From NCBI GenBank assembly GCA_016939365.1, contig JAFGHD010000074.1:1-47229 (forward strand): a DNA stretch of 47,229 bases. Direction: 5' to 3'. The notes below the pieces were generated by a model, which was not told the origin of the DNA, did not search any database, and saw only the letters and a program-made list of their open reading frames with translations. Of the stretch, positions 1 to 47,229 are shown in pieces; positions within the stretch are counted from its first letter, which is position 1; each line of letters opens with the position of its first letter. This stretch comes from Bacteroidales bacterium. GTDB lineage: Bacteria > Bacteroidota > Bacteroidia > Bacteroidales > JAFGHD01. The position numbers and the translations under genes were made by a program.

Positions 1-264
1 AATGGAAACCCAAATCACGCTGATCTCATGGCTGCCCGGATGCATCTCCCTGAAGGGAAAATTACCCTGAAATTCGATTTCATTAATGACCGGCTCAGTT
101 TCTTTCTCTGGGACCAGTATCCTTCGAACAGTTATCTGATCGCCGATCTCAGGGTGGCCACAGGTTTGCCGGATACACGAAACAACCCGGTCATCGAAGG
201 GTGGAGTTCGTCAGACTCGGAGGATAACAGGGAATGGGGGATATCCATCATCCATGCAGCCTGA
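1..264 (+). CDS. 3' end of an unidentified gene, cut by the left edge
   Basis: A frame is open from the first base of the window to a TGA at 262-264. It gives about 87 residues that read like a real globular protein tail, with a mixture of hydrophobic strands and polar turns (for example KITLKFDFIND and SNSYLIADLRVATG) and codon use like the neighbouring genes. It ends inside the last codons of the convergent methyltransferase gene, an overlap of 17 bases. An internal ATG at 28 could be a start, but no ribosome binding site is evident and the frame continues upstream, so I treat it as the C-terminus of a gene lying outside the window. I do not recognise a family. The alternative is that this is a chance open frame next to the methyltransferase gene. 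Confidence 0.45.
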   Translation, partial: NGNPNHADLMAARMHLPEGKITLKFDFINDRLSFFLWDQYPSNSYLIADLRVATGLPDTRNNPVIEGWSSSDSEDNREWGISIIHAA

Positions 265-925
265 TCTCACACATGACAGTTGACCGGGCATATTCGATCA
301 CGGATGCCTGTAACCTAAATGATGCTGCAAGATCTCTGAACCGGTCAGGAGTAAAGGTACCCACCCTGAATCCGTCATTGCATACGATCACTCCTTTCCG
401 GGTACGGGTATGGTCTACCGGGCCCACAAGCCCTTCTGCCGATTGCAGCTCAAACCATCTGAGCCGTTCAGGCCACATACTTTCAGAATAGCTGGAAAGG
501 ACGACTTTCCCTCCGGGACGGGTAACACGCAGGCATTCCCTGAGGAGGTCATATGAGGTCTCGCCAAAGGCACAGATTCCATTCTGAATACAAAAAGTCA
601 AATCAAAAGTGCCGTTGTGGAATGCTGTATTGCAGGCATCCATTGTCATCAGAAGTGTGTTGGGCATCCGGGCAAGGAATTTCATTCCATAACTAATGTT
701 TTCATCCGATAGATCAATGCCTGCCACAAATGCTGCCTTTGCCGCCAGGGGCATCATGACCCTTCCATAACCGCATCCCATTTCAAGAATCCTGTGATGG
801 GGTTCGATCCGGTCCATAAGGAAGTTTATTTCATCATCGAGGTATTTGCGTATCCCCGGAGTGGCCAGGTCGTAGCACCTTTTCAGACGCTCGCCCGAAA
901 GACTTCGCGTATAATAGCCTTTCAT
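248..925 (-). CDS. Class I SAM-dependent methyltransferase
   Basis: The 225-residue protein has the Rossmann-fold methyltransferase signature: motif I ILEMGCGYGRV at about 46-56, the acidic end of strand 2 at D71 (GIDLSDENI), a motif III-like MDACN at about 94-98, and a motif IV-like TFDLTFC. It therefore probably binds S-adenosylmethionine and methylates a small molecule or protein in the cytoplasm. The substrate cannot be read from the sequence. Length is usual for the Methyltransf_11/25 group. Its start codon overlaps the stop of the upstream YCF48-like gene by four bases (ATGA), so it is translationally coupled as the last gene of a four-gene minus-strand cluster. It is unusual that the other three genes of the cluster encode exported proteins. 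Confidence 0.85.
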   Translation of the reverse strand: MKGYYTRSLSGERLKRCYDLATPGIRKYLDDEINFLMDRIEPHHRILEMGCGYGRVMMPLAAKAAFVAGIDLSDENISYGMKFLARMPNTLLMTMDACNTAFHNGTFDLTFCIQNGICAFGETSYDLLRECLRVTRPGGKVVLSSYSESMWPERLRWFELQSAEGLVGPVDHTRTRKGVIVCNDGFRVGTFTPDRFRDLAASFRLQASVIEYARSTVMCEIRLHG

Positions 926-1914
926 ATTTTAATTCGTGCGATGGTCCCGTTTTTGCCTGCAAGCCATACAAACGAAGGGCTGCGGCATAGCGAATGGATA
1001 TCCGGACCTTGCCAGGGTATGGGCTGCCATGAAACACCTCTGTTGCTGGTGCGGTAAAGCCCGCTTTCTCCGGCTGTTGTGTCCCCTGCTATAAAGCCTG
1101 TTCGATCGTTGATGAACACCACCGACCGAAGCCGTGCCGCTGTGATGCTTGTTGCTGTCCATATACTGCGTCCATCTGAGTACCGCAGAACCAGACCATC
1201 AGCACTGACGGCCACGATGATCCCTCGGGTAAGCAGGGTCATGTCCCTGAATCCCTCCCGCTTTGTTTCGGCTTCGAAAAGGATGTCCCATTCCACACCG
1301 CCATTTACCGTATTGCATATCCTGTGTCCGCTTCCGCAAATCCACCCGGTATCGGGAGATATGAAATGCAGGTCGGCCGGGAAGCAGGGAGGTGATCCCG
1401 GTAACAGGCGCCAGTTCCTTCCACTGTCGGCTGTTTGGTAGATGATAAATTGCCTGGCGGTATTAACAAGGGTCATTCCACCCACGTATCCTGAGCCAGG
1501 GGTGTTGAAGTGCATTGCGTAAAGCAACAGGTCGCCCGTATCGCATGGAATACTCCTGTCCAGCCAGTCACGGCCGCCGTTGACCGTGTGGTAAACGGAT
1601 CCCTCTTCTCCGCATATCCATCCGGCAGTATCATTTCCGAACATCATCCGTTCATAATAGAGCGGCGGCAATACCGACAGGGTGTCCCAGCTCAGGCCTC
1701 CATTTGTTGTGTGGAAAATAATGCCGGTACCATAGGTACATACCCATCCCTTCATGTCTCCGGAGAAGCTGATGAGGTGGAGATGGTCATCGATCCCCGT
1801 TGGCAAGGGAATCACTTCATACTCAAATGCCAAAGGATGGCATGACGCAGCGATCAGACAGGCCGGGATCATCAGCCTGTTGAAATGTTTCCGGAATATT
1901 TGCCGGGATTTCAT
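922..1914 (-). CDS. YCF48/BNR-like beta-propeller lipoprotein
   Basis: The 330-residue protein starts with a basic and hydrophobic export signal that ends in LIAASC, a plausible lipobox with the modified Cys near residue 24. The rest is a series of propeller blades carrying the repeated pattern GW-C-G ... T-NGG--W: HTTNGGLSWD, HTVNGGRDWL, QTADSGRNWR, NTVNGGVEWD and RTSNRGVSWQ. These match the YCF48/photosystem II stability factor-like and BNR (Asp-box) repeats common in Bacteroidota surface proteins. A scaffold or binding role at the cell surface is likely; catalytic residues of a sialidase are not evident. It overlaps the upstream lipoprotein gene by one base (TAATG) and the downstream methyltransferase gene by four, so all are co-translated. 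Confidence 0.8.
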   Translation of the reverse strand: MKSRQIFRKHFNRLMIPACLIAASCHPLAFEYEVIPLPTGIDDHLHLISFSGDMKGWVCTYGTGIIFHTTNGGLSWDTLSVLPPLYYERMMFGNDTAGWICGEEGSVYHTVNGGRDWLDRSIPCDTGDLLLYAMHFNTPGSGYVGGMTLVNTARQFIIYQTADSGRNWRLLPGSPPCFPADLHFISPDTGWICGSGHRICNTVNGGVEWDILFEAETKREGFRDMTLLTRGIIVAVSADGLVLRYSDGRSIWTATSITAARLRSVVFINDRTGFIAGDTTAGESGLYRTSNRGVSWQPIPWQGPDIHSLCRSPSFVWLAGKNGTIARIKI

Positions 1915-2390
1915 TAATAAGGGGTTATCAGGCCTTCATTGCCCGTGTCCAGGACATATTTCCATTTTCCTGACGGATCTCTCTTCCAGATCGTGACATA
2001 GGTACCCCGGTCTTCAGCAGGGGCGCCGTCAGGCAATGAATATCTTACGGAATAGATGCCGTATGTGTATCCCATATCCCCTGATGAAGCGGCGTGAGCC
2101 TGCAGGGGCTCCCATGTAAGGGTGAAGCCGCCTCCGTGCGAGGCGGAGAGAAGCTCCCTGACCGCATGTATTCCCTCAACGGGGTAACGGTTGGGCCTGA
2201 GCAGGACCGCTGATGAATCCGCAAATTCAAGGAATGCGGCCATCATTCCCATTTCCTCGGATAACCTGGAGAAGTCCCGGTCGGCGTGAAGGAGTTCACT
2301 CCTGATCGCTGCCGGATCCTGATTGGTGCAGGACATGATCATTAAAAGAAAAAAGATGGCCGCCGCCAGGGGAAAAAGCTTTCGTTTCAT
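1914..2390 (-). CDS. DUF4440/SnoaL-like (NTF2-fold) lipoprotein
   Basis: The 158-residue protein begins with a lipoprotein signal peptide whose lipobox is LMIMSC (Cys 21). The mature part fits the NTF2-like DUF4440 pattern. It starts with a helix (IRSELLHADRDFSRLSEEMG) and continues to AFLEFADSSAVLLRPN, which corresponds to the pocket-opening segment. It then has EGIHAVRELL, a beta-rich half including WEPLQAHAASSGDMGYTYGIY, and a closing strand TYVTIWKRDPSGKWKYVLDTGN. Members of this family often bind small molecules or act as snoaL-like cyclases; no specific activity can be assigned here. The stop overlaps the start of the YCF48-like gene by one base, and the T9SS beta-helix gene ends 11 bases upstream, so it sits second in the cluster. 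Confidence 0.78.
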   Translation of the reverse strand: MKRKLFPLAAAIFFLLMIMSCTNQDPAAIRSELLHADRDFSRLSEEMGMMAAFLEFADSSAVLLRPNRYPVEGIHAVRELLSASHGGGFTLTWEPLQAHAASSGDMGYTYGIYSVRYSLPDGAPAEDRGTYVTIWKRDPSGKWKYVLDTGNEGLITPY

Positions 2391-2401
2391 GGATTATTGA
2401 T

Positions 2402-3790
2402 TTAGAGTTTGATGATTCTGAATGTCCTGCTGAACTCACAGCCTTTCAGGGTGACCAGGTAACATCCCGGATCCAGTGGAGAAAGGTCGATCAGAACGTC
2501 ATCAACTTGTGGGTGAATACAACCTTGCGGAAGGGCATGCCCCTGTGTATCATGCACCCATGCTCTTATTTCTCCGCAATAAGGTTTCCTGAGAGAAGTG
2601 CACAGAATGCCTGTGCAGGGGTTAGGAAACACATGGATATCAGGTGTACGGGGTAATCTCTCTTCGGTCGCTCCGGTAACGGTGTATGTAAGGAGAATGC
2701 TTCCGGGTCCTCCATAGGCGCCCATGTCGTTGCGGAGACCGCCCTTTGCCGGGAACAGTGCCTGTCCGTGATGCTGGGGATCTTCCGGATCATTCCATTG
2801 TCCATCAGGATTTCCCGCGTCAATGCAGGGTGATATGTTGCCCAGCCACATCAGGTTGAAGCTATTGGGATCAAACAGTGGGTCTTCATCGATGTTGCCT
2901 TCGCCCTGCCATCCTCCTTCCACGTTACAATATGTGACCATGCCGTTGAATCCCTGTATCTGGGGCCAGGTGGTTGCGGAATTACCCCAGATGATGTTGT
3001 TCATGACTGTGGCCGTGGATTGCCAGAGGCGGATACCGCCTCCACCCAGTTCGGAATGGTTGTATACGATGTGATTGTTCACGATGATCACCGGTTTTTC
3101 TCCGTTGCCCAATGACCATATTCCTCCTCCGCCATAGTCCTCACCACCGTGGTTGTATGCTATCAGGTTGTTGCGGATGACGGCTCCGGAGTAGTTCAAA
3201 ACGATACCCGCTCCATAACGTGCCTTATTATTCATGATGACATTGTTCATGATCAAGGGATTTGAATCCCCGGCACGTATCGCACCCCCGCCGGAGCTGA
3301 CGCATCCGGTGAAGTCCATGATCTGGTTCTGCCATATTTTATTATTTCTGATGGCCGGCGATGCATTTTGAATCAATATGCCGCCTCCTTCCCTGAACAG
3401 TCCGGCTCCGTGCTCGTCAAGCCATTTGGTGCCCAGCCCGTCCTGCAGGGTGAATCCCATCAGCACTGCCGTCGAGTCCTCACCGTTTACAATGAGTACG
3501 CAGGATGCCGTGTCGGGGTGGGACGGATACCCACCGCTTATGATGGTCGCCTCCACAAAAAAAGGATCGGGATCAAGCAGATAGTGGCTGGCCACCACAA
3601 TGTTCTTGCCTCTGAAATGGATGTTTTCCATGTAGTATCCCGGTGATACCAGGACAGTATCATGCATGGATGCGGCATTAATGGCCTGCTGGATAGAAGG
3701 ATAATCATCCGGAATCCTGATCACTGCAGGATTCGCATCCGGCATGTAGAAAACAACTGTCACGATGGCAAACAGAAGTGTTCTTTGCAT
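2402..3790 (-). CDS. Secreted right-handed beta-helix protein with T9SS sorting domain
   Basis: I chose the Met at 3788-3790 because it starts a clear signal peptide (MQRTLLFAIVTVVFYMPDANP). Longer versions add a polar leader without export features. Residues about 25-340 form a right-handed parallel beta-helix of the Pel15/PbH1 type. It opens with the typical IRIPDDYPSIQQAINAAS, and its rungs are rich in NN and GGG, such as NNVIMNNKARYGAGI and NHIVYNHSELGGGG. Residues about 390-462 are a type A T9SS C-terminal domain (FPNPCTG ... DPGCYLVTLKG ... IIKL), which directs export through the type IX system and surface attachment. It resembles pectate-lyase or chondroitinase-B-like proteins, but no catalytic residues can be identified. 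First gene of the minus-strand cluster ending at 248. Confidence 0.85.
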   Translation of the reverse strand: MQRTLLFAIVTVVFYMPDANPAVIRIPDDYPSIQQAINAASMHDTVLVSPGYYMENIHFRGKNIVVASHYLLDPDPFFVEATIISGGYPSHPDTASCVLIVNGEDSTAVLMGFTLQDGLGTKWLDEHGAGLFREGGGILIQNASPAIRNNKIWQNQIMDFTGCVSSGGGAIRAGDSNPLIMNNVIMNNKARYGAGIVLNYSGAVIRNNLIAYNHGGEDYGGGGIWSLGNGEKPVIIVNNHIVYNHSELGGGGIRLWQSTATVMNNIIWGNSATTWPQIQGFNGMVTYCNVEGGWQGEGNIDEDPLFDPNSFNLMWLGNISPCIDAGNPDGQWNDPEDPQHHGQALFPAKGGLRNDMGAYGGPGSILLTYTVTGATEERLPRTPDIHVFPNPCTGILCTSLRKPYCGEIRAWVHDTQGHALPQGCIHPQVDDVLIDLSPLDPGCYLVTLKGCEFSRTFRIIKL

Positions 3791-4002
3791 GGTCTTTTTT
3801 GATATGGGAGAAAAAATAGTTCCTGATTGATCTGGATAAAAATAATGAATTCCGGCCATTATCAGGTGATATTAAGTGGAAAAACTTATTGGTATAAAGT
3901 CTCAGGGGGTTTTACATGAATGACGATCATCGGCCGGCTTGCCAACCATTTGATCAATACCCATGTCTATCATGCAATCACACATCATTAATTGACAGAG
4001 TT

Positions 4003-6345
4003 ATGAAAAAGACTTTTATTCTGGTGATACTGGTTCTTGGCTGGATGATCCTTACAGCTCAACCCGAACAGTTTTCACGGGTTAGGGTCGGGGCCTCTCC
4101 TGATATCCTGCTTCAGTTGGCCAGGGCGGGGATCCCCGTGGAAGAGGGGGTAATGAAAACCGGGGATTTTTTCGAAACGGACCTTTCCCAGACCGAGATC
4201 GATAACCTTTCTATGTCAGGTGTTCAGGTGGAGGTGCTCTTCAGGGATATCTCCGCATATTACAGCGAGCGGAACAAGGGATTATCCGGCAACGTGAAGG
4301 ATTATGTTTTTACGGATGAGTATGAGGTTCCGGAGGATTTTGAATTCGGGGCGATGGGAGGACATTGCACCTTTGACGAGATGATCGTACACCTGGAAAA
4401 CATGTTGACCAAGTATCCCAACCTGATCACCCAGAAGGCATCGCTGGGTCAGAGCATTGAGGGCCGTGAACTCTGGATGGTGAAGATATCGGACAATCCC
4501 AATGTAAACGAGAGCGAGCCGGAAGTGCTTTACACGGCACTGCATCATGCCCGGGAACCTGCAGGCCTGATGACCCTGCTTTTTTACATGTATTATCTGC
4601 TCGAGAATTATGATGACGATCCCTTCATCCAGACGCTGGTGGACAATACCGAGATGTATTTCATCCCGGTGGTCAACCCGGACGGCTACGTTTACAATCA
4701 GACCACCAATCCCAACGGCGGCGGCATGTGGCGAAAGAACCGGAGGGATAACGGAGGAGGCACCTGGGGTGTGGATCTGAACCGGAATTACGGATACATG
4801 TGGGGAATTGACAATATTGGCTCTTCGCCCGATCCGGGTGATGAGACCTATCGCGGTACCGCCCCCTTTTCGGAGCCGGAAACGGCAGCCATCAGGGATT
4901 TTTGCGAAAACCATGAATTCCGGCTGGCCATTAATTACCATACATATGCCAACCTGCTGCTGTATCCCTGGGGCTATACCGAGGATCCCTGTCCGGACGA
5001 TCCCTCCTTTCATGCCTTCGCTGAACTGATGACACAGGACAACCATTATACTTACGGCCCCGGCAGCACTACCATTTACATTACCAACGGAAGCTCTGAT
5101 GATTGGATGTACGGTGAGCAGACCACCAAGGAACTTATATATGCATTCACCCCAGAGCTGGGGGGGAGCGGCGACGGTTTTTGGTGCCCCATCAACCGGA
5201 TCATTCCCATTGCACGGGAAAACATGATACTGAATATCCTTACAGCCGCATTTGCAGGTAATTATGCTTCAGTCAGTGATCTCACAGCCGTCGTCACATC
5301 CGAACTGGAAAATCAGTTTGTTTTTGATATCAAACGGCTGGGCCTGAAGGATGGTGCCGGTTTCACGGTTACCCTGGAACCTGTTAGCCCTGAGATCGTC
5401 TCTGTCGGCCCACCCATTACCTTCAACGGAATGAGCCTTATGGAAACACGTGTGGATTCCATTGCATTCACTCTCGCCGGAATTACAGCAGGCCATCAGA
5501 TCAGGTTCGTCGTTTCTCTGGATAACGGTGATTATGTCCTGTCAGATACCATCACAAAGATCTATGGCGAGCCGGTGATACTTTTCCATGACGAGTGCAA
5601 CAATACAGGAAACTGGCAACCGGGGTCCTGGGATATCACCACTGCCAGCTATTTTTCCCCACCATCATCAATGACCGATTCCAAGAACGGTTATTATTCG
5701 AACAATCAGACGAACATTATTACCCTGGATCAGTTCCTTGACCTGGGCACTCCGGTTTATGCGCAGCTCTCCTTCCGTGCCAAATGGGAGATCGAACAGG
5801 GATGGGATTTTGTTCAGGTACTGGCCTCAGCCAACGGATCCGCCTGGACCCCGCTGGAAGGTAAATATACGGTGATTGGAAACGAAAATCAGGCACAGGG
5901 GGAGCCTCTTTACGACGGATTCCAGACCTCCTGGGTCCAGGAGGAGATAAGCCTGGAACCATTCCTCGGTGATCAGGTGAAATTCAGTTTCTTGCTGAAA
6001 AGTGACAATTATGTTACGGAGGACGGATTCTATTTTGATGATTTCATTGTGATGGTCATTGATGGGTATACCGGAATCCATGAAAACCAGGATTTTATGC
6101 CGGTTTTACTTCCGGTACCAAATCCGGCGCATGGAACCGTTTCCTTCATGAGTTCCAAATCCCTTCAGGGGGAAAGTTTGCTCAGAATATTCAATATGTC
6201 CGGTCAGCCTGTCTGCAACCTGCCTGTTCCGCAAGGTGTGCTGACTTTTAAGGTAATTACGGATCAGTGGAAGCCGGGAGTATATCACTATTACCTGGAG
6301 CAATCCGGCAGGAAAAGCAGAACCGGAAAATTGGTCGTCCTCTGA
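4003..6345 (+). CDS. Secreted M14 zinc carboxypeptidase with T9SS sorting domain
   Basis: The Met at 4003 begins a signal peptide (MKKTFILVILVLGWMILTAQ); an upstream in-frame ATG at 3916 would add a polar, Cys-rich leader. In the 780-residue product an N-terminal propeptide-like region (21-115) precedes a carboxypeptidase domain (about 120-420). All expected residues are present: zinc ligands H182 and E185 (HHAREP) and H313 (YHTY), substrate-binding R244-R247 (WRKNRR) and N260-R261 (DLNRNY), Y370, and the general base E385 (TPELGG). This matches carboxypeptidase T-like M14 enzymes, which trim C-terminal residues from peptides outside the cell. It is followed by beta-sandwich modules and a T9SS C-terminal domain (LPVPNPAHG ... 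KPGVYHYYLE). A strong terminator follows at 6412. Confidence 0.93.
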   Translation: MKKTFILVILVLGWMILTAQPEQFSRVRVGASPDILLQLARAGIPVEEGVMKTGDFFETDLSQTEIDNLSMSGVQVEVLFRDISAYYSERNKGLSGNVKDYVFTDEYEVPEDFEFGAMGGHCTFDEMIVHLENMLTKYPNLITQKASLGQSIEGRELWMVKISDNPNVNESEPEVLYTALHHAREPAGLMTLLFYMYYLLENYDDDPFIQTLVDNTEMYFIPVVNPDGYVYNQTTNPNGGGMWRKNRRDNGGGTWGVDLNRNYGYMWGIDNIGSSPDPGDETYRGTAPFSEPETAAIRDFCENHEFRLAINYHTYANLLLYPWGYTEDPCPDDPSFHAFAELMTQDNHYTYGPGSTTIYITNGSSDDWMYGEQTTKELIYAFTPELGGSGDGFWCPINRIIPIARENMILNILTAAFAGNYASVSDLTAVVTSELENQFVFDIKRLGLKDGAGFTVTLEPVSPEIVSVGPPITFNGMSLMETRVDSIAFTLAGITAGHQIRFVVSLDNGDYVLSDTITKIYGEPVILFHDECNNTGNWQPGSWDITTASYFSPPSSMTDSKNGYYSNNQTNIITLDQFLDLGTPVYAQLSFRAKWEIEQGWDFVQVLASANGSAWTPLEGKYTVIGNENQAQGEPLYDGFQTSWVQEEISLEPFLGDQVKFSFLLKSDNYVTEDGFYFDDFIVMVIDGYTGIHENQDFMPVLLPVPNPAHGTVSFMSSKSLQGESLLRIFNMSGQPVCNLPVPQGVLTFKVITDQWKPGVYHYYLEQSGRKSRTGKLVVL

Positions 6346-6411
6346 TCCTTAAACATGGTCTCCTGAAATAATCGCCAATTCTGCAGATTCCAGGAGAAAA
6401 AACAGATTTGG

Positions 6412-6445
6412 GAGGCTGTCGTTTTTTTGACAGCCTCTTTTATTT
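6412..6445 (+). terminator. Rho-independent terminator after the M14 gene
   Basis: A perfect 9-bp stem (GAGGCTGTC at 6412-6420, GACAGCCTC at 6429-6437) closes an eight-base T-rich loop and is followed by TTTTATTT. It ends the carboxypeptidase transcript about 67 bases after its stop. The same stem core recurs in the terminators at 8715 and 32414. Confidence 0.92.
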
Positions 6446-6459
6446 GGTAGTTATATTTG
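6426..6459 (+). promoter_or_regulatory. Bacteroidota-type promoter of the M23 gene
   Basis: A TATATTTG -7 element at 6452-6459 (followed by CA) lies 22 bases after a TTTG at 6426-6429, close to the usual 19-21. The -33 element lies inside the preceding terminator hairpin, so the two signals overlap. The predicted start of transcription is about 15 bases before the ATG at 6482. Confidence 0.6.
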
Positions 6460-6481
6460 CATCCAAACCTGACCGGTCTAT

Positions 6482-7789
6482 ATGATCTTCAAGAAGAAAA
6501 CCAGACTTCCGGAAGTGATTTTACTGGTTGCGCTGGGCATCCTGGTGGTGCTTGTTTCACGGTTCACAGGCACTCTCCCCGAAACTACCCCATCATCCCC
6601 TCCCATGGCTGATGTGCGGGTACCCCGGACAGAATACGGCATACCTGTTGATTCCCTGCAGGTTTTCAGGGGAAGGGTAGGGAAAAACGAGTTTTTATCG
6701 CAGATCATGACCAAATTCGGAGTGCCGTACCGGGTGATTGACCAGATGGCTTCCAGATCCAGGGATGTTTTCGATGTCAGGAGGATGAAGGCGGGAAATC
6801 AGTACTCTGTGATCTGCACCGATGATTCCGTCCGGAAGGTTTGCTATTTTGTGTATGAAGTATCACCGACCTCCTTTGTCGTTTTTGACATTCGTGATTC
6901 GGTACATGTTCATCCGGGCCTCAGGGAGATAGAAACCAGGGTATGCCGGGCTGCCGGGACCATAAGCAGTTCGCTGTGGGAATCCATGGTTTCGGAAGGG
7001 TTCCATCCGGGCCTGGTGATCAGCCTGTCGGAGATATATGCCTGGACCGTTGATTTTTTCGGTATCCAGAAGGGCGACAGTTACAGGGTGATTTATGAAG
7101 AGTTGTACGTGGAAGGCCAAAACATAGGGCCCGGACGGGTCATTGGCGCGGATTTCAGGCATATGGGCAGGGATTTTTATGCCGTTTACTTCATTCAGGA
7201 CAGTGTGGGGGATTATTATGATGAGGAGGGTAACAGCCTTCGCCGTACCTTTCTCAAGGCTCCGCTGACGTTTACACGCATCAGCTCCCGCTTTTCAAAC
7301 AGCCGGATGCATCCCATCCTGAAGATCAGAAGGCCTCACCATGGTGTGGATTATGCCGCTCCTGCGGGTACCCCTGTGGTTGCAGTCGGCGATGGGGTGG
7401 TGGTGAAAGCCGCATGGAGCGGAGGAAGCGGAAAAATGGTAAAGATCAAGCACAATAGTACCTATACCACAGCCTATCTTCATTTGTCCGGATTTGCAAA
7501 GGGTATCCATGAAGGCGCATACGTGAAACAGGGCGATGTGATCGGCTATGTGGGCAGCACAGGACTTTCTACCGGGCCTCACCTGGATTTCCGGTTTTAC
7601 CGGAATGGGCAACCGGTGGATCCGTTGAAGGTGGAATCTCCTCCGGCAGAACCGGTATCACCGGAACACCTGGAGAGATACCGGATTCTTATGCGGGAAA
7701 TGATGATGAGGCTGGATAGCGTCCAAACGGATCAAGTGGTTGTTGATGATATACAGTCACAGAGTGACTTCGAATCAATCACTCTGTGA
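6482..7789 (+). CDS. M23 family metallopeptidase (cell-wall endopeptidase), membrane anchored
   Basis: The 435-residue protein has one N-terminal membrane segment (about 10-29, EVILLVALGILVVLVSRFTG) and a periplasmic region. The first part (about 55-260) resembles the N-terminal domains of OapA/YebA-type M23 proteins (FSQI-like KNEFLSQIMTKFGVP, then a QKGDSYRVIYEELYVEG segment). The catalytic LytM domain (about 275-385) shows the zinc residues H286 and D290 (HHGVDY), the HxH-type YLHLS, and GPHLDFR. It likely cleaves peptide cross-links of murein during growth or division. All catalytic residues are intact, so an active enzyme is more likely than a degenerate activator. The last codons and the stop lie within a perfect 15-bp inverted repeat. 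Confidence 0.92.
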   Translation: MIFKKKTRLPEVILLVALGILVVLVSRFTGTLPETTPSSPPMADVRVPRTEYGIPVDSLQVFRGRVGKNEFLSQIMTKFGVPYRVIDQMASRSRDVFDVRRMKAGNQYSVICTDDSVRKVCYFVYEVSPTSFVVFDIRDSVHVHPGLREIETRVCRAAGTISSSLWESMVSEGFHPGLVISLSEIYAWTVDFFGIQKGDSYRVIYEELYVEGQNIGPGRVIGADFRHMGRDFYAVYFIQDSVGDYYDEEGNSLRRTFLKAPLTFTRISSRFSNSRMHPILKIRRPHHGVDYAAPAGTPVVAVGDGVVVKAAWSGGSGKMVKIKHNSTYTTAYLHLSGFAKGIHEGAYVKQGDVIGYVGSTGLSTGPHLDFRFYRNGQPVDPLKVESPPAEPVSPEHLERYRILMREMMMRLDSVQTDQVVVDDIQSQSDFESITL

Positions 7790-7793
7790 CTGT
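7753..7793. repeat. Perfect 15-bp inverted repeat across the M23 stop codon
   Basis: ACAGTCACAGAGTGA (7753-7767) and its exact reverse complement (7779-7793) flank an 11-base loop. The TGA stop (7787-7789) lies in the right arm. There is no T-run after the hairpin on either strand, so it is not a classic intrinsic terminator. It sits in the short gap between two convergent genes and could protect or separate their transcripts. Confidence 0.75.
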
Positions 7794-7811
7794 AAAAAAT
7801 GAACACTAGGA

Positions 7812-8480
7812 TTACTCACCTCCGAACATCAGTCCGAAGTTGATGGAAATAACGCCGTTTTTGACATCCGGGGTGTCTCCCTGCTCCGGTTCTTCAGAGA
7901 TGGTTCCAAGACCCATGGTATACCGGGCATCGATCATCAGATCCATACCGCCCACCGGTAACAGGGTTCCGGCACCAATGGTCACTCCGAAATCCGTGCT
8001 TTTGTAACTGTCTTTTACCTTGACTTTTTCCGTTGTGAAGGTCATGGTGATCGGGTCAAAACCGGTAACCATATCATATTCCGATTCGCCGTCCCATTTG
8101 GCACCCATCAGCAGGCCAACCTGAGGGCCTACTTCGCCGAAGAATTTGGTATCACCGCTGCCGAATGTGGCTTTGAGCATCACAGGAATACTGACATAGC
8201 TGAGGCTCATGGCTACATCCTCAGTTTCATTGTTTTCATTCACCGTTTCGTACTTGGCACCTTTGGCATCATAAAGGGCTTCCAGTTGCACGGATAACAT
8301 GTCGTTAATGGCATAGTTGCCCATGAGTCCGGCGTTGAATCCGATCAGCATGGAGTTGTCCTCAACGTCGTCTCCGGATTGATTGGCCAGGTTCAGGCCT
8401 ACTTTGGGTCCGTAAGTAAATTGCGACATAGCACTGATGCTGAATACTACCGCGATCAGCGCAAGAAATGTTCTTTTCAT
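7812..8480 (-). CDS. Outer-membrane beta-barrel protein (PorT/OMP_b-brl family)
   Basis: The 222-residue protein has a signal peptide (MKRTFLALIAVVFSISAMSQ) and then alternating amphipathic strands typical of the eight-stranded Bacteroidota barrel family. It opens with FTYGPKVGLNLANQSGDD, continues with GFNAGLMGNYAINDMLSVQLEALYDAKGAKY and LSYVSIPVMLKATFG, and ends in an aromatic strand (ISINFGLMFGGE), as usual for insertion into the outer membrane. The residues after DDVE suggest acidic external loops. The function is unknown; such barrels serve as small porins or adhesion proteins. It is convergent with the M23 gene and separated from the upstream susD gene by a terminator, so it is probably transcribed alone. 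A TAATTTTGCA -7-like element lies on the minus strand at 8625, without a clear -33. Confidence 0.85.
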   Translation of the reverse strand: MKRTFLALIAVVFSISAMSQFTYGPKVGLNLANQSGDDVEDNSMLIGFNAGLMGNYAINDMLSVQLEALYDAKGAKYETVNENNETEDVAMSLSYVSIPVMLKATFGSGDTKFFGEVGPQVGLLMGAKWDGESEYDMVTGFDPITMTFTTEKVKVKDSYKSTDFGVTIGAGTLLPVGGMDLMIDARYTMGLGTISEEPEQGDTPDVKNGVISINFGLMFGGE

Positions 8481-8706
8481 AGCGTTTCGATTTAAATTTT
8501 CAATCGGTTGGTTTGTTACGGTTAGTTTGTTTATAAGGTTACGATAAACATGATGATTATTCCCTATCCACTTTTCTATAGAATCATTGTCTGATCAGAT
8601 GTGATCCGACTCAAAATCCAGTGCAAAATTATTCTTTATCTGATTCCACAGGCATTGGAAGCAAAAATTAATAAACACCAACCTGTTTAAAAAGTTCAGA
8701 AGGCGG

Positions 8707-8742
8707 GAAAAAAAAGGAGGCTGTCTTCTGTGACAACCTCCT
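8707..8742 (-). terminator. Rho-independent terminator of the susC-susD operon
   Basis: Read on the minus strand, AGGAGGTTGTC and GACAGCCTCCT form an 11-bp stem with one G-U pair, a six-base loop and a run of eight T. It lies about 30 bases after the susD stop. Confidence 0.88.
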
Positions 8743-8771
8743 TGTTGTGAAATTCTCAGGAATCAATGTGA

Positions 8772-10151
8772 TTACTCAACATCCCACCAGAGCCTGCTGG
8801 TGAGGAATACGCTGGGTACATTGCCTCCGTTGTAGGTTTTCTCGGAGGATGCATAAGGCCACCTCCTGGGGTGGGATGACAGGGTAGCTCCATCCGGAAG
8901 GGCCAGAGTTTGCAGCAATTCGGTTCTCCTCAGATCGACATATACCTCGGGTTGCATGAACATCGAGACATACTTGCCCCAGATGATGGTGGGCAGGTCG
9001 ATGGTGGCGCCGGTGAACCTGTTGGCATCAAACCAGGCCTGGTCAAATACACCGATTTTATTCAGTGATGCTTCCAGTGCGTCGTTGAAGGCCAGGATGG
9101 CACCGGCATTGTCACCTGTTTTCAGAAGTGCCTCTGCCTTGATGTAGAGAAGTTCCACATAGGTGATGAATGGTACCGGCGAGTTGGGGGAACCGTAGTA
9201 GGGGCCCACCCATGATGTCCCCAGTTCTCCGCTTCCCGGGGGTGTTCCGCTGTAACCACCGTTATCATCAGTACCGAGGAACTGGGGGAGCCTTGGGTCG
9301 TTGGCATTGATAAGCATATTGGCCAGTTTCTCACCTACCCGGATGTCACCACGGTCACGGTCGAACTGGTATGTCGGATGCTCCTCGAGGTTGTTCGACC
9401 CGAACCAGAACTCCATATCCTCACCGTTTGATGTGAACCCGTTGGCCAGGTACTGCAGGGCGTCTGAATAGGCATTGGCGTTGCGTTTGCTCAGATGGAG
9501 AGCGTACCGTGCCTTTATCGACCATGCTGCCTTGACCCACAATCCCATGTCGCCGCCATAGAACAGATCGTCGCCACCCGGTGACATGGTGCTGGAGCCG
9601 GCCTGAACATCACTGATCCCTTCGTCGCACAGGGATTGGATCGTATTGTAGAGGGTCTCCTGGGAGTCGAAGCCGGGAGACAGGTTGTCTCCTCCCTGGA
9701 ATGCCTGTGACATGGGCAGGTCTCCCCATACATCGGTCATCACACCAATGATATAGGCTTTCAGGATCTTGGCAACCCCGGCATAATGAGGTGAGCCTTC
9801 TTCGCCGGCCTTTTCAATGATGATGTGGCAGTTCATCAATGCCGTCGGATAGAGGGCATAGTACCAGACATTGTTCACATCCTGTTCACGATACACAAAC
9901 TTTTCATAGGTAAGAGATTGACGGGCGGCACCCGAAAGTTGCTGGATCCACATGCAGCTGGGCCGCATCAGGTCGCCGCCCAGCTGGAAGGCGATCTCCG
10001 TCTGGGCAGCGGGCAACAGCAGATCCACGCTGACATCGCTGGGATTGTTGGGATCAACGTTGATCTCCGGATCGATCCATTTCTCACATGAGAGCAGGAA
10101 AAACGGAAGAACCAGCAACAAACCGATCTTTTGGACAATTGCTTTTTTCAT
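8772..10151 (-). CDS. SusD/RagB family outer-membrane nutrient-binding lipoprotein
   Basis: The Met at 10151 starts a lipoprotein signal peptide with lipobox FFLLSC (Cys 22); the frame also has an ATG eight codons earlier. The mature protein (about 437 residues) begins EKWIDPEINVDPNNPSDVSVDLLLPAAQ, the usual opening of the SusD-like 2 subfamily. It contains TPR-like helices (QSLCDEGISDVQAG, LLKTGDNAGAILAFNDAL) and a C-terminal EVYVDLRRTELLQTLALPDG ... PRRWPYASSEKTYN segment typical of the family. The lipoprotein caps the SusC channel and binds the substrate. No glycosidase or peptidase gene is linked, so the substrate, sugar or peptide, cannot be named. It lies 43 bases after the susC stop in the same operon. 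Confidence 0.93.
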   Translation of the reverse strand: MKKAIVQKIGLLLVLPFFLLSCEKWIDPEINVDPNNPSDVSVDLLLPAAQTEIAFQLGGDLMRPSCMWIQQLSGAARQSLTYEKFVYREQDVNNVWYYALYPTALMNCHIIIEKAGEEGSPHYAGVAKILKAYIIGVMTDVWGDLPMSQAFQGGDNLSPGFDSQETLYNTIQSLCDEGISDVQAGSSTMSPGGDDLFYGGDMGLWVKAAWSIKARYALHLSKRNANAYSDALQYLANGFTSNGEDMEFWFGSNNLEEHPTYQFDRDRGDIRVGEKLANMLINANDPRLPQFLGTDDNGGYSGTPPGSGELGTSWVGPYYGSPNSPVPFITYVELLYIKAEALLKTGDNAGAILAFNDALEASLNKIGVFDQAWFDANRFTGATIDLPTIIWGKYVSMFMQPEVYVDLRRTELLQTLALPDGATLSSHPRRWPYASSEKTYNGGNVPSVFLTSRLWWDVE

Positions 10152-10194
10152 AATATCTGTGTTTTTTGTTATCATCTTGACTGTTCTGCATGGA

Positions 10195-13100
10195 TTAGAA
10201 GGCAGCCCTCAGGCCGACGGTGTATGTCCGTGTGCCGGGCATGTTGAAGTAATCCATACCCTGGGAGTTGTGCGAACCGTAAAGGCTGGTTTCGGGATCG
10301 ATGCCTTCGTAATCGGTGAAGAGCAGCAGGTTCCTTCCGGAGAAGTAGACGTCGAGACCTCTGATGAAAGTCTTTTTGAACAGTTCGGGATTGAACTTGT
10401 AAGACAGTGTGACTTCCCGGAGGCGGACCCAGTTGATCTCCTCGATGAACTGGTCGGCCGGGCCGGTGAAACCGCTGCCCTCGCCGTCAAAATACCAGGC
10501 TTGTCCGAGAGGTACCGTCACGTTGTTGGCGGCACCCGGGCCGGGCACCTCTACCAGCTGGCCCTCGACGGTCTCGAAGTGAACGATATTGCCTTCGTCA
10601 TCCAGATGTCCGAACAGTCCTTCAAAGGTCTTGGTTTCATCCCTGTTCTCTGTGTCGCCATGTGTTCCGAAGAAGTAGAGGGCGCCGCGTGTACCGTTCC
10701 ACATATTACCGCCCTGGCGGATGTCAACCAGGAATGACAGCGAGATGTTCTTGTAATTGAATTCATTCGTGATGCCCATGGTCCAGTCGGGCAGGGTGGG
10801 GCCGATATCACCCACTTCGGGATCGCCGAAGGGATAGCCATAGTTGTAAGCAGCGGTATCGTCCTGGATGATCAGGTTGCCGCTGGCATCCTGCATCATC
10901 TTGGTGCCATAGATATAGCCATATGATTTCCCGGCCACAGCCCTGATCTGCGGATCGTCGAAACCGCCGACATATACGTTTTCGACACCTTCGGCCAGCT
11001 CCAGAACCTCATTGGTGTTCTTGGCAAAGTTTACGATGATGTTCCAGTCGAAATCCTTGGTTTTGACCGGTGTACCGCGCGCCAGCAGTTCGATTCCCTT
11101 GTTCTCCATCTTGGCAGCATTGGTGTAGAGTGTCTGGAATCCGGTGGAGGCTGCAATGGGCACATCCAGCAGCAGGTCCTCATGCTGGTTGTTGTAGAAA
11201 GCGAAGTCCAGCCCGATACGGTTGTCGAGGAACCTCAGGTCAACACCGATTTCAAACGCCTTCAGGCTTTCGTTCTTCAGATCGGGATCAGCGATCCGGT
11301 GGGTTCCCTCGAATCCGGGAGTGCCCATGAACGGGAATGAAAGTCCGGCTGTCCAACCGTCACCTATCGTAGCAGAGCCGAAATAGGTATTGGTCACATA
11401 GGGATCGGCAATGTTGCCCACGATGGCATAGGATGCCCTCAGCTTTCCGAACGGAAGTATCGGGTTGTCCTTCAGGCCGGGCAGCTCTGTGAATACAAAG
11501 GCGCCGCTGAAAGAGGGATAGAAGAAGGAGTTGTTTTCCTCGGGAAGGGTGGTGGTCCATTCATTCCTCCCCGTGATGTTCAGGAAGACCATGCTCTTCC
11601 ATGAGAGTCCGATGTCACCGAAGAAGGCGGCAGTGCGGTACTTCTGGATAGTGGTTCTTGCAATGGTGCTGCGGGCGTTGGATATATGATAGAAGTCCAG
11701 GATCGACAGCCCGTCTCCCTGCTGGTACTGCTGCTTGTAATAGTGCTGGTACATGTTGTTGCCCAGCGTGACATTCAGGTCGATGTCCTCGGTGATGTTC
11801 CTAAGGGCATTGACGATCAGGTCGGAGTTGAAGTCGCTCACGAAGTGATGGTCATCGGTGACCTGTCCGTCAGGATAGGCACGGGAGTAAACGGCGAAAT
11901 TATAATCCCTCTTGTCTGAATAGAAATCATTTCCAAGACGGTAGGTGAAGGTCAGCCACTCCAGCGGGACATAGTCGAACTGGACGCTGCTGATGAGCCT
12001 GTGGACGTTGTCCTTGAGGATGTTATTGTTGACGGTCCAGTAAGGATTGTCATATCCGCCGCCACCACGGTAATTCCTCTGTGAGCCGTCGGGGAAGGAG
12101 TATGCCAGCGGTTCATCCGCCGGGTCATCGTAGTGGTTGGCATTGTCGAACGAGGGCGGTGTACGGAGCAGCCCCAGCATCACACCGGAAATATTCGATC
12201 CCTGCTGTATCCTGTCTCCGCCCGACCTGACAAAGTTGAAGGTGCCTGAGGCTTTGATCTTATCCGAGATGCTGGAGCTGCCCGACATCTTGATCGAAGT
12301 CTTGCGGTACTTGTTGTTGGGAATATGCGAATGGGTACTCAGATCGGACAGGCTGAAGAAATAGGTGGCCTTGTCGCTGCCTCCGCTCATATTGATGGAG
12401 TTGTTGTAGGTAACGCCTGTTCTCCAGAAATCCGCTGTGTTGTCCAGGGGTTCAATTTTCTTTCCTGCGGATGGATCAGAAGCGCCGACAAGGGCGCCCC
12501 AGCGGTCCCACTTGTAGGTGGCATCCCCGTTGTAGTACATGGTGTCGAGAAGGGGTCCCCAGGAATATCCGTTCCCTGTTTCGGGTCCGCGGTATGTTCC
12601 ATCCACACCCTGTCCATACTTAAGCTGCATTTCAGGCAGCTTGTTCACCTGGTCGAATGAGACGGAGCTGTGCAGGTTCACGCTGATCTTCTTGCCGGGT
12701 TGTGCGGTGCCTTTCTTGGTGGTGATGATGACAGCACCATTGGCGGCACGGACACCGTAAAGCGCAGTGGCAGCTCCGCCTTTCAGCACCGAGATCGACT
12801 CGATATCCTCAGGATTGAGGTCGATGGCACGGTTGGAATAGGCCACCCCGTCCAGCAGGTTGTTCTCCTGGTCGTCCGGATTACCGGAGAAGAACTGGTC
12901 GTTGTTGATCGGGACGCCATCCACCACGAACAGTGGCTGGTTCTCTCCCAGGATCGAGGCAACGCCCCTGACGGTGATGAAGGAGGCTCCTCCTGCCGCA
13001 CCGGAGGAATTGGTCACCTGCACACCGGCTACCTTGCCGCTCAGCGCATTGACCACATTGGTGTTCTGTGTACGGGTGATCTCCTCGTTGCTGACCTCCG

Positions 13101-13473
13101 AAACGGAGTATCCCAGGGCTTTGGTCTCCCTCTTAATGCCAATGGCGGTGACTACGGCCCCTTCAATTTCCAGGATGTCGGGTTCCAGCACGACATCAAT
13201 CTTCGTCTGGGTGCCGATCTCCACCTCCTGGGATTTCATCCCGACAAACCTGAATTCGAGTACATTGTATTTCGCATCGAAGCTAAGGGAATAGTCACCA
13301 TTGGGATCGGTGGTGGTACCGATCATGGTCCCCTTGATGATCACGGATACACCCGGTATGCCCTGTCCATCCTCTGAACTGGTTACCTTGCCCGTGACTG
13401 TCTTCGTCTGGGCTAATGCCGATTGCAAGCCCAGTGCGAAAATGAACGCAAGGAAAAGGGTAAATTTTCTCAT
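10195..13473 (-). CDS. SusC/RagA family TonB-linked outer-membrane transporter
   Basis: The Met at 13473 is chosen because it begins a signal peptide (MRKFTLFLAFIFALGLQSALAQ). The 1092-residue product has the standard SusC order. A carboxypeptidase regulatory-like domain covers about 25-105 (VTGKVTSSEDGQGIPGVSV). A TonB plug follows at about 115-240, with ALSGKVAGVQV and the RagA signature PLFVVDGVPINND. The rest is a long 22-stranded barrel ending in TYTVGLRAAF. It takes up a ligand handed over by the SusD partner, using TonB/ExbBD energy. A SusC box-type ADP sequence (GAATALYGVRAANGAVIITTKKG) is present. The length is usual. The upstream 448-base region carries a candidate promoter and nested palindromes. 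Confidence 0.95.
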   Translation of the reverse strand: MRKFTLFLAFIFALGLQSALAQTKTVTGKVTSSEDGQGIPGVSVIIKGTMIGTTTDPNGDYSLSFDAKYNVLEFRFVGMKSQEVEIGTQTKIDVVLEPDILEIEGAVVTAIGIKRETKALGYSVSEVSNEEITRTQNTNVVNALSGKVAGVQVTNSSGAAGGASFITVRGVASILGENQPLFVVDGVPINNDQFFSGNPDDQENNLLDGVAYSNRAIDLNPEDIESISVLKGGAATALYGVRAANGAVIITTKKGTAQPGKKISVNLHSSVSFDQVNKLPEMQLKYGQGVDGTYRGPETGNGYSWGPLLDTMYYNGDATYKWDRWGALVGASDPSAGKKIEPLDNTADFWRTGVTYNNSINMSGGSDKATYFFSLSDLSTHSHIPNNKYRKTSIKMSGSSSISDKIKASGTFNFVRSGGDRIQQGSNISGVMLGLLRTPPSFDNANHYDDPADEPLAYSFPDGSQRNYRGGGGYDNPYWTVNNNILKDNVHRLISSVQFDYVPLEWLTFTYRLGNDFYSDKRDYNFAVYSRAYPDGQVTDDHHFVSDFNSDLIVNALRNITEDIDLNVTLGNNMYQHYYKQQYQQGDGLSILDFYHISNARSTIARTTIQKYRTAAFFGDIGLSWKSMVFLNITGRNEWTTTLPEENNSFFYPSFSGAFVFTELPGLKDNPILPFGKLRASYAIVGNIADPYVTNTYFGSATIGDGWTAGLSFPFMGTPGFEGTHRIADPDLKNESLKAFEIGVDLRFLDNRIGLDFAFYNNQHEDLLLDVPIAASTGFQTLYTNAAKMENKGIELLARGTPVKTKDFDWNIIVNFAKNTNEVLELAEGVENVYVGGFDDPQIRAVAGKSYGYIYGTKMMQDASGNLIIQDDTAAYNYGYPFGDPEVGDIGPTLPDWTMGITNEFNYKNISLSFLVDIRQGGNMWNGTRGALYFFGTHGDTENRDETKTFEGLFGHLDDEGNIVHFETVEGQLVEVPGPGAANNVTVPLGQAWYFDGEGSGFTGPADQFIEEINWVRLREVTLSYKFNPELFKKTFIRGLDVYFSGRNLLLFTDYEGIDPETSLYGSHNSQGMDYFNMPGTRTYTVGLRAAF

Positions 13474-13921
13474 AATAATTGCGCTTTGGTTAATAATGCT
13501 GATTTGGTTTCTTAATCTTGTCAGAACTCTGAAAAAACGGTGCAAAATACCAATTACTTCCGATCCGGACAATAAAAAATTAATGATAATTTAACATTGA
13601 TACGTCGCGATACAATTCATGGTTTCGGTAATGTTTGCATATGTGCCTGATTGCTCCGGCAGTACAAAGTATAAAAGTAATCTTTTCATGAGCAAACATC
13701 AAACGGAATGAAAAAATTTTTTCATTGATTAATGAACAATACCTGCTCATCATCTCCTACTGGGAAAAGGGACTCAGACCTCCAGCCACGTAAAGGTTTT
13801 GGGTTGTGTAAAAAAAATTTTCGATCACGCACGTGTCTATGGGTCCTGTCAGCATATCATGGATCCATTCCCTAAATGGTTTTACAGGTTCTCCCGAACA
13901 TTCCGGCATTGTAATCCTCCG
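13474..13921 (-). promoter_or_regulatory. Upstream region of susC, 448 bases without a gene
   Basis: No plausible coding frame is present. On the minus strand a TATTTTGCA -7-like element (13543-13549) follows a TTG at 13570-13572 with 20 bases between, placing a start site near 13535 and a leader of about 60 bases. The -7 element has one base fewer than the TAnnTTTG consensus. Further upstream, at 13707-13736, two palindromes overlap; they could bind a regulator of the susC operon. AT-rich sequence dominates 13560-13740. Confidence 0.35.
13707..13736. repeat. Overlapping palindromes upstream of susC
   Basis: AATGAAAAAATTTTTTCATT (13707-13726) is a perfect 20-base palindrome. Its right arm is reused in a second one, TTCATT-GATT-AATGAA (13721-13736). 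It has the form of a double operator for a dimeric regulator, though no regulator gene lies adjacent. Confidence 0.5.
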
Positions 13922-14299
13922 TCAGGATTCCGGTTTACGCACCAGCAGTCTGGAACCCCGGGGTGCCAGGACCATCAGCACGGTCACCGGAATGATGGGC
14001 CATGACCAGAATCCGCAAATCCAGGCAATAAAGCCAATTCCTGCAAGGGATATGGCATACATGGGATAACCCAGGCGGTGTCCTCGTTTCATCCAGGAAA
14101 GGGATCGCATCAGGGCCGTACACAGGATCACAGCGACCGCCAGGATGACCTGAAGCAGTGTTTTGCGGGCAGGCCATTCAGGGAAATAATCAGTCATCAG
14201 GGAGAATGTGGCTTTCATATCCAACCAGATGGCCACAGTAATCACCAGAAGAACAGAAGCATATGCCCATATGACGACTCTGAAAAAGCTTCCAATCAG
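13922..14299 (-). CDS. Small integral membrane protein, start disturbed by a possible frameshift
   Basis: The frame ends at 13922 and codes for four likely membrane segments: VVIWAYASVLLVITVAIWL, LLQVILAVAVILCTALM, YAISLAGIGFIAWICGFW and WPIIPVTVLMVLAP. The family is not recognised. The frame has no ATG at its start. A CTG at 14297-14299 follows a perfect GGAGG at the correct distance of seven bases, and a GTG lies at 14245, but that GTG would cut the first membrane segment. A more natural beginning is the ATG at 14320-14322, which reads MARKEVNP and then a stop. One extra C in the CCC run at 14299-14301 would join it to LIGSFF without interruption. This is either a real frameshift, a sequencing error, or a non-ATG start. 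The gene lies downstream of the ammonia-lyase gene on the same strand. Confidence 0.6.
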   Translation of the reverse strand: MIGSFFRVVIWAYASVLLVITVAIWLDMKATFSLMTDYFPEWPARKTLLQVILAVAVILCTALMRSLSWMKRGHRLGYPMYAISLAGIGFIAWICGFWSWPIIPVTVLMVLAPRGSRLLVRKPES

Positions 14300-14470
14300 G
14301 GATTGACCTCCTTTCTTGCCATCTTACAGACGGATGCCCGATATTTCCTGTGCCATCCTAATGCCTGAAATTTCGGTAAAACGACATACGAAATGCAAAT
14401 ATCGTTTGATCTTCCGAACGGACGACATCATTCATCCGTTCCTTCGTCAGGTAAAGATAAGGATCCGGTT

Positions 14471-15994
14471 TTACCCCAGGCGTCCGACCCGTTGCTCCAC
14501 TTCTGTCAGTATCTCGCAGGACCTGACCAGTTCTTTCATTGTATTATGGTCCGGGTAGAGTGGCCTGTCCACATCGAGGAATTCCACATGCCGGCGGATC
14601 ACTTCCCTTGCGCACGCAACGCCTTTTCCAAACTGATAATCCCTGAAGTCGAGTGCCTGTGCAGCAGCCATGAATTCAATGCCGAGGATGCCATAGGCAT
14701 TGTCAAGTATTTGAAAATTTTTCTGGGCGGTGTTCATACCCATTGAGACGAAATCCTCCTGGTCGGCTGCTGCGGGAATGGACTGGATGGAGGCAGGCAT
14801 GGAAAGGATGCGTTGTTCAACGATGAGGGTATCGGCTGTATACTGGCTGAGCATCAGTCCGGAGAACATTCCTGCGCCCTTTGTGAGGAACGCAGGCAGG
14901 CCGACGCTGAGGGCAGGATTGTTCAGCCGGTTCATTCTTCTTTCGGAGAGGACGGAGACCATGGTGATGGCTGCCCCGGCCATATCCATGGGCAGTGAAA
15001 CCGGCGAGCCCTGAAAATTGGCGCCTGAAAGTTGCATATTTTCATCCGGAAAGAAGATGGGATTGTCACCCACACCATTGAGTTCGATCTCCACCTGAGA
15101 CCTGGCCCATCGCAGGGCATCGTGTGCTGTACCGATTACCTGGGGTGTGGATCGCATGGAATAGGCATCCTGCACCTTGCATTTGATCTTACCGGAGATG
15201 AGGTCCCCCCCCTCGACCAGCTTATTGATGGCACGGGCGCTTCTTATAGCTCCGGGGAACCCCCGCACCTCATGTATCTTATTATGATAGGGCTTCATAT
15301 TGGCCTTCAGTGCTTCGAGGGACATGGCAGCGGCGATCTCGGCCTGTTTCAGCCACCTGTCGGCATCGTACAGGAACAGTGCACTCATGGCAGTGAGCAC
15401 GTTCGATCCGTTGATCGTTGCCAGTCCGTCGCGGGCTTTGAGCCCCGGAACCTCGATACCCGCCTGGGTTAAGGCTTCCCTGCCTTCAAGAAGCTGACCC
15501 TTGTAATATGCCTTGCCTTCTCCCAGAAGCAGCAGGGCGATCTGCGACATGGGGGCCAGGTCACCGCACGCACCTACCGACCCCTTCATGCAAACAAATG
15601 GAGTCACACCCTTGTTGAGCATCTCCACCAGTGTCAGGGTGATCTCCGGCCGGCATCCGGAATTACCATGCGCATGAACATTCACCCGGTGCAGCATGGC
15701 TCCCCTGATCCAGTCCTCCGGCATGGGATCGCCGATGCCTGCAGCATGGTTGTATATCAGGTACTTCTGAAAATCCTTTACCTGATCGTCATTCAATACC
15801 ACTTCTGAGAACTCTCCGATCCCCGTGTTCACACCATACATGATCTCATGTGCCTCAATCTTTTTTTCAAGCATCGCACGGCATTTCCGGATCCGCGCCA
15901 GCGCCTCCGGATGCAATTCAACGTGTTCGTGGTGCCTGGCTACCTTCACGATATCCTCGATCGTCAGGCCGGCACCATAAATAATGATGGACAT
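14471..15994 (-). CDS. hutH: Histidine ammonia-lyase homologue with an Ala-Cys-Gly cofactor triad
   Basis: The Met at 15994 has a good ribosome binding site (AGGAGG, eight bases upstream). The 507-residue product is a full-length member of the MIO-dependent ammonia-lyases, which remove ammonia from histidine or an aromatic amino acid. Active-site residues align with the Pseudomonas histidase: Y53 (YGVNTG), H83 (NHAAGIG), N195 (INGSN), Q275, Y278 and R281 (QDAYSMRS), and E413 (DQEDFVSM). The Glu in the last motif favours histidine over tyrosine or phenylalanine. The MIO-forming triad at 142-144 is Ala-Cys-Gly (GCG TGC GGT) instead of Ala-Ser-Gly. A Ser143Cys mutant of the Pseudomonas enzyme is reported to mature to an active enzyme, so activity is plausible. 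The other histidine-degradation genes (hutU, hutI, formiminotransferase) are not in the window, so the role could differ from standard histidine degradation. Confidence 0.88.
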   Translation of the reverse strand: MSIIIYGAGLTIEDIVKVARHHEHVELHPEALARIRKCRAMLEKKIEAHEIMYGVNTGIGEFSEVVLNDDQVKDFQKYLIYNHAAGIGDPMPEDWIRGAMLHRVNVHAHGNSGCRPEITLTLVEMLNKGVTPFVCMKGSVGACGDLAPMSQIALLLLGEGKAYYKGQLLEGREALTQAGIEVPGLKARDGLATINGSNVLTAMSALFLYDADRWLKQAEIAAAMSLEALKANMKPYHNKIHEVRGFPGAIRSARAINKLVEGGDLISGKIKCKVQDAYSMRSTPQVIGTAHDALRWARSQVEIELNGVGDNPIFFPDENMQLSGANFQGSPVSLPMDMAGAAITMVSVLSERRMNRLNNPALSVGLPAFLTKGAGMFSGLMLSQYTADTLIVEQRILSMPASIQSIPAAADQEDFVSMGMNTAQKNFQILDNAYGILGIEFMAAAQALDFRDYQFGKGVACAREVIRRHVEFLDVDRPLYPDHNTMKELVRSCEILTEVEQRVGRLG

Positions 15995-16363
15995 TGGTAT
16001 TTCCTCCTGTCTTTTTATGTACTGATTGATGAATTGATCGATAACGACGGCCAATAACAATTGTGCTGCCGTTCATTATGTTGAATCAGGAAAATCCTTT
16101 CCGCGGCCGTTTCAGGGAAAGGAACGGACAGACACCATCCCATCACCATGGGCCATAAGGGATCGCCCTGATACTCCGTCAGCGCAGCTTTTCAGTGTTT
16201 CAGAAAAGTGCAGTACGGTTGATCTTGATCTTGAATTTGAGATTCCAGTTTTTCATCCTGAAAAGGCAGTGTAAAAGTAATCATATCAGCTTTCAGGCCG
16301 GAAATCAAAACAAAACGAGGATTATTGTCCGGTCACGAATGTACGGTCAGTTATCCCGACTCG
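15995..16363. other. Intergenic region of 369 bases between hisS and the ammonia-lyase gene
   Basis: No convincing gene is present; the plus-strand frame around 16195-16380 is short and runs into hisS. A minus-strand TACTTTTA at about 16270 resembles a -7 element with the last base changed. The flanking ten bases AAAAGTAATC also occur upstream of susC near 13674. I see no hairpin with a T-run that would end hisS. Confidence 0.4.
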
Positions 16364-17914
16364 TTACAGATGTTCCCTGATATACCCGATCAGCTGATCC
16401 CTGGGTATTTCCGATTGCACCCGGTTTTTCCATTCCTCCTTGTCCTTGATATCGGTAGTTTCCCTGCCCAGCCTGAGATCTTTTACGGTCACAGAACCTT
16501 TTTTTAATTCATCCTCTCCCATGAGGACTGCGAAAGGGCTGTTTTTGCGGTCGGCATAGGCCATCTGCTTCTTCAATCCTTTTTGTGCCCCGAAATAGAT
16601 TTCGGTATCGATACCTGCTTCCCTGAGGGTATGGGCAATGATGTGATATTCATTCAGGAGGGTTGTATCAAAGACCAGGATGAGAACGGGTCCTGCTGCC
16701 GATGCCTTGTATTGCCCGGTCATCATCAGGAGTTCTGCCAGCCGGTCCACTCCGATGGATGCTCCTGAGGCAGGAATTTTCATACCCAGAAGACGTTCCA
16801 CCAGACCGTCATATCTGCCTCCCCCGCAGATCGATCCCACTTTCCGTTGTCTTCCCCGGTGATCGGTATAACTCAGATCCGAGACCACTTCAAATACAGG
16901 GCCTGTGTAATAGGACATACCCCTGACCAGTGACGGATCGAACACGATACGGGTTTCATCCATTTCCCATGCATTCAGCACATCGTGGATGGTTTGCAAC
17001 TCATTGAGGCCTTCTTCAAGGTCATTATTCATTTGTTTTTCACTCCTGATGGCACTCAGCACTTCGGTACGGGTGGCTGTGCCGCTGAACTTTTCAAGGA
17101 AGGCCATCACGCGGGATAATTCGTTCTGCCCCAAATTGAGGCCTGGGACAAAGGCTCCGGACGCGTCCGGCCGTCCCTTCCCCAGCTCGGATTCGATGCC
17201 CGGGAGACCTATTTTGTCCAATTTATCGATGACCCTGAGGATGGCATCCTCCCTCTGTTCCGGAATGCCTGCAACTGAGAGAAATCCTTTCAGGATTTTT
17301 CTGTTGTTAACCTTTACCTGATAGGAATCTGCCGGTAAACCGATCGCCTCCATGGCTCGTGACAGGATCATACATGCCTCGGCATCGACATGCTGATCGG
17401 ATGAGCCCACCGTATCGAAGTCGACCTGCCAGAATTCACGAAACCTACCGGGATCGAGCTTGTACTCGTAACGAAATACCGGGCCGTACTGGTAACGCCT
17501 GAACAACGGAGCTTTATCAGGGCTGAGCCCTCCCTTCAGACTGTCATTCCAGAGCCTTTCCGCATACAACCTGGCCAGTGGAGCGGTCAGGTCATATCTC
17601 AATGCCAGGTAATACCGGTTCATCACCACATGATCCCATTCATTCCGGATTTCACGGCCATCGCCCGCCAGCATCGGTTCTGCTTCGGGATTATGGAATG
17701 AATATATACCCTCCTCAACGGTGTCTGCATCGGGAAGATACTTGCCGAGGTTATCTGCATACTCCAGCAGGGGAGTATCCCAGTGCTCAAATCCATACAA
17801 TCGGTATATCCCGGCTGCAGCACGGATGATGTGCCAGCGCAGCTCATTCATCTGCGGGCCAATGTCCCTGAATCCCTTGATCTTGCGTGGAACGATCCCT
17901 GGTTGTGGATCCAT
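16364..17914 (-). CDS. hisS: Histidyl-tRNA synthetase, divergent alphaproteobacterial-like type
   Basis: The Met at 17914 (MDPQPG) is chosen because it precedes the conserved GFRDI opening. The 516-residue enzyme attaches histidine to tRNA-His. Class II motifs are present: motif 2 at about 139-162 (FRRYQYGPVFRYE) and the histidine-binding segments LVRGMSYYTGPVFEV and ICGGGRYDGLV. A C-terminal anticodon-binding domain includes GAQKGLKKQMAYADRKN. The motif 2 loop that contacts the tRNA acceptor end reads YEYKLDPGRFREF followed by DFDTVG. Typical Bacteroidota enzymes have a RPQ-GRYREF loop here. The K--PGRFR form and LRYDLTAPLAR are instead characteristic of the divergent alphaproteobacterial HisRS group. 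A tRNA-His gene with matching unusual identity bases lies 124 bases upstream, so the pair appears co-evolved and probably co-transcribed. Confidence 0.93.
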   Translation of the reverse strand: MDPQPGIVPRKIKGFRDIGPQMNELRWHIIRAAAGIYRLYGFEHWDTPLLEYADNLGKYLPDADTVEEGIYSFHNPEAEPMLAGDGREIRNEWDHVVMNRYYLALRYDLTAPLARLYAERLWNDSLKGGLSPDKAPLFRRYQYGPVFRYEYKLDPGRFREFWQVDFDTVGSSDQHVDAEACMILSRAMEAIGLPADSYQVKVNNRKILKGFLSVAGIPEQREDAILRVIDKLDKIGLPGIESELGKGRPDASGAFVPGLNLGQNELSRVMAFLEKFSGTATRTEVLSAIRSEKQMNNDLEEGLNELQTIHDVLNAWEMDETRIVFDPSLVRGMSYYTGPVFEVVSDLSYTDHRGRQRKVGSICGGGRYDGLVERLLGMKIPASGASIGVDRLAELLMMTGQYKASAAGPVLILVFDTTLLNEYHIIAHTLREAGIDTEIYFGAQKGLKKQMAYADRKNSPFAVLMGEDELKKGSVTVKDLRLGRETTDIKDKEEWKNRVQSEIPRDQLIGYIREHL

Positions 17915-18041
17915 AGCGTCATGGAAAAATAAATAGGGCCGCAAAGTATTGCCTGCAAAGGTAACATGGAGCGGATTGTGTTTTCCGAACAATCCGTCCG
18001 TACCACCCATGATGCAGATCCCATCAGCCCCCGGGTGATAA

Positions 18042-18118
18042 TGGCACCGTCGAAGAGATTCGAACCCTTGACCTCCTGATCCACAGTCAGGCGCTCTAAC
18101 CAGCTGAGCTACGACGGC
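18042..18118 (-). tRNA. tRNA-His (GUG anticodon), without encoded G-1, with G1-U72 and G73
   Basis: A complete cloverleaf can be folded on the minus strand. The acceptor stem is GCCGTCG / CGACGGT, followed by U8, and the D-arm is GCTC ... GAGC. The anticodon stem is CCTGA / TCAGG with loop CTGTGGA (anticodon GUG, codon CAC), the variable loop is AGGTC, and the T-arm is AAGGG TTCGAAT CTCTT. The discriminator is G73 and CCA is encoded. Bacterial tRNA-His normally has an encoded extra G at -1 paired to C73; here the base at -1 is T and position 73 is G. The last acceptor pair is a G1-U72 wobble. Loss of G-1 together with G1-U72 is known from an alphaproteobacterial clade that uses a divergent HisRS, and such a HisRS gene follows directly downstream. 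Confidence 0.93.
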
Positions 18119-18134
18119 ATCTTGGAATGGAGTG

Positions 18135-18165
18135 CAAAATTAATCAATGTTCACCAATATGCAAA
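18135..18165 (-). promoter_or_regulatory. Promoter of tRNA-His and hisS
   Basis: On the minus strand a TTTG (18162-18165) and a TAATTTTG followed by CA (18135-18142) are spaced by 19 bases, an excellent match to the Bacteroidota consensus. The predicted start, about 18128, lies 10 bases before the mature tRNA. A weaker TACCTTTGCA at 17956-17963, lacking a good -33, could add a second start for hisS alone. Confidence 0.75.
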
Positions 18166-18283
18166 CCCCATATACCGTCGGTTGGTATTGAAGCGGGATG
18201 GTTTGACATCTTCAAAAGGCTGATATCCGGCAGTGATGCTGACGGCTTTAATCTGAAATTGTCATTCCCGAAATCAGGCTTTT

Positions 18284-18499
18284 TTAATCCTGACCGAAGT
18301 AAATAAGAACCGATGCGACGATCATCAGCAACAGGAAGAAGGTGACCATCCTTCCGAAGACCCTGTTGAGTTTTATATTTCCCCTGTTGAGAGACCGGGC
18401 CTTGACCCAAAGGCCCAGGATAAAGCCCGTAAATGCACAGGCCACCACAATGTAGAGTATCGTCGGATTCATAGGTGATGTGGAGATGATCCACTTCAT
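18284..18499 (-). CDS. Small membrane protein of unknown function
   Basis: The frame gives 71 residues from the ATG at 18497-18499 (MKWIISTSP), or 62 from the ATG at 18470-18472. It has two clear membrane helices (TILYIVVACAFTGFILGLWV and FFLLLMIVASVLIYFG) separated by a basic loop (KARSLNRGNIKLNRVFGR), and ends after GQD. The positive loop suggests both ends face the periplasm. I recognise no family. It stands alone, divergent from the glycosyltransferase gene at 18563, with a TATTTTTG element overlapping the start region at 18509-18516. Two well-formed membrane helices and codon use support a real gene. Confidence 0.6.
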   Translation of the reverse strand: MKWIISTSPMNPTILYIVVACAFTGFILGLWVKARSLNRGNIKLNRVFGRMVTFFLLLMIVASVLIYFGQD

Positions 18500-18562
18500 A
18501 ATACCGCTCAAAAATACGAAACGGGGTCAAAATGATTAATTTTGATTTCTGATCGGGGCCGG

Positions 18563-19771
18563 ATGAAGATCCTGCAGCTCAATAACAAGGTGCCATGGCC
18601 GCCAAAGGATGGCGGGGCCATCGGTGTACTCAATTTCACCAGGGGCTTTTCCGCTCTGGGCCATGAGGTGACCCTGCTGGCCATGAATACACGCAAGCAT
18701 TATTGCCCTCCGGACAGTCTGCCCGAGGAGATCACGCGCAAAGCCAGGATCATCACCGTGGATGTGGATGCAAGGGTAAAACCTTCAGGTGTGCTGTTCA
18801 ATTTTTTGCTTTCCCGGATACCGTATACGGCCAGCCGTTTCATCGACAACCGTTTCAGAAAAAGGCTTGTGGAACTCCTTGAATCGGAAGTATTTGATGT
18901 GGTGCAACTGGAGGGGGTTTACCTGGCCCCGTACCTTCCTGACATCAGGAAGTATTCCAGGGCGCTGGTCTCCATGAGGGCACATAACATCGAGCACGAG
19001 ATTTGGCAACGGATTTCGTACAACAGCCGGAATGCCCTGAAGAGGTTATATTTTTCCAACCTGGCCGAACGGATCAGGCGTTTTGAACAGATGCACCTGA
19101 ACCGCTATGATGTCATATTGCCCATCTCTGACAGGGATTATCAATTATTGGTGAGAATGGGGCTGCAGATACCACACCATCTGATCCCTGCAGGGATCGA
19201 CATGGGGGGATTGGCCGTAGACCATGAGCGGATGGAATTCCCTGCGGTATTTCATCTGGGAGCGCTCGACTGGGCACCCAACCAGGAAGGCCTTGAATGG
19301 TTCCTCTCGAAGGTCTGGCCTGAAGTACGCCGTGAACTTCCCGGTCTTGAATTCAGGGTGGCCGGAAGGAACCCACCGGAACATATGGTGCGCATGCTTC
19401 AGACCGAAGGAGTGGTTTACTGCGGGGAAGTAGAGGATGCCCATGACTTTATCCGCAGAGGTGCCATAATGGTGGTGCCTTTGCTCAGCGGAGGAGGTAT
19501 GCGGATCAAGATACTGGAAGGCATGGCCCTCGGCAAGAGCATTGTGTCCACCTCAGTGGGAACGGAAGGAATTCATACCATACACATGAAGAACATCCTG
19601 ATCGCCGATACACCGGAAGAATTTGCAGGAGCGGTGATCCGCCTGGCCCGAAACAGGGATTTGTGTCTTGATCTGGGAAGGGAAGCCCGTCATCTGGTGG
19701 AAGCGGGCTATGACAACCTGTCCCTGATTGAGAAACTGGCAGAGTTTTATCTCGGAATGGTCAGACGGTAG
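18563..19771 (+). CDS. Glycosyltransferase, GT4-like, family 1
   Basis: The Met at 18563 starts the typical N-terminal strand MKILQLNNKVPWPPKDGG; upstream codons from 18542 add only a short polar leader. The 402-residue protein has a GT-B fold. The acceptor-binding N-terminal half includes LNFTRGFSALGHEVTLLAM. The donor-binding C-terminal half (about 220-395) includes FHLGALDWAPNQEGLEWFL, VYCGEVED and the E-x7-E-type KILEGMALGKSIVST. It likely transfers a sugar from a nucleotide donor to a surface polysaccharide or glycolipid in the cytoplasm. Its 3' end overlaps that of the convergent glycosyltransferase gene by 25 bases. A TAATTTTG element at 18537-18544 may be its -7 box. Confidence 0.87.
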   Translation: MKILQLNNKVPWPPKDGGAIGVLNFTRGFSALGHEVTLLAMNTRKHYCPPDSLPEEITRKARIITVDVDARVKPSGVLFNFLLSRIPYTASRFIDNRFRKRLVELLESEVFDVVQLEGVYLAPYLPDIRKYSRALVSMRAHNIEHEIWQRISYNSRNALKRLYFSNLAERIRRFEQMHLNRYDVILPISDRDYQLLVRMGLQIPHHLIPAGIDMGGLAVDHERMEFPAVFHLGALDWAPNQEGLEWFLSKVWPEVRRELPGLEFRVAGRNPPEHMVRMLQTEGVVYCGEVEDAHDFIRRGAIMVVPLLSGGGMRIKILEGMALGKSIVSTSVGTEGIHTIHMKNILIADTPEEFAGAVIRLARNRDLCLDLGREARHLVEAGYDNLSLIEKLAEFYLGMVRR

Positions 19772-20940
19772 GACTCCGATGCCTTTGTCATTCCCCGTTC
19801 AAGCTTGGCCACCGCATTCTGCCAGTTGTATTTTTCCACGGCAAACCGGTACCCGCCCGATGCAATCGCATCCGCCCTTTCGCTGTCCCCAAGCAGGGAA
19901 AGGATATGATCCGCATACTCCTGAGGTGTACCCCCCACCAGGATTTCGCAACCATCTGCCGCTTCCAGGGCATAATTGGCGAGCGGCGAAGTAATGCACG
20001 GTATCCGCATGGCCATGGCTTCCAGCAGTTTGTTTTGCAGACCGGTGCCAATCTGCATGGGAGCAATGAAGATTTTTGACCGGGCATAGTATTCCCTCAT
20101 GTCATCCACCCATCCTGTGACCGTCACATGTTCCGATGCCAGTGCAGTCAGGTCGGGATGGGGGCTGGCACCCGCAAGGACCACCCTGAGGCCTGGGAAT
20201 CGGGCTACTACACGGGGGATGATCTCCTTTACCAGGTATAAGGCCGCACCTACATTGGGAGGATAACCCATGTTGCCAGAGAAGATCAGGTCATATTCTT
20301 TTTTGCGCTCCAGCGGTTTGAAATAATCCGTATCCACACCGTTTTCAACAATTTCTATGGCATCCCTTTCCGGGTGTGGAATCAGATCCCTGTCGGGGCG
20401 GGTGATGATGGTTTTAAATTCGAACCATCCGAAGATGTTACGTTCAAACCGGATCAACCGGCGGTATTCCATCCGGAGCAACCACTTGAGATAAAAGGGC
20501 GCCCCGGGAATCCTCCTTTTGATCCCTGTGGAAAAGACATCCTGGTAATCAAGCGTCTTTGGGAAAGTCAAACCCCTCGCATAAAGCGCCGTCCGGAGTA
20601 ACTGGCAGTAAATATGATCGGGTTGAGATACGTTGATCAGGGCATGGATTTTTTGCCTGATACCCCTGTTGTGGAAATAACCTGCCTGAAAAGGTGTGCC
20701 GTTGAAGAACGACCTGAGCAGGTTGATGAAAACCGACCAGAATGAAATTTGATAGGTGTAAATCTCCTTGCAATAGGGCTTCAGGGCCTCGATTTGTTTC
20801 CGGGTTACCTTCTTGTGGTTCAGTGCAAAGAGGAATATCTCATGGCTCCCGGCAAGGCAACGGATCTGATGATAGGCCCTGAGCTTGTCCCCTTTCTCCA
20901 GGGGAAACGGGAAACGTGGCAGAATAACGGCAATTTTCAT
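19747..20940 (-). CDS. Glycosyltransferase of the sugar transferase/TIGR03087-like group
   Basis: The 397-residue protein starts MKIAVILPRFPFPLEKGDKLRAYH, a characteristic N-terminus of glycosyltransferases related to the TIGR03087 family. The C-terminal donor-binding half shows IFSGNMGYPPNVGAALYLV, VTGWVDDMREYYARS and GTGLQNKLLEAMAMRIPCI, the last being the E-x7-E-like motif. Substrate and acceptor cannot be named; a role in exopolysaccharide or LPS decoration is likely. The gene follows the LptF/LptG-type permease gene with a 75-base gap on the same strand, a plausible envelope-assembly pairing. It converges with the other glycosyltransferase gene with a 25-base overlap. The two proteins are only distantly alike. 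Confidence 0.87.
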   Translation of the reverse strand: MKIAVILPRFPFPLEKGDKLRAYHQIRCLAGSHEIFLFALNHKKVTRKQIEALKPYCKEIYTYQISFWSVFINLLRSFFNGTPFQAGYFHNRGIRQKIHALINVSQPDHIYCQLLRTALYARGLTFPKTLDYQDVFSTGIKRRIPGAPFYLKWLLRMEYRRLIRFERNIFGWFEFKTIITRPDRDLIPHPERDAIEIVENGVDTDYFKPLERKKEYDLIFSGNMGYPPNVGAALYLVKEIIPRVVARFPGLRVVLAGASPHPDLTALASEHVTVTGWVDDMREYYARSKIFIAPMQIGTGLQNKLLEAMAMRIPCITSPLANYALEAADGCEILVGGTPQEYADHILSLLGDSERADAIASGGYRFAVEKYNWQNAVAKLERGMTKASESYRLTIPR

Positions 20941-21015
20941 GAAGGCGAGTCACTCAATTCCTGCGAATGGACAGAAATGCAAAAATGACGGATATCATAT
21001 GATATTCCAAATTTT

Positions 21016-22479
21016 TTATCGGATTTCGTTTTTTTTGTTGCGCCATCGGTCGGGGTGGACACAGGAACGGGCTGAACGGAGGAACTTCATCCATGCTTCG
21101 GCATCCAGAAGGGGTGAATCGGAAGTCGCCTTGAATGTCAGGAAAATACCGATGGGCAGCAATACAGCCGGTGCCAGCCACATTCCGATGTTGGCGTCAA
21201 GCACTCCCGATCTGACGGATTTCTCTCCGGTCATGGAGATGATGTGAAAGATCACGAAGAGCAGCACCGAAACCACCACCGGAAGTCCCAGTCCGCCCTT
21301 TCGGATGATCGCGCCCAGTGGTGCACCGATAAAGAACAATACGAAGCAGGCGAAAGAGAGGGTGAATTTCCTGTGCCATTCCACCTGGTGCTTGTAGATC
21401 AGCTTCCTCCGGATCTCTTCATCATTCCTGTTGAAAATGACCTGGTCCCGTATCTGACGGGCTTTATTCACGGCATAGTCAAGGGCTTCTCTCTTTTGTT
21501 CGCTGTTCAGTGATGCCAGCATGTCACCTGACGGTCTTCCCGATAGGGAAACTGAGGAGAACCCGGCAGAATCCAGGCGGGAAAAGTAGAAGAAATGCTT
21601 CAGGTTGTTGCGTACCGTCTCGGATTTCCTCTCGTTGAATTGCCTGATGAGCGAATCCTCAGCATGGCCGAGCTGCCTGAGGTTCAGCATCTGATAGTTG
21701 TTCCGGAAAAGGTCCTCATTGGTGCGTGTCAGCTCAAACTCCACCAGGCTGAACACCTTGCTTTGCTTGCCAAAAGTGGATCTCTGGAACGGCCTGGCCA
21801 CACGGTAGTTCCTGGCATCGGTCCTCTCCAGATAATGACTTCCTTGATACAGGTCGAAGATCAGGTACCTGCTGTCTGGCGTAAGTTCCATACGTCCTGA
21901 ATCCGCAAGGGTCAGGCTGACATTGCCCTTCTTTTCCGAATGATCATAAATCATGACGTCCCTTACCCTCTTGCCGTCTTTTTCTTTTTTCCCGATCCTG
22001 ATGACATACCCGTCGATACCGTTGTAGAAAATACCTTCCTTGATATCCAGGGCGAGCTTCTGCTCCCTGACATCATACAGAAGTGCCTTGAATTTCAGGT
22101 TGGCAACCGGAAGGACATTATTGGAGAAATAAAATGCAAAAACGCTGATGGCTACGGAAAGCACGATCAGCGGCATCATGATCTTCCACAATGAAATGCC
22201 TGATGATTTCATTGCTACAAGCTCGTAATGCTCACCCAGGTTGCCGAAAGTCATCAGGCTGGACAGCAGGATGGCCAGGGGCAGAGCCAGAGGTACGAAT
22301 GTGGAAGATGCATAAAAAAGAAGTTCAGCAATGATATACCATTCCAGACCCTTTCCTACCAGATCGTCCACGTATTTCCAAAGGAATTGCATCAGCAGGA
22401 TAAAAAGGGCAATGAAAAAGGTGAATACCAGGGGACCCAGGTACGATTTCAGGACTAAACGGTAGATTCTTTTTGTCAT
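21016..22479 (-). CDS. LptF/LptG family lipopolysaccharide export permease
   Basis: The Met at 22479 (MTKRIYRLVLKSYLGPLV) is the usual beginning of YjgP/YjgQ proteins. The 487-residue protein has membrane helices at about 15-35, 50-75 (LLFYASSTFVPLALPLAILLSSL) and 95-120 (IMMPLIVLSVAISVFAFYF). A large periplasmic beta-jellyroll follows at about 125-370, then three C-terminal helices (LSFACFVLFFIGAPLGAIIR, GLPVVVSVLLFVIFHIISM, WLAPAVLLPIGIFLTF). It works with LptB, which is not in the window, to pull LPS out of the inner membrane. The signature MTFGNLGEHYELVAMKSSGIS is typical of the Bacteroidota members. The jellyroll is longer than in the enterobacterial proteins, as usual in this phylum. 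Confidence 0.92.
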   Translation of the reverse strand: MTKRIYRLVLKSYLGPLVFTFFIALFILLMQFLWKYVDDLVGKGLEWYIIAELLFYASSTFVPLALPLAILLSSLMTFGNLGEHYELVAMKSSGISLWKIMMPLIVLSVAISVFAFYFSNNVLPVANLKFKALLYDVREQKLALDIKEGIFYNGIDGYVIRIGKKEKDGKRVRDVMIYDHSEKKGNVSLTLADSGRMELTPDSRYLIFDLYQGSHYLERTDARNYRVARPFQRSTFGKQSKVFSLVEFELTRTNEDLFRNNYQMLNLRQLGHAEDSLIRQFNERKSETVRNNLKHFFYFSRLDSAGFSSVSLSGRPSGDMLASLNSEQKREALDYAVNKARQIRDQVIFNRNDEEIRRKLIYKHQVEWHRKFTLSFACFVLFFIGAPLGAIIRKGGLGLPVVVSVLLFVIFHIISMTGEKSVRSGVLDANIGMWLAPAVLLPIGIFLTFKATSDSPLLDAEAWMKFLRSARSCVHPDRWRNKKNEIR

Positions 22480-22785
22480 ATCTGATGCCTGATCTGCCTT
22501 TTCATGCCGTTTCCGCCGACATTTATCCATAACGGATACCGGGCCGGATTCTTGCGTGGCCCGCCGTTTCCACCGAAAACTGACCGGCTTCCGCCTTTAA
22601 CTGATCGAATATTGATAATTAAGGATTTCATGGGTAACTTTGATAGTTTGATTCAAGAGTATATTGTAACTCAGGAGAAAAAAACGAAGTACAAAGAACC
22701 GTTTCATCGGGACGTTTTTTAAACGGTATTTTGTCACGTATTGGAAATTTTTATATTTGTTACCTGGAAATCAAAAGCAAAGATC
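22480..22785. promoter_or_regulatory. Divergent intergenic region with the promoter of the first propeller gene
   Basis: This 306-base region separates the permease gene from the propeller gene. On the plus strand a TTTG at 22730-22733 and TATATTTG at 22752-22759 are spaced by 18 bases, giving a predicted start about 20 bases before the ATG at 22786. I see no other gene or hairpin in it; the short frame at 22504-22722 has no supporting features. Confidence 0.65.
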
Positions 22786-24672
22786 ATGAAAAAAGCGCTA
22801 CTTCTTATTATCGCATGTACTGTGTCATTCATGGTGTTATCCCAGGAAAGGAGGGTGGTGATGCCGAAGTCCCTGACGGATCAGGGCATCATCAGGCACC
22901 AGGGCACTCCGATGTGGGATGAAGGGCGGTATGTTCAGCCTTACAATCCGTTGGTACAGCAGGGTGGCACTGCCCTGGAAGAGTTTCAGATCGGTACTAC
23001 CTGGTATGATCTTCAGTCGAACTCACTTCTGAGCAACAGGATATGGTTGCATGATGACGGCACCATCGGTGCAGTATGGACGATGGGATTTGAATCGGCG
23101 GCTTTTAATGACAGAGGCACGGGCTATAATTTTTATGACGGCAACGCATGGGGTCCTCAACCGACGGCAAGGATCGAGAGCTTGCGCACCGGCTGGCCCT
23201 CCTATGCTGCCTGGGGCGAGGACGGCGAGATCGTGGTATCCCATGATTTCGATCCCGGACGGCTGGTGATGCTTTCACGGGCACAGAAGGGCACGGGCAC
23301 CTGGTCGGAATCGTTCCTCAATGGACCTGACACCTACCAGATATCATGGCCCAGAATGACCACATCCGGCAGCAATCATGAGATCATCCATGTCCTGTAC
23401 AGCACCTGGCCGGTCGCAAACGGCGGAACACCCTATATGGGGCAGGATGGGGCCATGCTTTATTCCCGGTCAACCGATGGCGGAACGACCTGGGATCCCC
23501 TCCACCAGGTACTGGAAGGCACGGGTGCTACTTATTACAACAGCATCAGCGCCGACGAATATGCCTTTGCAGAACCCAGGGCCGGGGTGATTGCCTTCGT
23601 CTGTGCCGACGCCTGGCATGATATGTTTGCCCTGAAATCAACCGATGACGGAGACACCTGGGAGAAGCTGCTGATCTGGGAGCATCCCTATCCCTTCTTC
23701 GACTGGAATACCACCATCACCACCGACACCATATGGGCACCTGACAATTCAGCCGATATTGCCGTTGACAACAACGGGATGGTACATGTGGTATTCGGTA
23801 TCACACGCGTCGCCCACACCGAGGTGGGTACTACTTACAGCTACTGGCCCTATACGGATGGCATCGGTTACTGGAATGAAACCATGCCCCCCTTTACCGA
23901 CCCCCTGGGAAACCAGCATGACGCCCTCGATGCCTGGGATGTTCTGATCGGGGATTATAACCTTGTGGGATGGGAACAGGATGTCAACAATAACGGGGTG
24001 ATCGACCTGCTGGCCGATATTATGGCTTACCGGGAACTGAGCCTTACCACCATGCCGGAAATATCGGTCGGCCCCCTGAACCAGCTTTTTGTCGCCTTCG
24101 CAGCCACTACCGAAACATACGACAACGGGACATACAATTACAAGCATATCTGGATGAGAACCTCTCCGGACGGTGGAACCACATGGGGGAATTTTTACGA
24201 CCTGAACACCGACCTGATCCACATCTTTGACGAATGCATTTACCCTGTCATGGCCGGTTCGGTGGATGAATACGTCCATCTGATCTACAACGCGGATGCC
24301 ACTCCGGGTACTGCCCTGGATGAGAATCATCCCTACCAGGAGAACCGCATGATCTACGTCAGGGAAAATGTCAATCTTCTGGTCGGAATGGACACGGAAA
24401 CGTTACCTCTTGAAAGCACTCTGGTATCCCAGAACTACCCCAATCCTTTCAAGGAAAGAACGGTGATACAGGTGACCATCCGGGAGGCTTCACCACTGGT
24501 CATCGAATTATTGAATCTCATGGGACAGACCGTCAGAACCATCGATCAGGGATGGAACCAAGCAGGCACACACCTGATCAGTATTGAAGCTTCAGGTATG
24601 GATCCCGGAGTTTACTTCTACAGGGTGATGACCGGCAATTCGATCGTTACACGAAAAATGATCATTGAATAG
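22786..24672 (+). CDS. Secreted BNR-repeat beta-propeller protein with T9SS sorting domain (paralogue 1)
   Basis: The Met at 22786 starts a signal peptide (MKKALLLIIACTVSFMVLSQ). The 628-residue protein carries Asp-box motifs of sialidase-type propellers (STDGGTTWDPL, STDDGDTWEKL and SPDGGTTWGNF). An EF-hand-like loop (DVNNNGVIDLLAD) is inserted near residue 415. The end is a type A T9SS domain (QNYPNPFKERTVI ... MDPGVYFYRVMTGNS). It is exported to the surface; no sialidase catalytic arginine triad is evident, so binding or an unknown hydrolase role is possible. A tandem paralogue follows 78 bases downstream. Confidence 0.85.
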   Translation: MKKALLLIIACTVSFMVLSQERRVVMPKSLTDQGIIRHQGTPMWDEGRYVQPYNPLVQQGGTALEEFQIGTTWYDLQSNSLLSNRIWLHDDGTIGAVWTMGFESAAFNDRGTGYNFYDGNAWGPQPTARIESLRTGWPSYAAWGEDGEIVVSHDFDPGRLVMLSRAQKGTGTWSESFLNGPDTYQISWPRMTTSGSNHEIIHVLYSTWPVANGGTPYMGQDGAMLYSRSTDGGTTWDPLHQVLEGTGATYYNSISADEYAFAEPRAGVIAFVCADAWHDMFALKSTDDGDTWEKLLIWEHPYPFFDWNTTITTDTIWAPDNSADIAVDNNGMVHVVFGITRVAHTEVGTTYSYWPYTDGIGYWNETMPPFTDPLGNQHDALDAWDVLIGDYNLVGWEQDVNNNGVIDLLADIMAYRELSLTTMPEISVGPLNQLFVAFAATTETYDNGTYNYKHIWMRTSPDGGTTWGNFYDLNTDLIHIFDECIYPVMAGSVDEYVHLIYNADATPGTALDENHPYQENRMIYVRENVNLLVGMDTETLPLESTLVSQNYPNPFKERTVIQVTIREASPLVIELLNLMGQTVRTIDQGWNQAGTHLISIEASGMDPGVYFYRVMTGNSIVTRKMIIE

Positions 24673-24750
24673 AAGTTCCTTCAAAAAACCTGGGAATTAT
24701 ACAGCATCTTTTCAAACAAAATAATAAACTAACACCCAAACAAGCGAAAC

Positions 24751-26604
24751 ATGAAAAAGGTTTTACTCATTGTCATGGCCATGGCCATGGGATTCTGGGG
24801 TTACACCCAGAAGAATGCAGGGGTTCCGGCAGAGATGCAGAAATTGTCAAGGAAAGCGTTGAATACCGCCCCTCTTGACGGATCGGAAACCCTCATGAAC
24901 GGTCAAGTCGCTCCGTACAAGGCTGCGACTGTATTTGACGAAAGCGAGATCGGCCAGACCTTCTACGATCTGCAGAGCAATAAGACCGTGAGCAACAGGA
25001 TATATTATTTTGATGACGGCACCATTGGAACCGTATGGACATACGGGATGGAAGCCACAACTTACAATGACAGAGGCGCAGGTTACAATTATTTCGACGG
25101 AACCGCCTGGGGTCCCTGGCCAACGGCCAGAGTGGAGGGTGAGAAATGCGGATGGCCTGCATATGGCCCGCTGGGGGAAGACGGCGAGATCATCGTCTCC
25201 CATAACGCCATTGATAATGCCTTGATCAACAAAAGGGACGTCAAGGGAACAGGAACGTGGCAGGAAAGTTACTTTGCACCTCCTGCCGGCATTGCCAAGA
25301 TCACCTGGCCCAAAATAGCGATCTCCGGTGTCAATCATGACGTCATGCATCTTTTCATACAGCTGCGTGAGGAGTTTGGCGGACAGGGAACACCTTACAC
25401 TTACTCCCGCACTGCAGACGGAGGCGTTACCTGGGAGGTGAACCATCAGATCATTGACCTGATCGGGCCATCCTATTACCTCGAGCATGCTGCTGATGAG
25501 ATGGCCATTGCGGAACCACGCGCCGGTGTGGTGGCCTTCGTGCTGGTCAATGCATGGCATGACCTTGTCCTTATGAAGAGCTCCGATGAGGGTGATACCT
25601 GGGTAAAGACCATCATCTGGGAGCATCCCTATCCCTTCTTTGACTGGAACACCACTATCACCACCGACACTATCTGGTGCCCTGACCATTCCGGAGCCAT
25701 TGCCCTGGACAGCGATGGCATGGCACACATCGTCTTCGGCCTGGGAAGGGTCGCACATACCGAAGTGGGAACCACTTACAGCTACTGGCCTTATACTGAT
25801 GGTATCGTTTACTGGAACGAAACCATGCCGGCCTTCGAAGCTGCAAACCAGCACAGGGCCCTTGCATACGAAAACCTGGTCGAGGATGTGAATTACATCG
25901 GCTGGACCCAGGATGTGAACAACAACGGTATCATCGATTTCCTGCCGGACCTGCTCACTTATCGCACACTCGGGATATGCACCATGCCGGTCATCGGCAT
26001 CGATGACCTGAACCGCGTCTTTGTTGCCTATGCCTCCACTACCGAGACCTATGACAACGGGACATATAATTACAAGCACATCTGGGTAAGGACATCTCCT
26101 GATAACGGGACCACGTGGGGGGATTTCATTGACCTGAACACCGACCTGATCCATATCTTCGATGAGTGCATCTATCCGCTGATGGCACCGAACAGCGATG
26201 ATTACGTCCATATGTTCTACAACATCGACGCAACGCCCGGCCTGGGTCTTGATGACGATCATCCCCATCAGCAGAACAAGGAGGTCTACGTGAAGTTGAA
26301 GAAGGATGACATTGTGGGAATCGGTGAGCCTACCCCGGTTCAAACACAGGTTTTTGTTTCACAGAACTATCCCAACCCGTTCCGTAGCATTTCCTATGTG
26401 CAGGTGGAAACGGGTGCCAGGACACCCTTGAGCCTCGAAGTGTATAACCTTATGGGACAGATGGTTTACCGCACCGATGCCGGTATGGTCAGTGCAGGAA
26501 CCCACCGCCTGACCATCCAGGCCGACAAACTCCAGCCCGGCGTTTACTTCTACACCGTATCTACCGTTGATTATGAGGTAACGCGGAAAATGATGGTTGA
26601 ATAA
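24751..26604 (+). CDS. Secreted BNR-repeat beta-propeller protein with T9SS sorting domain (paralogue 2)
   Basis: The 617-residue protein has a signal peptide (MKKVLLIVMAMAMGFWGYTQ) and the same build as its upstream neighbour. Segments such as YDLQSN, DDGTIG-VWT and WEHPYPFFDWNTTITTDTIW are identical or nearly so. It keeps the Asp-boxes (SSDEGDTWVKT, SPDNGTTWGDF), the EF-hand-like DVNNNGIIDFLPD and the T9SS domain (QNYPNPFRSISYV ... LQPGVYFYTVST). The N-terminal 60 residues and the central 340-380 region differ most. The pair arose by tandem duplication and is probably co-transcribed, ending in the terminator at 26627. The molecular function is unknown. Confidence 0.85.
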   Translation: MKKVLLIVMAMAMGFWGYTQKNAGVPAEMQKLSRKALNTAPLDGSETLMNGQVAPYKAATVFDESEIGQTFYDLQSNKTVSNRIYYFDDGTIGTVWTYGMEATTYNDRGAGYNYFDGTAWGPWPTARVEGEKCGWPAYGPLGEDGEIIVSHNAIDNALINKRDVKGTGTWQESYFAPPAGIAKITWPKIAISGVNHDVMHLFIQLREEFGGQGTPYTYSRTADGGVTWEVNHQIIDLIGPSYYLEHAADEMAIAEPRAGVVAFVLVNAWHDLVLMKSSDEGDTWVKTIIWEHPYPFFDWNTTITTDTIWCPDHSGAIALDSDGMAHIVFGLGRVAHTEVGTTYSYWPYTDGIVYWNETMPAFEAANQHRALAYENLVEDVNYIGWTQDVNNNGIIDFLPDLLTYRTLGICTMPVIGIDDLNRVFVAYASTTETYDNGTYNYKHIWVRTSPDNGTTWGDFIDLNTDLIHIFDECIYPLMAPNSDDYVHMFYNIDATPGLGLDDDHPHQQNKEVYVKLKKDDIVGIGEPTPVQTQVFVSQNYPNPFRSISYVQVETGARTPLSLEVYNLMGQMVYRTDAGMVSAGTHRLTIQADKLQPGVYFYTVSTVDYEVTRKMMVE

Positions 26605-26626
26605 CCATCTTGAAGTATATCAAATG

Positions 26627-26657
26627 GGGGGCTTGAATTGGAAGCCCCCTTTTTTTT
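26627..26657 (+). terminator. Rho-independent terminator after the propeller pair
   Basis: GGGGGCTT (26627-26634) and AAGCCCCC (26642-26649) form a perfect 8-bp stem with a seven-base loop, followed by eight T. It lies 22 bases after the stop of the second paralogue. Confidence 0.93.
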
Positions 26658-26732
26658 GCATAAACTTGATGTATCCGGCTTCTTCCCGGATGTTTCATAC
26701 GAACACCCCGGGAGTCCGATCGGAACTGACAG

Positions 26733-29462
26733 TCAGGGTACCTGTGATCCCAGCCCGCCATTCGCATACCAGATATCGACCTTGTCCATGTTGTTTACCT
26801 CACCGTTCATGTCATAATCTCCCGGGTAGTAGCCCGAATTCCCGGCCTGCAAGGCCCAAACATCTATTTTGTCCGGGTTTCCTATGGTGCCGGATGCATC
26901 ACCATCGCCTCCCGCCATCCCGAATATTCCTGGTTCAAGTTCTCTGTGTCCAAGGGGTCCGCCATAAACCTGGTTCATACCTGAAGAGAAATCATATGAA
27001 TAAACATTGCCCGAAGGGGTGAGGGCTCTGGATGACATTACGGCCAGGTGGTTCCTGTGTCTGATCACACAATAAAGACTGTCTTTTACATCGAAGTACA
27101 ACTCCGGAACCGATTGTCCATCTATGCCGGTAACTGAACCATCACTCATCAGGAAACACGCTCGAGTTGCAACAGTTGTTCCGGGGCCTGCCATGCTCGC
27201 CTGTGGTGCATCCAGCAGTTCGACCAGGATCCAGTCGACAATATCTGCCTGTGGAATGGAACTTACGTTTTCGAAACCATAACAAAACCAGGGTGCAGCC
27301 TGGTAGGGTTGTGACAGTGGGAGAAAATCTGAGTTGTTTAACTGACTTGACAGGGTGCCTCCAGAGAAGGGTCCCTCAAGGAAGACTTTCAATTGAAGGC
27401 TGTTGCATGACATATACTCAAAGGCACCCTGATCGGGAGCGGACCCGTTATAGGAACCCGGTAGCAAATAAAATAATGTATCATTATTCCACATGAACAG
27501 GTCCGTACCCTTATCGATGCAAGCAGATGTGTTCTGGAGATGGAAGTCATAGGCAACAGGGTCAACGAACAGGGGTTCATCGGAAATATTACCTTGCAAC
27601 CATTGCAGGGTACATGCCCCCGTAAGGCCGATACCTGCCTGCCCACCCTGGATGTTGCTGTATGCCACTGTTGCCCAGGACGGGGGTTCCCATGGCTCTG
27701 TTTGTAAAAGATATATCTGGAAATCGGACTGACCCCAAAAAATAGAGTTTACAACCAGGACGTGGGACTGCATGGTGCAGAACACACCGTCTCCGGGATC
27801 TGATTGACTTTGGTTGCCGAATATTGTTGAATTGATGATATTCATTGATTCGTTCCATGCACAATATATCCCCCCTCCCGAAATTCCTGAGGAATTGTTG
27901 TTTATGATGGTATGATCTACCGTTACCATGGATGATTCCGCCGCAATCGCTCCCCCATAAAACCCGGCGTGATTTCCCGACAGGACGCAACGGTAAAGGG
28001 TGGCATTTCCCCCCACAACACGGAGGGCCCCGCCCTGAAATCCCTCGTTGTTGCTGAATAACTCGCTTCCCGTGGCATACAGGGTTGCACTTGAATTAAA
28101 TATCCCGCACCCGTTATTTGCATGAACCTTGCAATAATTGACAAAACCGGTGGAGCCAAGGAGATAAATACCGCAGTCCTGGCAGCCGGTCACCTCGACG
28201 TTTTCGATCGTAATTACTGAGGATTCGACTTGAATACCCCCTCCCAACTGGCTGAATGCCCCTCCGGGCAAACCGTTTTTGATGCTTAGGTTCCTGACCA
28301 GCACGTCTTCCTGCCCGTCAACATGAATCCCCTGTGCCAGCCCTTCTGCATCGAGGATTGTAATTCCTGTTCCGCTGCCTTCCAGTCGGCAATAGCTGAA
28401 AGGATAGGCGGTAAATGATCCGATACCTCCGGTTTTTTTATAAATGCCCGGGGCAACATACACTGTCAGAGGATTCGCAGAATCAGGACAGATTCTTGAA
28501 AATGCAAACCGGATGTTGCGGAAGGCGTCATCCGGGCTCAGGCCGGAATTCTGGTCATCACCCATGCAGGAGACATATACATTGCAGAAAATCTGGTTGA
28601 TACATCCGTGAGAGGCATGTATGAGGAAATTCCTGCCCGGAGATGCATAATACGGAGTTGAAACCAGGACTGAAAAAGTATCCAGGTATAACTCACGTAT
28701 CTGCTGATCAGGATCATGCAGAAAGATATCTTTTCCCAGGCAGATATCGGCCACATTGTCATAAATATTCGAGGGTTCCATCGGAAAAGTGAGCACGGAA
28801 GCACTCTGGTAAAGGTATACGCCGCCTCCCCTCCAGGCCTGGTTTTGTGTAATAGTGACATCTTCCAGGATCGGAGCACAGGAGTTGCAGAAAAATCCGC
28901 CTCCAAGATCACCCGCGATGTTATTTTTTATTGTAACGTGGCTGAACTTCGGCTGTGATCCGTACAGATACACCCCACCTCCGTTGGCGCTGGCATAATT
29001 CTCAGAGATCAGTGAATGGGTCACGGCCACTTTCGAGGATTGGGTCATATAAATGCCCCCTCCGTAAAAAAGATAAAGATTCCCGTTGTTACGGGCGTGC
29101 CTGATATTTACATAATTGAATAAAGATGAATCCTGACCGGTCAGGCCTGTTTTCACGATTCGAATGCCTCCCCATCCCGTGACAGGGTCGGAAGGCCTGA
29201 AGGTTATGGAATCGGTTGGGGTGCCGGCAGCGATGACGCTTCCGAACACACTGAACCAGTATGGCCCTTCAAAAACGACCTCCGTTCCTGCTTCGATCTG
29301 AAGCTGTTCCCCTTCCAGGATATCGATGTTACCGGAAACCCAATACGGGCTTCCTGCCACAGGCCATACTCCGGAAACCGGACCGGGAGGAACAGTGGTT
29401 TGTCCTGGAAGATTTATTGTGAGAAGAGCAATGCAGATAATAAAAATAATGAACCTGTACAT
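26733..29462 (-). CDS. Large secreted beta-helix protein with a dockerin-like C-terminal module
   Basis: The Met at 29462 begins a signal peptide (MYRFIIFIICIALLTINLPGQ). Of about 909 residues, 40-690 form right-handed beta-helices in two blocks, with rungs such as VTHSLISENYASANGGGVYL and IINNNSSGISGGGIY. A stretch DAFRNIRFAFSRICPDSANPLTVYVAPGIY introduces the second block, as in DUF1565/pectate-lyase-like proteins. The last 215 residues form a module shared with the cohesin-like protein at 41072 (LEGPFSGG, then HRNHLAVMS). It ends in two calcium-loop motifs (GDGDASGTIGNPDKIDVW and GDYDMNGEVNNMDKVDIW) and the terminal GSQVP. There is no type A T9SS domain, so the module itself may be the sorting or binding tag. 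A TACCTTTA element with CTTGA upstream (29496-29526) is a weak promoter. Confidence 0.85.
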   Translation of the reverse strand: MYRFIIFIICIALLTINLPGQTTVPPGPVSGVWPVAGSPYWVSGNIDILEGEQLQIEAGTEVVFEGPYWFSVFGSVIAAGTPTDSITFRPSDPVTGWGGIRIVKTGLTGQDSSLFNYVNIRHARNNGNLYLFYGGGIYMTQSSKVAVTHSLISENYASANGGGVYLYGSQPKFSHVTIKNNIAGDLGGGFFCNSCAPILEDVTITQNQAWRGGGVYLYQSASVLTFPMEPSNIYDNVADICLGKDIFLHDPDQQIRELYLDTFSVLVSTPYYASPGRNFLIHASHGCINQIFCNVYVSCMGDDQNSGLSPDDAFRNIRFAFSRICPDSANPLTVYVAPGIYKKTGGIGSFTAYPFSYCRLEGSGTGITILDAEGLAQGIHVDGQEDVLVRNLSIKNGLPGGAFSQLGGGIQVESSVITIENVEVTGCQDCGIYLLGSTGFVNYCKVHANNGCGIFNSSATLYATGSELFSNNEGFQGGALRVVGGNATLYRCVLSGNHAGFYGGAIAAESSMVTVDHTIINNNSSGISGGGIYCAWNESMNIINSTIFGNQSQSDPGDGVFCTMQSHVLVVNSIFWGQSDFQIYLLQTEPWEPPSWATVAYSNIQGGQAGIGLTGACTLQWLQGNISDEPLFVDPVAYDFHLQNTSACIDKGTDLFMWNNDTLFYLLPGSYNGSAPDQGAFEYMSCNSLQLKVFLEGPFSGGTLSSQLNNSDFLPLSQPYQAAPWFCYGFENVSSIPQADIVDWILVELLDAPQASMAGPGTTVATRACFLMSDGSVTGIDGQSVPELYFDVKDSLYCVIRHRNHLAVMSSRALTPSGNVYSYDFSSGMNQVYGGPLGHRELEPGIFGMAGGDGDASGTIGNPDKIDVWALQAGNSGYYPGDYDMNGEVNNMDKVDIWYANGGLGSQVP

Positions 29463-29587
29463 ATGATTTAGGTTTCGAACTTGAAAATAAAAACCTAAAG
29501 GTATATAGCAGGCTCTCAAAAGTCAAGCAAATAATATTAATTTACCCTACCTGTTCAATGAGGTTTTCGGTGGGAATCAAGGATTTT

Positions 29588-29618
29588 CCCCTGCCGCATA
29601 TTCTGCCTCGGGCAGGGG
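29588..29618. other. Hairpin downstream of the RRM gene
   Basis: CCCCTGCC (29588-29595) and GGCAGGGG (29611-29618) form a perfect 8-bp stem, 18 bases beyond the RRM stop. No T-run follows on either strand. It may shield the end of the transcript rather than terminate it. Confidence 0.4.
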
Positions 29619-29635
29619 ATATGAAAAACAGACGG

Positions 29636-29899
29636 CTATTGTCTGAAGAAGCCTTCTTTTTTGGGTCGTGCTTCATTCACAATGAGCTCACGATCCTCCA
29701 GGAGGCGGCCGTTCAGATTATTGATGGCATTCCGGGCTTCACTGTCATCCTCCATGACGACAAAGCCGAAACCTTTGCTTTTTCCTGTGTACTTGTCTGT
29801 GATGATTTTTACCGAATGTACTTCTCCGAATTCCGAAAAGACCTCGTTCAGATCGTTTTCCCTAACCTTATAATTAAGGTTGCCTACATAAATGTTCAT
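29636..29899 (-). CDS. Single-domain RNA-binding protein (RRM)
   Basis: The Met at 29899 starts the RNP2 segment directly (MNIYVGNLNYKV); longer versions lack any conserved feature. The 87-residue protein is one RRM fold with RNP2 IYVGNL at 3-8 and RNP1 KGFGFVVM at about 43-50, ending in basic residues (ARPKKEGFFRQ). Such small proteins are widespread in Bacteroidota and cyanobacteria, bind single-stranded RNA and are often cold-induced. A minus-strand TATCTTTGCA element at 30104-30111 could give a leader of about 200 bases, which would fit post-transcriptional control; no good -33 is seen. Confidence 0.9.
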   Translation of the reverse strand: MNIYVGNLNYKVRENDLNEVFSEFGEVHSVKIITDKYTGKSKGFGFVVMEDDSEARNAINNLNGRLLEDRELIVNEARPKKEGFFRQ

Positions 29900-30126
29900 T
29901 TGAATAAGTGTGTGATAAATACTGATTGACCAACCGCTGTGCTTTCCACTTCCGGAGTAAACGGAACCGGGTTCAGCGGTATTTTTTCTTTTATTGTTGA
30001 ATCCAAAAAACGGCAAGTTTAAAAGACCTGAAAAAGGGTTTTATGATAACACGGCAGCAATATGATTCACTGTTTCGGTTGGTTTCCGATTTTCAGACCG
30101 GTGCAAAGATAAGTAAAAAAAATAAT

Positions 30127-32214
30127 TCAGATTTCCTGGGCCTGAATAGCTGTAATGAGGACCGTATTGACGATGTCTTTGACAGTACAGCCACGGCTCA
30201 GGTCGTTAACGGGTTTGTTGAGTCCCTGTGAGACAGGTCCGACGGCCACAGCGCCTGCGGATCGCTGAACAGCCTTGTAGGTGTTGTTGCCGGTATTCAG
30301 ATCGGGGAAGATGAAGACCGTAGCTTTCCCTGCCACCTCACTGCCGGGCATTTTCTGCCGGGCCACCGTGCTGTCAATGGCTGCATCATATTGGATGGGG
30401 CCTTCAATTTTAAGGTCGGGCCTTCGAATCCTTGCGATCCCGGTCGCTTTTCTGACTTTTTCAACATCTTCGCCCTTGCCGGAGCTCCCTGTGGAATAAG
30501 AGAGCATGGCAACCATGGGATCAATCCCGAACATACGGGCAGTATCAGCAGAGCTGATGGCAATGTCGGCAAGTTCTTCCGAGGTGGGATTCGGGTTGAA
30601 GGCACAATCGGCATATACCAGAACCCGGTCTTCAAAGCACATGAAGAAGGAGCTGGAGACAATGGAGAATCCGGGCCGGGTCCTGATGAATTCGAATGCA
30701 GGGCGGATGGTATGCTGGGTGGTGTGTGCCGCACCGGAAACCATTCCGTCGGCATGGCCCTTGTATACCATCATCGTTCCCAGGTAGCTGACATCCAGCA
30801 TGACCTCCCGGGCCTGGTCTCGTGTGACTCCCTTGTGCTTGCGCAACTTGTAATAGGTGGCTGCATAATCGTTGATCAGGTCATTATCGAAGGGATCGAT
30901 GATCCCGGTGCCTTCGAGCTTGAGGTGCAGCGCACCTGCCTTTTTGAAAATCTCCTCCTCATTACCCAGCAGGGTCAGCTCCACTGCCTCCCTCCGGAGA
31001 AGGATTTCGGCCGCCCTCAGGATACGGTCGTCGGTGCCCTCGGGCAAAACGATATGCTTCCGGTGGATCCTCGCCCTTTCAAAGAGCTGGTATTCAAACA
31101 TGACCGGTGTGACAACCCCGGCTGGGGTGATAGCGATCTTTTCGAGGAACTGTTTCCCATCCACATGCGATTCAAAATGCCCGATGGCCATAGCCATCCT
31201 TCGTTCATTGTCGGGGCTGAGCATGGGTTTGATGCGGCTTACATCCATAGCCGTGGTGAAGGTGTCGCCCGGAACCCTGAGGAGTGCAACCGGTTGCTTG
31301 CCCACCCCCAGGATCAGCCGCATCACCTCCTGGGAGGGTCTCATGCCTCCTGTCAGTATGATGCCGGCAATCTTGGGATACGTGTCGGAAAGCAGGGTCA
31401 TGAAAAGGGCGATCAGCACATCGGAACGGTCCGCCGGCGTGATCACCAGAGTGCCTGCCTCCGTATGCTTCAGGATCTGTTCAATACCCATGGCAGCTAC
31501 CCTGAAATCGGAAATATCATAGTCCATGACATCATCCTCACCGTAAAGATGTTCTGCCTTCAAAGCACCCGCCACCTGACGGATGGTGAGCTTCTGCAAC
31601 AGGTCATGTTCAGGGATGATGAATCCCACTTCAGTATCGGAGTGAATTTTGACAAGCATCCCCCATAAGGCATCGACATCCTTTTCGACGGCCCGGTTGA
31701 TGAACATTCCGAAATAACTGCATTTCTCCCGGGCCATCAGCGACCTGATCATCTGGATGATCTCGGCAACCTCCGAGATCCTTTTGCCATGACCGTTCAC
31801 CACTGCCAGCACCGGAGCCCCCAGATTATTGGCGAGCCTGACATTGAAATCGAGATCAAAGGGTTTGAGAAATCCGGTGTGGTCGGTACCCTCGCATACT
31901 ACAAAATCACATTTCGACTCAAGTTTTTTGTATTTGTTGAGAATGACCGTGAAGATCTCATCAGGATGGTCCCCCTGCAACAGTTCCATGGCTTCCTGCT
32001 GGGTCACGCCATACATCTCATCATGCCGGAACGGAAGCTTCAACCGCTTTGAAACCAGATCGATATCATGGTCTGTTTGCCCATTTAAACTTACGATGGG
32101 ACGAAAAAAACCTACGCGGTTTACATGCCTGGTCAGGATATTCATGATTCCCATCATCACCAGGGATTTCCCCGAATCAGCCTCGGCTGCTGCGATATAG
32201 AGGTTTTTCGACAT
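30127..32214 (-). CDS. pta: Phosphate acetyltransferase
   Basis: The Met at 32214 (MSKNLYIAAAEADSGKS) starts the N-terminal P-loop-like domain of long Pta proteins. The 695-residue enzyme interconverts acetyl-CoA and acetyl phosphate. The order is a dethiobiotin-synthetase-like domain (about 1-220), a DRTGG domain (about 230-340) and the catalytic PTA_PTB domain (about 375-690). The catalytic domain includes ARIHRKHIVLPEGTDDRILRAA, VSGAAHTTQHTIRPAFEFI, SYSTGSSGKGEDVEKVRKA and FIFPDLNTGNNTYKAVQRS. The usual partner, acetate kinase, is not adjacent on either side. A minus-strand TATATTTG at 32254-32261 may be the -7 element. The length is usual for the three-domain form found in Bacteroidota and enterobacteria. 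Confidence 0.95.
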   Translation of the reverse strand: MSKNLYIAAAEADSGKSLVMMGIMNILTRHVNRVGFFRPIVSLNGQTDHDIDLVSKRLKLPFRHDEMYGVTQQEAMELLQGDHPDEIFTVILNKYKKLESKCDFVVCEGTDHTGFLKPFDLDFNVRLANNLGAPVLAVVNGHGKRISEVAEIIQMIRSLMAREKCSYFGMFINRAVEKDVDALWGMLVKIHSDTEVGFIIPEHDLLQKLTIRQVAGALKAEHLYGEDDVMDYDISDFRVAAMGIEQILKHTEAGTLVITPADRSDVLIALFMTLLSDTYPKIAGIILTGGMRPSQEVMRLILGVGKQPVALLRVPGDTFTTAMDVSRIKPMLSPDNERRMAMAIGHFESHVDGKQFLEKIAITPAGVVTPVMFEYQLFERARIHRKHIVLPEGTDDRILRAAEILLRREAVELTLLGNEEEIFKKAGALHLKLEGTGIIDPFDNDLINDYAATYYKLRKHKGVTRDQAREVMLDVSYLGTMMVYKGHADGMVSGAAHTTQHTIRPAFEFIRTRPGFSIVSSSFFMCFEDRVLVYADCAFNPNPTSEELADIAISSADTARMFGIDPMVAMLSYSTGSSGKGEDVEKVRKATGIARIRRPDLKIEGPIQYDAAIDSTVARQKMPGSEVAGKATVFIFPDLNTGNNTYKAVQRSAGAVAVGPVSQGLNKPVNDLSRGCTVKDIVNTVLITAIQAQEI

Positions 32215-32404
32215 GTCGGTCTGACTTGGAAACTCAAATCTCAAATGAAAGCTCAAATATAGGACTCCCATCCGATATGGGGATCGTAAATTGAAAGAAA
32301 GCTCTTTAAACCCAATCCGATATTCGGAGGAACGACTGATAGCGATAGCGATGGCCTGAGCGACGGCTTGGGGTTAACAGAGAAGTGCCCGGCAGAGTTT
32401 CTGG

Positions 32405-32438
32405 AAAAATAAAGAGGCTGCCCTGCAGGGACAGCCTC
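32405..32438 (-). terminator. Rho-independent terminator of the perR-katG-peroxiredoxin operon
   Basis: On the minus strand GAGGCTGTCCC and GGGCAGCCTC form a 10-bp stem with one bulged T and a TGCA loop, followed by TTTATTTTT. It starts about 20 bases after the peroxiredoxin stop. Confidence 0.85.
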
Positions 32439-32458
32439 GAATGTGGACTCAATCGGCC

Positions 32459-33166
32459 TTATTTCTTGATCAATGCATCAAGAACCGTTTGTTCGTCCAT
32501 TTTGCGGGTGCAAAAGAACCAGTCATAGCATTTCATATCACCGCCTCCCTCCATTCGTTCCTTGGCTGTTCCGCATGAACCGGCAGTGGGGACGATCACT
32601 TCATCGCCCGGACGCCAATCGGCCGGAGTAGCGATCGAGAACTTGTCGGCCGTCTGAAGTGCGATCAGTACACGGTACAACTCATCGAAATTACGGCCAA
32701 GGCTTAGCGGATAATAGATGATGGTACGGATGATGCCCTTGGGATCAACGTAAAACACAGCCCGCACTGCTTTGGTGCTGGATTCGCTGGGCTGGATCAT
32801 ACCGTATTTCCGGGCTACTTCCATCGTGATATCCTCGATGAGTGGGAATTTGACCTCAACATTCTTCATACCACGATACTCAATTTTTTCCTTGATGGTC
32901 CTGAGCCATGCAATATGGCTGTAAAGTCCGTCAACAGACAAACCCACCAGTTTACAGTTGACTTTGGCAAACTGCTCTTCCATATGGGCAAAGGTCATGA
33001 ACTCAGAGGTACAGACCGGTGTGAAATCAGCCGGGTGACTGAAGAGGATTACCCATTCACCCTTGTAATCGGCCGGGAAATTGATATCCCCCTGAGTGGT
33101 CACTGCCTTGAAAGCCGGCGCAGGATCTCCGATCCTGGGCATGCTAATCATTTGTTCTTCTTCCAT
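32459..33166 (-). CDS. Peroxiredoxin, Prx6-like with two C-terminal cysteines
   Basis: The 235-residue protein reduces hydrogen peroxide and organic peroxides in the cytoplasm. The peroxidatic cysteine is C52 in HPADFTPVCTSEF. The C-terminal arm carries C213 and C219 (MKCYDWFFCTRK), plus C198 (AGSCGTAKE). The pair six residues apart, in a long arm, is the arrangement seen in the archaeal Prx6-type thioredoxin peroxidases rather than AhpC. The start at 33166 (MEEEQ) is the first in frame; Met 6 or 9 are alternatives. It follows katG by 58 bases and is the last gene of the stress operon. Confidence 0.93.
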   Translation of the reverse strand: MEEEQMISMPRIGDPAPAFKAVTTQGDINFPADYKGEWVILFSHPADFTPVCTSEFMTFAHMEEQFAKVNCKLVGLSVDGLYSHIAWLRTIKEKIEYRGMKNVEVKFPLIEDITMEVARKYGMIQPSESSTKAVRAVFYVDPKGIIRTIIYYPLSLGRNFDELYRVLIALQTADKFSIATPADWRPGDEVIVPTAGSCGTAKERMEGGGDMKCYDWFFCTRKMDEQTVLDALIKK

Positions 33167-33224
33167 TTTTATGAGATTTAAGTGAGTTGATTAAGGTTTC
33201 AACTTCATTTGTTGATCAGCCGGG

Positions 33225-35432
<2,208 letters not shown>

Positions 35433-35858
35433 TCATCTGTTTGAATGAATGAATTTCCCCACAATCTGCAGCTTGACATCCTCGATCTGAAATCCCGGGA
35501 TGGCCTTTTTCCTGAAGTACTCATCCAGGATTTCATCCAGTTCCTCGTCGAAATAATCCTCGATTCTCTCTGATTCGGAGGAATACAGGTGGTGATGGGA
35601 TTCCTGGACGACATCGTATCGCATGACTTCATTGCTGGTTTTAACCTTTTTGATGATGCCCTTACCCACCAAAGTCTCCAGCGTTTTGTAAACGGTGCCG
35701 GTGGCGATATCGGGATTTTGCGTCCTGATCATCCCGATGACCTGGTCTGCCGTTGGATGGTTTCTGGTCTGAAAGATCGCATGCAGAACGGCTAAACGCT
35801 GCGGGGTGATCCTTAAACCGGCTTCCTTGAGCAGACTTCTTACATCCCCGACATTCAT
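35433..35858 (-). CDS. perR: Fur/PerR family regulator without cysteines
   Basis: The 141-residue protein has the Fur-family winged helix (LKEAGLRITPQRLAVLHAI ... GTVYKTLETLVGKGIIKKV) followed by the dimerisation and metal-binding region. That region contains HHHLYSSESERIEDYFDEELDEI, which supplies His and Asp/Glu ligands for the regulatory metal. There is no cysteine in the whole protein, so the CxxC structural zinc site of classical Fur and PerR is absent. As the first gene before katG and a peroxiredoxin it is almost certainly the peroxide-responsive repressor of its own operon, hence the PerR assignment rather than Fur or Zur. Start: ATG at 35856-35858. Confidence 0.88.
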   Translation of the reverse strand: MNVGDVRSLLKEAGLRITPQRLAVLHAIFQTRNHPTADQVIGMIRTQNPDIATGTVYKTLETLVGKGIIKKVKTSNEVMRYDVVQESHHHLYSSESERIEDYFDEELDEILDEYFRKKAIPGFQIEDVKLQIVGKFIHSNR

Positions 35859-35884
35859 TTAGGAAAAATTACTAAATAGGAATG

Positions 35885-35899
35885 ATTCTTAAAAAGAAT
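35885..35899. promoter_or_regulatory. Candidate PerR box
   Basis: ATTCTTAAAAAGAAT has the 7-1-7 dyad form of Fur/PerR boxes with one mismatched arm position. It lies just downstream of the -7 element at 35905 and covers the expected start of transcription, a good position for repression. Confidence 0.55.
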
Positions 35900-35904
35900 T
35901 CCTG

Positions 35905-35936
35905 CAAAGGTACATCAAAAACACGAGAAAAACAAG
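35905..35936 (-). promoter_or_regulatory. Promoter of the perR-katG-peroxiredoxin operon
   Basis: On the minus strand a TACCTTTG followed by CA (35905-35912) follows a CTTG (35933-35936, TTG core) after 20 bases. The predicted start is about 35897, giving a leader of about 40 bases that includes the dyad at 35885-35899. Confidence 0.6.
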
Positions 35937-36121
35937 TTTTAAACTCATTAATTTTGAAGTCATTCCCTAAGAAATGTCTTTCTCCGGCCTTTACTGAAGG
36001 GCAGGGCACTTTGTACGGAGGAATATTTATCAACAATTTCCGGACAGTACGTTTTTTTTTGTTTCATTGTAAAAATGAAAAGACAGTTATGCCTGCGAAA
36101 AAATAATTCTGGTCAACCATT

Positions 36122-36424
36122 TTGGACAGGGATATTATAATATTATTCGTCGCATTCTATTTATTTACGGTAGCGACACTTACCAAGATCGGAAGCAAAA
36201 AGGAGATTGGCGGGAGGAAGGCCTTTCTGATCAGTATGTTTCTTACGCCGGTTGTCGGGCTGTTCTTCGTGGCCGGTTCCCCCAGGAAGAATCTTCTCCG
36301 TATCGTCCATTACAAATGTCCGCGATGTGGCCTGGAATATACGGATTATCACAGGTCATGTCCGTCATGCAGGAAGGAGGGTGTCCAGGTGCGGCTGGAA
36401 CGCAAAAGAATGAAGACCTACTGA
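36122..36424 (+). CDS. Membrane protein with a C-terminal zinc ribbon, unknown function
   Basis: The 100-residue frame starts with TTG at 36122 (no ATG precedes the first helix). It has two membrane segments (IIILFVAFYLFTVATLTKIG and AFLISMFLTPVVGLFFVAG). A treble-type zinc ribbon follows, with CPRCG and CPSCR at about 66-83 and 13 residues between the pairs, and then a basic tail. The four cysteines strongly support a real protein. The function is unknown; such anchored ribbons often act in protein-protein contacts at the membrane. No neighbour suggests a pathway. The exact start is uncertain because no ribosome binding site is visible. Confidence 0.65.
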   Translation: MDRDIIILFVAFYLFTVATLTKIGSKKEIGGRKAFLISMFLTPVVGLFFVAGSPRKNLLRIVHYKCPRCGLEYTDYHRSCPSCRKEGVQVRLERKRMKTY

Positions 36425-36544
36425 TTTTCAGGTGATGCATTTTCATCATTGCAGTTCAAATGATGGCATATTTCATTTGATGGGGGAAATTGGGGATGTT
36501 TTGGCGAAAACGGGTATCTTTTTTTTGATTATGTGTAACCTTTT

Positions 36545-36575
36545 TTTGAAAGTTTAGTTAAGATAACTATATTTA
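36545..36575 (+). promoter_or_regulatory. Promoter of the first beta-solenoid gene
   Basis: TTTG at 36545-36548 and TATATTTA at 36568-36575 are spaced by 19 bases; only the last base of the -7 element differs from TAnnTTTG. The predicted leader of about 35 bases contains CCGAATTCGG and GGAGGAAC. Confidence 0.6.
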
Positions 36576-36616
36576 GGGCCGAATTCGGAGGAACAGACAA
36601 ACCAACATTAAAGCTT

Positions 36617-37348
36617 ATGAAAAGTATAATTTTACCCTTGGTTACAGGAATCGCTGTATTCTTTCTGGCAGGGACGCTGACCGCTTATTCCCAGGTTCAC
36701 TCAACTACCGGGGGGGGGTCATGGAGTGACACCCTGACATGGGTGAATTGGAAGGTACCCACAGCCACTGAAGATGTAGTCATCGAAGGACCTGTTGACG
36801 TTACCGGTGCGGAATGCAACAATCTGGTAGTGCAGCCCAACGGTATCCTTCAAAACAGAAGTTATACCAATTATACCCTGAGGGTAAGGGGTAATCTGAC
36901 GAACAACGGTATCATCAGGAACTACCCGGGTTGGTATAACCTCTACATCACTGTGGGAGGGGACATCATCAACAACGGCGAATGGTCCAACAGTTACACG
37001 TACCTTACAGGTTCACAGGATCAAACGCTTAGCTTCACCAAGGAGTTCACCGGATACCGGCTTGAGGATGCCAACAGTGGCAGCGCTTTGATCGCCAACA
37101 CAGATCTGAATTTCAAAAACACGAAAATAGATCTGAACGGCAGCCAGATGAAGCTGAGCCAGGGTGGGAAACTCTATATTTATGGTGAATGGCTTTTCAA
37201 CGGACAGATCATGGGAAGCAACAGTGAGATATATCTCTACGACAATGCTTTCCTTGAAAGGGTCACTCTTGACAATGTCGCCCTTAAGGGAATCATTAAT
37301 GTATACAGTAGCGTTGTGATCGAAGAGGAAAGCGTGATCGACCTCTGA
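36617..37348 (+). CDS. Secreted beta-solenoid protein, tandem paralogue 1
   Basis: The 243-residue protein has a signal peptide (MKSIILPLVTGIAVFFLAGTL). A strand-rich domain then opens with GGGSWSDTLTWVNWKVPTATED, reminiscent of the G8/autotransporter-like entry motif that precedes beta-helices in Bacteroidota proteins. The rest is a regular series of short strands (LTNNGIIRNYPGWYN, GGDIINNGEWSNS, YLYDNAFLERVTLDNVALKG) consistent with a small right-handed solenoid. It has no T9SS C-terminal domain and no catalytic motif. The chain ends abruptly in VIEEESVIDL, so it may be secreted or held in the periplasm. The next gene is a close duplicate, with most of the mature sequence identical. It has its own terminator at 37401. 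Confidence 0.75.
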   Translation: MKSIILPLVTGIAVFFLAGTLTAYSQVHSTTGGGSWSDTLTWVNWKVPTATEDVVIEGPVDVTGAECNNLVVQPNGILQNRSYTNYTLRVRGNLTNNGIIRNYPGWYNLYITVGGDIINNGEWSNSYTYLTGSQDQTLSFTKEFTGYRLEDANSGSALIANTDLNFKNTKIDLNGSQMKLSQGGKLYIYGEWLFNGQIMGSNSEIYLYDNAFLERVTLDNVALKGIINVYSSVVIEEESVIDL

Positions 37349-37400
37349 TGATCTCCTGAATGGATTAGACTTCCTTCTTGGATCCGGGAAGCATTCCTGA

Positions 37401-37446
37401 AAACCGGAAAAGGATGAGAAAATGCCTTTTCCGGTTTGTTTTTTTC
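37401..37446 (+). terminator. Rho-independent terminator after paralogue 1
   Basis: AAACCGGAAAAGG (37401-37413) pairs perfectly with CCTTTTCCGGTTT (37425-37437) around an 11-base loop, followed by a run of seven T after a G. It lies 52 bases after the stop. Confidence 0.93.
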
Positions 37447-37531
37447 AACGACAGCTGCTGCAATTTCTCTGTACCCTGAATCCGGTTACTGATCCCGCTC
37501 CGGACATCTCTGTTCAGATTATGATGGTTGC

Positions 37532-37564
37532 TTTGAAATTTCTTTTCATTTTTTAATAATTTTG
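37532..37564 (+). promoter_or_regulatory. Promoter of the second beta-solenoid gene
   Basis: TTTG at 37532-37535 and TAATTTTG at 37557-37564 are spaced by 21 bases, an exact consensus match. The predicted start lies about 40 bases before the ATG at 37610. Confidence 0.7.
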
Positions 37565-37609
37565 GCCTCTATACGATTTGAATTTAACAATACAGTAAAA
37601 ACCAAAATC

Positions 37610-38341
37610 ATGACAAAAGGAACGATCAGAAACACAGGAGGATTGCTGGTGCTTTTCATTTTCCTGCTCCATTCAGTACAGGGGCAGATACATTCCACTA
37701 CGGGTGGTGGATCATGGAGTGATACCCTGACCTGGGTGAATTGGAAGGTCCCCACAGCCACTGAGGATGTCATCATCGAGGGACCGGTTGACGTTACCGG
37801 TGCGGAATGCAACAATCTGGTAGTGCAGCCCAACGGTATACTGCAGAACAGGAGCTATACCAATTATACCCTGAAGGTGTCGGGAAACCTGACCAACAAT
37901 GGCATCATCAGGAATTATCCCGGCTGGTATAATCTTTACATCGCCGTGGGAGGAGACATCATCAATAACGGGGAATGGTCGAACAGCTATACCTATCTCA
38001 CAGGAGATCAGGATCAGCACCTGGTCTTTACCAAGGAGTTTTCAGGGTACCGCCTTGAGGACGTTAAACCCGGGAGTGCCCTGATCGCAGATTCCGACCT
38101 TAACTTCAGGAACACCAAGATCGACCTCAAAGGCAGTAAGATTCAGCTGGGTCAGGGAGGCAAACTGTATATTTACGGTGAATGGCTGTTCAACGGTCAG
38201 ATCATCGGGAACAACAGTGAAGTCTACTTGTATGACAATGCCTTTCTTGAAAGAGTCACTCTCGAGAATGTGGCGCTGAAAGGCATCGTCAATGTCTACA
38301 GTAGTGTGGTGATCGAAGAGGAGAACGTGATCGACCTGTGA
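37610..38341 (+). CDS. Secreted beta-solenoid protein, tandem paralogue 2
   Basis: The Met at 37610 begins a signal peptide (MTKGTIRNTGGLLVLFIFLL); the preceding in-frame TTG would fall inside the promoter. It has 243 residues like its neighbour. From the first mature residues (IHSTTGGGSWSDTLTWVNW) on, the two proteins are near-identical, with scattered changes (VRGN/VSGN, ANSGSALIAN/VKPGSALIAD). The signal peptides are unrelated. Similarity therefore begins sharply at the mature chain, as if signal peptide and promoter were replaced after duplication. It also lacks a T9SS domain. Separate promoter and terminator suggest the two copies are regulated independently. Confidence 0.75.
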   Translation: MTKGTIRNTGGLLVLFIFLLHSVQGQIHSTTGGGSWSDTLTWVNWKVPTATEDVIIEGPVDVTGAECNNLVVQPNGILQNRSYTNYTLKVSGNLTNNGIIRNYPGWYNLYIAVGGDIINNGEWSNSYTYLTGDQDQHLVFTKEFSGYRLEDVKPGSALIADSDLNFRNTKIDLKGSKIQLGQGGKLYIYGEWLFNGQIIGNNSEVYLYDNAFLERVTLENVALKGIVNVYSSVVIEEENVIDL

Positions 38342-38375
38342 CCTGATATAGGAACACTGAAAAGTATGCTCATAG

Positions 38376-38404
38376 GGCCTTTCCGGAAGGGAGGGCCTTT
38401 TTTT
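38376..38404 (+). terminator. Rho-independent terminator after paralogue 2
   Basis: GGCCTTTCC and GGGAGGGCC form a 9-bp stem with two G-U pairs and a GGAA tetraloop, followed by seven T. It lies about 35 bases after the stop. Confidence 0.85.
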
Positions 38405-38966
38405 ACCTTGGATTATTGCGGGCCTTTGGCAGCAGTCATCACGATGTTCCCCAAACCTTTGTATTTTAGAGATTGTTTAAAATTTTGAAAATCTGAATCA
38501 TGACGAAAACTTAAAATTTACAGCCGTTCCTGATAGAAAACATTTATGCGCAATGTTCGCAAAGAATCAGCAAAGAACGCAATGAGGAAACGCATAATAT
38601 GTATGCTGTCCAGACTCCCATCAATACAATATAGCACACCCTTGGCGATACTGGCGGGATCTTGGCGCACTTTGCGTTTCCGGTATTTAATTCCCGGTTA
38701 AACAGCATCAGTATAAATGATTTGGTCGATTATCTCAAAAAGGCTTTCGTTGAATGATACGAGTAAAAACAATTATAAATTTAAGCAGTCTCTTCGACGT
38801 TTCAAAAGATGATGCAATTGTTTAATCTCAAGCAGCCATTATTCTTAGCCTTTCAGCATATGAGCAAAAGAAATGCGGTTTATCTCGTCCTGATCATCAG
38901 GGGATGGATTTTCCCCTTTTCTTATCTCTTCAGTATTGCTGCGGGATGGTTAATTATACAAATCAA
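38405..38966. other. Gene-free region of about 560 bases with CGCAAAG-type repeats
   Basis: No supported gene is present. Between 38549 and 38681 there are CGCAATG copies (38549, 38579), CGCAAAG (38558), GCAAAG, and the reverse form CTTTGCG (38670). GGAAACGCA (38586-38594) and TGCGTTTCC (38673-38681) form a perfect inverted pair 78 bases apart. Such CGCAAAG-rich tracts resemble non-coding repeat debris seen in many environmental Bacteroidota genomes. The rest (38700-38960) is AT-rich and unremarkable. No clear promoter for the next gene is seen. Confidence 0.4.
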
Positions 38967-40979
38967 ATGACCTCATACATGACAGGGAATGGCATCCGGT
39001 ATCCCTTACGGATATGGCCGGTACTCACATTCGTGGTACCTGTATTGTTATCAATGGTTTCTTGTTCTTCCGGGACTTCCCCGAAGGACCTTAATCAGGT
39101 ACTTCCGCTTTATTCCGATGGCAGGCCCTACACCCGATGGTGGTGGTTTGCCTCGGTGATAGACACACAGGATGTGAAGTACCAGCTTGACTGGTTTGTG
39201 GATCATGGATTTGGCGGGGTGGAGATTGCCTGGGTTTACCCGTATGAAGGGGATACAGCGGCGGAGAGGTATTCATGGCTCTCAGAGGACTGGACCAGAG
39301 CGGTGGTGTTTGCCCGGGAATATGCAAACCGGATCGGTCTGGGTTGCGATTTCACCTTCGGAACGCTGTGGCCTTTTGGAGACAGTAAGGTGCCTCAGGA
39401 GGAGGCCGGTCTCCAATATGGAAAGGATGGGTCTGAACGGACCATGCGACTGACCTGGGAACACCCGGTCCGGGGCCGTGTGATCAACCACCTGGATCGG
39501 ACGGCACTGGAGCACTATTCAGACCGCGTGGGCAAAGCGCTTGCTCCCGCATTGACAGTCGGCCCTACCGCCCTGTTCTGTGATTCCTGGGAGGTGGAAA
39601 CACGTAAGATATGGAGCGGTGGACTCGACACGGCTTTTTGTGGCCGGTTCGGTTACGATATAACACTTTTTATGGACAGTCTGTATCTCCCCGGTTACGA
39701 GGCTGTATTTTACGATTATTTGAAACTGGTCTCCGATCTTGTGATCCGGGAGTTCTATATTCCCTTTACCGGGATCAGTCATTACCTGGGGTGCTTTTCC
39801 AGAGCGCAGTGTGGAGGTGCACCCACAGATTTGGTCACTGCCTTTGCCTCTGTGGATATTCCCGAAACGGAGGCCATCCTGTTTGAGCCTTCCTTTGCCT
39901 TGATCCCCGTTTCTGCTGCCATCCTGGCGGGTAAATCCATAGTGTCATCCGAAACCTTCACCTGCCTTTACGGATGGAAGGGCTGGCCGGGGCCTGGCCC
40001 TTATCAGGGAGAGGAACAGGTGGCCGACCTCAAACGCCTGGTTGATGCCCTCTTCGCCCATGGGGTCAACCAGATCATCTGGCATGGTACACCATACAAT
40101 GGCCCGGGCGGGAACCAGCGTTTCTACGCATCGGTACATACCGCCCCGGGGAGTAAACTCGAGGCCGACCTGCTACCTTTTAACCTCTATCTCACACAGG
40201 TCTCGCAGGTCATGCGGAAGGGGAAACCTTATACCGAAGTGGCTATTTACCTGCCCCTGGAGGATGCCTGGATGGGTGTGGAATATCCCGACTCACTGAA
40301 ATTCCCGTGGGCATGGGGTGAATATGAAATGAGGTATGTCCGCCCTCCGGAGCAGCTCAAAGGGTATCAGCCCATATGGATCAACAGTCATTTCCTTGAA
40401 ACTGCAACTGTTGATAATGGAAGGTTGTATTCCGGAGATGCCTCCTTCTCACTGTTGTATGTGGATGTGAAATACCTTGATATGGATGGACTCAAAGCAA
40501 TACAGCGGATTGCTGTTGAAGGATTACCCGTATGCATCCGGAACATGCCGCTTCAGCCGGGTTACCGCCCTGATAAGGATTATGAACCCCTCCTGAATTC
40601 TCTCATAAATCTGCCGAATGTTTCAGACGACCCTGCTGGGATATGGGACAGGACACCTTTGGTTTCAGGGGAAGATATACCGGATTTTTTTTGCAGGCAT
40701 GACCATGACACGGCCTGGATCTTTTTTGCCCATCCTGTATCGGAGGATCTGAAATACCCACTTGAATATGGCGGTTCTTACCAGGAAGACGTGATCCTGA
40801 GGCAGGTCCGGCTGAGGGTTGGTTCATTGGATACCTTGGTTGAATTGAAATTTCAGCCATACCGGTCGTTGCTGGCCCTTATTTCAGGCGGGAGATTGGA
40901 TTGGGAGCCTCTGACCTACATTCCCCCTGTTCCTGAACAGCTGGCTCCGCAGCATCAGGAGTGTCGCGACGGGCAATAA
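38967..40979 (+). CDS. GH106-like glycoside hydrolase lipoprotein (alpha-L-rhamnosidase-related)
   Basis: I start at the ATG at 38967 because it gives a signal peptide with lipobox LSMVSC (Cys 33); the ATG at 38979 is equally possible. The mature protein of about 637 residues carries hallmarks of family GH106: YTRWWWFAS near the N-terminus, VKYQLDWFVDHGFGGVEIAW, the paired LFCDSWE and RFGYD segments, and SRAQCGGAPTDLVTAFASVDIPETEA. GH106 enzymes release L-rhamnose from plant or algal polysaccharides. The protein is shorter than usual for the family (commonly 900 residues or more) and ends soon after the catalytic region. It is cell-surface or periplasmic. No SusC/SusD pair adjoins it. A bidirectional terminator follows. 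Confidence 0.78.
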   Translation: MTSYMTGNGIRYPLRIWPVLTFVVPVLLSMVSCSSGTSPKDLNQVLPLYSDGRPYTRWWWFASVIDTQDVKYQLDWFVDHGFGGVEIAWVYPYEGDTAAERYSWLSEDWTRAVVFAREYANRIGLGCDFTFGTLWPFGDSKVPQEEAGLQYGKDGSERTMRLTWEHPVRGRVINHLDRTALEHYSDRVGKALAPALTVGPTALFCDSWEVETRKIWSGGLDTAFCGRFGYDITLFMDSLYLPGYEAVFYDYLKLVSDLVIREFYIPFTGISHYLGCFSRAQCGGAPTDLVTAFASVDIPETEAILFEPSFALIPVSAAILAGKSIVSSETFTCLYGWKGWPGPGPYQGEEQVADLKRLVDALFAHGVNQIIWHGTPYNGPGGNQRFYASVHTAPGSKLEADLLPFNLYLTQVSQVMRKGKPYTEVAIYLPLEDAWMGVEYPDSLKFPWAWGEYEMRYVRPPEQLKGYQPIWINSHFLETATVDNGRLYSGDASFSLLYVDVKYLDMDGLKAIQRIAVEGLPVCIRNMPLQPGYRPDKDYEPLLNSLINLPNVSDDPAGIWDRTPLVSGEDIPDFFCRHDHDTAWIFFAHPVSEDLKYPLEYGGSYQEDVILRQVRLRVGSLDTLVELKFQPYRSLLALISGGRLDWEPLTYIPPVPEQLAPQHQECRDGQ

Positions 40980-40982
40980 AAC

Positions 40983-41022
40983 AGAGGCCCGGCGGTTTAT
41001 CCGCCGGGCCTCTCAGTTTTTT
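40983..41022. terminator. Bidirectional rho-independent terminator
   Basis: AGAGGCCCGGCGG (40983-40995) pairs perfectly with CCGCCGGGCCTCT (41001-41013) around TTTAT. T-runs occur on both strands (AGTTTTTT on the plus, GTTTTATT on the minus). It ends the GH106-like gene and the convergent cohesin-like gene. Confidence 0.93.
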
Positions 41023-41071
41023 ACTCAGCTTTTATTACCCTGTGAAATCCATTGTTTCACAACTCAGGTCA

Positions 41072-44000
41072 CTATGGTACCTGGGCGCCCGATCCGCTGT
41101 TGGGCTTCCAGATATCATTCTTATCACCGTTGTTCACCTGGGAATCGAGGTTGAAGTCCCCGGCCAGGTAACCGGAATTTCCGGCCTGAACAGACCATAC
41201 CTCTATTTTATCCGCATTGTTAACCTCCCTGTCGGCGTTACCGTCCCCACCGATCATGCCCCAGATCCCCGGTACAATCTGCTTATGTCCCAGAGCACCT
41301 CCGTAAGCCTGGCTCGAACCGGTTGTATAATCATAGGAATATATCCCCCCTGATCCGGTCAGCGGATTGGCAGACATCACCGGAAGGTGATTCCTGTGGT
41401 GCAGCACAACGAACAGGTTCTGCGAGACAGAGACGTTGAACTGCGGCAGGCTGCTGCCATCCGTACCTGTGAACGAGCCATCCTTCAGGACAAAACAGGC
41501 TTGCCTTGCGATCATGGTAGCCTGGGTGGCCTGGCTGGCAGTAGCGGCATCGCGCAATTCCACCAGAGCCCAGTCCACCACATCGGCATTGGGGATGGAC
41601 GGGACACTCTCCGTACCGCTGTAATTCCAGGGAGGATTGTTATACGGCTGGGCCAGCGGAAGGAATCCGGACGTGTTCAGTATTGTGGTCATCTGTGTCC
41701 CGCTGAAGGGACCCTGCAGATACTCCTTCAGGGCGGTCTTGATCCCGGCCTGTTCCACGGTGATGGTCACATAATCGGCTGCTGTGCATCCCCCTGAGGT
41801 GACTGTCAGGGTATAGGTGATGGTGGCAGGCGGTGTGGCTACCGGATCGGGTATGGCCGGATTGCTCAGATAGCTGGTGGGAGTCCAATCATAAGTGTAC
41901 CCGCCCACTCCGCCTGAAGCAGAACCGTTCAACTGTGTGCATCCTCCTGCGGTAATGGTGACATTGGGGCCTGCATCGGCGATCAGCGGATTGGTCACAA
42001 CGGAAACCGTCCCGTTATTGAAGACCGTCGGGAACAGGTTGCCGTTGAGATCCGAATATTCACAGGCACCCGGTGTCTGGGTGTCCCAGGTCAGAGTGCT
42101 GGAGCCCGATGGCAGGATGAACCGGAATACGATCAGTGTTCCGCTACCGATATCTGCCGGATCGGTCGAGGCCCAGCTCATGATCACCTTTCCGGGGATG
42201 CTGTTTACCACCAGCAACCCGGTGGCGAGCTCCGCGTGCGGGTCCTGGTATCCGTTGAAGGTGATCTGCCCCGGATTGAAATTAAGAGTCAGGGAAATGG
42301 CTCCCACATTGTTGCAGTTCGAGACTACTATAGGCAGAATCAGGTTCCCGGTGCATGAATTGGAAACCGTTGACACTGTAGTGGTGATCGGGGTCAGTAC
42401 CGTGAGGGTGGCCGGATTCGAGTATTGGGGTGTGGGCGGACAGGAGGCGGTCAGCCTGCAGCGGAACATCCAGCCGTCCATCCCTGCAACAACCGGATTG
42501 ACGGTCATAGTAGCTGTGGTTACCCCGGAGTAACCCGAACCGTTGGAGAGGTTGCCCCAGTTTGCACCCCCGTCGGTGCTGCGCTGCCATTGGTATCCCA
42601 GGTTGCTGCCGGTAGCTGTGATGGAGAAGCTGACCGGTTGTCCGGCCACCACAGTTTTGTCAACAGGATGGGAGGTGATCTCTGGCGTCTGGTATACCAG
42701 CGACTGGCCGTTCACATAGCTGGCCGAAATGATGTTGCCGTTGATGTCGCTGTATTCGCAGTTGCCAGGAGTCTGTGTATCCCATGTAAGGGTTGAAGTG
42801 CCAGCCACACCCTCAAACAGCAGCTCGATCAGCAGTCCGTCACCAAATGACGAGGCTGTGGTGGAGGTCCAGGTCATGAAGACCTTTCCTCCTCCGGCAT
42901 TGCATACGAAGTTGCCGCCGCCGAGGGCAGGATTGAGACCCTGGAACCCGGTATATGTCAGTACCGATGTATTGTAACCCAGCGTCAGTGAAAAAGCCCC
43001 CACGCTGAAGAAATGGGTTACATTCACGGGTATGACCACCGGGCCGGGACAGTCGGTCTCGTTGCCGGCGGTGGTGGTGATGTGCGGCAGCACCGTCAGA
43101 ACGGCAGCATTCGATGTAACTACAGGTGGACAGGTACCTGAAACCACACAATGGTACTGGTAGCCGCTCATGCTGAGCAAAGCATTGGTGACATTGAGTG
43201 TGGCGGAGGTCACCCCGCTGTAATGACCGCCGTTGGTCAGGTTTGTCCAGGAACTTCCACCGTCGGTGCTGATCTGCCATTGGTAGGATAGGCCCGTCCC
43301 TGTGGCCGTTACCGAGAAGGTGGTGTTGGTGTTCTCGGGAATGATCTTGCTTGCGGGGTGGGAGGTGATGGAGGGGATCTGGTAAACCGTCATGCTGTTG
43401 TTGACGAACACTGCTGTGATCTCATCCCCGTTGATGTCGCTGTATTCGCAGTTGCCGGGTGTCTGGGTGTCCCATGTCAGCGGGCATGTACCGGTAACAG
43501 CGTCAAACTGCAACTCTACTAGGGCTCCTGAAGTAATGGTCACGGCGCTGGTGGCTGTCCAGGTGATATATATCATTCCCCCGGCAGCATTGGCAACAAA
43601 GTTTCCCGGTGCCAGAGCCGGATGCACATTCTGATAGCCCTGGTAGATAAGTACCGCCGGGTTAAAGCTGAAGGCCAGCGAGAAGGCGGCGGCAGCCTTG
43701 AGGGTATCCACCCGCACCGGCAGTTCGTACGATCCAGGACAGGTATTCTGAGTCTGGAAGGTCGTTGTGATCGGATAGACCACGGTCAGTAACGCCGGAT
43801 CGGAGAATGCGGCCGGTGTGCATGTCCCTTCCACCCGGCAACGGTACATGTTGCCGTTCATGGAATAGGGAATGTTGGAGACATTCAGCGTGGCTGTGGT
43901 CACTCCGGAATAGGAACCTCCGTTGTTCAGATCTGACCAGCTGGAACCGCCATTGACAGATATCTGCCACCGGTAAGTGATACCCGTGGCTATGGCGCTG

Positions 44001-44536
44001 ATGCTGAAGCTGGTGTTCTGTCCCGGAAGGACTGTCCGGTTCACCGGCTGGGTGTTGATGACCGGTGGCTGAAATACCGTCACCGGTCCATTGGTGTAGG
44101 TCGACGGGATAATGTTCCCGTTGGGGTCGCTGTATTCACAATTACCTGGAGTCTGAGTGTCCCATGTCATATTGCTGCTCCCCGGAATGCCTGAAAACCG
44201 GAGGTCCAACAGGGTGCCGGAACCGATATTGGCCGCTGTGGTGGAGGCCCAACTCACGATCACCTTGTCACCGGGACTATTCACGATCAGAAAGCCCGTG
44301 CCCAGTTGCGGGTGCACATTCTCATGCCCCACAAAGGTCAGAGTTCCTGTGTTGAACTGTAGCACCAGGGAGATGGCACCGACATTGTTGCAGTTGGCCA
44401 CCGTGACGGGGACCACCAGCTCACCGGGACAGGTTTGCACTGTCCCGGCCGTGGTGCTGATCGCCTGGCTTTGCAGCAAAAGGGGCCAGGTAATGATGAA
44501 AAGCGCAGATATTAATTTGATCAGTTGCGTTTTCAT
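41072..44536 (-). CDS. Giant surface protein with four cohesin-like modules and a dockerin-like C-terminus
   Basis: The Met at 44536 starts a signal peptide (MKTQLIKLISALFIITWPLLLQSQ). The 1154-residue protein alternates modules. Cohesin-like domains lie at about 25-155, 250-380, 480-612 and 711-844, each with TCPG-VIPV--- near its start and TWDTQTPGNCEYSD-NG near its end. Ig-like domains lie between them at about 156-248, 383-478 and 613-710 (YQWQ-STDGG--W--L-NG--YSGVT). A PKD-like domain follows at about 845-925. The final 219 residues are the same module as in the 26733 beta-helix protein, with two calcium loops (GDGNADREVNNADKIEVW, GDFNLDSQVNNGDKNDIW) and the end GSGAQVP. Each cohesin-like unit has one Cys near each end, suggesting a disulfide. 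It starts 10 bases after the upstream surface protein gene and is probably co-transcribed with it. Confidence 0.82.
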   Translation of the reverse strand: MKTQLIKLISALFIITWPLLLQSQAISTTAGTVQTCPGELVVPVTVANCNNVGAISLVLQFNTGTLTFVGHENVHPQLGTGFLIVNSPGDKVIVSWASTTAANIGSGTLLDLRFSGIPGSSNMTWDTQTPGNCEYSDPNGNIIPSTYTNGPVTVFQPPVINTQPVNRTVLPGQNTSFSISAIATGITYRWQISVNGGSSWSDLNNGGSYSGVTTATLNVSNIPYSMNGNMYRCRVEGTCTPAAFSDPALLTVVYPITTTFQTQNTCPGSYELPVRVDTLKAAAAFSLAFSFNPAVLIYQGYQNVHPALAPGNFVANAAGGMIYITWTATSAVTITSGALVELQFDAVTGTCPLTWDTQTPGNCEYSDINGDEITAVFVNNSMTVYQIPSITSHPASKIIPENTNTTFSVTATGTGLSYQWQISTDGGSSWTNLTNGGHYSGVTSATLNVTNALLSMSGYQYHCVVSGTCPPVVTSNAAVLTVLPHITTTAGNETDCPGPVVIPVNVTHFFSVGAFSLTLGYNTSVLTYTGFQGLNPALGGGNFVCNAGGGKVFMTWTSTTASSFGDGLLIELLFEGVAGTSTLTWDTQTPGNCEYSDINGNIISASYVNGQSLVYQTPEITSHPVDKTVVAGQPVSFSITATGSNLGYQWQRSTDGGANWGNLSNGSGYSGVTTATMTVNPVVAGMDGWMFRCRLTASCPPTPQYSNPATLTVLTPITTTVSTVSNSCTGNLILPIVVSNCNNVGAISLTLNFNPGQITFNGYQDPHAELATGLLVVNSIPGKVIMSWASTDPADIGSGTLIVFRFILPSGSSTLTWDTQTPGACEYSDLNGNLFPTVFNNGTVSVVTNPLIADAGPNVTITAGGCTQLNGSASGGVGGYTYDWTPTSYLSNPAIPDPVATPPATITYTLTVTSGGCTAADYVTITVEQAGIKTALKEYLQGPFSGTQMTTILNTSGFLPLAQPYNNPPWNYSGTESVPSIPNADVVDWALVELRDAATASQATQATMIARQACFVLKDGSFTGTDGSSLPQFNVSVSQNLFVVLHHRNHLPVMSANPLTGSGGIYSYDYTTGSSQAYGGALGHKQIVPGIWGMIGGDGNADREVNNADKIEVWSVQAGNSGYLAGDFNLDSQVNNGDKNDIWKPNSGSGAQVP

Positions 44537-44546
44537 GATTACCCGG

Positions 44547-47229
44547 TTAGCGTGTGACACTCATTTTGTTGACTATACTGTAGTTTCCTCCTGAATTGCC
44601 GAATACCAGCTCGTACAGGTAGATGCCTGGCTCGAGTCCCGTGCTGCTGAAATCCACAGTGTATGAACCACCGGTCTGATAATCGTCGACCACAAGCGCC
44701 ACTTCCGTACCGGTCAGGCTCATCACCCTGATTGAGACATGTCCGTCAGTGGGAATGTTATAGCTAATGGTTGTGGATTCGTTGAACGGGTTCGGGTAGT
44801 TTTTGGCGAGCCAGAGACCGTCAAGTGTCCGGGTGGGGACGGCAGTCATCAGGGTGACCAGACCGGGAACGGTCAGGGTCACATCCTGATACACCGTACC
44901 GGCCGGATTGGCGAACTCGGTGTTCGGATAGAGCTCAAGGTAAATCGGTTCCAGAAGCCCGGTCAGGTCCTTGGCCTGGCATTCGAGACGGATCATGACC
45001 TCATCCTGCTGGAGCGTCAACGGATTCAGGTCGGCCCATGCGATCCGGGTCAGCCCGTCGGCGGCAGTGAAGATCACGTTGCCGGAAGTGTTCAGCAGCT
45101 GGGCACCAGTTACTTCCATGTACTCTTCGGGGTAGAGCAATCCGAAGGAGACCGCGCCCGCCTGGATCATCTCCTTGATCCGGACATCAACGGTGAAATC
45201 GCTGAAGGAGCCGATCACCTGTGTGCCTTCGTAGACAAGCAGGACAGAGCCTCCGTCTCCATCAGTTGGAACATACGATGAGTTCACATCGCCGAAACAG
45301 AGCATCTCGAAGTCGTTGACCACCTGGTTGCCGTTGATCGTGAGAGATGCAGAGTTATATAGCCAGTCGCCCGTGGCAAATGATGAGATATGTCCGGCGT
45401 AGCGCCGCATCACCAGGAGGGCGTCCGTACCGTTGATGGTGGCAGAAGCGTTCACATCGGCTGCGGCCAGCTTCATGTTCTCCAGGGTGTCGATCTTGGC
45501 AAAGTGATTCAGGATCAGCAGACCGTCGGTGGAGTTGACACCACCCCATGGATCGGATGGCGTGATGGTCAGGGTATAATTGCCCGAAGTGAACGGAGCA
45601 AAGGCATAGTGCCCTAAGCTATTGGTTACGGTGCTGGCGATGGGGATTCCGCCGAAATCGAAGATTTGCATCTGCGCATTGGTCATGGCAGTGGATACGG
45701 AGTTGCTGTACCATACATCACCGCTCAGCAGCGTGGTTGTTGCCGGCAGGGAAGGAATCTGTGCGAAATCGGCGAAGATCACGATCCCCTTGGCGGTGTT
45801 GTCATACCTGTCGTAGATGGTCTGGGCTATCATGGCGGAATCGCCGGTGCCCCAGTAGTTGTTGCGGGCGTCGATGTTGTTCGTGGTGTTGTTGTACACA
45901 TTGTACAGGCCGTTCAGGTAGAGGTTGCAGGTATAGGAAGGATCGTTTCCGATGTCGGGGTTGGAAGAACCATCCAAGAATATACCGTGTCCGGCATTGT
46001 TTGTGAAATCAATCGTCCTGATCACCGGGCTTGCATTATTCATCCGCATGCCTTCGCCGGCCGATCCGGTCAGATAGGAGTCAGTTAGTGTAGGCTGGCT
46101 GGTGTTTTCCGAAAAAACATTATAACCTGATCCCTTTTCAATGCGGCAGAACCTAAGGGAAGAAGTGGCGCCATTCCAGTCGCTGTTGTCGTGGAAATAG
46201 ATGCCGTCCCAGCCGCCGGCAACTCCGTTATAGGGCCTGAAAACGATCAGGCTGTCCGTATTCCCCTCGGCATAAAGTTCTCCTCCATAGTAGTAACCAG
46301 AGTGATATCCAACCTGAATATTGGTGTTCAGGTCAAAATTCAGGGTTACACCGGGTTTGATGGTGAGCCTATTGATGTTAGCATACTTGCCGATCAGTAT
46401 ATCTCCCAACACAAGGTATTCGGCATTATCAGCCGTGATGGTGCGGCTTTCCGTGTATGTTCCCCCCGAAAGAGCAATATAATTGATCCCCTTGCTGTTG
46501 AAGGTATTGTCATTATGGACGGGTTGTGAGGTCCAATCCATCATATACACCGGGTATCTTCCGTTGTTTCCGAAAACATTATTGGAAAAGGAACCGTAGG
46601 AGGCGTTGTATCTTAAGCCGTCGGTTACCGCATCCCTGATGATGCAGTTATCGATGGTTACCGAGCCGGTATTGTCACAATAAATATTATAATCATTTGC
46701 TTTTTCAACCACACAGTATTGAAGTGAATTGGTGGCTCCGTTCCAGTCGCTGTTGTCGTGGAAATAAATGCCGTTCCATGAACCTGCAACCCCGTTGTAG
46801 GGAGTAAAAGTAATGGGCATGCCTGCAGTGCCTTCGGCATACAGTTCACCGCCATAATAATAACTGGTGTGGTAGCCTGCCTGTATCATCTTGCCCGGAT
46901 CGAAATACAAATTTACCCCGGGTTCAATGGTCAGCCTTCTTACTTCGGCATATCTTCCAATCGTGATGTTATCAAGGATATGGTAGCCGATTCCGTCATA
47001 TTGCATTGTTCTGTTTTCGCTGATAGTTCCTCCGCTGAAGCCGATCAGGTTGATGCCGTTTCCCGTGTATGTGTTGCCATTCAGGGTGGGCAATGTGAGC
47101 GGTTCGGCAAAGAAGAGGGGATACCTGCCGTTATTGCTGAAAGTGGAGGTTTCAATGCTGTTAAAAGCGTTGTAACATTTTACCCCGTCAGTAACCGCAT
47201 TTCTGAAGACACAGTTAAGCATGAGAGGG
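44547..47229 (-). CDS. Giant surface protein with beta-helix, dockerin-like and cohesin-like modules and T9SS domain (N-terminus outside)
   Basis: The frame is open to the right edge, so the N-terminus is missing; the Met at 47222 is probably internal. About 894 residues are seen. The first 480 are a beta-helix made of long repeats: YYYGGELYAEG, PYNGVAG-W-GIYFHDNSDWNGAT and NNGRYP recur about every 190 residues. A carboxypeptidase regulatory-like domain follows (STVTNSLGHYAFAPFTSGNYTL). A dockerin-like part comes next, with NSTDGLLILNHF, then DVNASATINGTDALLVMRRY and a third loop. After that is a cohesin-like domain (SDFTVDVRIKEMIQAGAVSFGLLYP ... RIAWADLNPL). The end is a T9SS type A domain (KNYPNPFNESTTISY ... 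LEPGIYLYELV). It is exported and surface-anchored, perhaps as the base for its downstream neighbour. Confidence 0.85.
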   Translation of the reverse strand, partial: PLMLNCVFRNAVTDGVKCYNAFNSIETSTFSNNGRYPLFFAEPLTLPTLNGNTYTGNGINLIGFSGGTISENRTMQYDGIGYHILDNITIGRYAEVRRLTIEPGVNLYFDPGKMIQAGYHTSYYYGGELYAEGTAGMPITFTPYNGVAGSWNGIYFHDNSDWNGATNSLQYCVVEKANDYNIYCDNTGSVTIDNCIIRDAVTDGLRYNASYGSFSNNVFGNNGRYPVYMMDWTSQPVHNDNTFNSKGINYIALSGGTYTESRTITADNAEYLVLGDILIGKYANINRLTIKPGVTLNFDLNTNIQVGYHSGYYYGGELYAEGNTDSLIVFRPYNGVAGGWDGIYFHDNSDWNGATSSLRFCRIEKGSGYNVFSENTSQPTLTDSYLTGSAGEGMRMNNASPVIRTIDFTNNAGHGIFLDGSSNPDIGNDPSYTCNLYLNGLYNVYNNTTNNIDARNNYWGTGDSAMIAQTIYDRYDNTAKGIVIFADFAQIPSLPATTTLLSGDVWYSNSVSTAMTNAQMQIFDFGGIPIASTVTNSLGHYAFAPFTSGNYTLTITPSDPWGGVNSTDGLLILNHFAKIDTLENMKLAAADVNASATINGTDALLVMRRYAGHISSFATGDWLYNSASLTINGNQVVNDFEMLCFGDVNSSYVPTDGDGGSVLLVYEGTQVIGSFSDFTVDVRIKEMIQAGAVSFGLLYPEEYMEVTGAQLLNTSGNVIFTAADGLTRIAWADLNPLTLQQDEVMIRLECQAKDLTGLLEPIYLELYPNTEFANPAGTVYQDVTLTVPGLVTLMTAVPTRTLDGLWLAKNYPNPFNESTTISYNIPTDGHVSIRVMSLTGTEVALVVDDYQTGGSYTVDFSSTGLEPGIYLYELVFGNSGGNYSIVNKMSVTR

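Follow-up and report, generated by a model that had tools for sequence, protein, structure and literature searches.

A tRNA-His without G-1:C73 and a divergent histidyl-tRNA synthetase in a Bacteroidales genome: a probable transferred pair with its own identity rules

The window (i.e., the whole 47,229-nucleotide stretch of DNA analysed here) carries a tRNA-His gene and, starting 128 nt downstream on the same strand, hisS, the gene for histidyl-tRNA synthetase (HisRS). The features at this locus are as follows:

14471 to 16060, minus strand: hutH-like histidine ammonia-lyase gene (NCBIfam/Pfam), directly downstream of hisS; context, not part of the pair.
16364 to 17914, minus strand: hisS, histidyl-tRNA synthetase, 516 aa (NCBIfam TIGR00442, 335.6 bits against a cut-off of 286.75; the PDB fold matches are HisRS).
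16889 to 16924, minus strand: HisA histidine-binding motif, RGMSYYTGPVFE, intact by alignment.
17432 to 17470, minus strand: HisRS motif-2 tRNA-acceptor loop, YEYKLDPGRFREF, without RPQ in the alignments.
18042 to 18118, minus strand: tRNA-His (GUG) with encoded CCA (ARAGORN; Rfam tRNA, 69.1 bits; positions read from sequence and alignment).
18135 to 18165, minus strand: Bacteroidota-type promoter, TTTG-N19-TAATTTTG (TTTG-N19-TAnnTTTG).

An extra G-1 facing C73 is the almost universal identity tag of tRNA-His. The window gene, 5'-T(-1) GCCGTCG TA ... CGACGGT G(73) CCA, encodes seven acceptor pairs with U-1, G1:U72, C2:G71, and G73; direct reading thus confirms the seven acceptor bases, T at -1, G1-U72, and G73 of the original prediction and places the gene outside the canonical G-1:C73 class, with U-1 and G73 instead. 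MFE folding of the naked tRNA was uninformative (z ~0.3). The promoter, ~17 nt upstream of the tRNA, exactly matches the pattern TTTGN{18,20}TANNTTTG, which occurs twice in the window against 0.28 expected. A search for a terminator-like site between the window's tRNA-His and hisS found none, and co-transcription of the two genes from one promoter is conceivable from this layout. The earlier claim that tRNA and enzyme share a strong promoter stands in so far as one promoter precedes the tRNA; its sharing with hisS does not, several relatives having an intervening terminator-like hairpin. In these relatives, a hairpin with a T-run parts tRNA-His from hisS (L181:3918-3950, L182:3920-3957, L183:374-405, L187:253-287, and L115), suggesting possible attenuation or separate termination. 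Upstream of the tRNA, a small ORF of ~66-69 aa with hydrophobic stretches (18296-18502, minus strand) had no match in Pfam or NCBIfam.

The enzyme belongs to the TIGR00442 hisS equivalog, with motifs 2 and 3, HisA, HisB, and the C-terminal anticodon domain intact. A longer frame starting at 18010 was set aside for 17914, being probably too long because homologues begin at about residue 33. The motif-2 loop of the window HisRS aligns as RYEYKLDPGRFREF against RADRPQKGRYREF in its canonical Bacteroidota counterpart: KLDPGR replaces RPQKGR, Asp stands where alphaproteobacterial enzymes have Gly, and the loop is one residue longer than canonical and alphaproteobacterial loops. The absence of the RPQ-GR form, noted in the original prediction, is therefore borne out by alignment. 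By group, canonical relatives have RPQKGR, the window clade mostly the longer KLDPGR loop, and Planctomycetota, alphaproteobacteria, and G464-like genomes KP(G/D/E)(P/L)GR. In ordinary Planctomycetota HisRS (L376-L389), the usually invariant motif-2 Gln varies between Q, A, and G, with the forms KPQKGR, RPARGR, KPGRGR, and SPAKGR. A structure model of the window HisRS is of medium quality, and we draw no pocket argument from it because the motif-2 loop has pLDDT < 50. Shortly after the HisA motif, the window enzyme has V376 (P0001 numbering), where 20 of 21 relatives without G73 have E; the genus-specific residues come from two genomes, too few to tie to G73.

The source genome (G000; 3.67 Mb, 197 contigs, 97% complete) contains a single tRNA-His among 38 tRNAs by anticodon typing and pattern scans, 30 of them assigned by anticodon and the remaining eight, long-variable-arm types, judged by length. 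A profile search found one HisRS above the cut-off, so that a second tRNA-His or hisS, whose presence the original prediction had left to be settled, was found by neither scan. Weak HisRS matches in C141 sit in a 658-aa frame that is probably a different class II synthetase. The 47-kb contig itself encodes SusD, TonB-plug, and T9SS-sorting proteins, and a congener (G001) has the same locus; the early judgement that misbinning was unlikely has held.

HisRS matches in 60 relatives are bimodal, with six genomes at 54-100% identity to the window enzyme and the others near 33%. Across the order, the divergent HisRS occurs in 19 of 393 sampled genomes (~5%), in nine genera at 54-64% identity, and the usual HisRS of the order is ~33% identical; ten of the 19, searched with Pfam PF13393, have a single HisRS each. 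A phylum-wide Bacteroidota sample yielded eight carriers in 395, including near-complete genomes from other orders. Many members are MAGs, and G593 (6 contigs, 100% complete) is a high-quality carrier. The best 80 of at least 587 matches in a scan of GTDB contigs came from Bacteroidota MAGs (labelled Saprospirales and Chitinophagales), Planctomycetota, two unplaced bacteria, and many alphaproteobacteria, whose enzymes are 41-44% identical to that of the window among the matches listed. Fifteen of 392 Planctomycetota, query included, have a HisRS at least 52% identical to that of the query MAG. The suggestion that this genome holds an independent variant thus gives way to a branch of a family present in Planctomycetota, alphaproteobacteria, and several Bacteroidota groups. 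In three order genomes (G031, G054, and G048; 94-100% complete), the HisRS search gave nothing at E <= 1e-5, although a canonical tRNA-His is present in G031 and G054; an assembly gap or an unrecognised HisRS may be the reason.

The tRNA ends follow the enzyme. Among order genomes with a recovered tRNA-His, all 44 with canonical HisRS have G-1, G1:C72, and C73, whereas G-1:C73 occurs in none of the 12 with divergent HisRS (Fisher p = 1.8e-12, kinship among genomes ignored). Two further canonical tRNA-His, from order genomes where HisRS was not found, lie outside the 44, and the pattern search recovered no tRNA-His from seven of the 19 divergent-HisRS members (assembly gaps or divergence). Alignment of related tRNA-His genes, which the original prediction had proposed, thus reveals ends that covary with HisRS type. 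C2:G71 is present in 35/35 divergent tRNA-His, and U2:A71 in 21/22 canonical Bacteroidota ones. All sampled alphaproteobacterial and Planctomycetota family members have G1:U72 and A73, as do the other Bacteroidota members examined, except for C1:G72 A73 in BWSM_97, NAT133, and MAG-174, G1:C72 A73 in G036, G078, and G181, and the G73 of the window genus. At position -1, divergent members have any of T, A, C, and G (U in the window and many others), so this base is not conserved. G73 was seen in two genomes only, G000 and G001, with A73 in the other divergent-HisRS genomes sampled. As A73 is the state of sister lineages and G73 was seen in just two genomes of one genus, the latter is most simply read as a later change, neither ancestral nor intermediate, and the idea of an intermediate variant is not upheld. 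Two side observations concern these ends: a 95% complete genome (G037; locus L104, G037:C308) has a tRNA-His with A1:U72, A73, and no G-1, its hisS not being found, and the G1:C72, A73 tRNA-His of L128 and L129 (G181 and G078) have in common the apparent acceptor-stem mismatches U5-U68 and C6-U67.

Maximum-likelihood HisRS trees (LG+C20+F+G4, PMSF) unite the G-1-less family in one group (100/99 and 100/98 in two trees) beside ordinary Planctomycetota HisRS (94/93). A single clade, nested in a mixed Planctomycetota grade, holds the alphaproteobacterial enzymes. The window HisRS clade is separate (100/100) on a long stem; support is weak (81-90 or open) at the backbone nodes that connect the Bacteroidota clade and RA.bin91 with Planctomycetota and alphaproteobacteria. 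Forcing the window clade to join canonical Bacteroidota HisRS was rejected (AU p = 6.7e-12), and the enzyme accordingly falls outside the ordinary Bacteroidota HisRS, on the tree that the original prediction had named as a check. Forcing it together with the alphaproteobacteria alone lowered lnL by 20 and was marginally rejected (p = 0.045). Human HARS, on a very long branch, does not group with the G-1-less family in the best tree, nor is that grouping rejected (p = 0.32). In a tRNA tree of 74 columns, divergent and canonical tRNA-His separate at 99/89 and in 98% of bootstrap trees. With the acceptor stem left out, identity of the window tRNA reaches 88% with Planctomycetota tRNA-His and does not exceed 83% with the canonical tRNA-His of Bacteroidota; the window anticodon loop has A38 versus T38 in canonical relatives. 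As the split involves bases outside the acceptor stem, it points to a tRNA imported together with its enzyme; a two-step route, in which the enzyme came first and the host tRNA was adapted afterwards, fits the tRNA tree less well.

The tRNA-His gene lies immediately upstream of hisS at ten loci (i.e., the window, G001, G245, BWSM_97, NAT133, MAG-174, RA.bin91, and the Planctomycetota G919, G920, and G903), ~3 to 6 kb from it in G593, G778, G464, and G658, and beside it in 0/24 canonical loci (1.5 kb flanks). The two genes are apart in many divergent members, including all sampled alphaproteobacteria. By tblastn over the loci, many Bacteroidota have an ammonia-lyase gene beside hisS, with either HisRS type; at L056, for instance, a 79% identical ammonia-lyase homologue adjoins a canonical hisS. 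The hutH-like gene was therefore dropped as part of a moving cassette, and its presence beside canonical hisS suggests that the foreign hisS occupies the native chromosomal place.

We propose that a matched tRNA-His/HisRS pair came by horizontal transfer, displaced the native pair, and then drifted in its identity elements, a reading to which we assign a probability of roughly 0.87. The central claim of the original prediction, an identity-switched pair present as sole copies in a Bacteroidota genome, is supported by the sequence, the covariation, and both trees. Bacteroidota ancestors would have acquired a pair not using G-1:C73, most likely with tRNA-His and hisS joined in one unit, and this pair then would have fully displaced the native tRNA-His and HisRS. 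Such a joint move would solve the problem of single swaps, since donor partners fit each other but probably not those of the host; a pair orthogonal to the resident one could enter without disturbance, after which the native pair could be lost. The Caulobacter tRNA-His/HisRS pair is orthogonal to that of E. coli (PMC3875453); its HisRS reads A73, U72, and the anticodon and needs no G-1 (PMC9976931), A73 being a minor element (PMC5370408). Homology and covariation predict that the window pair would likewise function without G-1. Its enzyme would charge its own tRNA through the anticodon and the acceptor end, with no extra 5' nucleotide, recognising C2:G71 together with the G1:U72 and A73 of most members by way of the altered motif-2 loop, where other residues replace the Gln and the next Lys of RPQKGR. 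After transfer, the acceptor end may have drifted to C1:G72, G1:C72, and perhaps A1:U72 elsewhere, and from A73 to G73 in the window genus, G73 presumably being tolerated or preferred by the window HisRS. The minor role of A73 in Caulobacter makes the latter drift plausible, with U72, C2:G71, and the anticodon kept.

Several other explanations deserve weighing. The alphaproteobacteria share the logic of no G-1, G1:U72, and A73, and their enzymes are 41-44% identical to that of the window among the matches listed, as expected if the pair derived specifically from them; yet their enzymes form a clade of their own that groups with Planctomycetota, joining them alone to the window clade costs 20 lnL units (p = 0.045), and the tRNA–hisS linkage is absent from the sampled alphaproteobacterial loci. 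We hence consider this origin unlikely: the A73, G-1-less system extends beyond the alphaproteobacteria by the sequences sampled, and they are probably not the source of the window hisS. Still less probable is that no transfer took place, i.e., that G-1 and C73 disappeared in place from the host tRNA-His while the resident HisRS diverged to match. Convergence is a suggested reason why alphaproteobacterial and eukaryotic tRNA-His resemble each other (PMC5370408), and the hutH-type neighbour of canonical hisS still sits beside the window gene; against this, the AU test rejects a joint clade with canonical Bacteroidota HisRS (p = 6.7e-12), the tRNAs group across phyla by bases beyond the acceptor stem as well, and canonical relatives of the same order keep the normal pair. 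We regard in-place change as very unlikely.

Identity might also still reside at position -1, were the mature tRNA to receive an unencoded G-1 (Thg1-like) or RNase P to retain a U-1 pairing with A73 or G73. The U-1 of the window and many members could indeed pair with A73 or wobble with G73, and Thg1-like proteins exist in some bacteria (PMC3701042). But members of one HisRS type differ in their -1 base (T, A, G, or C), G1 is encoded inside a full 7-bp stem, neither A73 nor G73 could pair with a G-1, the enzyme lacks the motif-2 Gln associated with G-1:C73, and Caulobacter uses no G-1 (PMC9976931); the idea is improbable. An assembly or binning artefact, with an alphaproteobacterial or planctomycete fragment inside a Bacteroidota MAG, is scarcely credible: the genome is in 197 contigs and its nearest relatives here are MAGs, but SusD, TonB-plug, and T9SS-sorting genes and a Bacteroidota promoter lie on the same 47-kb contig, G001 of the same genus shares the arrangement, the tRNA, and G73, the pair recurs in near-complete genomes from other groups, and the HisRS is only ~43% identical to alphaproteobacterial and planctomycete enzymes among the matches listed.

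Transfer of a matched pair thus remains our preferred reading, and the kind of system is already known. The A73, G-1-less system of alphaproteobacteria was described by Ardell & Andersson 2006, Wang et al. 2007, and Yuan et al. 2011, as relayed in PMC9976931, PMC3937112, PMC3875453, and PMC5370408. Like that system (Caulobacter crescentus type), the window has no G-1, no C73, G1:U72, a single tRNA-His and HisRS, no Gln at the motif-2 loop position that reads C73, and an enzyme of the same family, albeit not nested in the alphaproteobacteria. Unlike it, the window lies in a different phylum and a separate clade, with insertions before motif 2, a loop one residue longer, G73 rather than A73 in its genus, a tRNA-His adjoining hisS, and sister lineages carrying C1:G72 and G1:C72. 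With the canonical pair of most Bacteroidales it shares the GUG anticodon, the class II HisRS fold, and intact HisA/HisB and motif 3, but it differs in lacking G-1:C73, in an enzyme only ~33% identical, and in KLDPGR for RPQKGR. Some protists have also lost G-1 as an identity element (Rao & Jackman, cited in PMC9976931), in separate lineages not known as transferred pairs, and CPR bacteria with archaeal-type TyrRS/TrpRS identities (PMC5370408) likewise follow foreign synthetase rules, for other amino acids and of archaeal origin. A search limited to open full text found the system reported for neither Bacteroidota nor Planctomycetota, and gave no account of the G73 form or of tRNA-His adjoining hisS; these seem new, with uncertain priority.

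It is an even bet whether tRNA-His and hisS have moved as a self-sufficient cassette among phyla (Planctomycetota, alphaproteobacteria, and several Bacteroidota groups), the alphaproteobacterial 'once in bacteria' switch being one instance of this, and whether the window genus has also dropped A73, with recognition through U72, C2:G71, and the anticodon. Its tRNA-His would then carry no determinant known for position 73 or -1, be it G-1, C73, or A73. The finding bears on the accepted single-origin claim for that switch. If the unit moves between phyla, the G-1-less system would be less safe as a marker, and the eukaryotic-donor story, which a later survey did not support (PMC5370408), would need rechecking. 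Joint arrival of both partners would explain how bacteria can exchange one core identity rule for another. The Bacteroidota would offer an acceptor-end series on related enzymes (G1:U72 A73, G1:U72 G73, G1:C72 A73, and C1:G72 A73), which would make stepwise evolution of tRNA recognition testable and provide new candidate orthogonal HisRS/tRNA pairs. Recurrence of this kind of pair in Planctomycetota and alphaproteobacteria suggests that matched sets can carry a core rule of the genetic code's machinery from one bacterial group to a distant one, the rule continuing to change.
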